Below, piece by piece: positions 1 to 64,000 of a stretch of DNA of 64,000 nucleotides. The stretch is from Acytostelium subglobosum LB1. Its lineage: Eukaryota > Evosea > Eumycetozoa > Acytosteliales > Acytosteliaceae. Both the position numbers and the translations under genes were made by a program. Each line of letters starts with the position of its first letter. Within the stretch, counting starts at the first letter, position 1. The notes under the pieces were generated by a model. The model did no database searches. It saw nothing but the letters and a program-made list of their open reading frames with translations, and had not been told where the DNA came from. The stretch lies in assembly GCF_000787575.1 (NCBI RefSeq), contig NW_012236528.1, positions 1,085,818 through 1,149,817 on the forward strand, read 5' to 3'.

Positions 1-42
1 TCAGTGATCAATCAATAAATCATGATATGGTCAAGGACATAC

Positions 43-1183
43 GTGTTCCAATGAACTCTGTGGACTTGGACAATTCGTCTTCGAGTTGTGCACTCACTCC
101 AAAGTCTGCCAGCTTGACTATACTGTCCTCGTTGAGTAGGATGTTGGCAGCCTTGATATCTCTATGTATGATCTGATTGGCATGGAGGTAAGTCAGACCC
201 TTGAGAGCCTGGCTTACAATGGCCGATATCTGTTTCTCTGTCAATGTCTTCTCAGTCAACTCAATCATATCTCTAATTGATCCCATACTACAATAGTCCA
301 TCAAGATCTAATCATTGTGTTTGAGTGTGAGTGTGTTAGTGATGGTGAAGGGGCTGGGATCATTCCAGGACCCAAACATACCCATAGTTTGTCACCAGAG
401 TTACAACATCCAAAGTAGCTGACGATGTTGTTGTTCTTGCACTTCTTGAGGATGGTGATCTCTTTCTCGATGGACTCTGAATCTTTGAGCGGGATGACTT
501 TGACGGCCAACTCAAAGTTGTTGTCCCGGTGGAGGGCCCGGTGAACTGTGCCGAATGAGCCAGTGCCAAGCAACTCCTGGAACAGGAACACTTGGTCCAT
601 ATTCTCCTCGCCAGACCATTTGTAGTCAAAGTCCACATGCACCTTGTGCTTGACGTTGAATGGCGAGCCCACGTCAATGTCTGGTGTGGCGCCGGCACCT
701 GATGATGAGGGCGCGGGCAAGGGCGCGGCATTGGATGCCTTGCGTTCGCGCATCTTATCCTTCTGTATCTTCTCTGCCTTTTTCATTTGCCTTGGCCACA
801 TTCTTGTTGATGTTGGACGATCCGGTGCTGCGCACGCACTTGGCCAGCGAGTCAAAGATGATCTTGCGCTCCTCCTCGAATCTGTCCCTCTCGCGCTGAA
901 GTGTCTCGCGCTCCTCTCTCAGCCTGGCCTCGCGCACCTCCACTTCACGCAACTGTTCGTCCATTGACTTTTTATACTCCATCTGTTTCCTGGCTGATGA
1001 TGCGCCACCACTACTGATCAGTGGTGAGTTGGTAACATTTGGTGGCGGTGGACCTCTTGGAGATGATGGTACATTTGATGATGTTGTTGACGATGATGAT
1101 GATGATGTTGAAGTATGAATTGGACTTGACACCTGAGGTGTAGTCATCGTTGAGTTATTATTATTATTTATATCTTCTTCCAT
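43..1183 (-). CDS. STE20-family protein kinase, 5' part (3' end outside window)
   Basis: Serine/threonine kinase with a low-complexity N-terminus (N, S, T, P runs), a charged coiled-coil stretch (about residues 70-140) and a kinase domain from about residue 198. The glycine loop (GTGSFG), the AVK lysine, the HRDIKAANILL catalytic loop and the DFG motif are all visible. The exons read 1183-382 and 307-43; the 381-308 intron has GTATGT and TAG ends. A second donor (GTATGT) at 42 cuts the activation loop just before the expected Pro, so the rest lies left of the window. Exon 1 is 802 nt, one base too long: the coiled-coil frame and the kinase frame meet at a run of five T on the plus strand (779-783), and removing one base gives a continuous protein. 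The loop sequences fit STE20/MST-like kinases; the exact subfamily is not resolved. It is divergent from the LYAR-like gene. Confidence 0.85.
779..783 (-). other. One-base frameshift at homopolymer in kinase gene
   Basis: A T5 run (A5 on the coding strand) sits where the kinase reading frame changes. The two frames overlap in coding-like sequence and no GT-AG intron fits between them. Exon length arithmetic (802 = 3 x 267 + 1) supports one surplus base. A sequencing error or a true frameshift allele are both possible. Confidence 0.75.
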
Positions 1184-1814
1184 TATTATTATTATTTATA
1201 TGATTGATTGATTGTTTGATTAATGTTGTTGGATGGAGGTGATGCAAATAAGTAAGTAAGTAGTGATTGATGAGGTATTGTTGTTGGCACGTCACCAGAG
1301 GCCAACCCATCATCACATCCATGGGTTAGTACCCTCCCTCACAATAGTACCTGGCCACATACATCAACAACACCTTTTGATCACACATTACAACAGAGGG
1401 TGTTTTGAAGAGTCGGGTTATGATAATGAATGGAATCAAAGAATTTGAACTTTTGTATGAAAATGATGATGGACTTTACAACAAGATTTACTCAAATAGG
1501 TATAGTTGTTGGGGAGATATACAAAGATGATCAATCTTATTATAAGTATTTTGATGATGTCAATGGTTAATTAATTAATTAATTAACACCTATTCTCATC
1601 GTCAATTCAAATAAATAATACCATGGATGCAACCTATAAATATTTAAGTAAATCAAAAATGATGATTGCCCATCGATCGATTTGAAAAAACGAACGAAAG
1701 TTATCGATATCATATGATACACGAACGAAAAGATATGGTTAAATCAATGATTCATTATCTTCATTCATTCAACCAACCAACTATTTCAAACAAACAAGTA
1801 AAGAATATACAATA
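1184..1814. promoter_or_regulatory. Divergent intergenic region, kinase / LYAR-like gene
   Basis: About 630 bp with no convincing ORF. It separates two divergently transcribed genes and so should hold both promoters. It contains ATTA and TTAA tetranucleotide runs (for example a TTAATTAA series near 1570-1586) and several CGAACGAAA repeats near 1690-1730. No specific binding site can be named. Confidence 0.4.
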
Positions 1815-2600
1815 ATGCCTCAATTCTCTTGTGATAACTGTGGAGATGTATTAAAGAAGAATCAGATGTCTGGTCATGCGAGAAGATGTAGATATCCATC
1901 ATTCTCATGTGTACAATGCAGTGCTAGATTCGGTATTGATAACTTTGCCACTCATACCGTCTGTATGAGTGAGGAGGAGAAGGTACAAGGCAGGCTATAC
2001 AAGGGTCCAAAGTACAATCCAAATCAAAAGCAACCACAACAACAACAGAATGGAAACAACAACAAACCAAATGGTGCCAACAACAATAACAACAATAATA
2101 AGAATAATAACAACAACAACAATAATAATAATATAAACAATAACAACAAGAGAGTTAAAGAAGAAGAGAAAGAAGAGGAAGTTAAAGATAATGGAGTAAA
2201 GAAGTTGAAGACTGACAACGATGTCAAGTCTGATAACAAAGTTAAGGTTGAGGAGGAGAAGAAGAAGATTGTCGTCAAGAAGGATGACAGTGATAATGAG
2301 TCTTCAAGTAGCAGCAGCAGCAGTAGTGAGAGTGAGGATGACAAGAAGGTCAGCAGTAGCAGCAGCAACAGTGAGAGTGATAGCGAGGATGACAAGAAGG
2401 TCAGCAGCAGCAGCAGTAGTGAAAGTGAGAGCGAGAGTGAGGATGACAAGAAGGCTAGCAGCAGCAGCAGTAGTGAAAGTGAGAGCGAGAGTGAGAGTGA
2501 GAAGAGTGATAGCTCATCATCGTCCTCATCCTCATCTTCATCTTCATCATCCTCCTCCTCATCATCATCAAGCAGCGAAAGCGAGAGTGATAGCGATTAG
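1815..2600 (+). CDS. lyar: LYAR-type C2HC zinc-finger nucleolar protein
   Basis: 261-residue single-exon protein. Residues 1-60 carry the LYAR zinc-finger pattern: paired CDNC, then H and C, then CVQC with a further H and C, followed by a basic linker ending in GPK. This matches the LYAR family of nucleolar growth-regulating proteins, which act in rRNA production and ribosome assembly. The remainder is unlike animal LYAR: an Asn-rich tract (about 80-115), a Lys/Glu region, then repeating acidic-serine blocks (DDKK followed by SSSSS and ESE motifs) and a near-pure serine run to the C-terminus. These blocks resemble CK2-type phosphorylation tracts seen in nucleolar chaperones. The zinc finger makes the family call secure; the role in this organism is inferred. 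Confidence 0.88.
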   Translation: MPQFSCDNCGDVLKKNQMSGHARRCRYPSFSCVQCSARFGIDNFATHTVCMSEEEKVQGRLYKGPKYNPNQKQPQQQQNGNNNKPNGANNNNNNNKNNNNNNNNNNINNNNKRVKEEEKEEEVKDNGVKKLKTDNDVKSDNKVKVEEEKKKIVVKKDDSDNESSSSSSSSSESEDDKKVSSSSSNSESDSEDDKKVSSSSSSESESESEDDKKASSSSSSESESESESEKSDSSSSSSSSSSSSSSSSSSSSSSESESDSD

Positions 2601-2773
2601 ATTAGTGCACTCAATCAAAAAATAAATGTATTAACTGCCAATACATAGCTTTGGCATATACCCAATCAATCAATCAATCAATCAAGGTATTAGCATATTC
2701 AAGGTGATCAATGACAATGGTCATTGATAGATAGTTTATTGTGGACAACAATAGCGACCGATCAAGGTAATTA

Positions 2774-3253
2774 CTACTGTTCAATGCAGTTCTGATTGAT
2801 AAAGTCATTGGCCTCGTTGGACCAGTTCCACATGCCTCCATCCATCTCACTGCCAATGCGAAGGGCAACCTCAGCCGAGGAACAGAGGTAGTTTGGTGCA
2901 GACATCTTGCTGAGATCGCCAAAGTCATTGTTACAGGCGTCCACACAGTTGTTGTACATGGTGTAGCTGGCAGCGATGCAGGATGCTCCAATGGGTGGCG
3001 TGGCAACACATGTTCCAGTCCAGGCACAGTATCCACAGCCGACAATAGTCACGACGGCACCGAAACACTTGAAGGCGCAGGAACCCCAGCCCTGTCCAGT
3101 GACCATTTCTTGTTGATTAATGTATTCATAGGCAAGATTGTTGGCGTCATCTTCAGACAAGTCCCTCCAGCCTTTGATTTCTTGTCCCAATGATACTTGA
3201 CAGAATAGGACAATAACTAATATTAGTTTGATCACTTTGGTTGTTATTATCAT
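2774..3253 (-). CDS. Small secreted cysteine-rich protein
   Basis: 159 residues in one exon. It starts with a clear signal peptide (MIITTKVIKLILVIVLFCQV, cleavage probably after the SLG at about 23). The mature part has about nine cysteines, many in a glycine/alanine-rich hydrophobic middle (about 60-105) that could be a membrane-active or tightly packed segment. No family is recognised. The ATG lies just downstream, on the minus strand, of an ATTA-rich leader. Probably a dictyostelid-specific secreted protein; function unknown. Confidence 0.7.
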   Translation of the reverse strand: MIITTKVIKLILVIVLFCQVSLGQEIKGWRDLSEDDANNLAYEYINQQEMVTGQGWGSCAFKCFGAVVTIVGCGYCAWTGTCVATPPIGASCIAASYTMYNNCVDACNNDFGDLSKMSAPNYLCSSAEVALRIGSEMDGGMWNWSNEANDFINQNCIEQ

Positions 3254-3997
3254 GTTTGGAAATAATTAATTAATTAATTAATAGATTGATTATATTTAAG
3301 AAGGATTATTATTATTATTTGTTTGAGTTTGATATCAAGTAATAATAAAATCCAGTTTATTTATAACTATGGATATTTTGGAAGTTATTCGAGGGACATC
3401 TTTGTCGGCCCAATCAGAATTGGGACTTTGGATTCAAGGTCAAGTCTGTAAAGATCACCCACCTTATATTCATATCTGATCAGGTTCTAATCTTCAGGTT
3501 TCAAGTCAACCCAATAATTATTCCTCAACTCACCCCACACTCAACCAATCAAGAATGAGTTGGTCCTACTCTCATTGGTCTGACCATTTGCATTTGATTT
3601 CAAAGACCATTACCTTTGGGGCACAGCTCAGAAATGACCTACCAAACAAGGTCACTATTTCTGACTACATACCTTCTACCAAATATCACTGATATTATAT
3701 TTATAATATTATTAGTATTATGGTTTATTTGATTGATTAATCGAACAAGAATTACCAAAAAAATAACTTAACCTTTTTAGGTAATTTTCAAAAAGTAGTT
3801 TGAAGTTTCTCTAGCAAAGTGATAAAACTTGTCTGGGTTGTGAGGGAAGAGTGTGTCCAGTGTGGTCTTGATCATGAGTGAAATGGTGTGTGAATCGGGG
3901 GTTAGTGAATGAAGTAGATGTACATCATCATGTTTGCTAGTTCACTCACTCACCAAGACAGTTACTCTATAAATCAATCAATCATATAATATATACA
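3254..3997. other. Gene-free stretch between two secreted-protein genes
   Basis: About 740 bp between divergently transcribed genes. It is AT-rich with ATT microsatellite-like runs near 3308-3322 and 3690-3720. No ORF, RNA gene or repeat copy is recognised; it presumably holds the two promoters. Confidence 0.4.
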
Positions 3998-5185
3998 ATG
4001 ATTTCCAAACAACTTGATATTTATACATTATTGTTATTTTTGTTCGTACAATTTATATCATGTTCACAACTTAAAGTAGGTTAAGATAGATATTAGTATT
4101 TAGATTCATTTTATTAATATTATATAAAGGATAAAGATCCAATTCTAAATGGATTCTCATGTCAAAGGAATAACTACTTCCAATATAGTCGATTCAATCT
4201 ATTTACAGGTGATATGATAATCAATCAAACAATTGATCAATTTCAAGACCTGGATCTCCTGGCAGTACTCAGTGTCTCTTCTAACAACAATGATTTCTTA
4301 TTATTTGGTCAGAATCCACATGGTTATCAATTATTTACATATGATGTCAAGGTAATCTATTTCCCTATATCACTCATTGACTCACATTACTAACTCAAAC
4401 ATACCTAGATGAACAGTGTACAACTTAAACAACAAACATCAGCATTGAAGTCCCCAACTTATAATGTTTACTCACCAGTATCATATGACTTTGAGAGGAA
4501 TACTGTACACTTCCAGATGAATCCAATGTGGACCAATGGATTAGGTATCATGTCTATTGACTTTGATAACCATCTCAAGTATGTAGAGTGAATGAGTTGT
4601 TCACCATGGTGTCCAGTTTACTAACATTAATTAATGAATGAATACGTATATAGTACCTTTGTTACATTACAGAATTCATCTGTTATATTGACCAATTGTT
4701 TCTATGACCAGGATAGTCATGTATTCTACAGCTCATACATTGATATTAATGCTTCTATGAATGTGGCACCATATGACACGAGAGGCCAAGAGAAGTTGAG
4801 ACCATTCAATCTCACATTGGACTTTATATTATTGGACAAATACTATGGATACCAGAGTATATACATCTACCGTTCAAAGTTGTTTGTAATAGTTGGTTCA
4901 ATGTCACCTGGTTTCCCTTTATGGATGGGTGCGATCGACTTGGATTCTATGGAGATGTCTACAATATTCCTAGAACAGAGTATGATTGTTGGCAACAACG
5001 ATCTTGTAGGATGGCGACCGGATTCTATCGATCTTGAACATGGACGCATCTCGTTGTACGCAGTCGTTTATCCAGACAACACCAAGTCCTACCTCTACAT
5101 GGTGGATTTATTCACACTCTCCTACACCAAGACATCGATGTTATTGAATCTCTCAAATGGAATGGATTGGACTATAATGACTTAA
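3998..5185 (+). CDS. Predicted secreted protein, four exons
   Basis: Exons 3998-4075, 4130-4351, 4409-4578 and 4654-5185 join in frame to about 333 residues. The introns begin GTAGGT, GTAATC and GTATGT and end AG. Residues 1-22 form a signal peptide (MISKQLDIYTLLLFLFVQF, then ISCS). The body alternates short beta-like segments with GYQ, YDV, FERN and DFDN motifs and has repeated Asp-containing loops, so a beta-propeller-like extracellular fold is possible but not shown. No enzyme motif is seen. The exon phases all fit and the frame runs to TAA at 5183, which supports the model; family and function are unknown. Confidence 0.7.
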
Positions 5186-5504
5186 GTCTTAAAGAAATCT
5201 AGATACTTGCAATTCTCTCTATTAGGTATCAAGTGTGTACGTCATACATGCAATAGGGTCTTTGTGTGGGTTGGTGTAGTCTCGGGTGGGTGGGGTAGAC
5301 GACCGGTCGTTCCTGTGAGTTTGATTCAGATCTGACGCAGTTTACAATATTTATCAAGACCTTTATTCAATTCCATATTAATAATTTATTTATTCAAATA
5401 CAACCAAATTACAGTTACTCAAATCCACTTCAAAATAATTTATTAATTATTTATATTTATTAATTATTTATATTTATTATTTATTTATTTAATTTTATAA
5501 CAAG
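5186..5504. other. Gene-free AT-rich spacer
   Basis: About 320 bp, increasingly A/T-rich toward the next gene (TTTATTAATTATTTATATTTATT-like repeats just before 5505), a composition typical of dictyostelid promoters. Nothing else is recognised. Confidence 0.35.
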
Positions 5505-5732
5505 ATGAGGACATTCAACATAATCAATATCTCAATATGGCTGGTAGTGATGTTGGTATTACTGGTATCCAAGAGTAATGGAGAGTCTACATACCACGAG
5601 TGTGAATACAACTGTTATTTAAATGAGCAGAATTGTCTCTACAGCTGCGATTTGAACCGCAGAAGCTATTGCAACTGTTTTGACCTAGCTCTCAACTGTA
5701 TTGCCATCTGTGAAGGTTATTATTATAAATAA
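5505..5732 (+). CDS. Small secreted cysteine-rich peptide
   Basis: 75 residues. A hydrophobic signal peptide (about 1-26, ending SNG) is followed by a 48-residue mature region with nine cysteines and many tyrosines, in CEYNC, CLYSC and CNCF spacings. A compact disulphide-bonded secreted peptide is likely. The upstream sequence is AT-rich and a strong hairpin lies downstream at 5814-5845. No family is recognised. Confidence 0.6.
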   Translation: MRTFNIINISIWLVVMLVLLVSKSNGESTYHECEYNCYLNEQNCLYSCDLNRRSYCNCFDLALNCIAICEGYYYK

Positions 5733-5813
5733 ATAATATTAACTCTCTCTGATAATAGACAATTTACTTCACAAAGATATGTGTTTGTGAGGTGGGTGTA
5801 TTATTTATCTGGG

Positions 5814-5845
5814 TCATTTACAACAACCACGAGTGTTGTAAATGA
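5814..5845. terminator. Perfect 12-bp hairpin downstream of peptide gene
   Basis: TCATTTACAACA and TGTTGTAAATGA are exact reverse complements separated by an 8-base loop (ACCACGAG). It lies about 80 bp after the stop of the 5505-5732 gene. A role in transcript end formation, or as a small RNA hairpin, is inference only. Confidence 0.4.
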
Positions 5846-5984
5846 TCAATAATAATATCTTGATCAGATGATTTGAATTGGAATATATATGTGACTTCGA
5901 AGGAAGGAATGTTGTCATTCAATTAATTTATTGAAATATAAAAAAACTATGATATTTAAGATATTATTAATTATTTTTATAGGA

Positions 5985-6045
5985 TTAACCCCTAAAGACA
6001 GAGATAGGCTGCGCACTAAGTGTAAGCGGGGTGTTGGTGCACCCC
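5985..6045 (+). repeat. Left terminal region of piggyBac-like element
   Basis: TTAA, then CCCCTAAAG, then about 30 bp, then GGGGTGTTGGTGCACCCC at 6028-6045. The last motif is itself nearly self-complementary at its ends (GGGGT with ACCCC). Confidence 0.8.
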
Positions 6046-6492
6046 CTTACTTTATTTGGAATTAATTGTGCACAGTTTTGGAAAGTTACAAGTCAATTGG
6101 TATTGACCTGTTTATTGTAGGGTAAGGATAACAAGAAAGAGCCACAGATGACTAGACGGAGAAGGTGATCGAGCCCAGCGTCGGTTGCCAATAAGTAATG
6201 ACATGATCCCTAGTGATGGACAACAAGTGTGATGGACTATGGCAACTAATCTGATTGATGGATTAATGATGGGATGAACCAGGTGTTTGATTGATCAATT
6301 GAGTGCATCAACAACATTAGTAAATGTGGTCAGTGAGTAACATCAGTGCAGACCGGACCTTGATGAGGACCTGGATCCGTCTCTTGAAGAGCGAGATACC
6401 TTTGGTGGTGTTCTAAGAGTTGGTCAATGGACTGGAAGGTGTCCGCTGTCTGCAGTGGCATGGGTCAGTGACAAATATTGTTGTCCTATCCA

Positions 6493-9400
6493 TCATCGTC
6501 TGGGTTGTTGTTGATCCGCTTGTCGACGATCTTTTGTTGAGGTGGACGATGATGATTGTGATGATTGTGATGATTGTGATGATTGTGGAGATGTTGACTC
6601 CTTCCAAATGTATGAATGTTGGNGGTGTTGGGGTTGGTGCGGCACAGCTGGCAACGATGCTTGTTGTTGCTCCACCAATGATGGCGATGTTTGGGACAAC
6701 GATGGTGGAATGTATCTCNTGCGCTTCTTAAATTCTGGAAGTTTGGTCAGGACCACATCTGGATACTGATCCGACTGTGTGGATGTCAATGATCCAGCAG
6801 CTTGCNTGATAAGGTCTATATACCTGATAACCTGATAAAAAAAAAGGAGCAGGCGGAAAACTGCTCCGAGCAGCGAGGTTCTGAGGCGGCGCAATGGATG
6901 TCTCACTTGGAAGTGGATCAAGTTGGTGTATCTTCAAGTGCTTGTTGTGGTAGATGNTTGAACACTCTTGATGCAACACTATATGGCAACACAGGCAGAC
7001 GTTGGTGGNATCTCCTCGATTGTCTCTATTCGTCTCTCCCTTGTCAACACAGTGTACGCACTTGAGAAGTCTCCGATTTTGTTTAAAGTCTGTGGCCACA
7101 TCCATAGCATGTTTGGAAATGGTTGGCTTGTCAACATTGGTGCCAGAGGTAAACATGAGGTTGTTCTTGGCAATCTTGATCCTTTGCTCTTGGGAGAAAT
7201 GATGGAAANTTTGATGGCGAGGCATGTAGAAGACGTTTGTGGTGTTGACATCTCTGCCCTGGGGCAGCGTGCAGCGTGGCAGTGGTGGGAGAAGATATCC
7301 GTTGATCGCCCCCAGCAGGTGGTCTCTGAAACAAATGGGCTTGTCTGGTTGGCAAATCATGTTGAACAGTACCATTGAATTCCAGGCCAATATATAAAGG
7401 GCGTCATGAAGAAGTACCCTCCAGAAGGTACGAGCTCGATGAACATTCCTGTTGGGATTGATGACCATCTTGGTGCTGTCCACATAGTTATGACTAACAT
7501 TATAACAGAAGACAACCCTTGGTGCCTTGCGGGTAACGGTCATATGACGTGAGGATCTATGTTGTTGGTGTTGATAAGAGTGTTAGTACATTGTTATTGT
7601 ACGTTGTTACACCATCGATCTCCTTCATTCATGATCCAAACGCACCTCTTCTCGTGGCCAACTNTGTCGTACATGCGCAAGGGATTTGGGATGTTGGTTA
7701 GGAAGTAGCAAACCTTCTTATCCCTTGCTCTCCAGGCTATCGCCGTGCTGAATGAGTTGGCGCCGTATACAACGGTGTCCACAAATTCCTTGTCGCTGCT
7801 TGCCTTCCTTCTGAGGACGATGCACTGCTGTCGATAGTTCTCCTGCTCCTCAGTGCTCAACCTCAGCCAGTAGTTGACTTGATTGCTTCTCTTGCTGCTG
7901 CTGCTGCTGCTGCTACCTCGGGTATTGTTGTTGTTGTTGTTGTTGTCATCCTCTTCATCTTCATCGTCATCCTCATCTTCATCTTCATCAAAATCATAGT
8001 CGTCATCCTCACTGTCGTTGTCCAACCAATGCTCCATGGTTTGCTTGGCATGCTTCGCCCTCCTATTCTTTCTTTCCATCTGTTTCTTTATCATCTCGTT
8101 GTAACTCCTCTCCAAGTACTGATCATTGATAAATAGAGGAGTGAATACATCAAAAGAGTTTGACCTCGATAGAGAAACAATGAAGTACTGGTTCCTCTTG
8201 GATAGTTCCTGAACGTTCTCATAGGTACCAAGAACTCCTATTGAAGTTGACGTGTGTGTGCAAGGATGGTGTCAATGATAATGTGATCCAAGGTGATCCA
8301 TCATGATCGTGCTAAAAATGTTGAACTTACCTGCGTCAATGGCGAAGCATCTGCTCTCCGTGGGTGTGGACTCTCCAGGCAGTTGGACTGCGTGGCGCAT
8401 CATATCGTCCATGATCAGTTTGTTGACTGGCACTCCTTCCGTGCCATTGGCCTTGATGACATACTCCTGGGAGAAATGGTAGATGTACTTATTCTCATCC
8501 ACTAGCTTCCATGTTACGCCGCATCGGTCAGCCTTCCCAGTGATCATCTTCTTTCCTCCTCCAAATCCCATCCACTTGTAGAGATCATCGTCCAAAGAGA
8601 GGAAGGGTGACTTCCTATAGAAGTTCTTGATGATCAAGTTGAGGTCTGTCCGTAGCCATTCGTAGCTTGTCTGTTGGTTGGACTCTCGATTGGCAAAGCC
8701 AGGCATGTGAAGACATCTATCATATTGGAATGTATATGAATGATTGATTGAGTGATAAGTAATTGAGAGATAATTGATTGATCGATTGAATGTGATTGAA
8801 TAGACTGACACTTACCGATGGATCTGCTTGAATCTGTACCAAGACATCAGTGATTGGTACTCTGGTTTGTAGAGACTCAGTCTGAGACTAGCCTTTTGTT
8901 GGTGATTCCAGCATTCTTTGATACTGTTCACTCTGTCCAATCCCAAATGAAAGAAGATGGCAAAGTAGGCCTTGAGCTCTGTCTCTGAGATATCTGAGCC
9001 CCTTAGATACCATGGCATGGATCTTGGAGCTTCATCTTCCTCGTTGCTATCATCATCATCGTCGTCGTCGTCATCAGTGATCATATCATCAAGGTCAAAT
9101 TCATCATCACTGTCGCCATCATCCATGTCCTCGTCCTCGTCCTCGTCCTTGTCATTGGACTCAGTCTCATCGTCTTTGGCATCTTCATCTTCATCATCCT
9201 CCTTGTCCAAATCAAACAATTGGCCAGAGTTAGCCGCCACCAAGTCTGAATGAGTTCTTGAAACTGGATTCAGTCTCTCTTCATATTTCTTCCGACCAAC
9301 AGCACGGTACCTGTGATGTAGTTATCTACGTTAGACCATCTGATCCGTACCAATACTATTGTTGTGCCACTGGTGCCATCACTTACTCATTGGTTGCCCG

Positions 9401-9733
9401 ATGGAGAGCACCAAGAACAGTCTTGAAGTAAAGTTTGAATAGATATGGCGCACCTCCCTGACGAGCCTTGCTCAGCTTATCAGCCATCTCTTTAGTAAGA
9501 TGATCGCTCTGTACATATGATGTGTCGAATGGTTGTGTCTTCATTCGCTCATCGAGGTTCATCTCTCCCCTCTCCTTCGCTGTAGGACTCTTCTTCTTTG
9601 TTGCATTTGTTGTTGTTGTTGTTGTTGTTGTTGTTTGTTTGTTCTTTTTCAATGCTTGCTTTGTCTTCTTGGATCTTGAGCGAGTGATCACTGGGTACAC
9701 ATCCTCATCCTCTTCNGCTACATCTGCATCCAT
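6493..9733 (-). CDS. piggyBac-family transposase, six exons
   Basis: Exons 9733-9387, 9310-8816, 8716-8331, 8237-7603, 7525-6907 and 6815-6493 all join in phase to about 934 residues without a stop; introns are about 75-100 bp. The N-terminus is basic and low-complexity, then comes a long Asp/Glu region. The DDE domain follows. The first catalytic Asp is in SLDDDLYKW, the second in CFAIDAG, and the third in the HNYVDSTK motif. The last corresponds to the family's GGVD motif and is followed by a WRVLLHDALYILAWNS helix. A C-terminal cysteine-rich finger (CVHC, CLCC, then C and H) and a basic, Gln/Ser-rich tail complete the layout. A second Asp/Asn/Ser low-complexity insert sits between Asp2 and Asp3. 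Intron 4 (7602-7526) and the acceptor of exon 6 are the least certain joins. The three aspartates, finger and flanking TTAA suggest a potentially active element. Confidence 0.85.
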
Positions 9734-10068
9734 TGATGGATGCTCTGCGTTTTGATGCCATTGTTCATTGGGTTTTAGTGTATATATATCCCCTCGAACA
9801 AAGTCTGTTTAGGTGTACAGTATGAGAATAAAGTCTTGAGTGTGTATATCAATCAATTATTCAACTCCCAACATACTGTATCTGTTTGTATATTGTTTCT
9901 TCCTACTATTGGATGATGTTGCATGCTCTGTATCTCTATCTGTGTTTGTTGTAGAAGACATGGCGTGTTGACAATGAAATTGAACAAAGACAAAGAGCAT
10001 GGGATTGTTAATGTNGTTAAATTAAATTTAATTGATAAAAAAGGAAATTAGGGGTACTTATTACCTAT

Positions 10069-10106
10069 GGGGTACACCAACACCCCAACTACACCTTAAG
10101 GGTTAA
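10069..10106 (-). repeat. Right terminal region of piggyBac-like element
   Basis: Read on the minus strand: TTAA, CCCTTAAGG, then GGGGTGTTGGTGTACCCC (10086-10069). The 18-bp motif lies about 16 bp from this end but about 39 bp from the left end, so the termini are asymmetric. Confidence 0.8.
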
Positions 10107-10434
10107 TCGCAATCTCGAATGGTAGTGACAATTCTCCTGCCATTCTCTATTTGAATACTAGAAGAACTTTATTATCTTACCAGGGTGATTATGTTGTAGG
10201 GGAAAGTTCAGATCAACTAAATCAAAATGCAGATGACTTTTTAATTGATGTCCTGAATTCAAAAGGATAACATTGATACATTTCAAGGACGAATGAAGCC
10301 TTGAAACAGTTTGCAAAAAGGCGCCTTTTTTCTTCTAATATAGTAATAATAAATAAAGACAACACGTTTATTCCTCACCCTTCATTATACATGATATATA
10401 TATATATATATATATAAATACTAGTACTAGATAG
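10107..10434. other. Spacer between transposon and CAP-D2 gene
   Basis: About 330 bp with a TA dinucleotide run (about 10391-10416) shortly before the CAP-D2 start. No gene is seen. The TA-rich stretch may belong to the CAP-D2 promoter. Confidence 0.35.
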
Positions 10435-13400
10435 ATGACATCTGTTGAGTTCTTGATACCTATACATTATGAGGACTTGGAGTCTGCCTCACACAATGTC
10501 AATGATGATGATGATGACTCTGGCGACACAACCACCGACAAATACACAATACGTAAACAAATCAATGTATTAGAGTTGTCAGACAATACAAAGTTAAAGA
10601 CATTAGATGGTATGTTATCGTCATTCATTCATTGATTGATTGATACTAACATTCATTCAACATAGATATACATTCAAGGCTTACAAGGGATACATTGGAT
10701 ATACTCAATCACAACAACTTTGATCCATTGTTCTACTTTATTGGGTATGTCTATTTAGACTTGAATATCAGTATACGCGAAGGCTAACACAACAACAAAC
10801 ATACAGCAAGATACCATCGTTACCAAATGATGTAAAGAACCAGGTGTTGTCAATATTACAGACAGGCCTGACAAAGATACATCCTGTTATACAGGACTTG
10901 ATTTCAAAGTCCTCTTCAATGAATCATGGCTCAGACGATTATACAGTGCATCTGCAACAGGTCAGGAACTCACTAAAGATATACGTATTCTTCATTCAAT
11001 GGTTCAATCACTTTTCGACCAATGACAAGTCGGTGTCTGCGTCGTCAGGCGCTGGCGCGTCTGGCTCATCGGGCGCCACCACCGCCAACTCCAAGAAGCG
11101 AAAGACATCCAAGCAGACAGGCGTCGAGGAGATACATTGGGAGCAAGAGGGCAGCAAGGAGCGCACACTCACGCTCCTACACAGTCTGCTCGAGCTCAAT
11201 TTGGCACAGCTCTGGAAGCTCGACTGTCCCGAGGAGGCATTCGTACAGATGATCACCAGGATGGTCTACGCAATGATTGAGAACCAAGCCAACATCAGAA
11301 GCAAGCCAATCAAACAGACACTGTTTGCGATCATCATCATACTGGTACAGCGCTACAATCATGCACAGATGATCACAGACAATGTGGTCCGTCTGCTCAA
11401 TGCCCACGAGCACCTGCCGCAGCACATGGCCGAGCTCTACGGCGCCATCACATCGGTAAGCGAGGGCGACAAGCACACCCATCTCGTGGCCGATGCCGTT
11501 CGCGAGATTGGCAAGATCACATCGCGCGACCTCCACGACAATGCCGGCGTGCGTCACATGTCAGAGTTCATTGGATTGCTCGCCAGCAACGTACCGGGCC
11601 TCATGCAGCCATTGCTGCCATCACTGCTCCTCCAGCTGGACAATGAGAACTACGCCGTCAGGAACGGTGTGATCGACTCGGTGGGCCACCTCATTGAGCA
11701 CGTGCACAAGAATAAGGAGGCTCCCAACAGGAAGACCACGCTGGACAGCCTCTTCCAGACACTGTTTGACAGGTACCGCGACGTGAATCCATACTCGAGG
11801 AACAAGGTACTGCAGACTCTACTTAGTCTGTTGCCCAAACACTTGGTGCCGCCACGCCACTACCGACACGTGGTGGAGATTGCCATTGGCAGGATATCGG
11901 ACAAGGTGTCGTGGACGAGGAAGTACGCGATGCAGCTGTTCAAGGCCACGCTCAAGCATCAATACTACTCGGCCGTGCTCAGGTCAGACTTCTTTGAGCA
12001 GCTCAACGAGAAGTTCCACAGGCTGGAGAACGACCTGCTGGAGCAGGACCAGGGATCACAGATGGTCGATGACAATGACGATGAGGCGCTCGAGCAGGAC
12101 GACCAGGGTGACGACGAGGAGGGCAAGAAGAAGCCAATGTTTGCCAACATTCAATCGCTCAAGATTGACAAGGCGCAGCTGCAGGACCTGGTCGAGAACA
12201 CGCCATATGTGAGCACGGTCGACTTCCCGCCAAGCAAATGGATCTCCACAGTGTTCCCCAAGATGAAGTCGTGGATTGTGGAGACGACCAAATTCATCAA
12301 GTTGATCGAGCAGCCAATGGACACCATTTGCATGCTTCTGGGCAGCGTCAACAACAGTGACGTGCTGGAAGCCATCAAAGTCATACTGAAAGCTTACAAG
12401 CTGGGCATCTCCAACTCCAAGCAGGCTTTGTCCAAGATGCTCGTACTGATCTGGAGCAAAGAGCAGCCAATCAAAGAGGCTACAATCGATGCCTTCAACA
12501 AGATCATTGTGCCCAATGACTCTGATCACTCTCCCAAAGAGCCCTACCTTATTGCCAAGCGATTGATTGAGTAAGTGTACTGTAGTTGTGTGATTATAAT
12601 GTCGTCTCGATGTCTAACAGATACCTCCAATCTCACCTTAGCCTGACCTTTGGAATGACCTTGGGAGAAATGACATCGTTGGAAGAGTTGGTCAAAGAGA
12701 TGATGAAGAAGCAGTTCTTGAAGCCAAGCGTTATACATGCACTTTGGGATATCTTTTGTAAGTTTGATTGATTGATCCATTGATTGGCGATGCGATGCAA
12801 GCCCACTGACTCGCTCCCCTTTGTCATTCATCCAGCTGGAAAGGTACAACAATACAACAGCAGTGAGGATATACGTGGAGCATTGATTGTTCTATCGATG
12901 GCGGCCAATGTCGATCACAACATCGTGGCTGAACGAGTCAACCTATTGGTCACCAATGGACTGGAATCAAACAAGAATGTATGTGGATGGCAGACAAACA
13001 AGGTTGTGGCCCATGTCGACTAATCAATCTCCCTCCTCATACTACTCCAGGACGATGAATACGTACCAAGGTACACATGCATCACACTACAGAAGCTGCG
13101 ATCGGAAGAGGGCGTCACATCGTCCAAGATGCCAAGGATCAAGAATGACCAGGTCATCTTTGAGAAGTTGATCGATCATATGCTTCAGCAACCAACGTCA
13201 CAGTCGCGATGGTTGATGTTTGCCGAGCAGGCCATCAACACGATATACACGCTCAGTGAGCAGCCCGAGGCCTTGTCGGCCAAGATACTCAAGAAGTTGA
13301 TCGCTCAGATCAATCAACAGACGCTGGAGACGGTGGACAGCCAACTGCTGAGCAGGTTCATCTTCATCCTCGGTCACATCGCCCTGAAACAACTAGTTCA

Positions 13401-15104
13401 CATCGAGGAGATTCGTGGTGAGTTGAGAAAGCAACGAATAGAGAAGAACAACAATCAGGCCAAGAGTTCAAAGAAGTCACAACAAGAGAGTAAGTCATGG
13501 CGTGAGGTAGTTGATTGATTGATTGCATGGACTGACAAGGCTGGCGACACACTTAGACATTGAGAAGGAGTTGGGCTCAGAGCAGGCTGAGGCAGAGAAT
13601 GAGGAGGACAAGTTACAGGAGAAGGCCGAGCGTGATATCATCATGGAGAACAATCTGATTGGACGATACGTACCTTTGATCCAAGCCATATGCATCAATC
13701 AAGGCAACAACTTCAATGTATGTATCATCTACACTGGATGATGACACGCATTGACTGACAAACACCCGCATCAACAGGACCAAACATTGCAGACGACTGC
13801 TGTGCTCACTCTTTGCAAGCTGATGTGTGTCAACAGTGAGTTCTGTGACAACAACCTTCAGATTATATTCACACTGTTGGCCTCATCACAATCTGAGACC
13901 ATTCGCTCAAACATTGTCATTTGTCTGGGCGACCTTGCGGTGCGGTTCCCCAACGTGATTGAGCCATGGACGCTCAAACTGTACGCAAGACTGCGAGACA
14001 AAGATGTTTCGACCAGGAACACAACGCTGATGGTTCTTACACATTTGATCTTGAACGACATGGTCAAGGTGAAGGTATCGATCAGTGAGCTGGCGCTCTG
14101 TCTCGTCGACACGGACCAACGCATCGTCTACAACGCCCGTCTGTTCTTTAACAGTCTCAGCTCAAAGGGCAACACACTATACAACATCCTACCAGAGGTC
14201 ATCAGTAGGCTTGCGATCGACAGTGGCGTCAACGTCACCAACGAATCAATCAGAGACATACTCAAATACCTCTTCTCCTTCATCCAGAAGGAGAAGCTCA
14301 ATGAGAACCTGGTCGAGAAGATGTGCCATCGTTTCAAGATTGCCAAAGGTATGTATCCATGCTTCGCCAACTCAATCAATCTGGTCAGCCTCTAATCCAC
14401 CTCGATCTTCCCTAGATATTGCCGAATCCAGGAACATTGCATTCTGTCTACAACTGCTTAGCTACAGCGAGAAGTCTTTGCGCAAGCTATTGGACTCGTA
14501 CAAGGTCTATCAGGACAAGCTGGTAGATGAAGAGGTGTCTCAACTGATGAGTGCGATCATTACAAAAGCAAAGAAGGGTGTTGGAGCCAAGCCGGCGGAA
14601 TGGAAGCAGCTCATTGATGAGCTGGAGAGAAAGCTTACCATTCACACAGAGAATGAGGATGACCAATCACCATCTGTGGCAGCTCCCAGCACAGGCACAC
14701 AGGCATCACGACCAAAGAGAGCGGTGACAAAGGCAAAGACAAAGGCAAAGGCAAAGTCAAAGAAGGACGATGACGACGACGATGACGATGAGGATGAGGA
14801 AGAGAGCAGCGACCAATCGATGGCCGATGATGAAGAGGATGACGACGACGAAGCAGTGGCTCCATCAAAGCCAACACCAGCTGTGACAAAGGCCAAACCA
14901 CCTCCAGCATCCAGAAAGAAGCCGGCTGCTGCGCCAAAGAAGAAACCCGCTGCGCCTGCGCCAGCCACCAGGAAGAAGCCCGCCGCCAGAAGAAAGAAAC
15001 CGGTGGAAAGCGAAAGCGAGGAGAGTGAGGAGAGCGACGAAGATATGGACAGTGAAAGCAGCGAGAGTCAGAGCGAGAGCGAAGACATGGACAGCGACAA
15101 TTAA
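10435..15104 (+). CDS. ncapd2: Condensin complex subunit CAP-D2 (CND1)
   Basis: HEAT-repeat subunit of condensin, which compacts mitotic chromosomes with SMC2/SMC4. Nine exons (10435-10609, 10666-10744, 10807-12570, 12621-12757, 12836-12978, 13051-13489, 13557-13717, 13778-14348, 14416-15104) join in frame to about 1385 residues, the usual CAP-D2 length. The Cnd1 signature is unmistakable in exon 8: RFPNVIEPWT, LYARLRDKDVSTRNTTLMVL, THLILNDMVKVK, then LFFNSLSSKGNTLYNILPE. Acidic linkers interrupt the HEAT arrays (around the end of exon 3 coding for DDNDDEALEQ). The C-terminus is a disordered tail of alternating acidic blocks and KKPAA/RKKP basic repeats, like the phosphorylated, chromatin-binding tails of animal CAP-D2. 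The ATG follows a TA-rich stretch. Exon 3 carries an early Ser/Gly/Ala-rich insert and is noticeably GC-richer than its neighbours. Confidence 0.96.
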
Positions 15105-15156
15105 ACTATTATTATTTTCCATATAATCCTGGTTGTGTCGCCACGTGGTAGTTGGC

Positions 15157-15178
15157 GCGCGAACTTTCAAGTTCGTGC
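15157..15178. terminator. Hairpin just after CAP-D2
   Basis: GCGCGAACTT and AAGTTCGTGC pair over ten positions (one G-T wobble) around a 2-base centre, about 50 bp after the CAP-D2 stop. It may sit in the 3' untranslated region; a function is not shown. Confidence 0.3.
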
Positions 15179-15268
15179 TATTGCTCACTCATTCTGTTCA
15201 TTCATTCTCATTTAAACTCACTCATTGTTATAGATATATATATATATATTCCATGAAGGAGTAGATGC

Positions 15269-15791
15269 ATGTATATGACAGGACTAAAGAGACTGCATTG
15301 TCAGCAAGAGAACGATAGCTTTGAGTCAGATAACGATCAACAACAACAACAACTACAATATATAATAACGAAGAGGAATAGACTCGATCATCAACTACAG
15401 GAATATATTGTTCATACACCTGCTGGAGACAACAACATCGATACTCCCAATTGTAATGTCTAATCTAATACCAAGCTAATACCATTGTATTGGCAGTTGG
15501 TTGGTTGCCTGAGTAACCTGCCTGACACGTGACATCCCTACAGATGTCCCTTCACCTCCTCAGGTGCCCACGTTGTCAGACGACATTGTTGACTACTACA
15601 ATGGTTGCCACATCAACAACAGCAACATCAATGGCAACAGCGTAACAAACAGATGCCACAACACCAACAGCAACAGCAACAGTTGTAGTAGACAGACTGC
15701 ACCACCACCTCTTCCTCCACCTCCCAACATGTTCAAGCGAGCTGCATCGACCAGTGTTATTAATGTTGTTATTGGCCAACAACAGTCTTGA
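15269..15791 (+). CDS. Hypothetical Asn/Pro-rich protein
   Basis: Two exons (15269-15452 and 15544-15791; donor GTAATG, acceptor CAG) join to about 143 residues. The N-terminal half is charged and Gln-rich; the C-terminal half has an Asn/Ser tract and a polyproline patch (PPPLPPPP). The ORFs on either side of the intron match in phase, which argues for a real gene, but no domain or family is recognised. It is convergent with the next gene. Confidence 0.5.
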
Positions 15792-15955
15792 CATCTGTAG
15801 CAGCACCAATCCTAATCCTATAAAATGATTGACATGGGAGTAGGATGTTGATGTATATATACATTCGTTCGCGTATAATTCAACGCGTAAGCTAGACTAT
15901 ATTTAAAAGATGATTGATGGATCGCCTATTATGTATGACTGGTCCAATCGTTCGC

Positions 15956-16384
15956 TCATGAGAAGGACGCACAGGCTTGAGACAACTTGGAATAGAACTC
16001 TGCGATGATGGTGAAGATCTGATCAATCTCTCGCTCGTCTTTGCACTTGAGCAGATACATGTAGATGGCAGTGGAGTATATGGTGGCCTTCTCCACCTTT
16101 TGGTTCAGCACTTTCTTTAGTTGAGTCAGTTTGGGCTCGGTGGGCAGAGGCGCCTGTGAGTTGAACTTGAACTGTGGCTGCTTCAACAGATGTGACATGG
16201 AGTCAAAGTTCTCCTGTGTCTGTCGTATTGCATCGCCACATAGCAACAGGCGATCGAGTGACACATCAGGATCATTGACTCCACTATTCAACCTATCTAT
16301 CGTTATCTTCATATCATTCTTTATCAACTCCATCGTTGCCTCCTTCTTCTGGATCATTCCCAGACTAGTCTGTGATCGTTGCAT
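15956..16384 (-). CDS. Hypothetical helical protein (start uncertain)
   Basis: 142 residues from the ATG at 16384. The sequence is mostly predicted helix with heptad-like stretches (MELIKNDMKITIDRL) and a conserved-looking C-terminal helix (TIYSTAIYMYLLKCKDE, then IDQIFTIIAEFYSKL). It resembles a small subunit of a larger coiled-coil complex, but no family can be named. An in-frame TGA lies just upstream of the chosen ATG. A possible upstream exon (about 16574-16500, rich in His/Asn with a VKVKDIK end) is separated by a GATT repeat but could not be joined with confident splice sites. Confidence 0.5.
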   Translation of the reverse strand: MQRSQTSLGMIQKKEATMELIKNDMKITIDRLNSGVNDPDVSLDRLLLCGDAIRQTQENFDSMSHLLKQPQFKFNSQAPLPTEPKLTQLKKVLNQKVEKATIYSTAIYMYLLKCKDEREIDQIFTIIAEFYSKLSQACASFS

Positions 16385-16445
16385 CTTTCCTCAATTGATT
16401 GATCGTTGAGTTGAACTTGTTTGTTGTGCTGTCCAGTATTCGGTA

Positions 16446-16453
16446 GATTGATA

Positions 16454-16490
<37 letters not shown>
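16446..16490. repeat. GATT tetranucleotide repeat
   Basis: About ten copies of ATTG/GATT in a row. The same tetranucleotide (AATC on the other strand) recurs in many introns and spacers in this window, for example near 2668-2684, 33571-33602, 35802-35820 and 62176-62198. Confidence 0.85.
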
Positions 16491-16491
<1 letters not shown>

Positions 16492-16574
16492 GTCGGACCT
16501 TTGATGTCCTTGACTTTGACTTCCAATGCTTTCTGGTTGTTATTATGATGGTGGCTGGATTGATGGAATCTCAA

Positions 16575-17080
16575 AAAAGAAACAATGTTTGTTTTGAGAT
16601 AAAGAGAAAGAGGGAGAGATGAGAGTATTGTTATATATCTCTATGATTCAATGTTTGAATGAATAAAGGGTCATGTTACTCATAGCTCAATAATGATCAC
16701 CAACTAACCCTCACATCCACAGTACAACACCACCAAACAATTTGTGGTTGTGGGCTCAGCCCAGTCCAGGTTTGATCAATCACTCCCCCACAACACAACA
16801 GTGCCTCATCAACTAGAATCTGGTCATTCATTAAATCAATCAACGAATGTTTATTGGTATACTCCAATTTATAACAATAACTCATATGAGTGATGTCATG
16901 ACAGGAAAGGTTTAGAAGTAGTTGGATATGATCGATCAGTTGATCCTCATTGTTTTATGTGAGTTCGTATGAGCAGACACTGGTGAGTCTGGTTGACTAA
17001 CCTCGCGCTCATACCTCTTAGATCTAGTTTGTTGTTGTTGTTGAGAATGCTCGCCGGTGGTTTACCGTAGTAGTAGCCTA
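16575..17080. other. Gene-free stretch
   Basis: About 500 bp with only short ORFs lacking any recognisable protein. It holds the 3' flank of the decayed ankyrin-like gene and the 5' flank of the helical-protein gene. Confidence 0.35.
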
Positions 17081-20000
17081 TCACACATATCCACAATCTT
17101 GAGGTTGACTGTGTGGTTGCAGGCGTAATACCTGATGGTCTTGAGAACTGTAACCATATTCAAACTCTTGACATTGGCTCGTTGGAATGGCGGTAGTGCA
17201 CTTCCATCGGCAGGTCACCCTCGAACAGGTACCTAATCACTTGGTGTTGGTTTGAATTGGCTGCGCCGTAGACACTTTGCATTGTTGGAAGATGTCTTTG
17301 TAGTTGTGCAGGTGTAATGCATCGATCATGTACAAGGCGGACAATGTCCAGTCTGCCATCGGCATGCCAAGTCCACCAACTCTGCAGACTTGTCGTCATC
17401 CACACTGATGTATCCTTTGTCAAAGAGATATGCCAAAATCAATGGGTTGATGGCTGCAAGAGATATTCAAACTGAAGGGATCACAACCAATGAACTTGTT
17501 TCTCTTCAAGATGGACAATACCAGTGGGACGAGATATTACATCAAGATCTCCACGTTTGTAAGATGACTCAATCATGGGTGCAATGTGGTGGACGCGCAT
17601 TTCACTAGTCGCACAATCTAGGTCGCTGACGACATGCTTGTAGAGATGTTTGATCGCCAATTTAAAGTGTGCGAACGAGTGAATGTCTTCACTATTCAAC
17701 AATGCGAGCATTTTGGAGAGCGACTTGGTCCTGGCCTCCTTGTTGGCGAACTCAATGATTGTTTCCTCGGTCACCGTGCTGTCAGGTATGCCAACCCGTT
17801 TAATCAACGAGCACAGCTCATTATAGCCGAGCTTGGTCTTGGTGTACATCTTTGATTGATTGGACATGAACTTCCTCAACATGTCCAGGTCACCTACTTC
17901 GCATGCTTTGAGACGAGCCTTTAGGTGGTTGGTGTGATTGGTGTCAATGTGCTGCTCCAACCATTCAATGACTGCCTTGTTACGTGACTTGATGGCCACT
18001 CCCATCAAACTAGAGAAGTTCCAGTTGATCTTGGGGTGAGCAATCAGCCTCTCGAGCAACTCCACCGACAAGATGCTCTGGTGAATTGCTTGGATATCAA
18101 TTGTAATTTGATGATTGGTCGCCAAGTACTTTGGGTCAGTATCCATGTGATTGAATATGAAGTCAACTATGTCCATGCGTCCAATTTCCAATGCCTGGCT
18201 GAGATATAACAATGGATTATAGTGATGATCTTTGTTTGTAGATGATATGTGGAGTGAGTATAGTCGCTCGGTCAACTCAAGGTGTCCATGTTTCATTGCC
18301 AGTTGAAAGCACCGGGTGAAGTGTATTTTGGTCGTTGCTGGGATCAGTGGAAGTATGAGCTCAAGGAACTCCCTTTGTCCATACGTGCAACATGTATCAA
18401 TAATTGTCTGTGCCTTGTCCATTGCCTGCTCCTTGATCAACTGCACCTTGGACTTGTCCTCCACAAAGTATTTGACGACCAGTGTGATGTTCAGCTCGAT
18501 TGCCGCAATGAGCAGTTGAATCTCCAAGTCATGGCTGATCAATGAATGCTCATCCAGAACAACGAGCATATCGACAGCGTAAGGCTCTGAAAGCCAAATC
18601 TGATTGATTCTTGCAATGTTGTTGGGATTGTTGGCCAATGGCTTGAGGGTCCAGTTCAGCTTCATAATAAACTGAATGAACAATGGGTTGTGGACATGTA
18701 ACAAGATGTCCTTGTCCAACTGGGGGCAGACCTTGCGACAGGTGATGAGCGTGTATAGCTCCACAGCCCACCGCCAGTTGTACTCTGTACATGCTGATAC
18801 CTTGTAGATGAAGTAGAGTGATGGGGTTTTGTCGCACATGAGTGACATGATTGGGTTGCGCAGCAGTGCGTAGGTGGCCGTTACGTTAGCCTTGGACAAG
18901 GCACTCTCTAACAATGAAAAATTGATATGGAGATTACTTGAGAATGTTGTTGTTTTGTAGTACTTGAGAAACCATTCCGCTGCACCATAATTGATGTATT
19001 GAAACAAGCAATGTCTGTCAAGTAGCTGTGAACCTTTGATCACATTGGCCCCCAGTGACCTATGAACATTGGTAATGTGTCCCATGATAATCGCAATAAG
19101 CTTCCTGTTACCAAACACTGAATGAATCGCTGACTCCAATTGAGGATCACTCATCTTGATATCAGTGTCAACAGGTCTGATTGAGTTGGTGATTGAGTGA
19201 GTGGATGAATAAGTGATCGTTTGATTGAGCGATTGACTTACTTTGGAATACTATGATCAAATGGTGTGTACAACTTGGTCTGCTCCTGACATAACTTGAT
19301 GATTCGATGTGTTCCTTGCACATATGCCTCCTCGATGATTGATTGGATGGTCACCAACTGATATGAGTTGGGCTCATCAGTAAAGTCAGTTGAGGCTGAG
19401 TTTCTACCAAGTTCCTCCTCGTCGAGATGTTGGAACAGATACTCGATTGTCTCGCGACATCCTGCGCCCAGTGCCACATCGAGGCAATTGTACTGAGGGC
19501 TTGGACCTGTGTGAAGTAGAGTCAACAGCTGCGCCGAGAAGACCGCTGCATATCGCATAATATCGACGCGATAATATGATAGGGATGATAGGAGCTGTTC
19601 GTTGTGGTTGACGATGAACTGGCAGACGATGTCGGCAGTGATGTTGCTGCCTGGCTTGCCCACAGCACGTACCAAGTTGAACAATGAATCTTCGCTGAAT
19701 CTAAGTGTTTGTGCGCGGGCACTTGCAATCAGTCGTGCCATCGGCTCTGACATACGTTGACACATCTTCTCGAGCAAGTGCACTTCAGTAGCATCGTTCG
19801 CCATTAGTGACTCCATGCCCATATAGTCATCGTTGAGTATGGCCCCATGGGGCCTGACGATAAACACTCCCCCAGCCACCTGGTCGAGGTAACATTGCTT
19901 GATCATGTCCTCGGATGCTGATGTGATTGTGCCGTTGTCCATGTGATGTTGGACCAGTTGATTGATGAATGATTGGCGTCCATGCTCCAGCGCCAGCCGA

Positions 20001-20134
20001 ATGTTGTCGACAATGTCATGATCTCTAAGGTAGTTTGAACCGACCACGGTCTGGCTCAACAATTGGAAGATGGCCACGTTGCCATGTTTGGCACATCGTC
20101 GAACACACTTTGCCAGAAGTGGTGCACTCTCTTT

Positions 20135-20152
20135 GTGGATACCGGTATCCAC
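20135..20152. other. 18-bp perfect palindrome at inversion junction
   Basis: GTGGATACCGGTATCCAC is its own reverse complement. It lies exactly where homology to the intact paralogue switches strand: reading away from the centre on each strand gives VDTGIH followed by two different continuations (HRPVAV on plus, HKESAP on minus). Confidence 0.75.
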
Positions 20153-20460
20153 CGGCCTGTGGCTGTCGACACTGGCAACGTGCAGTTCGTCCGCCTGCTG
20201 CTCCAACACATCGCGATAGACCACGATGCGTTGCCCACTGGCGCCAATACAAATAAGTTCAGGAGACGTGGCGTCAGTGTGAGCATGCTCAATATGTTGC
20301 ATGAGGAGTTCAACTGCCTGTTCTACTTGCCTACCGTGTGGCAGAGGGCGCTCACACACTCTATCAAATGCAACATGATGGATAGTGTGCAGTACATCCT
20401 GGACCACATGCCAAAGACTGAGAGATATTATGATCATTATACCTTTGATGATTACGACAC
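20144..20460 (+). other. Inverted internal segment of module A
   Basis: Plus-strand translation gives VDTGNVQFVRLLLQHI, KFRRRGVSVSMLNMLHEEFN and DSVQYILDHMP. These align with IDSGSIQYVRLLLQHL, FKRRGVSVEMLRVLHEEFN and DSVRYILQHMP in the intact paralogue (49426-49790), although flanking homology is on the minus strand. The right boundary is only approximate (20420-20475). Confidence 0.75.
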
Positions 20461-20962
20461 GACAGAGCATATAAATCGCCGACATTGGGAATGGGCGGTA
20501 GGCTACGCCTGCGAGGTATCGTTTGAGAATGTCCAAGTTGCCATGCTTGAAGATGACAGTTGGCAGGGTCTTCATGTCCAGCATCATGCTACTGCTCTCG
20601 TCCAATAGATAGTTGAACACTGTATCGTTGTTATATGTGGCGGCTTGGAGCAACAGATTGAAGTCCATCGGGTAGTTGTGGGCAATGCTGTCAAACGCCT
20701 GAATGAACATGTGCGTAGCGTTGTACCTTAGCATAATGCCCAATTGGCATTTGTACAAAACTGCTCCCTTCATTGATGTCTTGATACCAGCATGAGGCAG
20801 ACGATACCAATCGCAACTAACTTCATCGTCGTCGTCATCATTTGTGAGTCTTGGAGGGAGGTCTGACAGACTTATCCATCTATTGTGCATATCGCTCACA
20901 TGTTTAAAGATTAGCTTGCACAACAGATGGTTGTGGAATACTAAATGTATACTTTCAAACAT

Positions 20963-21501
20963 GTTTCCTTCTAGATATTATCTATATAATGTAACTTTCA
21001 ATCATCATCTTTCAACACAACTCATTCCATTGGGCTTTACCTTAAATTGAGGCAATGTAATCATATCCCGAAATGGAAAGTATACTTTGCGACACATTGT
21101 TGTGTCAAGATAGTTATAACAACAACAAATAATATGTGTAATGCATGCACCTCTTGGTGAAGATGATGCTCTACATGTACTTGCTGCCAAACTACAAATT
21201 AATGTAATGTCCGAGTCCAACAAGTATCTTTCATGCAATTGATCCTGCCTACGACCAATCGACAAACAGTTGGATTGATCAATTGGACTAACAACATACT
21301 AACTATCAACCATCCATTATCTTTAAACATTCTAACATTACTATTCCCTGTTTATCTTTCAACAAAAAGAGTAGTAGGAAATTGGATGTAGTGTGAACAC
21401 GAAGAATGTCAACTTCACTCAACCCCATCCATGACTTCATTTCAAATAAACTCAAATATCTCTGTTTCTCTCTCTGTCTCTACACTTTATCATAGATTTA
21501 T
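20963..21501. other. Divergent spacer
   Basis: About 540 bp between divergent genes; AT-rich, no convincing ORF. A CT-rich stretch with TCTCTG repeats lies near 21460-21482, shortly before the plus-strand start. Confidence 0.35.
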
Positions 21502-22200
21502 ATGGATCAATATTGTCAACTTCACAGTCATCTTGACCTAAATAACTTAAAGTTACATACTCTCAACAACAATAACAACAAGAGTGCGAATGGCAACGCT
21601 GCCCCTTCGGACAATATAATCAAGAAAGAAGAGCATCCTGAGGTATTATTCCCTCAAGCAACAATAACAACAATAACAACAGCGACCACTACATCAACAT
21701 CAACAACAACAAGAAATAATGTTGATTGTTCACAATGTAGAAGAGAACAAGAGCTTCATGTGGCGGGAATACAGGGTCTTCACATTGAGAGACCAATACA
21801 GAACATTGCCATCAAGAGGAACGTAACAATATCATCACAAATAACATCATTAAGTCTACAAGAGCCAAGCAGTAGTAATAGCAATGGAAGTAATAGTAAT
21901 ACTGCATCTGTTGTAGTACCAATACATAAGCTATCAATGAGTGATAGTAATAGTAATAATAGTAATAGTAATATAAGTCAACACCTTCACAATTTGAATG
22001 TATCAACTTCATCATCATCGTCATCAACACCATCTACTACATCCTCTTCACAACAACTGAAAAGAACAGGTGGCAGCAGCAATAGCAATATAGAACTTAA
22101 GCGTAACAATGAGACGATGAAAAGTGAAGTCAACTCAATATCAAAGAAGTTGCGCAGGATGGATGTGGAGGATGAAGATCACATGCCTTACATATGCTAA
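21502..22200 (+). CDS. Low-complexity hypothetical protein
   Basis: 232 residues, single exon. It is mainly Asn, Ser and Thr tracts with three short complex segments: an N-terminal CQLHSHLDLNNLKLHTL, a central CSQCRREQELHVAGIQGLHI with a lone CxxC, and a basic C-terminal ISKKLRRMDVEDEDHMPYIC. The last could hold a nuclear localisation signal. ITSLSLQE and related patches recur. No family is recognised; probably a dictyostelid-specific regulator-like protein. Convergent with eL27. Confidence 0.6.
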   Translation: MDQYCQLHSHLDLNNLKLHTLNNNNNKSANGNAAPSDNIIKKEEHPEVLFPQATITTITTATTTSTSTTTRNNVDCSQCRREQELHVAGIQGLHIERPIQNIAIKRNVTISSQITSLSLQEPSSSNSNGSNSNTASVVVPIHKLSMSDSNSNNSNSNISQHLHNLNVSTSSSSSSTPSTTSSSQQLKRTGGSSNSNIELKRNNETMKSEVNSISKKLRRMDVEDEDHMPYIC

Positions 22201-22398
22201 GCCATAGGGTCGTCTATCATCCTCCCCAGTGCTGCTCCTGTGTATATAACATTCAATAAACTTAAACTGTCGCGCCGACAACGATGTCGCGCGTGCATGT
22301 CATCCATCAAAGTTAAAGAAAGTAGACTAGCCTGCCTATAAAGTCAGCAGGAATGATGTTTGAGAAGAGACATTTATGGATGATCTAAAGGAAGCAGC

Positions 22399-23657
22399 TT
22401 AGAATCTCAACTTGGAGAAGAACCACTTGGACTTTCCTGCCTTGTACCTATGATTGATTGATTGATTGGAGTGAGGTGAGATAGATGGTTAGTGACCATT
22501 CAATATGTTCAGTTAGCCACAAGGCCATCCATCACAACACAACAATACATACTTGTCCTGGAAGATCTTCTTGACGGCGTGCTTGGTGGAAACACGCTTG
22601 GCTGGCTTGGAGGACTCAACAGTGACGGCCTCCTTGATTCCGTTGAAGGAGCTCTCCTCGCGGGTCTCGAAGTTGTAACTGTATTTGATATTGATTGATC
22701 GATTAGTTGTCAATGGTCCTAAGATTGATCGATAGTCTATGTACAGGCAAGTCCTGTATAAATCGCATCGCTTTTGTAACGCTGTATGTATGCCTGCTTG
22801 TTGATTACTTACCGGGTTGGCATGATGTGGTTGTAGTTGACGACCTTGACGAATGGGGTGATCGAGATTCTCTTCAAGATGGTCTTTCTGTTCATTCTTC
22901 TGATGACTCTGCGTGGGTACTTCTCAATACCGGCAACCAGACAGTGACCATAAGGGCGCTCCTTGGATGGCTCATCGAAGGGTGGATATTGCAGTCATTT
23001 TTAAAAGTCGTCTTTGTTTATGGGGTTGTTCGTAATGTGATTACAAGACGAATGAAAGAGAGTGGAAAGATGTGATGATGATGTCGCATTGTTTATGAGA
23101 TAAAGAACACACGAGACAAAATGCAATAGAGTCATAATCTTTCATACAAGCGGTATGAGTGATCCATACTCATGCATAGTGTCATTGGGATAGAGTAGAC
23201 ATGATAGATGATGTGTGTGTTGATCGCTAAAGTATGTATGATCATTCGCCTAAAGTGTATCTGTCTATTCAATCAATCCATTCTGATTCGTCATTCATTC
23301 ATTCATTCATTCATTCCAACCTGTATCGATCGATCGATTATCGCATCGCTGTGAAGAGATAGAGAGTGGAAAGTGGATAGAGTGGAGAAGTTTGCGATTC
23401 TTATCATTGGTATTCTTTACGACAACAGCCTTGCGACCAGCGTACTTTCCGTTCAATAGGATGACCAATCTTCCTTGTTTAATGCTGTGTATGATTGATG
23501 TTGGTGAAAGATACATGGATTAGCTTGACATGTCCTTCATTTCCTTTCGCTTGTCCAGAGATGTATCCTGTCGCTGTCTATCTTTTGTCGTCTGTCGTCT
23601 GTCATCCTATCCTGTCGTCATATCATGTCAATCCAACGATACATACAACTTTTGCAT
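22399..23657 (-). CDS. rpl27: 60S ribosomal protein eL27
   Basis: Component of the large ribosomal subunit. Exons: 23657-23647 (first 11 nt, MQK plus two bases), 23484 to about 23403, 22970-22813, 22678-22553 and 22447-22399. The joined protein starts MQKFIKQGRLVILLNGKYAG, the N-terminal pattern of the family. It continues with RKAVVVKN, RPYGHCLVAGIEKYPRR, PFVKVVNYNHIMPTRY and ends KSKWFFSKLRF. Introns 1, 3 and 4 have GT-AG ends. Intron 2 is long (about 430 bp) and odd: the alignment needs its donor after GAT at 23403, where the sequence reads AAGAAT, not GT. The nearest in-phase GT (GTC then GTAAAG) would drop six conserved residues. No other gene was seen inside this intron. Confidence 0.92.
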
Positions 23658-23884
23658 CGTGTAGTGTCTCTTGTGATCTCGTATCGTAATGTTCCGTTAA
23701 ACGAATGGTGATAGCAATGGAGGCTAGCGCGCTGCACCTTCATTAGGAGGTCGTGCTTGGGTGTGTGGCTGCACAGACATTCACTCACTCGCTTCTGAAA
23801 CCAACAAAAAAAAACACTATTTATTTCAAATTAATAAAAATTCCAAAAACATATACATCTATTTTCGAACTTCCACTCATACAT
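23658..23884. promoter_or_regulatory. Spacer containing eL27 promoter
   Basis: About 230 bp between the 5' end of eL27 and the 3' end of the next minus-strand gene; includes an A-rich run near 23806-23814. No specific element is identified. Confidence 0.3.
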
Positions 23885-26800
23885 TCAATCGTGTTTGATG
23901 AGTTGTGGATCAAGTGATGGCAATGATGTGAGTGTGGAGAGTAGATGATGTTGATGGAATGGTATGGCGATGCTGTGGTGTGTGTCATCGATAACGAGTG
24001 AGAGTGATGTTAGTGTGCCAAAGATTGATTGTTGATTGAGATGATTGATTAATGAGGCCATGTGTGTGTCGAGTGATCCATTGATATGGCATCTTATCAT
24101 TCTCTCCAAATCATTTAGATGAATCGACAATGATGTGATCGGTGTTGAACATTGTGGAAGCAATGTAATCACGTTGCTTAGGTCTTGGATGTCGAGGAAC
24201 AGTGAGTATGATCTTTTGTGTGATAATGAATCAACGGCAGTGGCACTGGCAGTGGCACTGGCACCAATACGTAGGTATAATAGCTGGATCGCATCAATCT
24301 GGTCCTTATTGAATCTCTTCATTTCTTTTGGCTCACTGATATGTATGTTGGATAGGGATCCAGTGACGTAATGGAGGTGATCTGTGATGCCATAGTTATC
24401 CACCAATTTTTTCTCAACGTGGCTGAACTCCATTTGTGATCCAATGTGCAATGATGTGAGGTGGCCCTCCAAAGGACGTCCCAAGAATGATCGAAAGTTG
24501 ATTGTCAATCGATTATTTATGGCTACATTCAATAATGTTGTCTTTGGATAGTAGATGTTTGAGTATGATTGAGTCTCAATTGTTTGAAGTGATGTTCTGT
24601 TGGGGCCAAAGTAATGTTTGCACAATGATTTGAACCAGGTCTCGGTCGCCTCGTCCTCATCATCATCCTTATCATCGCTGTCATCACCATTTAGATAATC
24701 ATCATACAGATAGAATAATAATAGATTGTCGTCAGTGATATTCGTCCAATCGGCATAGTGATCCAGCTCCTCAATCAGTGTGATATGCTCCAGAGTATTC
24801 GCGCCTTTCACCACAATGTACTTTGAGTCGGAGTTGCTGTCATTGTGTATGAATGGTATGGTCACATGCCGCAAACGTTCCAAACATCGAGATAAGAGCG
24901 TGGTTGGGATGCGAACCAGATCTTTGGCATGCATATGAAGTGGCGTGTCCTGGAGCAAACAATATTTCGATCCAATATGATCGAGTGATGAGAACACTCT
25001 GAGTGACGGGAGCACTTGATTGGTGAGGGTCCAAGCACATGACTTGTGGAATTTACTGCTCACAGTTGCCAACTCCACCAACCAATATTGATAGTTGGTT
25101 TCTTTGGGGTCTTGATCTTGGATGGCTAATTGTATGATCATGTTGATAACTGTCCAAGGGAGTGTGGGCAGGTGCAGGCGCTTTGACTCTGACCTGGGGG
25201 GCAGGTAGTAAGCTTGGGCTTGAGTATGTAGTGTGTTGCTAAATGATTGACACTTGAATTGTTTGAAGAGCTTGCGTTCCTTAATGAACTCTTCATCGTC
25301 ATGATTCAATGTTCCCAACAACATATGTTTGGAATGCTTGTAATTGGTGAAAAGTGGTTCGAGACAGAGTAAATATTTGAGGAAGTGGAAGATTGGTCGC
25401 ACCAGCCCCACCATCATAAGATGTTGTTCAATCGCCACTACTTCCAGTGTCATGTGACGGTATGGATTTTTGGATGTTTGTGGGTCGGTGAAACGCTTGT
25501 TGTCCATCATGGTGTCAATGAATTGAATCCATGATTCATTGGGGTCGAGACATAATGTTTGAATGAAAGATAATATAGTGCTCCTGAGTGATGTCCTGTG
25601 AATGTAAATGCCAGGCCTCTGATGATTACAATATCCAAACAGGTGAATAAATCTTGAAGTGCCGAGCCAAGACTGTTGTATGCATCGAATGATCATATCG
25701 ATGTTGCGCCACGAATCCATAAACTTGGAGTCACTTGATGCGGCATCTAGGAATGTTTTGAACTCGGATGGATATTTATGGACCACCTCTTGATTGAATG
25801 ATTGAATATCAGTATGATCATTGATGACCATCAAAATCCGGAACCCTTCCTCTTTTAATGTTCTAATGTCGCTCCCAACCTTTATCAAGCCTCTTGCCAT
25901 CTCTAAATTCTGGTAGCGCGTGAGAGCAGAGGATGACCATCTTCTATGATAGGTAAGATAATCAACCATTCCATTGGGCAGGGGTAGTCCACATGATTCA
26001 AAGCAACTTGTAATCCCATCCAAGAGGACAACCCCACCACGTACCATACCACCGAGAATAGATTGTTCGTACAAGTCGTATATCTAAATTGGACTAGTAA
26101 GTGAATGAGTGAGAGCGAGTGAGTGGCCGAGGGAGGCCGAAGCCTTACCTTGGGGAACTCTGAACCCATTTGTTTGATGACCAAGTTGATGATCTCATTC
26201 GTGCTAGATTTGATGTAGGTACCGAGTTTGAACGATCTAATACTTTTGAAGAATATATATATGATATGAGGTTGATTTGATGTCAATGCTTCCACTCTTT
26301 GTTGTTGAGCATCATCATCAATATCCATAAATATGCCAAGCTCTCCAAACTGAGAGTGAAGTTGCATGAACATCCTGTTTATTCCAGTATTGGGTCTCGG
26401 ACCAATATGCTCATACGTTGTAGTGATGATCCTGATTGAGTGATTGGATGATTGTGTGAGCGGACAAGTGGCATATAGACCAACTTAAACTTACTCGAAT
26501 GCATGTTGCCTGTACAGGACATTGAGATACAACTCTGATTGAGACTTGTCATTGATTAGTGCAAGGTAGAGTAGTTTGGCCAAGGTTGTACTAATGTGGA
26601 ACCATGATGGTGGAGATGGCGCCAAGAACCATTGATTGAGCGAATGCTCCAATCGTTCTTTACCAAATATAGATGTGATCACATTATATGCTTTGTGTAT
26701 ATCGATGTAGAAGTGGGTGCCCATTGATTCTTCCTTGATATTGATCAAAATGGCAATGATCAAGTTGACATAGTGATTGATGATCTGGTCCATTTGATCA

Positions 26801-27323
26801 TTATTCTGCTGCTGCTTCTGATGCTGGGCAAGATCATGAAGGAATTTTGGATCAAAGAGGAACCAGAGTGATCCATAGACCAATGAGATATTGATTGAAG
26901 CAATGTCAACAAGTGCCATCGTCACGTCAAACATTGATGTGGTAGTCAATCCATTCAATGCGAAGAACTGACTACCATTGACAATGTCGTGTTCCAATTG
27001 ATGTATACCATATCTAACAAACTTGATCGACGCAAGTATCTCAATGATCAGTTTTCCAAGTGATGGGAAGTCTTTGAACAACTTGGAGGTTGAGCGAGTT
27101 GAGTGAGTGAGTGAGTGAGATATCAAAGGTATTCTGTATACTATACCTTGGATAAGATTGGTAGATCATTGATGATGTCAAGAGTACAGTGCAATCGAGT
27201 GAATACCTCAAGATCAGTATGAGAAGGTGTAATCGAGTCTCTTTGAACGATATGCCTTGCCTTCTCAGCCCATTCATTTGTTCGAGAATATTGTTGTAAT
27301 TGTTGTTGTTGTAGATGAGTCAT
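23885..27323 (-). CDS. Large uncharacterised dictyostelid protein
   Basis: Four exons (27323-27147, 27081-26495, 26431-26149, 26083-23885) join in phase to about 1081 residues; all introns are GT-AG. The first half is helical with isolated aromatic and hydrophobic clusters (FFALNGLTTTSMFDVTMALVD, continuing as helix). Around the middle lies an F-box-like stretch (LPTLPWTVINMIIQLAIQ, later ELATVSSKFHKSCAWTL). After it come irregular leucine-rich segments such as LTSLHIGSQ, ITSLSIHLNDL and LTSLSLVIDD, reminiscent of the LRR portion of dictyostelid F-box/LRR proteins. An acidic loop (GDDSDDKDDDED) interrupts this region. An F-box/LRR substrate adaptor is a plausible but unproven reading. Confidence 0.7.
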
Positions 27324-27472
27324 GTATTATCTATTTGTTAACTCATTGAATGAATGAATGAATGAATGAACATTCCCTAAACCACTCCCTCAACTCAACT
27401 TCCACAAAGTTGCAAGTTGTTTTGTTGTTGTCGTGGCGATAAATAAAGTGTCGCACACCTTGGCATTCTTTA

Positions 27473-30400
27473 TTACATGATGGTGATGATTATGGTGACA
27501 ATGGATACAAGTACAAGTACAATGAATGATGGTATGTTCCTAACTGCAACAGATAGTCCTGTTGTTGTTGAAGAAGTAGTGGTAGTTGACGACTGAGTGG
27601 AAGTTGTTGGCGAGTTGGTAGTGGTCGTTGGTGAGTTGGTAGTTGTGGTGGTCGACGACGGTTGAGATGTTGTCGTTGTGGTAGTTGTCGACAAGAGTGT
27701 TGTAGTCGATGATGATGTAGTTGTGGTCGTGCTGACTGGAGAGCAAGGTGTGGAGCTGTAGGTGCCACCGACCTTTGGACGAACGCACTCTAGATTGTAG
27801 CCAACAGAGTCAGATGATAACTCAATACGGTAGGACGATGCGCCAACAGTCACTTCGAAGCAGGTCAGGGCGCCAACACAGCTGCCCAGCTTGGTCACGG
27901 TGCGCGTGGCAGGCAGCGAAGTCTGGTTCTTGGCGGCGGTCATCAAGAACACTCGGGCATCGGGCGAGCTGACGGGTGCGGACTGGGAGTAGCGTGTGCG
28001 ATACACAGTGTTGATGGGTGCCTGTGACTCAAAGGTGATGTTGCCATCGACCACGAATGAGGTCAAGGCCGACACGGACGCTCCAACAATGCGGCCGACG
28101 GAGGTGGCCATCTCGGGCTGTGCGAGGTCATTGCACTTTGGTCGGAGCTCAATCTCGGACTGACTGACCAACGAGGGTTCCGTGTGCCAGACCCACATGC
28201 CACACGTGGCAATGTATGTTGGAACGCGGTTCGAGTAGAAGTACTCGCTCACACTCACCGATTGCAGACGATCATGCTTGGTGAATGAGTCCACGAGGAT
28301 GTAGTGGCCGCCTGGTACAGAGATGGCGTATCTTAGCATGCGCTTGAGCCATCCATCGGCACTCCTGTTGCGGCCAAACACATCGCTGCCGTCCAACTTG
28401 AAGTAGTCGATGGATAGGCCGTCGACAGTCTGGTTGAACTTCTCGATGGTTCCGCGCACCGGTGAGAACTGGCCCTTGTTGACAATGGTTGGCTTGCTCG
28501 AGTCCCAGGCATCCTCCACGACCATAGTACTGGCGCCTCCTCCTCCATTGTCCAACTGCAATGTCTTGTCATCCTTGGCGATGGTGCCGTATGACATGTC
28601 GCTGACGAACCTGCTGCCAAAGCCCGACCAGATGATGCCTCCAAAGTCTGACTCTGTGTGGGGGTAGCCGTTGTACTTGGCCTCCAATGCCAGGCCCGTG
28701 TAGCCCTCAAGCTGGCGACGAACATCGATGGCGTAGCCATTGTCAACAACGCGACGACGGAACATTCCATTTCCACCCACTGGATACAGTGATGCCTTGT
28801 CGCCAAGTGATGGACACTTGCGAACGACGGCAGACCAGTTACGCGCCATCACAGGGTAATAGTCGTAGCCAATGTCAAAGCCCGAGTTGAAGTAGTTGTT
28901 GATCCAAAACGCGGCAACAGCACATGGGTCGACGTTGGCCGTGCCCACCTGGAGTATCTCGCGAATGTACATTGAGTAGATAGGTGTGAGTGAGCCATAC
29001 TGCGTGATGTGACTGTCACCAAAGTCCATTGTCAGGCCGTCCACGAGGATGGCATCCAGGATCCACTTGTAGCTTGTCTCAAAGTAGTTCCAGCGGGGCG
29101 ATTCGAGGTGGATGCCAAAGGTGTTGCTGATCAACATGTCCATCTCAATGATGTTGTCGACGTTCATCGATGTGTAGTGTGCCAGACCCTCGACAAACAC
29201 GCCGTCCGACGCGATGGTGTAGCGAGTGCGGTACATCACGGAGAGGATGTCCGTGAGCAGACCCTGCGCAAGTGTACTGTTCTCATACCAGCGAGCAACA
29301 GACAGGTAGATGGCACCAGAGGAGAGCACGGGCGTCCAGTTGTTGCCGTTCCAAATGTTCCATGAACGGTTCTTGTAGTTTCGACGGAAGTTGGCGGCCA
29401 TCTCATCGATCTTTGATGAGACTAGTGCGCGCTGGTCCACGGCCAGGTCGTTGTAGAACAGGTCGTAGAAGACACTCCAGTACTTGCACGGGCCTTTGGA
29501 GCCGAGGTCAAAGCCAAAGGGACCGTAGCCATCACCATAGTTGGGGTCAGACCACACCCAGTTGCTGAACCAGGACAACTCCTTGGCAATGAAGAGTGGG
29601 ACCAGGGCATCCAGGTCGGCTTGGGAGAAGTAACAATCATTGCGACCAAGCGCAAAGCATGAGCGCAGGAAGCGTATGACGTACATGACGTTGAGGCCAT
29701 TGTTATACTGATTGTACTGGTCCCATGTGACCGTGCCATCAAAGTACTTCTTGGCAAGGGTGTGCTGTCTGAGCGTGGCGACACGGTTGTTCCTGCACGA
29801 TGAGCCAGAGAACAGGACTGTCTCATACGAGTCCCTGACACTCTTGACGCCAATTCCCAGTGTGGCAAGGCTGTCGCATGGCAGCGTGTAGAATGGGTTG
29901 ACCTTGGTTTGCCAGAAGTATGAGTGATTGCCAAAGAGACGAGGGCGCGAGGGGTCTGGCAGCGAGTTGTAGGTGAACTCCAGACCATTGAGTATAGACA
30001 CGGATACGATGCCAAGGGACTTGTGTTCGTAGATATAGCAGTTCTGGATGGGCTGAGTTGAGTCGCACTCAGTCTTGTAGGGATAGGTGTTGAAGGCAAA
30101 GATGACCACGTCGATCTCCTTAATCGACGCGTCCTTAAACTCGGAGGGCAATTGGATATTGAGCTCGGGGTCGTCCAAGTATGGACCCATGATCATGTAG
30201 CCACCTGCACTGGGCGTTCCAAGCAGTACCCAATAGCCCGCGGCAGTGGTCCTGGACCATTGTCCCTCGATGCGAAGGTTACACTCGGGAGTCGAGCCAC
30301 TCATACAGGGGTTGCCGCCATACGCGTAGAGTTGGAAGCCACCACCGCGGCGTGGGTCAAGGTTGATGCGCAGACTAAGTGGTTGGCCTAGCTCGGAGCG

Positions 30401-30954
30401 TGGTGGTACGGGGAAACGGAACTGTGCCCATGTAGGATTGGCACTAACAGGGGTCGTGTTGACTGGTTCGCGCTTGTTGTACAACACCATCACATTGTTG
30501 GTGCCTAGGCCAACGCGACAGGCAGTGGCTGCGCCATTCGCCTGAGTGGAGCCGTACTCTATTCCTTGTTGAGGGAACTTGGCAGTGTTGGGCAATGACA
30601 GACCACAGGCATTGGGTGTCCATTGACTTGCAGTCAACGTGAACGTAGTGAATGGATTGGATTCAAAGCTACTAAAGTCTGCGCCAATGTAGGTCTTTGG
30701 TGGTGATGGTATCGAAGAGTTGAAGTACTTCAATATGCTATTAGTGAGTGGCGTTAGTCATGTGTGTGGGTTGGAGTGCGGCAACTGTTACCGATGTGTG
30801 GCCGCATAAAACTTTAATGCGGCCAGTGTGAGCTAATTACTTACTTTGGATCGATTGAGTCCCAATTGGTAGTTGATGGTAATGCACTATGTACACATGA
30901 TACACTAACAAGTACCAACAACAATAACATTAACATTGATGATGAGTTCATCAT
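27473..30954 (-). CDS. Cell-surface heparinase II/III-like protein
   Basis: Two exons (30954-30845 and 30737-27473; GTAAGT donor, TAG acceptor) give about 1124 residues. Exon 1 encodes the signal peptide (MLMLLLLVLVSVSCVHS). An N-terminal beta-rich part (about 40-290) is followed by an alpha-toroid-like region with DGYGPFGFDLGS, SDGVFVEGLAHYTSMNVDN and LTMDFGDSHITQYG. Then comes a beta-sandwich region with DFGGIIWSGFGSRF, VVEDAW and GGHYILVDSF. This order fits polysaccharide lyases of the heparinase II/III and chondroitin AC-lyase type, which cleave uronic-acid polysaccharides. The C-terminus is a Thr/Ser-rich stalk of repeated TTTT and NSPTTT units, ending in a hydrophobic segment (FIVLVLVSIVTIIITIM) typical of GPI anchoring. 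The coding region is GC-rich and the lyase assignment is by layout, so moderate confidence. Confidence 0.65.
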
Positions 30955-31640
30955 TGTATACTGACTGATATAGATATATTTATCTCTATCTAATCATGTG
31001 ATTAAAGTAATGATGTTCCGTCGTTGAAGATGATGATTAGACATGATGAAGATATGTTATGAACCTTACTTATGCGATTGAAATGATGATCGCTTTGATG
31101 CGCAAGTTAATAGCGCGCCTGCCCGTAGACACCTTATAAAGACACCTCACATGTCTCCAATAAATCATGACATCACAAAAGACAAGAGGGTCGCATGTGG
31201 CATGTGGCTGACCAAACGGTGTTTGCCCAATAAATTGATATTATTAAATAAGGTGAGCCGGATGATCATCCGGTCCATGGCCACGCGGCGGACCCATCCA
31301 CCACCTTTGGGTGGGTATCTTTAGCTTTGTTGGATGGATGGTTGGACTGTTGATTGTTTGCATGAATACGGTTGGGTAACGGTCACATAGATGGTTGGAC
31401 ACAAGAAGCTGTTTGGTTTGGACACTCCGAGTGTTGGCTGGCTGGGTGGATGACTGGCTGATCAAGCGTGCGGGCCTTCTTGATGGTGATCATTGATCAC
31501 AATCATTGTTGTGGTTATGACTAAGATTGATCATTGTAAAGTATCAATCACCATCGAGCAGTTGTCGACGATTCAGTGAATGCCAACCAAGGGAGTAGTG
31601 TGTGAGTGATCGATTGAATGAACATCCTGCCTCGAGAGCA
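30955..31640. other. Gene-free spacer
   Basis: About 690 bp between two minus-strand genes. It holds the promoter of the heparinase-like gene and a 16-bp perfect palindrome, CCGGATGATCATCCGG, at 31258-31273. Short ORFs here have no recognisable content. Confidence 0.35.
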
Positions 31641-32396
31641 TTAGTTGGCATTAGGATCAAAGTCTTGGATGTGAACATTCGTCACCTTGGTCACTCTTCT
31701 CTTCTTCTCTTTCTTCTCCACTTGCTTCGCCTTGATGGTACGCGCAGTCTCTGCAAACTCGACCAGTGACAGACCAGCCTCCTTCATGGTTGACTCGAGA
31801 TCGACCTCCTTTGGCATCACAATGTCCTTCCACATGTTGACAAGCTCAGCGCTGACGGGTATCCTGTAGCGCTCGTCATTGTAGAACAACATCTGGTCGT
31901 CTGCCTTCTCGTTGTGCTTGACGACGAAGATCTCCTTGGCATCGCGCATCCTGTTGACGTCCTGCTCGATCTGTCTGTATGACTCGCGCAGCTCGCCCAT
32001 CGTTATGCCGTACGGGTACTTTGAGAGAAGTTCGATGATGTCCTTTGGGCTCTTGACATCAAACAGCGGCTTGAAGCACAGTGTCGTATCGTTCAGGAAC
32101 TCTATCTTGGGGTTGGCGCGAAGACTGTCGATCAGCTCCTGGTTACCCTCGATCCTGTGCGGTGTCGATGCCATCAGCTCCTCGAATGTCGCTGGCTCGC
32201 CTTCAAGCGACTTGAGATGTGTGAGGATGTCGTAGACGACACGACCAATCGGTACATTCTTCTGCTGTGACACTGCCGCCGACGACGACATATACGTCGC
32301 CTTTGTAGCCGATGACAGCGGTCTCTTCTGTTGTCCATTCAAGAATGATTTGCCATCACCAAATGTCTTCCTTTCTGTAATCTTCTGACTATCCAT
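31641..32396 (-). CDS. gtf2e2: Transcription initiation factor TFIIE beta subunit
   Basis: 251 residues, single exon. TFIIE recruits TFIIH to the RNA polymerase II preinitiation complex; the beta subunit carries tandem winged helices. Visible here are the first winged-helix region (GRVVYDILTHLKSLEG, then ANPKIEFLNDTTLCFKPLFDVKS) and the second (IIELLSKYPYGITMGELRES). The family-typical MLFYNDERYRIPV segment follows, and then VNMWKDIVMP. A basic C-terminus (KAKQVEKKEKKRRVTK) ends in DFDPNAN. The length is close to other protist and yeast-like TFIIE-beta proteins. The start is the first ATG after an AT-rich leader. Confidence 0.92.
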   Translation of the reverse strand: MDSQKITERKTFGDGKSFLNGQQKRPLSSATKATYMSSSAAVSQQKNVPIGRVVYDILTHLKSLEGEPATFEELMASTPHRIEGNQELIDSLRANPKIEFLNDTTLCFKPLFDVKSPKDIIELLSKYPYGITMGELRESYRQIEQDVNRMRDAKEIFVVKHNEKADDQMLFYNDERYRIPVSAELVNMWKDIVMPKEVDLESTMKEAGLSLVEFAETARTIKAKQVEKKEKKRRVTKVTNVHIQDFDPNAN

Positions 32397-32992
32397 TCTA
32401 TACTCTGTTAATGTTTTATATGTAATGATATGTTGATTATTGGTTGTTGTTGATGGTTTGATTAAGTGATAGGATGGATGAGTACTTGTGATGTCAGTCA
32501 GAGTACTACTATTGAAGAAGACGATGAATCTGTCTCAATGTTCAATTATCACTTAATCATTCGATTGAATGAATGGGTGAGAGAGTGAATGAAAGTGAAC
32601 AGACCTTGTTTTTGAAGTTGGAAGTTGAACCTGAAGTGGGGGGAAGGAATGCACACTTAGTTAACCCTTGTTTATTCAAGTTTCTTACAATACTTACAAA
32701 CTCAAAAGTTTAAGTTTAATCAGGCAACAAACATTCTAGTGAGATCATGATCAAGTTCCTTTATTGATTTATGATCATAAGCATAAAGGATATACTATGG
32801 TCAAAGAAATAATAATACTAAAAGGAAGATGATATAGAAAACCACAATGTTGGAACATTTCCAACTCGAACTACTAGGCAAGTAGATAGTCTTATCAGCA
32901 ATCTCCAACCACTAAAGTAATCCCCAACCTTTATATATTCCCCTATAACATACTATTAATAATCTTCATTCAATTATTCGTATTGACCTACG
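32397..32992. other. Gene-free spacer
   Basis: About 600 bp, AT-rich; promoter side of TFIIE-beta. No ORF or RNA gene is recognised. Confidence 0.35.
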
Positions 32993-33190
32993 TTAAGATA
33001 TGATCAACTTGATTATCACGAATAATAGGTTACAATGATCAACAAATACCTTACGACCAAGCACCCAAATTTGCTCACTGTTTACTCCAATCCTCCATAT
33101 CTTGGATTTATCTATGACATTCTCGATCTTGTCTGAGTCCTCTTCCTCAAGTGTAGTCTTACCTGTGAGAGTTTTCACGAAAATCTTCAT
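32993..33190 (-). pseudogene. Degenerate ubiquitin-like fragment
   Basis: The frame begins MKIFVKTLTGKT, then TLE, SD, IENV. This is the first 25 residues of ubiquitin with one residue missing after GKT and several acidic substitutions. Similarity fades through SKIWRIGVNSEQIWVLGRK, which keeps the spacing of the ubiquitin segment ending in GK. The sequence then reaches a possible donor (GTATTT) at about 33047 and no matching second half (LEDGRT or LHLVLRLRGG) is found downstream. Either a relic of a polyubiquitin copy or the first exon of a very diverged ubiquitin-like gene; the relic is favoured. Confidence 0.6.
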
Positions 33191-33567
33191 GCACTCTTGT
33201 TTGTTTGATTGTTTGTATGTTTGTCATCTTCAACTTGTTAGTCATTATCATCATATACATAGTCATTGTCCAAGAGGATGAAGTAATCGAGGGTTTCACT
33301 AAACTTGCGCATCACTAAAACACACAAAAAAAACAAAACAAAAATACAAACTGGGCTGAGTTATAGTGAGAACTCCTCATACTTGGCCCACCAAAAACAC
33401 CAAAAACAATTCTCCACTCACCTCTTCCTCTTCCGCCTCCTCCACACTTCAGCAACAACACAATAACAATCATACATCATCTTACTAGTACTATAAATCA
33501 CTCACTCACTCTCTCCTCACGCACTCCCGATCCTCGCCTCTCTCCATCAACTCTCCATCATCTATCT

Positions 33568-33605
<38 letters not shown>

Positions 33606-34224
33606 TCATCAATATCAACCTCTTCACTCGTTTATATTTGTACAATACTATATACAACATTATCTACCATTATCTATACTACCTATCAATCAATAATCAA
33701 TCATTCAATCTATTAGCTGTTCATTTAAGAATGTACAGACTCATCAAGAACAAGATGGAGACAGGAGTCAGGATGGAAGTACCTGGAATCATCCAGGTGA
33801 CTATGGTGGTGTCGGACCCCTTCCCTCCCCACCTCATTGATCGGCAGCCGCCAACACCGAGCAGCTTCTGCATCAGGGGTCGGACTAGGCGTCAAGTTCT
33901 CCCCGACGCTCATGCGTACGCGCGCAGGGTGATTTATCTCTGATCGGTCACCCATCAGCTTTGGCAACGACACATGTACAGCTACCTATTGTATACAGTT
34001 CCAGGAGTTCATTGATGGAGCAGTCTACTCGTTGTCAACAACGGACTTCCATCATTACTCATTCATTCACTCATCCATTCAATCAATCAATCAATAAGCC
34101 AACGAGACAGTGACGAACCGATACCCGCCAATACACAAGGGGGGAGGTTACCCTTGGCCGTCTTGCGGCAATAAACATCATCTATCTATCTGGATTGTCC
34201 GTACATATACTGTGTCGTTGCCAC
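33191..34224. other. Gene-poor stretch
   Basis: About 1 kb. It contains a long AATC repeat (33571-33602), a GC-richer patch around 33800-33960, and a short hairpin-plus-AATAAA (about 34151-34170). A short plus-strand ORF from 33731 (MYRLIKNKMETGVRME) might be a first exon but could not be extended convincingly. Confidence 0.35.
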
Positions 34225-37077
34225 TTATATTATTAGTGATACATCTTCAACGTCATCCTCTACATATAGCTTGTCAATGATTGAGCGCACATAGGTCGAG
34301 TTCTCGGGACCCATGTCTAATGCAATCGTCAAGCTCTCCATGGCCTGATCAAGGTTGCCCAGCTTCTTGTGCACCTTGCCAATGAGAATATAGAGTGAGA
34401 TCTCTTTGGGCGCGATCTCTTTGAACTCCTCCAGCTCCTGCAACGCCTCTCCATACATCTCGAGCGCGTATAATATGGTCGCCTTCTTGAACTTGGCCAA
34501 TGTGTTGCGTGGCGATATGTCGATCGCCTGCTGCAGCTCGATCAATGCCTCGGGATAGCGCTTGTTGCTCTGTAGTGTCATGCCCACGTAGCAGTAGAGC
34601 ACTGAGCTGGTTGGGTTGATTGAGAGTGCCTTCCTAAAGTGGTACTCGGCAGCGTCGTACTTCTCCTGGCGGAAGTGGATCAGGCCCAGTCCGTACCAGG
34701 CATTGTAGTGTCTTGGATCGATCCTTATCGCTGACCTATAGCAGTCCTGTGCATTCTCCAAGTCGTCCGTCGAGAAGTATTCATGTCCACACAACGTGAA
34801 GGCATAGGTGAATTTAGGATCCAGTTGGACAGCCTAATGATCATGATTGATTGATTGATTGATTGATTGAATGATTGAGTAAGTCATTGTCCATCTCCCT
34901 TGATCCAGGCTTATTGACAACATACTCTCCTGAATGACTTGAGGGCTGACTCGTGATCCTTTTGTAAACTGAAGCAGTTGCCAACGACGCACCAAGCCTG
35001 CGCTGATAGACGATCAAAGCTTGTCAATTGATTGGCCAAATAGCTCATCTCCACTTCCCTATTGATTAGTGATGGACGGTGTCAGTCGTGCTCCTCCTTC
35101 ACTCCATGAACATGGTCAGCTGATCGCGATGATGAGATCAGCTGACAGCTATCCATACTTTTTCAGATGCCAGAGCACTGTTGAATATATCTCCACGCCT
35201 TCCAGTCGATATGGTTCCAGCTCCCTCACTTGTTCAAACACTCTGTTTGCTTCGTTGTAGTCCACCATCTCAAAGTATGCCTTGCCAATCAATGTCATCA
35301 CCCATCCTGTATTATACTGTTCATAAGGCAGTGCACCAAAGCATTCGATAGCAGCGCGGCATGAGAATCTAATTGGTTGTGTAAGTATATATAGTATGAT
35401 TGATTGATTGAATAATCATGATATACATACTTGCATAACAGTTGATATGCCTGTGCTATTGTGTGCAATAGGGAGAGCAACTCCGTGTGACCGGCAGTGG
35501 TGGATGGCACATCGGAGATGTCGCTGAGTGTCAGTGGATCGGTAACAGAGTCGCTGTCTTGTATATTAGTATCGATCCATATCTCCTCCACGCCTCCTAT
35601 TTGAACATGTTTTGTTGTTGTTGTTGTTGCCGTCGATGTTGTCGTTCCTTCATTCCTCCTCTTCTTCTCCATGTCCACATCTTCATTTGTCTTTTGTTGT
35701 TGTAGTTGTTGATGTTGAGCAGTATGTTGCTGCTTTGATTCAAACATGAGCATCTGCTCATTGAATGGAACACTGCCATCATGAGTATCCTATCGGTTTG
35801 ATTGATTGATTGATTGATTGGAGGGGATGTTAGCCTCTGATGGGGCGAACCAGGCCCACGAATCCAGATGTACATACATTCCTCTTGTCCTGGAACTGGT
35901 TGGGCGCAATCTTCTTTCTCACCTCTGGCAGCCGACCAGCTTTGGACGCGACTTGGGGTGATGGTGTTGTCAGTGGCGTGAACTGGAGGTTCTGTGGCTC
36001 AAACTGATGTTGTGGACCGGGCGTATTGAACATCTGCATGGGTATTGGCGAGTTGACGACCTTTAGATTGCGCTTGACTGGAACGACGGGCGTGACGAGT
36101 GAGTTGTTGTGGATCGTGTGTGAAGGTGCGCCGCTCATTGGCGTCTGGCCTGGGAATAGTTGTGGCTGTGGCGTCATGTCAAAGTTGAGAGCGCCCATGC
36201 CCATGCCTGCCGGTGTACGCGTCGCGCCCATGCTGCTAGACATGGACGAAGAGCTGCCGTGCAGGGCGGCTGATGTAAAGTGTGACTTATGTTGCTGTTT
36301 CCTTGGCGCTTGATGTACTGTGGCGTGGCTGTTGCTGGCCAACATCATCCCAGACGACTCGCTGCTCTTTGTACTGATTGATTGGAAGTCGCTGCCAGCC
36401 GTCGTGCTGCTGGATCGTGTGTTATATGATCCCACTCCAATGCTGCTCATCATGGTGCTGTCCTGGCCTGGACCACCGGCCCTGAGGGGCGGCAGGGGCA
36501 TGGCGAACTCGACCGACTGGTTGTGCTCGAGCGAACCAAAGAACACGGCCGGGTCAATGTCGAGCTGGCCGAGATTACAGAGCTGCTCGTAGGCTACCCA
36601 CATATAAGGGTAGAGTAGCAATGCCTGCTGGAAGTGATCGATAGCCTTGATTCTTTGATTGAGTTTGCGGGACACCAGTCCGGCGAGATAGTGCACGGTT
36701 GCTCGACTGCACTTGCTAATGCGCTCTGTTGTTGAGTGATGGTGATGGAGGTGGAGTGGTGCGTCGGCCATCGTCTCCAAACACTGCGACAACAGTTGTT
36801 CGGCCTCGTTGTATTCGCCCAGCTCGTAGCAACAGATGGCCAGCAACTGCATCGACTTGAATGACAGAGTGTCTGGCGCACGATGCTGCACCAGTCTGAG
36901 AATGGCATGTGTCTGGGCAATGTTTCCCTGTCTATAACAAATGTTTGCCAACATGAAGTTATTAGCATCCGTTGGACTAGCTGCAACCAATCTCTCTGCC
37001 AAGAACATTGCATTGGTCATCATATTATTTCGCAAGCAGTCATCTATACATTGTTGCAAGACCACCTCGATTGACAT
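34225..37077 (-). CDS. anapc3: Anaphase-promoting complex subunit 3 (CDC27)
   Basis: TPR scaffold subunit of the APC/C ubiquitin ligase that drives mitotic exit; in known complexes it binds the coactivators. Exons 37077-35878, 35789-35431, 35368-35159, 35058-34926 and 34833-34225 join in frame to about 836 residues, the normal CDC27 length. An N-terminal TPR block (ANNFMLANICYRQGNIAQTH, continuing into LLAICCYELGEYNEAEQLL) is followed by a long disordered linker rich in Ser, Pro, Gln and Thr. The C-terminal TPR array contains the diagnostic EGVEIYSTVLWHLKK, EVEMSYLANQL, SAQAWCVVGNCFSLQKDHE and AFTLCGHEY motifs. The protein ends with a short acidic tail. It shares a 504-bp divergent promoter with the TrmH-type gene. 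Confidence 0.96.
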
Positions 37078-37581
37078 CTCTCTCTCTCTCTCTCTATCTC
37101 AATCTCTCTCTAATTCAGCTATATCTATACTACTACTACTACTATGTATACAATAAGTATCTCTATCTGTATCTGTATCTCTATCACTGGATGATGCAAA
37201 GAGTATCGCCCACTTTAGTTCATTCATTCAAACACACGCAATGGTGTGATCTTCTTCTTCAAAGTTTGAATTGTGTTGTCTTCCACACTTTGGCGCCAAA
37301 GTCCAAAGTCTTGTCTCTTGGGGCCCATTCATTCCTTCTCAAACAAGTACATGCATATTGAATGATTATCTGTATCATTCTCAACATTGATATTGCATAA
37401 CATGTCAACATTGATTGATTGATTAATATACTTTGACACATTGATCTTGCGTGTCACTCATGACCAAGACTCGTCTGATTCGTTTCGCGCGAGATCTCCA
37501 AAGCATTCAATCAAACAATCAAACAAACAAACAAATACAATACATAACATACATACAAGTACAAATACATATAATATAACA
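37078..37581. promoter_or_regulatory. Bidirectional promoter, CDC27 / TrmH-type gene
   Basis: 504 bp between divergent start codons. It contains a CT-repeat (about 37076-37100) next to the CDC27 start and AAACAAACAAATAC repeats before the plus-strand ATG at 37582. Confidence 0.45.
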
Positions 37582-38406
37582 ATGTCATTGTCAAGTAGAA
37601 TTGATCTACTTAGATTACTGTGTAGACATGCTTCAGAGAGATTGATATCACATTATATGATGTTGTCTAGGGTGGCCAAACCTGCATTGACAACAGAACG
37701 TTTGAACAAGTTGGATAGGGTCATAGAGAATAGGACGGATAGAGTTGTGATAGTATGTGAGATGGTCAAGACACCTGGTAACGTGGCGGCGATCATCAGG
37801 TCATGCGAGGCAATGGGCATTCAACACGTGCACGTTGTAGACGATCAGCCTTACGAGACATTCAACGACATTGCCAAGGGCACGGAGAAGTGGGTGTCGA
37901 TACACCGCCACGAGACCACCATCGAGTGTCTCGACTACCTCTCGCGCAATGGATACAGGGTGTGGGCGTCAGACCTCTCGCCCGGCGCCGAGGCATTCGA
38001 TGAACTCGTGCGCAAGCAGCCCCCTCAGCACAGCATCGACAGCAACTACAGCACAACAAGAGATTATGGACGCATTGCCGTCGTCTTTGGAAATGAAGGC
38101 ACGGGCGTCAGCGACGAGATGAAGCAATTGAGCGACAAGAGAGTGTTCCTGCCAATGTGTGGCATGGTGCAATCGTTCAACGTGAGCGTCAGCGTGGGCA
38201 TGACGCTGGCCTACCTCAAGATGCAGGGCGTGCTGGCGGGCACTCTATCACCGCTGGAAAAGGAGCGACTGCGGGCACTCTGGCGGATCAAGTCCATCCC
38301 CGACCACCACCTGTACTATCAACGCTACAACGTACCCGATCACCTACAAATGTTCTCTAATAAAGCGACGTTACCATTTATTCCGGCAGCGTCTTTGTCG
38401 TCGTAG
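37582..38406 (+). CDS. trmH: TrmH-type (SpoU) RNA 2'-O-methyltransferase
   Basis: 274 residues, single exon. SPOUT enzyme that methylates the 2'-OH of a guanosine, probably in tRNA. The SpoU motifs are all present: VKTPGNVAAIIRSCEAMGI (motif 1, with the conserved Asn and Arg), VVFGNEGTGVSDEM (motif 2) and LPMCGMVQSFNVSVSVGMTL (motif 3, part of the knot). The spacing resembles bacterial TrmH rather than the long eukaryotic TARBP1/Trm3 proteins. The open frame extends upstream to 37441, but the ATG at 37582 follows an A-rich leader and begins a plausible N-terminus (MSLSSRIDLLRLL). That N-terminal stretch could be a mitochondrial targeting sequence (Arg-rich, no acidic residues until residue 8), so the target may be organellar tRNA. 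Confidence 0.9.
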   Translation: MSLSSRIDLLRLLCRHASERLISHYMMLSRVAKPALTTERLNKLDRVIENRTDRVVIVCEMVKTPGNVAAIIRSCEAMGIQHVHVVDDQPYETFNDIAKGTEKWVSIHRHETTIECLDYLSRNGYRVWASDLSPGAEAFDELVRKQPPQHSIDSNYSTTRDYGRIAVVFGNEGTGVSDEMKQLSDKRVFLPMCGMVQSFNVSVSVGMTLAYLKMQGVLAGTLSPLEKERLRALWRIKSIPDHHLYYQRYNVPDHLQMFSNKATLPFIPAASLSS

Positions 38407-38442
38407 AAGCATGCCCATCTCGAGGCGTCGCGTCGCGTCTCG

Positions 38443-39074
38443 TCATGAGTTTGAAGGGAACACATTGAAGAAATGATATACCTCGTCCTTGTCGTAGACA
38501 GCCACTTGTGTATCGCATACTGCACATCTAACAGGGTTATAATGTTCCTCTATGACATCTACCTCCTCTTCTTCTTCTTGTTCATGGATGTCTGATGACC
38601 TGTTGTTCTTGGCGTCATGATGTGACTTGACCTCCTCCTTATGTACAAGTCTTGAAGTAAAGTCCACCTTGCAGTTCTTTACAAACATTGCCCTGTACTG
38701 ATTCTTGTATCGATCATGTCGTTGACAGTCTGCGCACAACAACGTAAAGCAACAAGGACAGCTCAAATATGCATCTGATCTACGATCTTGATTGATTGAG
38801 TCAGTAACACGAATGAACGAATGAATGAGTAGAGATACATACTTGATCTATTTAGATGTGTATCGACCCATTGTTGATTCTTGTCATCTTCCAACTCGTC
38901 GTATAATAGGTCATCCTTGTCTTGTTCAGTCAATGTATTGTTGACATCAGTCTCATCCAACAGAGCATTGTCATCTATATCACTTGCAACATCATCATCT
39001 GCATCACTATTGTTGTTGTTATTGTTGTTGTTGTCGTTTTGATCATGATGATGGTCATCGTCTTTAAAGTTCAT
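38443..39074 (-). CDS. eapp: E2F-associated phosphoprotein (EAPP) homologue
   Basis: Two exons (39074-38843 and 38786-38443; donor GTATGT, acceptor AAG) give about 191 residues. The acidic, Asn-rich N-terminus leads into YDELEDDKNQQWVDTHL, then SCPCCFTLLCADCQRH, YKNQYRAMFVKNCKVDF and HYNPVRCAVCDTQVAVYDKD, ending EVYHFFNVFPSNS. This is the EAPP signature: two CxxC pairs plus the EVYHFFNV end. In animals EAPP is a nuclear protein that modulates E2F-driven transcription; the role here is inferred. It shares a 180-bp divergent promoter with the RNF113-like gene. Confidence 0.93.
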
Positions 39075-39254
39075 ATTATAACAACATTCAATTCTATCTA
39101 TCTCTTCTATCTGTATCTTCGCGAAGCATTCATTAGAATGAAAATGAACAGAATTGATGAATTGTCAAAAAGTCGACAAGTGAAGTTGAACCTTGAACTT
39201 TATTCATTTGTGTTTGAATCATTGTATTTGTAGATAATTTTAAAGATAGATAGA

Positions 39255-40292
39255 ATGGCTGATACAGATAATACTCAATCATCATCAACTGATGATAATC
39301 AATCAATACAACAAGAACAAAAAGAAGAGGAGACGACCACTACACCAGTTGTTGTATTCAAGAAACAGACAAAGAATAGAGGAAACATAAGAAAGAGAGA
39401 CACAGAGACAACTATACTTAATGATCAATCACAAAGTGTGGATGCCGCAATGTCAATATCAAGGTCAAAGACGGATGAAAACAATACAGATGGAGGAGGA
39501 GATGGTGATACTTCAAATAAGAAACAAAGACATACTGCTGCCAAAGTCAATCAATATACAACAATAACGGACAAGAAGAATGATTTCTCATTCGCTTCAA
39601 CAGGCTCCGCCAAGCCATCTTACAGTGAGGCCGACTCTTCATCAACACTAATCGAGAGGGAGGACAACAATGAGAAGAAGGACGAAGATGGACCAACAAA
39701 CGATGATGGACTATACCGCGGCATGAAGTCGTACAACACATTCTTTGAGAAGAAGTCCGACCTGACGTACAAGGGCGCCGGAGTCAAGGCCGGTCCCATC
39801 AAGGTCACCACATCAAACTATCGATCGTCAGTGCGCTTCGACTTCCAGCCCGACGTGTGCAAGGATTACAAGGAGACGGGACAATGCTCATTTGGCGACA
39901 CGTGCAAGTTCTTGCACGACCGTGGCGACTACAAGGCTGGCTGGCAGGTGGAGAAGGAGTACGAGGAGCAACAGCTGCGGAAGCGCAAGGAGAAACAGAA
40001 TCAAAAGGAGGAAGAGTTCAAGAAGGCCACTGGCGATGACGAAGAGCTTCCATTCGCCTGCTTCATCTGTCGCCAAGAGTATGACAATCCCGTCATGACC
40101 AAATGCAAACACTTCTTCTGCGAGAAGTGTGCGCTGGATCACAATCGCAAGAGCAAGAAATGCTTCGTGTGCAAGGAGGCTACACTCGGCACATTCAGTC
40201 AGCCCAAGAAGATCATTGACAAGCTGATGGAGAGATCGCGACAACATTTTATTCATAAACGAGAACAGGAGGCACAAGGGCAGGGCACCTAG
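39255..40292 (+). CDS. rnf113: RNF113 / CWC24-like splicing factor
   Basis: 345 residues, single exon. Zinc-finger splicing factor that joins the activated spliceosome. The N-terminal half is disordered with Ser, Thr, Asp and Lys runs. Then come the family-typical KVTTSNYRSSVRFDFQPDVC, a CCCH finger (C-x8-C-x5-C-x3-H in CKDYKETGQCSFGDTCKFLH) and DRGDYKAGWQ. A Lys/Glu-rich helix leads into a RING finger (CFICRQEYDNPVMTKCKHFF, then CEKC and CFVC). The order CCCH-helix-RING with these linker motifs is specific to RNF113/Cwc24. Ubiquitin-ligase activity is possible but not needed for the splicing role. Confidence 0.95.
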   Translation: MADTDNTQSSSTDDNQSIQQEQKEEETTTTPVVVFKKQTKNRGNIRKRDTETTILNDQSQSVDAAMSISRSKTDENNTDGGGDGDTSNKKQRHTAAKVNQYTTITDKKNDFSFASTGSAKPSYSEADSSSTLIEREDNNEKKDEDGPTNDDGLYRGMKSYNTFFEKKSDLTYKGAGVKAGPIKVTTSNYRSSVRFDFQPDVCKDYKETGQCSFGDTCKFLHDRGDYKAGWQVEKEYEEQQLRKRKEKQNQKEEEFKKATGDDEELPFACFICRQEYDNPVMTKCKHFFCEKCALDHNRKSKKCFVCKEATLGTFSQPKKIIDKLMERSRQHFIHKREQEAQGQGT

Positions 40293-40338
40293 GCCATCTC
40301 CTTTGGACAATCAATTATTCATTCATTCATTCATTTGG

Positions 40339-41694
40339 TTACCTGCGCAGGAAATGAACATTGAGTGAACCACTTTGGGTGGGCATTAGACTTGGAGGAT
40401 CTACAACAAGATGATCATGTCGATTGGCATCAATGTCATTGGGCATTGGTGAGTGGATGACCAATGTGTGACTGGAATCAATACGTCGCATGTGGATGAT
40501 CATCTTTTTGGAATTGACCATCAATCTATATGTTGTAACATTGCTGGGACACATTCCAATCTTGGTCGACCAAGATCTCTCCTCTCCTGATTCGTCTGCT
40601 GGAAGACAATCTACCCACTCCAATAGTGTGTCAAGATGTGGACATGTGCCCAAGAGTCTGGTCCCTCTGCGGTTGGAGTTGAGTCGATACCTTGTCGTTA
40701 AGTTCTTGACTGATGAACCCTTGACATTGATATTAAGATGCGTCTGACTGGACACCGCCAGGTTCGTTACATTGTTGAGGTCGCGTCCATCATTCACTGT
40801 GATGTTATTTCCCAACACAAGTGATGTCAGGCTGTCTGGGATAGTGTTGGGATTGAGTGGACGACCGAAGCTCAGACCCAAAGTCTTGAGTGAGGGTGGG
40901 AAGCAATCTTTGCTCAATGGCTGAGAGAAGCAATTGCCAAAGGTCAGCGATGTCAGATTGGGCAACAAGCGAATGAAGCCTATTGGCTGATTGAACTTAG
41001 AGCCAAAGGTCAATGTCCTTAGATTCGTTGGGAAGACATCGTCCATCATCTCTTGGTTGAACTCTCCACCCAAGCGCAGACTCGTGAGTGATCGTGGAAG
41101 TGAAGAGGGATTGAGCAACTGAAAGCTGGAGGGTACTGGGCGTTGGCTCCTCTTTCCATAGGTGAGCTCAGTGAGTAACGTTGGTAGTGAGTGCGCGATG
41201 ATCGGTTTAACACAATAATTAAACATCAACAGTGTTGAGTTGGGCAATGTGCTAGGATGGATAACTTGATCAAAGTGAATGCCCAAAGTCAAAGTCTTGA
41301 GAGTGCTCGGTAGCGCACCGGCAATAATCACTTGATCAAAATGTGATCCGAACGTCAACGAGATGAGCTTGGGCGGCAACGAGCCTGGCTCAATCGGTTG
41401 ATTAAATGAATCTCCAAAGGTGAGCTGAGTGAGTGTTGTCGGTAGATTATACATTGGAATCGGTTGATTATAGTGCATGCTCAGAGTCATTGATAGTGAT
41501 GATGGCAGATACTGCTCCCTCTGTGTATTGACATAATCATTCTTGGCATCTACTGATAGTTCAGCAGAGTAGTAGTGTGTCCATAATGGCCTACAAGTCA
41601 ATCCCAAGCAAACCATATCCACAGGGTCATTCAACATTCCAAGTATATACCTCCACAACCTTATAGGTAGTTGATATTGTTGTGGTTGGTCCAT
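40339..41694 (-). CDS. FNIP-repeat protein
   Basis: 451 residues, single exon. An F-box-like N-terminus (LPIRLWRYILGMLNDPVDMV, then CLGLTCRPLW) precedes about nine FNIP-type leucine-rich repeats such as LTFGDSFNQPIEPGSLPPKL, LTFGSHFDQVI and LTFGSKFNQPI. FNIP repeats are a large dictyostelid family, otherwise known mainly from giant viruses. Each copy has the LPxxLxxLxFGxxFNQPI core. The C-terminal 100 residues lose the repeat. F-box/FNIP proteins are presumed substrate adaptors of SCF ubiquitin ligases; the substrate is unknown. Divergent from the next gene. Confidence 0.92.
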   Translation of the reverse strand: MDQPQQYQLPIRLWRYILGMLNDPVDMVCLGLTCRPLWTHYYSAELSVDAKNDYVNTQREQYLPSSLSMTLSMHYNQPIPMYNLPTTLTQLTFGDSFNQPIEPGSLPPKLISLTFGSHFDQVIIAGALPSTLKTLTLGIHFDQVIHPSTLPNSTLLMFNYCVKPIIAHSLPTLLTELTYGKRSQRPVPSSFQLLNPSSLPRSLTSLRLGGEFNQEMMDDVFPTNLRTLTFGSKFNQPIGFIRLLPNLTSLTFGNCFSQPLSKDCFPPSLKTLGLSFGRPLNPNTIPDSLTSLVLGNNITVNDGRDLNNVTNLAVSSQTHLNINVKGSSVKNLTTRYRLNSNRRGTRLLGTCPHLDTLLEWVDCLPADESGEERSWSTKIGMCPSNVTTYRLMVNSKKMIIHMRRIDSSHTLVIHSPMPNDIDANRHDHLVVDPPSLMPTQSGSLNVHFLRR

Positions 41695-41851
41695 CTCTAT
41701 CTCTATCTATTATCTCTTATCTCATTCATGTTGTTGATTTGCATGAATGAATGTGTTTGGTCTGACTTCTTCAAGTTTTCAAACTTCCATCCCTCGATTC
41801 ATTCATTCAAGTTTGAATCAACATCCAATCAATCAAACAATTAATTAAAGA

Positions 41852-42223
41852 ATGACAATTGCCAACTCGATAGGACATGGTCATGTCTCATCACCATTGG
41901 AACAACATATTGATCAGGTGAAGCAATCGGTCAATGCTCATATGCAAGCATCAGTTGAACGTGTACAGAATATAGAGAAGGAACAACATGCATTCTTACA
42001 GCCATTCGAGTATGTAATTCACTGTACTAACAATATCAACAACAACACTAACATCAACTGTCACACAATATGTAGAGTAACAACATATAGACACTACATT
42101 TGTAAAGATGTTGAAGATACATTGATACAATGTCTGCGAAAGGAGAATGACCAATTGAACTGTCACGAGGCAATGAACTCATACTCAAAGTGTATATTCG
42201 ATCAATCAAGCAGGCAGAAATAG
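41852..42223 (+). CDS. Twin-CX9C (CHCH) mitochondrial protein, MIC19-like
   Basis: Two exons (41852-42009, 42076-42223; GTATGT-TAG) code for about 101 residues. The C-terminal half has a twin CX9C motif: C-KDVEDTLIQ-C and C-HEAMNSYSK-C, the helix-turn-helix imported into the mitochondrial intermembrane space and oxidised by Mia40. The N-terminal coiled-coil part (HIDQVKQSVNAHMQASVERV) resembles MIC19/CHCHD3-type MICOS proteins, which shape cristae, but other CHCH proteins remain possible. The 66-nt intron is a multiple of three and has no in-frame stop, so retention would insert 22 residues including extra cysteines. An Asn-rich insert of that kind makes splicing the more likely reading. Confidence 0.75.
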   Translation: MTIANSIGHGHVSSPLEQHIDQVKQSVNAHMQASVERVQNIEKEQHAFLQPFEYVIHCTNNINNNTNINCHTICRVTTYRHYICKDVEDTLIQCLRKENDQLNCHEAMNSYSKCIFDQSSRQK

Positions 42224-42860
42224 ATATATATAGATAGATAGATAGTATAAGTTATATGTTAGTTAGTTAGTTATTGGGATTCAAGTCCCCTCAGACCGAG
42301 TCATTGAGACGACATGTGCGATAATAGTAGTAGTAATATGATGTGTCAGCCTCATCCAACTAATAAAGGTGCACATAGGCAATAGATTGGTAGCAATCAA
42401 TCAATCAGACAACTCCTCTAGCTAGCTACCCTCCATCATACCCTTACCCTTCACTCCTCCAGTCCTCCTCAAGTCAGGTCATACCCCTTTAGTGCACAAT
42501 GGCATGTCCATCAATCAATCAATCAATCAATCAATCACCCAACATCATGTTATATTGATGATATGGAACAACTCAACGCAACTCATATCGATAATGAACA
42601 GGAAACAGAACAGGATCAGTGATGTGGAATACGCGCATTCACACACGCTACACAACGCCTTCAATCAGTGAGCAGTTGTTGTTGGGGGGTTTGACATTGA
42701 CATACACATGCACCACATCCACAACTTCCACATCCACACCCCTACTACTACCACCATTCACTACCACTGGTACCAAGTAAGTAGGTGCTGTTGCCACCAT
42801 CACAACCACTACTGGTGGCAACATCACATCCATCACAAGATATAATATTAATATTTATAT

Positions 42861-42891
<31 letters not shown>

Positions 42892-44194
42892 TATAATTAT
42901 TAACAAACCAAACATCCATCAATTAAGGGAAGTGTTGAGTTGGAATGATGGTCGTCATATGAGGTGAAGGGAGGATCGAATGGACTCGCCTGGCAACTTG
43001 AATTTGTGTATGGTCAATGGTGCCATCATCAACCTTGTATCAATGGCTAACTGTCCTGGCTGACAGGATGGATGGCTGATTGAACTACTACTTCTAGACT
43101 CAATTTCAATCAATTAATCAATCAATCTAAACAATCAATCAATCAATATAATCAATCAACTATACAAACTTACTCAATATGTTATCGATTACTTATAATA
43201 ACAACAACCCCTATTACCAACATCTACATCAAGATAATGATGCCAAGAGTAGGTATTTATGTCGAATCTTCCATCCATTCATCTATTCAATCAATCAATC
43301 GTTCGGCTCATGTTCCAGGACGATCATCCTGCTGATTCTCAATCAATCACAAATAAGACCGACTGTTCTTTGCCAATGTTACTATCTATCTGTCAGTCTG
43401 TCGGTTTGTCATCAGAGCCAGCCAACTGTCAGTGATTGATTGATTGGGTGGATGGTTGTTGCTCAGAAATGAATGACAAGTCTGAGAGCATTAGTATTAG
43501 TTTTGTTTGGACCAATCAGGTCGCTCATGCACCCCATCACCGCCTAAGTCCAGGCCAGCCCATCGACGGAATCCAACCCACTCGCCTAACAAACAAGCTT
43601 TAGATTTTGATTGTGTGATCGAACCAATCAAAATACAGAGGACCTAGGTCGGATGCGCGAATCCATCTATTTTGGGCAGGTCTGTGGCCATCACTCACGG
43701 CCCAACGCTCATCATGTTCTCCAGTTTGTGGTTGTCGTTCAGTGTCGCAAATGGTGCGGTGTAGTGCAATGTGGTGGGCTCGCGAGCAACCCCGCCCACT
43801 GACGTTGTTGCGAGGTGATGGCAAGGGATGGTTGGTTGTTTGATTGGTGAAGTATGTAGGTCCTTCATTCATTCAAAGACACTTGAACGAATGGGCATCC
43901 ATCCCTGTTCATATTATTATCCCTGCCTCAATCATCACACCTGAGCCCAACTCTGTTCACTCACTCATTCATTCAATCAATCAACAAGTTACTGCATTTG
44001 GTGATCATTTAACCAAGTCATGTTGTTTGAAGGACTACCCATCACTGACCCTTTATATATACATATAACATAACCATTAACACCTCATCATCCCTCATCA
44101 TTGGAATCATTCCATTTGCTCATTCTCACCCGAACTCGATCACTCACTCAATCAATCAATAATAGAGTCTCTGGAAATTGCCCATCTTGGACAC
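42224..44194. other. Long gene-free stretch
   Basis: About 2 kb with no convincing ORF. It holds AATC repeats (near 42510-42535 and 43110-43150), a TA dinucleotide run (42858-42886), GATA repeats just after the CHCH gene, and mixed sequence. Late part is upstream of the Q/N-rich gene and may include its promoter. No tRNA or snRNA was recognised. Confidence 0.4.
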
Positions 44195-46078
44195 ATGATA
44201 TCTCCGACGGCATCACATCATCAATCATCGTCACCACCGCCACCAACTTCCATCACATCAACCACTACTACCACGACCACATCAAACATCACTTCCCCTT
44301 CCGCATCATCATCATCAATCAATATGACAGACAACCCAACATATAACAAGTGTCTGCCCAAGATACTCTCGGACCAGGACTGCGAAATGCGAGTCAAGCA
44401 GGTGCTCAAATGCCTGGAGCTGATGCTGACCGAGGCCACATCCAGCAGCGACACCATGACTTCGCCCGCAATGCTCATGGCCAATGGCACACCAACTGGG
44501 CTGAGTGGCAGTGGAGGAATCAATCCGCCTGGCAACAACAGTTTTGGATCATTCAAATTGCAATCACCAATGCAGTCTCCGACCTTTGTCGATCGTCAAG
44601 TTCCAGTGGCTCCAAACAAAAAGGCGCGCCGTGGCTCTGATAGCCATCATGGTGGCTCGCCGTCCGAAATGGAGCTTCACGGCAACATCAGCAGCAGCAG
44701 CAACAATCTACATCTTACACCAAACATCACGTCACTCTCACTCCAACAACAGCAACAACAACAATCACAAACACCTCTGTCACCAAAGAGAGGTGCAGCG
44801 AACAATCATTCATCATCATCAACTACATCTTCACCAAAGAGCAAGGTCAGAGTCAATGTTGCCAGATCACAAGATATAGTCCCTGGACCAGACAATGCTG
44901 CCATGGCCATGGCCACAACGATCAGTCTTGGTGCCACATCACCCGCCAGTCTTCCGACCAACCCCCTGTCCAGTCCATTGATGCAGATGAAGCATCATCA
45001 CTCTCAGGATCATCTTCCGGCTGTATCCAATATTGGAATGGAGAATGGTGCGCCCACTCCACAGTACTCAATGGCCAACCACCACCATCAGACACATCAA
45101 CATCCACAACAACATCAACAACAACTTCAGATGATGGATGATGGAAGACGTGTAATGTATTTGTTTGATCATAATCAACAACAACTCCATCAACACCAAC
45201 AACATCAACTGCAACAACAGCAACAACAACATCCAACATATCTGGTGCCCATGGGTGGACATGAACAAAGACGGCATTCATACAATCAATATGGCAGTAC
45301 GACATCATCAATGGATGGACTATACTTGCCCGACCCAACAATGCTGGAACAAAGAAGACTGTCCTACAATGGCTATGATCCAAATCATCCAGCTCATCAA
45401 AATCTACAACATATCCAAATGGTCTATCAACAGCAACAACTACATCAACAACCTCCACATCAACAATTCCAGACCAGCCATCCTTCCATTCAACACCAAC
45501 ATCAACATCAACGCCAACAACAACCGGTCATGTTCAGACAGGACCCTCTCCCACCAGTTGTCGAACACTCCTCACCACCTACAGTCTCGCCAAGTGACGA
45601 TAACACCAAACATTGTAAAGACTCCCAACAACAACAACATGTACATGCTTCATCTTCCACATCGTCCACATCGACCACATACTCGGTCGTGGACAAAGAG
45701 TTGCCTTTGCCATCCACCTCCAAGCCCTCCGATAAAGAACATGGCGCCACATCTCGGGATACGACTACAACAACAACATCCTCATCACAATCGTACACAA
45801 CAACTCCACTACTTAGTGCTGTCAACTATGAGATAGCTGCATTGTCCAACAACCAAAACAATAGTGCTGGTGCTGGTAACAATGACAACAATAATAACAA
45901 CAACAATGGTGGAGCTGGCAACACTGAAGAATATGGATGGATACTTTCATTCTTGGACATTGACAACAACAACAACAACAATAATAATAACAACCACAAC
46001 AGTAATAATAACAGTGGAAGTGGCAACAGCAGTAGTAGTAACAACGACAACAACACCAACAATAACCAACCGATATAA
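44195..46078 (+). CDS. Gln/Asn/His-rich hypothetical protein
   Basis: Up to 627 residues, single exon. The frame is open from ATG 44195, but an internal ATG at 44324 (MTDNPTYNKCLPKILSDQDC) may be the true start because it begins the only compact, complex segment, DCEMRVKQVLKCLELMLTEA. The rest is long Gln, His/Gln, Asn, Ser and Thr tracts with scattered complex patches such as KKARRGSDSHHGGSPSEMEL, RRHSYNQYGS and RRLSYNGYDPN. The last two look like kinase target sites. The end has EEYGWILSFLDID followed by Asn runs. Such composition is usual for dictyostelid transcription or signalling regulators, but no domain is recognised. Confidence 0.65.
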   Translation: MISPTASHHQSSSPPPPTSITSTTTTTTTSNITSPSASSSSINMTDNPTYNKCLPKILSDQDCEMRVKQVLKCLELMLTEATSSSDTMTSPAMLMANGTPTGLSGSGGINPPGNNSFGSFKLQSPMQSPTFVDRQVPVAPNKKARRGSDSHHGGSPSEMELHGNISSSSNNLHLTPNITSLSLQQQQQQQSQTPLSPKRGAANNHSSSSTTSSPKSKVRVNVARSQDIVPGPDNAAMAMATTISLGATSPASLPTNPLSSPLMQMKHHHSQDHLPAVSNIGMENGAPTPQYSMANHHHQTHQHPQQHQQQLQMMDDGRRVMYLFDHNQQQLHQHQQHQLQQQQQQHPTYLVPMGGHEQRRHSYNQYGSTTSSMDGLYLPDPTMLEQRRLSYNGYDPNHPAHQNLQHIQMVYQQQQLHQQPPHQQFQTSHPSIQHQHQHQRQQQPVMFRQDPLPPVVEHSSPPTVSPSDDNTKHCKDSQQQQHVHASSSTSSTSTTYSVVDKELPLPSTSKPSDKEHGATSRDTTTTTTSSSQSYTTTPLLSAVNYEIAALSNNQNNSAGAGNNDNNNNNNNGGAGNTEEYGWILSFLDIDNNNNNNNNNNHNSNNNSGSGNSSSSNNDNNTNNNQPI

Positions 46079-47331
46079 TAAACATCCATGTACATCAATA
46101 TCAATGTATACATGATCATTAGCGCGCTATGTTTGCTTGAATGAATGAATGAGAATATTTATGTTTGTTTGTTTGGGTTTGCAGCCCAACCAAACAGATA
46201 CAACTACATTACAAAGTATTTACACAATGATGTATCATCAAAATTTACTTGATTGTTTGTTCAAGCTCATGTATTACTTGTAGAAGACGACGAAGCTACA
46301 CTCTCATTCCATTCCATTCAATTCCCGTCGCCATGCCAACAACAACAAGTTGTCACTCCTTTCTCTTTAAGTGTGTGGGTGTTGGCGAGTGGGTGAATGC
46401 AAAGATGAACATCACCAGATCTGCCTTACATAACATTTACACAAGTGTGTAATTTCGAAATTTCACTTACCGATATCAATTAAAATCTATTTTTTATTTT
46501 TTTTTGGGTTAAACTAAACTTATAATTTTTAATTTATTTTTGTTTGAGTGTGAGCGTGGTTCGTGTGGTTGTGTCGCCTGAGGACCGAGTCACTCATAAC
46601 ATGTTCACTTGCTTCACATTCATTTTGTTTCGTTGCCCTCAACAAAGGTATGTGTCATATCTCTTTCTTCACTTTGGTTCACCTCACAACTCTCGATCAC
46701 CTTCAACATCAACAACACCCTATTCAACAACAACAACAACTACTATACAATACTACAATCAATCAATCAAACAATCAATTCAAACGATCTCAACTCAACT
46801 TCATTTGAATACTCAACTTGCAAGTTGGGTTGTTCTATCATATTTCTTCATTCTATTTATATATTACAACAATCAATCAAACAATCAAGCATGTTGTGTG
46901 TTTGTGCTGTCGTCGGTGTTGAGTGTTTCTGTCGATTCACTCCTCGTTGACAATGTTTGATATTGTCTCTTGAATGATGTCGTGTTTGTTGTTTGTTCAC
47001 ACTATTCACTCATTCACACCATCAATCAATCAACGATCTTCACACTCAAATGTGTGTGTTAATGTGATTGTTCAATTTGCTCGTCGTTCAATAGTCTTTC
47101 AACTCTCTCAACGCGCAAGTATACTAACATAATACTTCTATTCTATTTCCCATATTCTTTCTTCCTTTCTACCTACCTTATCCCATAATATTTATAATTA
47201 TTTCTATACTTATATTATTATTATATTAATATACTATTATCATTATTATATTTATATATTCAACAACCTTATACTTATAATATTAATTATTATTAGTCTA
47301 TCATTAAAGATATAATACCAACTTAGCAAAC
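46079..47331. promoter_or_regulatory. Upstream region of EF-1 alpha
   Basis: About 1.25 kb without a convincing gene. It includes a T-rich run (46490-46506), AATC/ATCA repeats, a CT-rich stretch (47100-47180) and an extremely AT-rich final 150 bp leading to the ATG at 47332. As the flank of a very highly expressed gene it is likely to hold a strong promoter and the 5' untranslated region; an untranslated first exon is possible. Confidence 0.45.
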
Positions 47332-48696
47332 ATGGGAAAGGAGAAGACTCACATTAACATCGTCGTCATTGGTCACGTAGATGCTGGCAAGTCCACCACC
47401 ACCGGTCATTTGATCTACAAGTGTGGAGGTATCGACAAGCGTGTCATCGAGAAGTACGAGAAGGAGGCTGCCGAGATGGGCAAGCAGTCCTTCAAGTACG
47501 CTTGGGTCATGGACAAGTTGAAGGCCGAGCGTGAGAGAGGTATCACCATCGATATCGCCCTCTGGAAGTTCGAGACCAGCAAGTACTACTTCACCATCAT
47601 TGATGCCCCAGGCCACAGAGATTTCATCAAGAACATGATTACTGGTACCTCCCAGGCCGATTGTGCTGTCCTCGTCATTGCCTCCCCAACTGGAGAGTTC
47701 GAGGCTGGTATCGCCAAGAACGGTCAGACCCGTGAGCACGCTCTCCTCGCCTACACCCTCGGTGTCAAGCAGATGATCGTCGCCATCAACAAGATGGACG
47801 AGAAGTCCACCAACTACTCTGAGGCCCGTTACACCGAGATCGTCAAGGAGACCTCTTCCTTCATCAAGAAGATCGGTTACAACCCAGAGAAGGTTGCCTT
47901 CGTCCCAATCTCCGGTTGGAACGGTGACAACATGTTGGAGAAGTCTCCAAACATGGGCTGGTACAAGGGACCAACTTTGCTCGAGGCCCTCGACGCCATC
48001 GTTGAGCCAAAGAGACCGTCTGACAAGCCACTCCGTATCCCACTCCAGGATGTCTACAAGATCGGAGGTATCGGAACCGTCCCAGTCGGTCGTGTCGAGA
48101 CCGGAGTCTTGAAGCCCGGTATGGTCGTCACCTTCGCCCCAGCTGGTCTCTCCACTGAGGTCAAGTCCGTCGAGATGCATCACGAGCAGCTCACCCAAGC
48201 CACCCCAGGTGACAACGTTGGTTTCAACGTTAAGAACCTTTCCGTCAAGGATATCAAGCGTGGTATGGTCGCTGGTGACTCCAAGAACGACCCACCCATT
48301 GAGACTGAGAAGTTCACTGCTCAGGTCATCATCTTGAACCATCCAGGTCAGATCCACGCTGGATACGCCCCCGTCCTCGATTGCCACACTGCTCACATTG
48401 CTTGCAAGTTCTCCACCATCCTCGACAAGGTCGACCGTCGTTCTGGTGCCGTCATTGCCAAGGAGGGAACCGGTGAGATCATCTTGAAGAACGGAGATGC
48501 CGCCATGGTTGAGCTTACCCCATCCAAGCCAATGTGCGTTGAGACCTTCACTGACTACCCACCTTTGGGTCGTTTCGCCGTCCGTGACATGAGACAAACC
48601 GTCGCCGTCGGTGTCATCAAGGGTGTGACCAAGAAGGTTGCCGGAAAGCCAGGTGACAAGAAGGCCGCCGCTGCTGCCCCAGCCAAGAAGAAGTAA
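47332..48696 (+). CDS. eef1a: Translation elongation factor EF-1 alpha
   Basis: 454 residues, single exon, full length. GTPase that delivers aminoacyl-tRNA to the ribosome. GTP-binding motifs GHVDAGKST (G1), [14 protein letters not shown] (G2), DAPGHRDF (G3) and NKMD (G4) are intact. Domain 2/3 motifs include [20 protein letters not shown] and GMRQT-like [14 protein letters not shown], with the Lys/Ala-rich C-terminus typical of eukaryotic EF-1A. Codon choice is strongly biased to C- and G-ending codons (GTC, ATC, AAG, GCC), in contrast to neighbours, as expected for very high expression. No intron is present. Confidence 0.99.
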
Positions 48697-48884
48697 ACCG
48701 TTTGGCTTTGTTTCTTATCCTTTAGTCCTCTAAATAAACAAACCAAAATCTACCCAACAATATCTGATTGTCTTGATTCTTTCTGATCGATGATCATTCC
48801 CTCAACATAGTTCAATCTTTGTCTAAAGTATGATCACCCACCCTTCACCAGACAATCATTCACCGTTCATTCAATCAATCAATC

Positions 48885-51800
48885 ATGGTGGACACTAGTT
48901 GTATCAATGCTGTGTTCCACAATCACTTATTGTGTGACATTATCTTTAGACATGTTAGTGATATACATCAGAGATGGATCAATCTACCAAAGCCATCAAT
49001 GAGCGACAACACAAGTGGTAGGACAAGGATAATGTCGACGACCAAAGGTTCAAAGCTGTTCAATTCAAGTCTCAAGGATATGCTCCGATACAATGCCACT
49101 CATTTGTTCATTGAGACATTCGACAGGATCACCAAAGATCACCTTTACCAAGACATCCACAGCGACAATGACAACAGCGACACAGTAATCAACTCACTAT
49201 TGATACAAGCGGCACAATACGGCAACACTGAGGTGTTTAAATATTTGAGCGAACATCGTCAATATCACTCAAACAACCTGATGAACATTGTTATGCCACC
49301 CGATGTCTTGTCCAAACATGGCAACGCATACATACTGCAGCGATACCTCGAGGAGACTGCCTACCGACCCATACTCAACGCTGTGAGGATGACCGACAAC
49401 ACCAAGATGTACCACCTGCCTTTGGCCATTGACAGTGGCAGCATCCAATACGTTCGTCTTTTGCTCCAACATCTCAAATTCAATCCCCTCGTCAGTGAGG
49501 ACTCGGACTCGGACCCGGACCTTGTCTCTGACTCTGACTATGATATGGACCACGAACCCTCTGACTCTGACTCTGGCTCTGACTCTGGAGGCTCTGGCTC
49601 TGTCATTGTCTCAAATGCTTTCCAGTTCAAGAGGCGAGGTGTCAGCGTGGAGATGCTGAGGGTGCTCCACGAGGAGTTCAACAGTTTGTTTGGTCCAGAT
49701 AACAACAGGACGGTGTGGCAAGCCGTGTTGATACACTCAGTCCATTGCAACATGTTGGACAGCGTTCGATACATACTTCAACACATGCCAGCAGCTGGCG
49801 TGTCACAGGACACACTGTTCACGTGCCTAGAGGAGTGTGCCAAGAGTGGCAACATCGACATCTTTGAAGCATTCACCTCCGGGTTGCCAGCCAAGTACTT
49901 CAAATCCTTTTACTTCAATAGCATCGTGTCCAAGGCCGTGAACAATGGTCATGAATCATTCATCAAACAACTCTACATCAATCATCCCATCGTGCCCAAG
50001 AAATTGTTGCTCCATTACCTGCAGATACCTTCTGGGGCCACTCTCGACAATGTAGACATTAGCCAGGCGAAGCTTACCGTCACCCCTTTGGCGGCCATTC
50101 GCCACGATGACATTGTGGCCCTGGCGCACTCGCTCACACTTACAGGATACAAGATTGGTAGGATGGACAAGGAGTTGTGCCGACAGATGTCCGAGGCGAT
50201 GGCAAGTCGCCTGTCAAGTCCTACCAAGGAGGACCGCAAACTGAAGTTTGACAAAAATGTCCAAGATCACAACAATAGCTCACTCATCAACTTGATCAAG
50301 GCCATTGGCAAACCAGGCAGTAATATCACCGAGGACATCGTGTGCGACTTCATTGCCAACTGCAAATCAACATCGACTTCATTCCAGAAGAAGGCCATGG
50401 AGGTGGCTGCCATCCGCTCACCCATGATCATGATGGAGCTCCACACACGTCTGGGCATCCAGTTCTCATACAAATGTCTGGCCAATGCCATCAAGCACAA
50501 ACAGTACGAGGCGATTGAACAACTCATAGCCAGTCTGAATCCAACCCAGAACCTCAATATGATCATCCGTGCAACATGTTGTATGATACTCGGCGTGGTC
50601 AAGGAAGATCTCTTCTCCATGTTGGAGACATTCTTTGACTTTGAGAAGCCAATCGACAATGTCGATGACTTGGAGTTGTTGACCAACTTCATTTATCGCT
50701 CATACATTGGTGATCGTCCAGACATTATCCAGTTGCTCAAGCAATGTGTTGGTGAGCATTCTGGTCCCAAGACAATGCAGTTGTTCATTCCCGAGCTGTC
50801 AACACTGTGCTCAATGGCCAAGCGCAATGCATATCGTTCACTGAACTATCACTTCAACTCTACCACATTCACCAACATGTCCACATCGATTCGATTGAGA
50901 ACACTACATTCAATCCTCAATGTGGCCTATCAACATGGTGCGCATCGAGTGATCGAGATGTGTAACGATCTCATTAAGTCCAACTCCTCCCCACTCATTC
51001 AATCACAATCGTAAGTTGCGTTGTTCAATCAATCACTCGCTCTGGAACCATTCCACTCATTCAAACTCAATCAATCAATCAACAGGAGTCAGTCCACACA
51101 TATTGATCGTCAGTCATCACAACGAATGGACACATCATTCCACTTGGTGTTCAGAGACAGGAGGATTGGCATGATGATAATGGGACATGTTGGACATGTT
51201 CACAAGTGCACTTCAAATTGTCAATCACCTCCAATCAAGGGCGCACAACTACTGGCCAATAACAGTTTGATTGATTATATCAGATATGGCACAACTGAAT
51301 GGTTCCTCAAGGCATACTCCATGATCGACCCCAACAGCATTGGCCACAACACTTTATTGTTGAACGAGGCTATGATCAGGTGCAACACACGTGTCATCGA
51401 TGTACTTTTGGCCAATCCCAATATGTCTCTCCCACTCAATACAGAGAATAAGAAGACGCAGTTATTCTCCGATCAGTTCATCAACGCAGTGTCACAGTGC
51501 ACTCATCCTGAATGGGAGCGAGTGTTTGATGAGTACTTAATGATCACTGCTCAGACCTCACCACTCAGTCTCAGCCAAAAGGTTTGGTCCAAGGTCAGCC
51601 ATCCATTATTCATTCGCAAGCTCATTAACGTTGGTGTCGAACTCCCCAAGCTCAAACTCAACGACGTGGTCATGGGCAACTTGACCAAAGCATGGCTCAA
51701 GGACAAGCCATGGGCATTGGAGATGCTCAAACTACTGATGGAGCGCTCGCTCATAACATGTAAGACATTTATATTCCAGCTGCTTCTCAAGGCCATCAAG

Positions 51801-53291
51801 TTCAACGCCACACCAGTCGTCCAACACTTGTTGGAGTTTGTTAGCAACACTCAGTTCTTGAGGAATGATGATACCTACTGTGATATCATACTGTGGTGCG
51901 GCATGTATGGGCGTGTTGAGCACTTGGACATGCTTTACAAGCTGGACATGGTGTCATTGAGCAGCTCCGATGTGCAGGTCTCCCTTCGCGTGGCTTTTGG
52001 TCAGGCAGCCATTGGTGGACATCTTGCAATGGCCAAGTTGTTGCACACATTCATCATGTCCATCAATCCCAGCGGCAATATACAATATGTGATTGATCAC
52101 TTTCATACTGTATTGGCCAATCGACACTTGGACATGTTGGACTTCATTCTCAGCATAGTGCCAATCACTGAACAGGTCAAGATCGATACGATTCATCATC
52201 GTGTGCTATCAGTTGACTTGATTGAGCGATTGCTACAACACCCCAACAACAACCTCAGACTTGGCCAAGTGTTGGCCAGTGCGATAAAAGGTGGCAACAA
52301 CAACAGAGAGGTAGTAGAGAAGTTGTTGATGTTGTTGTCGGGACAACCATCAACAGACCACAACATCGTCAATTACAATTATCACCCTGCTCTGAAGGTG
52401 GCCGCTGAAAAAGGTGACTTGGAAACGATCACCAGACTCATGGACAATGAGCCCACTCTCAGGCTCACTATCCATCACATTGGAGCATTGGTAGACCGTG
52501 TTGGCACTCACAATGGCAGACTGACCGATGATGATGTCATCGAGTGGTTGACCACCCACCCGGACAGGGCACCAAGGTTCACAAAGTACTTGTCCAAAGT
52601 GTTGGCCAAGGCTGCTTCAAAGTCACACAAACTGATCAAGTTTATTGTTGGGCAAGTTGGAGGCAGACTCAGACCCAATCACTTCAAAACGGCCCTAACA
52701 GTATGCATGGAGCGAGGCGATATTCAATCAATGGAGTACATCATTCAACTTGCATTGAAGTCCAACTCAGCCCAAGTCGAGGATGTGGACCCAATGGATG
52801 AGGACGAGGATGAGGAGTACGACCCTGAGGATGAGAATGAGGAGGACGACAGGGTAGACCACAATTTTGTGTTCAAGATAAATGACATCATACTCAGTTG
52901 GAAGATGTCATGCAACATTGCATCACTAGAGTATCTATTTGACAAAAGATATGTCGGTGTTGACAAGTCCCAGTCTGCCCTGCAGGAATTAGTGGACGAG
53001 GCATGCAAGTCTGGAAGAGTGGACATTATCCGCATGGTCCATAAGCATTGCGCCACACCATCTCAACTCCAAACATACATACCATCAATGGAGTCCATTT
53101 ATGAAGCATCGGACAACAACCATCATCAGGTACTCAGTTATCTATTCGAGGGTGTACGAGGTAGCTCATCACCATTCCAGATAGCAGAGGTGAGGATGGA
53201 CATGTCCAAGCTGCTCAGAGCAGTTCGTATGCATTCCTGTACCAATGGAAACATCAAGATCATCAAAATGTGTGATCACCTGGTGTGCTAA
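48885..53291 (+). CDS. Two-module ankyrin-like protein, intact copy
   Basis: Module A (48885-51010) ends in a GTAAGT donor; module B begins at a CAG acceptor at 51086. The join (TC plus G) is in phase and gives about 1443 residues. The same donor, phase and acceptor occur in the damaged copy at 17-21 kb, which argues that the two ORFs are one gene. Each module opens with a related N-terminal motif (AVFHNHLLCDIIFRHVSDIH in A, LVFRDRRIGMMIMGHVGHVH in B). Each continues as irregular helix pairs resembling ankyrin repeats: LAIDSGSIQYVRLLLQHL, CAKSGNIDIFEAF, VSKAVNNGHESFIKQL, VAAEKGDLETITRLM and DEACKSGRVDIIRMVHKH. Acidic linkers interrupt both modules. Many such proteins occur in dictyostelids; a binding or adaptor role is assumed. 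Alternatively, two tandem genes with B starting at 51126. Confidence 0.78.
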
Positions 53292-53352
53292 GCTCAACAT
53301 AATCAATATATCCAATTCAATCATATGCAATCCATCAATAATGTTATTTTTG

Positions 53353-53808
53353 TTAACAAACAATCATGTTGGAGTTGGTTGTTTGATTGCATGGCAGTTG
53401 GGTATCCAAGCAGATTCCTCCGCATTCACCATTGGGACCACGAGGTAGGATGGTCGAGTTTATAGTGCTTACATTACATTCGTAGTAGGGCGTGTTGATG
53501 GAGCACTCAGCAACGGATATTGCACAAAATGATTCAACTTGGCAGTAGCAAATAGCACAAACCATTGCATTATACTTGTATGACCAGGTGCCAGCGCACT
53601 AGGTTGGTGGTCCAAAGGCAGTGCCCCCACATCCGTAGGTGTCTCCAGTTGCTGGGTCTTGGCTGAACGAAAGAGATGAACTACATTCTGGAGTGGATGT
53701 TTTAAACATATTGGCTCCACAGTATGCTAAATTGGGTTGGCAGCAAAAGACTGTATCGTTGGGATTCTTGGAAACTATTTCTCCATGATTTCTTCCCTCA
53801 TCATACAA
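53353..53808 (-). pseudogene. Secreted cysteine-rich protein relic with in-frame stop
   Basis: One continuous frame shows a cysteine-rich domain: NPNDTVFCCQPNLAYCGANM, TYGCGGTAFGPPT, then TAG at 53601-53599, then CAGTWSYKYNAMVCAICYCQ and ECGGICLDTQLPC. The composition and Cys spacing are the same on both sides of the TAG, so the stop appears to interrupt one domain. No ATG or signal peptide was found at the upstream end; an upstream exon may exist in 53809-53990 but could not be defined. Either a decaying gene or a sequencing error. Confidence 0.5.
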
Positions 53809-54025
53809 TCAATAGATCAATCAAATCAATTACAATTAATTTTGATTTAATTCCAGTTTGGAGTTCAAGTCCAGGTTCTTATCCAAGTCCTGCAATGGAA
53901 ACACATAACAACTGTAAACATTGATACTATATGTCAGCATAACAACTTGCAAAGTTAATAGCCATGTCGATATGTTTTTTTTTGTTTGTTTGATTTACGT
54001 ATTATTATAATTATTATCAAGATTA

Positions 54026-55263
54026 TTAGCTCGCCAATCGATAAAGTAGTTGGGAACATAGGTCATATGTATAGAATGCCACTGCTGATGTTGGAATCAC
54101 CTTGATATAATTAATGCTCAATCCCTATTATTGATTGGATTTGATTGACCAGGTGTTGATTGATTGTTTGATTGAATGTGTGTTGGGGTCAGTCATGTGA
54201 TCGATCAATCAATCAAAGAATGGGATTCATGATGGATGACATACCTTGTATAAACTTAGAAATCCTTCCGCCTTGACTATCCTGTACATTGACCTGATGG
54301 AGGAATGCTTCAGATCGATCTCTACTTTGCCATCGCCAAATCCATGAGTCTGCATGCGGCGACGTACTACTTCGAACGGATAGGACACGGTCTGTGCCAC
54401 ACCGCCAGCAACGCCTCCGGCAAACAGTCGGAACTCAGCCTTGAGCGAACCGTCCTGATTGTAGCCACTGTATGGTGCGTTCATCTTGAGTGTCTCAAAC
54501 ATCATGAAGCTGATGCCAGCATACGGCAGGATGCCCACGAGCGTTGATTCAATGCCTCGATACAGTCCGCGCACGCCATCCTTCTTGAGCGTGTCTGCAA
54601 ACAACTCCTTCATCGTCGTGTATTTGTCTGGTGTCACCTCAATCGCCAGTCGCGCACGGATCAAGTCCAACGGGTATGTTGCCAACACGGCAGCACCTCC
54701 CGCCACACTTCCCGCGAGGAACAAATTAGTCGGGGAGAATATATCCTTCTCTGTATTGAGCCTCTGTTTGATTGATTGATTGATCGATCGAGTGTCAAGG
54801 TGTCAGTCATGGGTCATCCTCTCGCTCACTCACTCGCGCGAATGACATGTACCTTCTTCATGTTCTCGTATGTGAAGAACTGAACAGCTGCATAGGGGAA
54901 CACTCGGGCAATTGTGGCGTTGTTGCCTCTCCACAGACCTTTGAGTCCTTCGGTCTCAAAGATCTTGGTGAGTGAGCCAACGACACTGCCGTGTGAGTAA
55001 TGCTGGCTCCTGATCTGATAGAGTATCTTTACACGCTCGAGGGGCGCCACGATGGTCTTGGCAGTGACACCTGCCACACCACCTGCTATGAACGGTACCC
55101 ACTTTGGACCATTATCCTTCTGTTCTTGCAATCGATGTGCTATTACTTGTTGTTGTTTGTATCTTCTTTCGTCCTCTTGTATCCTATCTAGATTTCTAGA
55201 CTCGACTGTACTTGTGCTGTTGCCTTCATATGAGGTTGTCAACTCTTCATCTGAGTTGGTCAT
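54026..55263 (-). CDS. SLC25-family mitochondrial carrier (CoA-carrier-like)
   Basis: Three exons (55263-54853, 54763-54245, 54124-54026) give about 342 residues. Six-helix inner-membrane carrier with three repeats. The signature motifs are PLERVK in repeat 1 (AGGVAGVTAKTIVAPLERVK), PLDLIRARL in repeat 2 and PFEVVRRRMQ in repeat 3. The end is GLSINYIKVIPTSAVAFYTY. The LERVKILYQ, YPLDLIRARLA and YPFEVVRRRMQT versions are closest to SLC25A42/SLC25A16 and plant CoA carriers, which exchange coenzyme A or related nucleotides into the matrix. The N-terminus is hydrophilic with a Gln/Arg-rich helix. All introns are GT-AG and phase 0. Confidence 0.93.
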
Positions 55264-55584
55264 GATTTGTCTGTTCTGTTGTTATGTATGTTATATATAT
55301 AGTATATGTATAACAATGATCGATCAAACGAATGAAGCACACTGACTGCAGTGCACTCATTCACAGCATTGATGATCACTCGAGTTTGTGTGAAAAAAAA
55401 ATAGTCGACTCTGATTGAACACACCAATTGGTAATGATGACGGAGACAACGACAATGACACTGGATCATTGGCCCAATCAATCAATCACTCTATCAATCA
55501 CTCAATCAATCATAAAACGACAAAGACAATGACAAAGACAAAGAAGAAGCGATCAATCAATCAATAAATCAATCATTGATTCAT
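55264..55584. other. Spacer with AATC repeats
   Basis: About 320 bp between the carrier start and the next gene's stop. Contains AATCA repeats around 55477-55510 and a GACAAAGACAAAG run. No gene is seen. Confidence 0.35.
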
Positions 55585-57462
55585 TCATTTATTGTCTGGA
55601 TAATCGTATCCACACTTTGCCGCTGTTGTCCTTGTTGCTGTTGTAGCCAATTCTTCATCGGATGACGTGATGGTATCAGATGGAAATGATATATCCATTT
55701 CATCAGTGTCATCATCAGTCTCGTCATCATCATTATCTCCATCGTCATTATGTGTTGTTGCGGATGGCTTATATCTCTCTATCAATAATGGACAACTATT
55801 GGATGTGAAGTAGAGCCCTGACATCTCGTTGCTCTCGCCAGTCTCTCCTTTGGTACATGTGTCGCGCCACTGTCCCTTTGTTGTCAATGGCGAATGAGTT
55901 ATCTTCATCATGGTTACATTACTGCTTTTTGGATCGAATGATTTGAGTGACTGGATGAGTGTGTCAATGTTCTGGCTGTCCACCAGGTCCAACCCGGCGA
56001 CTGGAATTCCAACCTTCTTGGCGCCGGCCTTGACCAACGCTTGAAGTGACATCTCTAGACTTTGTTGTGTGTCGGCAATATATCCAACTTTGTACAGGTC
56101 CACAAGTAGCAACTTCTGTGTCAACGAGTCCTTGAACAGGTGAGTCATCAATGCGCTTGCCATCACAGCTGTTGAGGGCTTGTGAACGACTGGTAGTCCA
56201 CCAGTTACAGGTGACTCCTCAAAGATACCAATGGCTGGAATTACCATTGTTGTTGTTGCGCTATTAGATGATGTTGAAAGAGTAGTTGCCGATGTATCCA
56301 ACCCACTACAACGTAGTAGTTGTGTTATGTCTATGTTTGAATCGGCAGAGATGACGACGGCCTGAGCCTTGATCGATAACTTATGAGTTGTACCGTCATG
56401 TGATGTATAAGTCGCCTCCACACCAGCTGCTTTGGGTGATTGTGTATTGTCGCTGGTCACTTTGTGAACGGATACATTGCCAATGGTCTTGATGGTACCC
56501 TTGTTGCGTGCCCCAATGTTGGGCGTACTGCTTGATTGAGTAGTCCATTGTCCGGCCAATCGTCTGCTGGAGGCGAGGTTGATGCTGACGTTATAATCAT
56601 CGCCAACGATAACCTCTTGTTGTGTGTCGGCGTCAGTCTTGCCCTCCTCTTTGAGCTCCAACAAGATGACCTTGTGGCCAGCTGCCGACAACTTGTCGGC
56701 TGTTGTGCAACCATCTGCTCCGCATCCAACAATGACCACATCTGCGCATATTGAGGTGTCTTTACGAATGTCCATTTTGTCTCCTCGTCTACCGCTTGAC
56801 GACGGACCATATTGTAGTGCCATCCAGTTTGGATTGATTTCTTCTTGAGGCACCAGGTACAGAGTGTATATCAAAGGAACTAGTGCATTGAATGCTTGTC
56901 TTCTCATGGGAATACGTGAGCACTTCATATTGGTCAATATCTGTTGACGTTGATATATTGATAACTCGACAAACGGTGTCAACGAGTCTGTCAGCAACAC
57001 TCCCATTGGTGTACACAACAGTCTAAGCAACCATTTCACATGCATCACCTGATCACCTGACCATCCCTTCACCATCATGCCGATCAATCTACTTGCAATG
57101 TTCATGTCCTTTGCGGGTCTAGTTTGAATCATTAGTATCATCGTTGATTGATTGAATGAATGAATGAGTATGACATACCTTGCAAAGAACTTGTTGACAT
57201 CGTCCTCTGAGCGATGGGTCAGGGAGATGTTGTGCTTCTTAAAGAACTCCTTTGTTATTCTATGACTGGCTATTACAGAGTCACATAGTATTGCTAATGC
57301 TTTATACTCTCTTAATGTGAATTGACTATTACCCGACTCAACATACAACTTCAAATCATCATCTGTCTTTATATTGCTTCTCTTCCATATTGTAACAATT
57401 GTTCCTACTATTGCCACACCAGCCAATGTTAACAATGTTGTGATGATACTAATCAAGTCCAT
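55585..57462 (-). CDS. Degenerate long-chain-alcohol-oxidase-like protein
   Basis: Two exons (57462-57179, 57118-55585; GTATGT-TAG) give about 605 residues. An N-terminal membrane anchor (LISIITTLLTLAGVAIVGTI) precedes motifs of the fatty-alcohol-oxidase branch of GMC oxidoreductases: FTLREYKALAILCDSVI, RQQILTNMKCSRIPMRRQAF and NPNWMALQYGP. The FAD-binding motif follows (DVVIVGCGADGCTTADKLSA then GHKVILLE) but its GxGxxG is altered to GCGADG. The usual central region with the GGGTAVNW-type motif is missing or unrecognisable, and the protein is short for an FAO (about 750). The C-terminal part has a SAPVTGGLPVV-like segment and an acidic tail. An intact enzyme looks unlikely; a repurposed or decaying paralogue is inferred. 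Confidence 0.65.
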   Translation of the reverse strand: MDLISIITTLLTLAGVAIVGTIVTIWKRSNIKTDDDLKLYVESGNSQFTLREYKALAILCDSVIASHRITKEFFKKHNISLTHRSEDDVNKFFARYVILIHSFNQSTMILMIQTRPAKDMNIASRLIGMMVKGWSGDQVMHVKWLLRLLCTPMGVLLTDSLTPFVELSIYQRQQILTNMKCSRIPMRRQAFNALVPLIYTLYLVPQEEINPNWMALQYGPSSSGRRGDKMDIRKDTSICADVVIVGCGADGCTTADKLSAAGHKVILLELKEEGKTDADTQQEVIVGDDYNVSINLASSRRLAGQWTTQSSSTPNIGARNKGTIKTIGNVSVHKVTSDNTQSPKAAGVEATYTSHDGTTHKLSIKAQAVVISADSNIDITQLLRCSGLDTSATTLSTSSNSATTTMVIPAIGIFEESPVTGGLPVVHKPSTAVMASALMTHLFKDSLTQKLLLVDLYKVGYIADTQQSLEMSLQALVKAGAKKVGIPVAGLDLVDSQNIDTLIQSLKSFDPKSSNVTMMKITHSPLTTKGQWRDTCTKGETGESNEMSGLYFTSNSCPLLIERYKPSATTHNDDGDNDDDETDDDTDEMDISFPSDTITSSDEELATTATRTTAAKCGYDYPDNK

Positions 57463-60400
57463 CCTTTATCTCTCTTCCTCTCTTTTCTCTCTCTCTCTCT
57501 TTAAATATATATATTATTATGTGTGTAATATATAGTTATGTATGAGACAAAGAATAAGATATAGAATGTAGATCTAAAGGTCATTCATTCGTTAACACAC
57601 CACCATCCCTCAACTTGCCAACACTACACATTAGTATTTGTCGTCAACAACACGACATTCATTTGCTCTCCCTCACTTGGCAACACACATTCATAATAAT
57701 AAATATTGCCATTCCCAGCAAATGGGGTAGGTCAGCATCCTTGCCTCATTTGCAAGAGTGCTCCAATTGTTTACCACTACAATTATTCATGAATGAGCGA
57801 GGGTTTATTTGTAGGTCATCAACTTTATGATTGATAAAGTGAGTTGAAGCATATCTATCTATCTATCTCTAAGGTTGTAATGGTCAACCTCCCAGGAATT
57901 ATCTGTATGACACAAAATTGTACAATCATCATCAACCAGGGAATTGTAATGATGACCAGACTGGTTGTAAGGATGCGACCTTACTAACTCAATCAACCCA
58001 TGATGGTTGAAATCTTAAGGAAGATTAGATATTATTGAATGTAGTAGTAATTGGTAAACATTACTCACATTAAAACTACAAATAATTATTTAAAATTTAG
58101 GAAGATATTTTAAAAGTTAAGATGTTGGGAATGTTCTTGGGATGATTCACCAATTAAGGTGGTGGTACCAAAACTACAATACACATACTCATCATCATCC
58201 ATCTATTGATCCCATCCCATTGGATAGATATTTGGTAGAACACATACTACAATAACTTCTTCTTCTTTTTTTTTCCCCAATACCCATGATTCAGAGTAGA
58301 CAAATTTGCCCATTTAGAGATAAAGTGGTTTATTCAACCCATCAGTGTTCTCAAACCCATCAACACGACGTTGAAAATTGTGATCACTCAATCCTGGATG
58401 CTCAGGCGCGACCCGACAGCGGGTCAACCCCACTTCCCCCTATCATAACTTAAGGCCTCCTACAAAAAACAAAACGATGATGATGACTAAAAAATATCTT
58501 TGCTGCCCTCCATCTTATGATTGAGCGTGTTTGGGCTTGGGATGGTGGCTCGGTGATCACCAATTTTGATCATGGAAATAACCGTGGTCATCCGAGGCCA
58601 CTACTTCACACATTGCCTTTGACTCTGCAGACATCCTTCACACCCAACTTGAAACAACCCTTGTGTTCTGTGTAGTTTACGTCAACCATTCCACACGCCA
58701 CCAATGCATTTGCAAAGGTTGACCTGACCTGCCTACTTCTACCTCTCGTCCAATTACTACCTATTTTACCTACCTCTATCATCGGTTTGTGGTCCTTGTT
58801 TGATGCTCCAATACATCATCTCTACAACCACCCGTCATCGCCAACCCTCATTGTAGGCTACACCTATATATTTTTGATTTGTTTGTATTTTTGTGTGATG
58901 GCTAGCTGTAGTAGAGGCTCTGCTGCTCACACTACACATGTGACTCTCCGTCTAGACGACCAGATATTTACACTCAATATCTTTCCTATCTTATCCTTTT
59001 TTATATATTTATACATATATATCAAACAAATATTTATAAATTTATCTCTTTCCATCTCCTTTATTTATTATATTTATTTATTTATTTATTTAATTTACAA
59101 CCTTTTCAATAACCTTTTCTCCAGAACAATCAAACAATCAATCAACTAACTTATAAGTTCAATCAATCAAAAAGTATGCTTCTTTACACCAATCCATCTT
59201 TTGTCAATCACTTAAAGTGTTTGTTTTATTTGTTCCATGGTCCAATCCATCATCCACCATCACTCCAATCATGTCAATCAGTCAATAGCATTCATTCACT
59301 CACTCAATCAATCACTTCATCAATTGGATCATTACTCAACTACATTCACAATGATGGACAGTGATTTGTATTCATTCATGTTGTGTAGTATGTATTTTGT
59401 TTACAAAGGTTGTGGGGGAGTGAGAGAGAGAGAAGGCGATGGATTAGTTGCATGTTCGGTGGAAGGTTCTACAAAAAATGAACCGTGGATGTTTGAATGC
59501 ATCATCATCATCGTGTGCCTTGGTATCTCCCAAACCCATTGTGCCCCTTAATATTATTCATACATTATTATCTTGAATATAGTTTTGTTGTTTGTTGGAC
59601 CCAACAAATCAAACAGATTCGTGTGGTAGTGTGTGTGTGAGGTTCATTCACATTCAATTCATTCACTCATCTCATTCGGCCCGTCAATTCCATGTTCACA
59701 CCCCACACTACATGCATACCCCATATCATACCTTACCCCCATAAGCCCGACTCATGGCTTGCATTGTTCCCAAGTCAAACACACCCCCATGAATTCACAC
59801 ACACAGATGCGTCAGTCAACATCCGAGGACTGAGCCGTCAAATCTCAAAGTGGTGGTGGCTACTACAACTACAACTGTAGTAGTATCGTTAAATTAGTAC
59901 CCTCCATCTTTACGCTTTGTTTGAGCGTCGAGATCCGGGCCTGTTTGTGTATCTCTTTTAGCTCTCTCACTCTTTAACTCAAACATGTATTGTGGTTGGT
60001 TGGTTGGCTTGGGTTGGTGGTCGTTGGCCTCCGAGGCCCTACTGGCTCTGACAATATCGGACTATCCGTCTTTTGGCAATTGTTGTTGTTATTGCAACTT
60101 CCCAAGACAGAGTCCATTCATCTTTGTGCAGACAGTGTAGTAGACTACTACGGCTACTACATCTCATCTTTATATTGACTTTACTTTACTTTTGAAACAC
60201 TATCCATCCATCTCATCTTTTCAATCTCTCGCACTCATCCTTGTAAATATAAATATTATTTATAAACATTAATTATTATTATTATATATAAATTATTGTA
60301 TATATGTACAGGAATCCGAATACACACCAGATCATTTAGTAAACTAGTCATCCATAACCTTTATTGTCCAGCAACACAACACTCACTTCCAAACTCATAA

Positions 60401-62815
60401 TCGTCGACGAATCTCGATTCATTGGACTGGACTTCAACTTCCAGGTCACTTCAACACACACGATCGATTGGACTTTGACTTCCAAGCAGGGACCCTCACC
60501 CATATTCCACCACCCATTCACTCACTCACTATCAACTTCATACTCACACTCTCAATTTGGATTACTAATCGAATCAAACAATAACAAACAGAAAGTACCT
60601 TGCTTCCAATCTATTAGACACTACTCGAGAGTACACTTATACAAAAAGGTAAATACCCAACCGCCACCATAATTGCGATTGTCCATACACTCCACACACT
60701 CGACAAACCGTGCCACATGCACAAAAGGCATGCCTTATTGAGATAGAAAGGCGTGCGATCGCAGCCACCGCGATGATTGGTCCAAAGACGGACAATCCTG
60801 TTTTCAGGATATTACCATATTTGGAAATTCCATTTAAGATGAAGGGCTTCTTGAGGCCCTGTTGTGTTTTTTAATGTGTGTGTGTTTGTGAATGTGGACC
60901 TCTCCATCCATCCATCCATCTATCCATCAATGACCAATTAATTAATAATATAATATATATGTTTAATGCAAATGTCGGTACTTGTAAATGGGTTTACCAA
61001 GTGTGTACCGATGTGCAGACTACCCAACCATCTTATAAGTCCGGACTCATTTACACATTCATAAGGCTTTACGTAACTTGTTTCAAGTCCTTCAGTCAGA
61101 TAAACACATAATTCGACTATTATAACAACAGTCACTTTAACACTTGTGTTGAAGAATTAATACTTCATCATCAACTTCATCTTCAACCTCAACTTCAATT
61201 TATTTATTTATTTATTATTTATTCATTCATTAATTAATTTCCAGTCTTTCCAACAAAATATCTTTTATTTTTTAATTGTAGTAATACTACTTAGAGGTAG
61301 AATTCGTTGTGATACATTCAATCCTTCATTCATTCATTCATTCAGACAACTTGGCCATCCAAGCCTGCCCATTAAAAATACCCTGCCAGTACTCCTCACT
61401 AACTATTATTTGTTGGGCATCCCTCCATCTTCATTATCTTTGGTAATCCATCGTCCGTACATTCATCCAGCCAGCCAGTACCCATCCAGTCCAGACCAAT
61501 CCATCCATCGCCTATTGGAGAGCACTCAGTTCAAGATTATATCCTTGAAGTATTTTACCTTTTCATCCTTACCATCCATCCATCCATCTTTTTAAAGGTA
61601 AGTCAGACCCATCCCATCCTCCACAATCAACATCATCATCCACATCCACATCAACTACTACTACCACCACCATTGATAATATCTCGATTCGTATTCATAT
61701 TTGTTTGTTGATTGATTGATTGATTGATGTATTATGCAGTTGGACTGACTGACTGATTGACAGTCACTGTCGCTTGACTCTTGGTACTTTGATTGATTCA
61801 ATCCGGAGTACTACAACCTATTTATTCATTAACTGAACACCTATTATATCATTTTAAAATCATATATATTGATGGTTGACCATTGTCACACTCATACATC
61901 AATCAATCAAACACATAAATAACAATCAATCAATCAAACACTACACACTCTTTCACACACAATCATGTCCAACCCAATCACCTCATACCACACATCATCA
62001 ATCAAACACACTCAAATCACTCATACACACACGCCACAACACTACTATTGTTATGATCGCTTGTCGGCATTAGTATTGCTGTTAAGTGCCCTTTCGTCTT
62101 CTAAGCATCACCATCGCATTGTGTAAGTGTAAGTATATATTTGTGTTTGTTTGCATTGTGGATGTATGGACAACAAGCAATCAATCAATCAATCAATCAA
62201 ACAAGACAAGTTGGATGGGATACTTTATAAAGTATAACATGTATATATTTGTATAAACACCCTTCCACATCCACATCCACTTGTCTGTCTGTCTGCCTGT
62301 CTGTTGTCTTCCTTCTACACATTGTCAGTTTTAAATTGTTAGCAGTGATTTCCAGTTGATCGTGTTTGGCAACATTCGATCCAGCCATCAAGAAAACACT
62401 AACAACCTACTCAACTAATATACACACATGTACGTGTGTAGTTCTCACTTGATACGACGGCCACCCGTTGTACTTTCAACAGACATCCGCAGTCCGTCAT
62501 ACTCATCATTCATTCATTCATTCATTCATTCAATCACACTCTTTTAATTCCCCGCCATCATACTCCCACACCTCATTCATTCATTCACTCAATCAATCAA
62601 TCAATCATACTCACTCAATCACTCTATTCTACATCATAACATAATAATATAGCTTAAGCATTAACCAACCAGACAATCAAACAAACAAATCCAACCGACC
62701 GATTACCTACCCAATCCATCATCATCATCATCATCAGCATCATCACCATTTTTATCAACAATATCATATTCATTCCAGCTCCCCAATAATTATAATTCCC
62801 AACATACTTTTAAAA
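57463..62815. other. 5.3-kb stretch without recognisable gene, upstream of MYB
   Basis: The largest gene-free region in the window. Short ORFs are low in complexity and none has a family motif. It contains many AATC/CATC repeats, CT-rich and T-rich blocks, a GACCCG-ACAG-CGGGTC hairpin (58410-58425), and a hairpin-rich GC-richer island at 60677-60872. It lies between a minus-strand gene and the plus-strand MYB gene, so it holds both promoters and possibly long regulatory sequence or untranslated exons of the MYB gene. Confidence 0.5.
60677..60872 (+). ncRNA. Candidate structured RNA or hairpin cluster
   Basis: GATTGTCC (60677-60684) pairs with GGACAATC (60790-60797). Between them are two perfect palindromes, AAGGCATGCCTT (60725-60736) and TGCGATCGCA (60754-60763). 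ATCCTG-TTTT-CAGGAT forms a 6-bp stem (60795-60810), and AGGGC/GCCCT another (60843-60860), followed by a T6 run (60867-60872) like an RNA polymerase III stop. The base composition is richer in GC than the surroundings. No known RNA family is recognised; strand and limits are guesses. Confidence 0.3.
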
Positions 62816-64000
62816 ATGGAAAGCATCATCCAGTCAAACTCATTCCATCTGCCTTCAAGGCACATGTTGCCATCATTCAACAACAACAACAACAACAATA
62901 ATTCTTCCTCCGCCTCCTCAAGAGTGCCTCAAGAGTCCTCCTCGCTCTCCTCATCCACCAGCTCTACACACTCATTCCCATCTTTTATACAACCACAACA
63001 ACAACAACAATCACAATTCCAGGATATATTGGATGATGACCAAGAGTTCTCAGACAATGAATATGAGAACATGTCACCAAAGGAGGACAATGCAAACTCA
63101 CCCTCAAAGGTATGTCAAACTCATCCTCAAACTCAAACTTCCCCACACTCACACTAACATACTCAAAAACTTAAAGAAAAGAGCAAGGGGACCCATCCAG
63201 AATGGTATAAGACGCTCACCAAACAAATGGACCAAGGAGGAGAATAAGAGACTGTTTGAGCTGGTCAACCTTTATGGAGAGAAGAAGTGGAAGAGGATAT
63301 CCGCAGAGATGGGCAGCCAGAAGACTGGCGCACAGTGCGCCCAACACTGGAAGCGTGTGCTCTCACCTGATATCCGCAAGGGTCCTTGGGACGAGGACGA
63401 GGAGGAGCTGCTCCTGCGCCTGGTCAACCAGCATGGGTCGTCCTGGAAGAAGATCGCCAAGCGCATCTGCAAGCGCACCGATATCCAGTGTCGCTACCAA
63501 TATCTAAAGGCGCTGCAGTCTCGCGAGGTGCCCTGGATAGCCAAGGAGGACGAGGCCCTGATGAAGAAGGTGCAGGAGCTCGACCAGAGCCTCACCTGGC
63601 TCGAGGTGTCCGAGTGTTTGGCCAAGCTCAAGCACACCAACACGCTGAGGACTGCACTCGAATGCAAGACCCGCTACTGCCAGCTCACCCAAGGCTACCA
63701 GATGGCCACGCAGGTGGCGCCCGGCGCCAGCGCCAGCATCATGTCCACAGACATCCCATCGCCACTATCCGACTCCCACTCCTACGACTCGAGCACCAGC
63801 TCATCGCCCACGCTGATGATGGAGAACAGTGAGTTGTTCAACCGTGACAACAAGCTGCAGCCCATCCAGTATGGACATCAGAACAAGTTGAACATCTCCA
63901 ACCTCATGAGCCCGACCACCTCGCCCACCTCATCCGCCTCGCACTTCTTCCTTCTTGACAACTCCAACACCAACACCAGCAACAACAACAACAACAGTGG
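62816..64000 (+). CDS. MYB (three SANT repeat) transcription factor, 3' end outside window
   Basis: Exon 1 (62816-63109) encodes a Ser/Asn/Gln-rich N-terminus; after a 67-bp GTATGT-AAG intron, exon 2 runs from 63177 off the window. Repeat 1 (NKWTKEENKRLFELVNLYGE, KKWKRISAEMG) and repeat 2 (RKGPWDEDEEELLLRLVNQH, SSWKKIAKRI) are typical R2R3-like DNA-binding SANT repeats with regularly spaced Trp. A third, weaker repeat follows (PWIAKEDEALMKKVQEL, LTWLEVSECL). The tail is Ser/Thr/Pro/Asn-rich, as in activation regions. Dictyostelid MYB proteins of this layout act in development, but the particular orthologue is not identified. It sits downstream of an unusually long gene-free region. Confidence 0.9.

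Follow-up and report, generated by a model that had tools for sequence, protein, structure and literature searches.

The element and its insertion site

The 64-kb stretch of the Acytostelium subglobosum LB1 genome analysed here (the window) carries, at positions 5985..10106, an element of 4,122 bp, both TTAA copies included, with a transposase gene on the minus strand. An earlier note on this DNA had described a piggyBac element with TTAA on both sides and CCC-type ends at these positions in a dictyostelid, and boundaries, tips and host were all recovered. The target-site copies lie at 5985..5988 (left) and 10103..10106 (right), neither being assigned to a strand, and they are followed inwards by the 3'-side tip CCCCTAAAG (5989..5997, plus strand) and the 5'-side tip CCCTTAAGG (10094..10102, minus strand). 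When the tips were compared in inverted orientation, the 3 bp of CCC were matched exactly and 7 of 9 positions were matched overall, the remaining two being transitions; the terminal repeat is therefore short (about 9 bp) and imperfect. CCC tips are a feature of moth piggyBac. The boundary is found again at a second left end, C20:126098, where TTAA is present as on either side of the element and the flanks further out differ. With TTAA at both ends, CCC tips, a match to the profile PF13843 and an open spliced frame, the identity and completeness claimed for the element were borne out. Taken as a whole, the locus is best explained, and we hold this with high confidence, as a full-length cut-and-paste DNA transposon of the piggyBac superfamily that would use a moth-style mechanism and probably transposed recently.

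When the flanks are joined at one TTAA, an open frame of 67 codons with a signal-peptide-like start is obtained, whose 5' part (ATG at 5949) occupies 5949..5988 and whose 3' part occupies 10107..10270, the stop ending at 10270, both on the plus strand. From this start, the element is predicted to sit inside a small secreted-protein gene, and the restored ORF is consistent with seamless excision. A protein database search with the 67-aa product, in which one candidate was scored, gave no homologue. A paralogue of the interrupted gene lies at C52:914738 (L048), about 177 kb off on the same contig, and is 76% identical to the joined flanks in an alignment of 163 columns (E 1e-26) that has no gap where the flanks meet. 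It has TTCA in place of TTAA, and its own reading frame is shifted. Empty TTAA sites, which the earlier note had suggested looking for, are thus represented by a site that is colinear across the insertion point and is a paralogue, not an allele.

The transposase gene and its product

Rebuilt from GT-AG sites, the unusually intron-rich transposase gene is predicted to consist of six exons on the minus strand, encoding 934 aa with phases that agree throughout, which is the frame of about 934 codons proposed previously. Exon 1 (9877..9961) starts with the ATG at 9961 and is followed by exon 2 (9387..9804), exon 3 (8816..9310) with an acidic tract and the start of the PF13843 match, exon 4 (8331..8716) with the first catalytic Asp (LSLDDDLYKW), exon 5 (7646..8237) and exon 6 (6728..7556) with the HNYVDSTKM motif and a C-terminal Cys/His stretch. 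The intron-rich structure claimed for the gene was likewise reproduced, since all five predicted introns (72-99 bp) are of the GT-AG type with consistent phases, and any one of them, if retained, would interrupt the frame with one stop or more. Nine single N bases occur in the element, six of them in exons. At the C-terminus, one further intron (6906-6816) with an exon 7 behind it (6493..6815, minus strand), ending at 6493, is possible; this form needs that intron to be spliced, would give 982 aa and is without homologue support. The protein searches with the transposase gave no convincing homologue of exon 1 or of the C-terminus beyond the Cys/His stretch.

In two such searches, in which scoring was limited to the 7,985 and 7,994 candidates with the most words in common, the public 545-aa model P0001 and five other proteins were obtained among the candidates scored: eukprot gene18564-22212 (P0002), Heterostelium album PPL_11147 (P0003), D. 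discoideum ACTFIW_008078 (P0004), D. cf. discoideum ACTFIZ_012737 (P0005) and D. purpureum DICPUDRAFT_83128 (P0006). The A. subglobosum LB1 database protein SAMD00019534_025990 matched the transposase at 98% identity along 64% of the stretch used for the search. The Heterostelium, Dictyostelium and eukprot relatives are known here from proteins alone, and several look like partial gene models. When P0001 to P0006 were aligned (alignment A3), all six rows matched PF13843 and contained IDAGxLG, and (F/L)SxDDDL(Y/F) was present in five of them.

The public model P0001 agrees with the rebuilt gene at introns 2, 3 and 4. P0003 is also continuous across intron 2 (TNE|Y), and P0002 and P0003 are both continuous across introns 3 (IHR|C) and 4 (IDAG|xLG). 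At intron 5, whose donor is GTGCGT, P0001 is spliced otherwise, whereas P0002 and P0003, like exon 5 of the element, run on beyond its exit point (VCYFLTNIP in the element) and resume at PR...Y, leaving the exact junction unfixed. On the basis of this agreement at the junctions and the continuation of both relatives past the P0001 exit, the public model looks truncated, and the gene model of the earlier note appears to be the better one.

The spliced protein matched PF13843 (DDE_Tnp_1_7), as had been anticipated, at 1.8e-18 with 67.4 bits (cut-off 22.4). The earlier note had held that three catalytic Asp residues and a Cys-rich finger can be placed in it. This stood for the first Asp: a profile match to moth piggyBac 6x67 (E 8.7e-5) puts D268 over the first D of SLDDDL, and a profile comparison (E 7.3e-7) aligns the same residue with IDE of two other piggyBac families from this genome, A and B. 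The 6x67 alignment stops short of D346 and D447, and an AlphaFold2 model of P0003 built with six rows was too poor (pLDDT 37, pTM 0.28), so that the second and third Asp are placed by motif only; the candidates are the IDAG Asp, kept in 6/6 rows of A3, for D346, and the Asp of Y-x4-NYVD, which by eye fits the published Y-x4-GGVD motif, for D447. As for the finger, a C-terminal stretch CVHC...CLCCHIVLHQEC...YH could be placed, and it resembles CFYC...CFCHNIALHKDC...FH of P0003, where a CxxC...LHxxC...FH pattern was found, while its match to the 6x67 domain, at 0.8 bits, was below significance. In the superfamily, a Cys-rich zinc domain at this end is common but not found in every member.

The third-Asp motif reads HN(Y/F)(V/I)Dx(T/G)KM in all four proteins spanning it, that is, the element transposase and the A3 rows P0002, P0003 and P0005, and in each of the four the place of a fourth Asp, D450, which piggyBac transposases usually have but which does not define them, is taken by K. 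In moth piggyBac, D450 is described as the least critical of the four Asp residues; the D450N enzyme is impaired in excision in cells, while D450A is reported there to be active in vitro according to others (PMC2533014).

A palindrome shared by the two ends

Both element ends carry an 18-bp repeat, GGGGTGTTGGTGYACCCC, which is itself a palindrome with arms of 5-6 bp. One copy, GGGGTGTTGGTGCACCCC, occupies bp 40-57 from the 3'-side tip (6028..6045, plus strand) and the other, GGGGTGTTGGTGTACCCC, bp 17-34 from the 5'-side tip (10069..10086, minus strand). The copies have 17 of 18 bases in common, compared with a maximum of 15 in 1,000 shuffles, and they form the core of the inverted repeat that ranked first of 12 by length (26 nt, 85%). 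Chance alone often gives palindromes with 5-bp arms: shuffling the left end yielded 0.77 of them on average, and 4 and 5 are listed for the real ends. The palindrome alone is therefore without significance, and its sharing between the ends is what is significant. This palindrome was absent from the list in the earlier note.

The genome (30.7 Mb, 56 contigs) was searched by queries and stretches, and the counts are to be taken as lower bounds. Perfect matches to the internal repeat were found at two left ends and one right end and at no other place. When up to two mismatches were allowed, six places were recovered, the three perfect ones at known ends and three with two mismatches, and the backwards control gave 0. 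An exact search with TTAACCCYTAARG also gave six places, namely both ends of the element, the C20 left end and three places without the internal repeat, against two for the backwards pattern. The restriction of perfect repeats to these ends, and an empty-site comparison that crosses the junction, argue that the element is not a product of chance.

The other two piggyBac families of this genome differ in their ends. Family A (TTAA|CCCTCAAGGCGCGAACT) is about 2.18 kb long, with one uninterrupted frame of 500 aa that matches PF13843 at 271 bits, TTAA at 9 of 10 listed ends and 17-bp identical tips in the copy examined; family B, of about 2.49 kb, also has an uninterrupted frame (PF13843, 107 bits) and is flanked by TCGA at all six distinct ends, from four loci. 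No shared internal repeat was present in family A (best 13/18) or in family B (best 12/18), and by eye no C-terminal Cys-rich stretch was seen in the frames of either, that of family B possibly being incomplete. The element has PF13843 and TTAA in common with family A, which is without introns, shared internal repeat or visible Cys stretch.

The closest comparison is with Trichoplusia ni piggyBac (PDB 6x67/6x68), whose left end (LE) is the transposase 5' side. Both use a TTAA target, CCC tips and a DDE_Tnp_1_7-type transposase with an aligned first catalytic Asp, and a C-terminal Cys-rich stretch is predicted in the amoeba protein as well. The amoeba element, which is 4.1 kb long, differs from moth piggyBac in its five or six introns and its acidic insertions, in the replacement of D450 by K, in the sequence of the palindrome and in its short imperfect tip repeat. 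According to the structural paper, a dimer of the moth Cys-rich domain binds to a palindrome that spans LE bp 17-33, the right end (RE) copy lying farther in; only the asymmetric LE/RE pair was both excised and integrated in cells by the native enzyme, and the asymmetry of the ends is termed enigmatic (PMC7351741). Near-identical palindromes placed asymmetrically at both ends are a likeness of the two elements, at LE bp 17-33 in the moth (PMC7351741) and at 17-34 and 40-57 in the amoeba. In piggyBat (Myotis lucifugus), an imperfect palindrome is described three times on LE and not on RE (PMC11707139). Its palindromes are read by a C-terminal Cys-rich domain, as may, by analogy, be the case in the amoeba; unlike piggyBat, the element has one shared palindrome per end, as in moth piggyBac.

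If the moth mechanism applies, a transposase dimer would cut at the CCC tips with three Asp residues, forming TTAA hairpins, and would then insert the element into TTAA. The C-terminal Cys/His stretch would bind the 18-bp palindromes, and their unequal placing, bp 17-34 on the 5' side but bp 40-57 on the 3' side, would cause the two ends to be synapsed asymmetrically, while excision would restore the host ORF. The position 17 shared by the amoeba and moth ends is suggestive, not proof. We tentatively propose, although the balance is somewhat against it, that the asymmetric placing of a palindromic site for the Cys domain, close to the tip on the transposase 5' side and deeper on the 3' side, is ancient and has been conserved in those piggyBac elements that have this domain, being common to the amoebozoan and moth elements despite their differing palindrome sequences, with a dictyostelid branch carrying K at D450. 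The two families of the same genome in which no Cys stretch is visible also have no shared palindrome, and domain and site appear to go together. The layout of the ends is worth testing.

Evidence of movement and alternative explanations

The search for further copies recommended by the earlier note was answered in part, by a second left end but no second complete copy in the assembly. The C20 copy begins at the same base between different flanks and runs into a gap of 6,341 N, beyond which no right end was found in the stretch read. Over 452 columns it differs from the left end in the window by one substitution and one single-base indel outside a short tract, in which all 26 mismatches, counted by eye, read A; this tract suggests an error of the assembly close to the gap. 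Overall, the assembly contains one complete copy and, counting its own ends, two left ends and a single right end, and no transposase sequence was found outside this locus, all four matches of a genome search with P0002 falling within it.

All nine isolated N of the window lie inside the 4,122 bp of the element, for which the chance is 1.9e-11 if they were uniformly placed. Elsewhere, 13 were counted in 30,334 bases at loci of other transposases and five in 91,263 bases at other loci; of these five, two (in L047) belong to the element itself and two to sequence flanking the C20 copy. Since the genome paper judges diploidy of A. subglobosum unlikely (PMC4334915), collapsed near-identical copies are the likeliest cause that the isolated N suggest, though poor reads in a gap-filled repeat could also produce them. 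Further near-identical copies thus probably exist, collapsed or lost in assembly gaps, and transposition was probably recent. The evidence that the element moved is strong, and it is a real and probably recently mobile member of a known superfamily; present activity is possible, and the potential activity suggested in the earlier note is plausible.

Of the alternatives, a dead or dying copy, complete in outline and with a transposase made defunct by K at D450, by a weak intron 5 donor or by mutations under ambiguous bases, would agree with the preferred explanation in all but activity. We consider it unlikely, if still a serious reading. It draws on the impairment of moth D450N in excision in cells (PMC2533014), on the N bases within exons and on the small number of ends in the assembly, two left and one right. 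However, K is common to all four spanning proteins, which makes it a feature of the clade and not decay of this copy, and the reported activity of D450A in vitro (PMC2533014) also speaks against a dead copy. Moreover, the transposase frame is open, and the second left end is almost unchanged outside the faulty tract.

That the host has kept a domesticated piggyBac gene, with the element ends as leftovers, is very improbable. Related proteins across Dictyostelia, the richness in introns and the single transposase locus of the assembly would suit it, but a recent insertion is indicated by the matched ends at TTAA, by the C20 left end with its identical boundary and by the position of the element within an ORF that has an element-free paralogue, and domestication was rejected. 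Domesticated piggyBac genes are normally without ends. There is even less to be said for a composite in which the assembler combined exons and ends from different copies, for although the N cluster and the gap-cut C20 copy with its tract of A mismatches might hint at it, misassembly would not be expected to yield these boundaries, a frame that stays open through six exons and an ORF that is restored. Misassembly was rejected, and even a mosaic assembled from near-identical copies would represent the same element.

The genome paper gives one DNA transposon as its count for A. subglobosum (PMC4334915). In the open-licence literature, no paper on piggyBac in Acytostelium was found, nor, by title, one on such an element in Polysphondylium; Repbase is outside this scope, and an earlier description elsewhere is possible. 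Three piggyBac families are present in this one genome. They differ in the presence of introns, in that of a palindrome shared by the ends, and in having TTAA or TCGA flanks, and so lend themselves to a natural comparison of what makes the ends asymmetric and what sets target choice. If active, the element might be used for insertional mutagenesis in social amoebae.

Older traces are also present. An old left end lies at C33:482882 (76%, or 80% in a comparison of 87 bp), which by eye keeps the GGGGGT/ACCCCC arms and has a changed centre, and element-like fragments without ends occur on C7 (window 6406-6518) and C48 (6101-6192). Weaker genome matches to the element fall, by position, mostly in codon-repeat tracts (e.g. 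window 7879-8019).

Two further piggyBac families

Besides the intron-rich element, the genome of A. subglobosum contains two other piggyBac families. Family B, an element of approximately 2.49 kb with a piggyBac domain, was found at loci L054, L055, L056/L063 and L065, on contigs C23, C54, C6 and C32. At these loci, TCGA flanks the element at all six distinct ends, the tips have 13 of 20 bases in common, and the matched pieces are 98-100% identical to one another. A piggyBac target other than TTAA is unusual. When the open-licence literature was judged by title, nothing obviously relevant to a TCGA target of piggyBac was found. Family A (L049-L053 and L057-L059) comprises elements of about 2.18 kb, in which the transposase is encoded by one uninterrupted frame and the ends read TTAA|CCCTCAAGGCGCGAACT; TTAA was missing at one end, that of L058. 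Most matches of the family A sequence search (13 of 15, a count that includes the query's match to itself and fragments of a single copy) were at 96-100% identity.

Transposase-like sequences elsewhere in the genome

Short pieces resembling the 3' region of the intron-rich element's transposase, with 85-86% identity, were detected at L011 (C7:6197) and L012 (C48:1223156). Element ends were absent from both fragments, and the former sits inside an apparent coding region. In addition, a host-like protein of 563 aa with low-complexity flanks (L060:2791-4482; C47:557746-558135) gave a weak match to the transposase domain PF13843 (25 bits), confined to the first 121 positions of that domain. It is possibly a domesticated piggyBac N-terminal domain.

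Genes at the insertion site

Two adjoining small ORFs resembling secreted proteins lie at window positions 5493-5732 and 5949/10270, the second being the gene split by the intron-rich element. The pair may have been duplicated jointly, to a place some 177 kb distant on the contig that carries the element (L048, approximately 1200-1660). Of the two matches there, the second is short, and the copy in L048 has its frame shifted. The product of the gene adjoining the element (window 10724-12574) carries the N-terminal domain of condensin subunit 1 (Cnd1_N, 108 bits).
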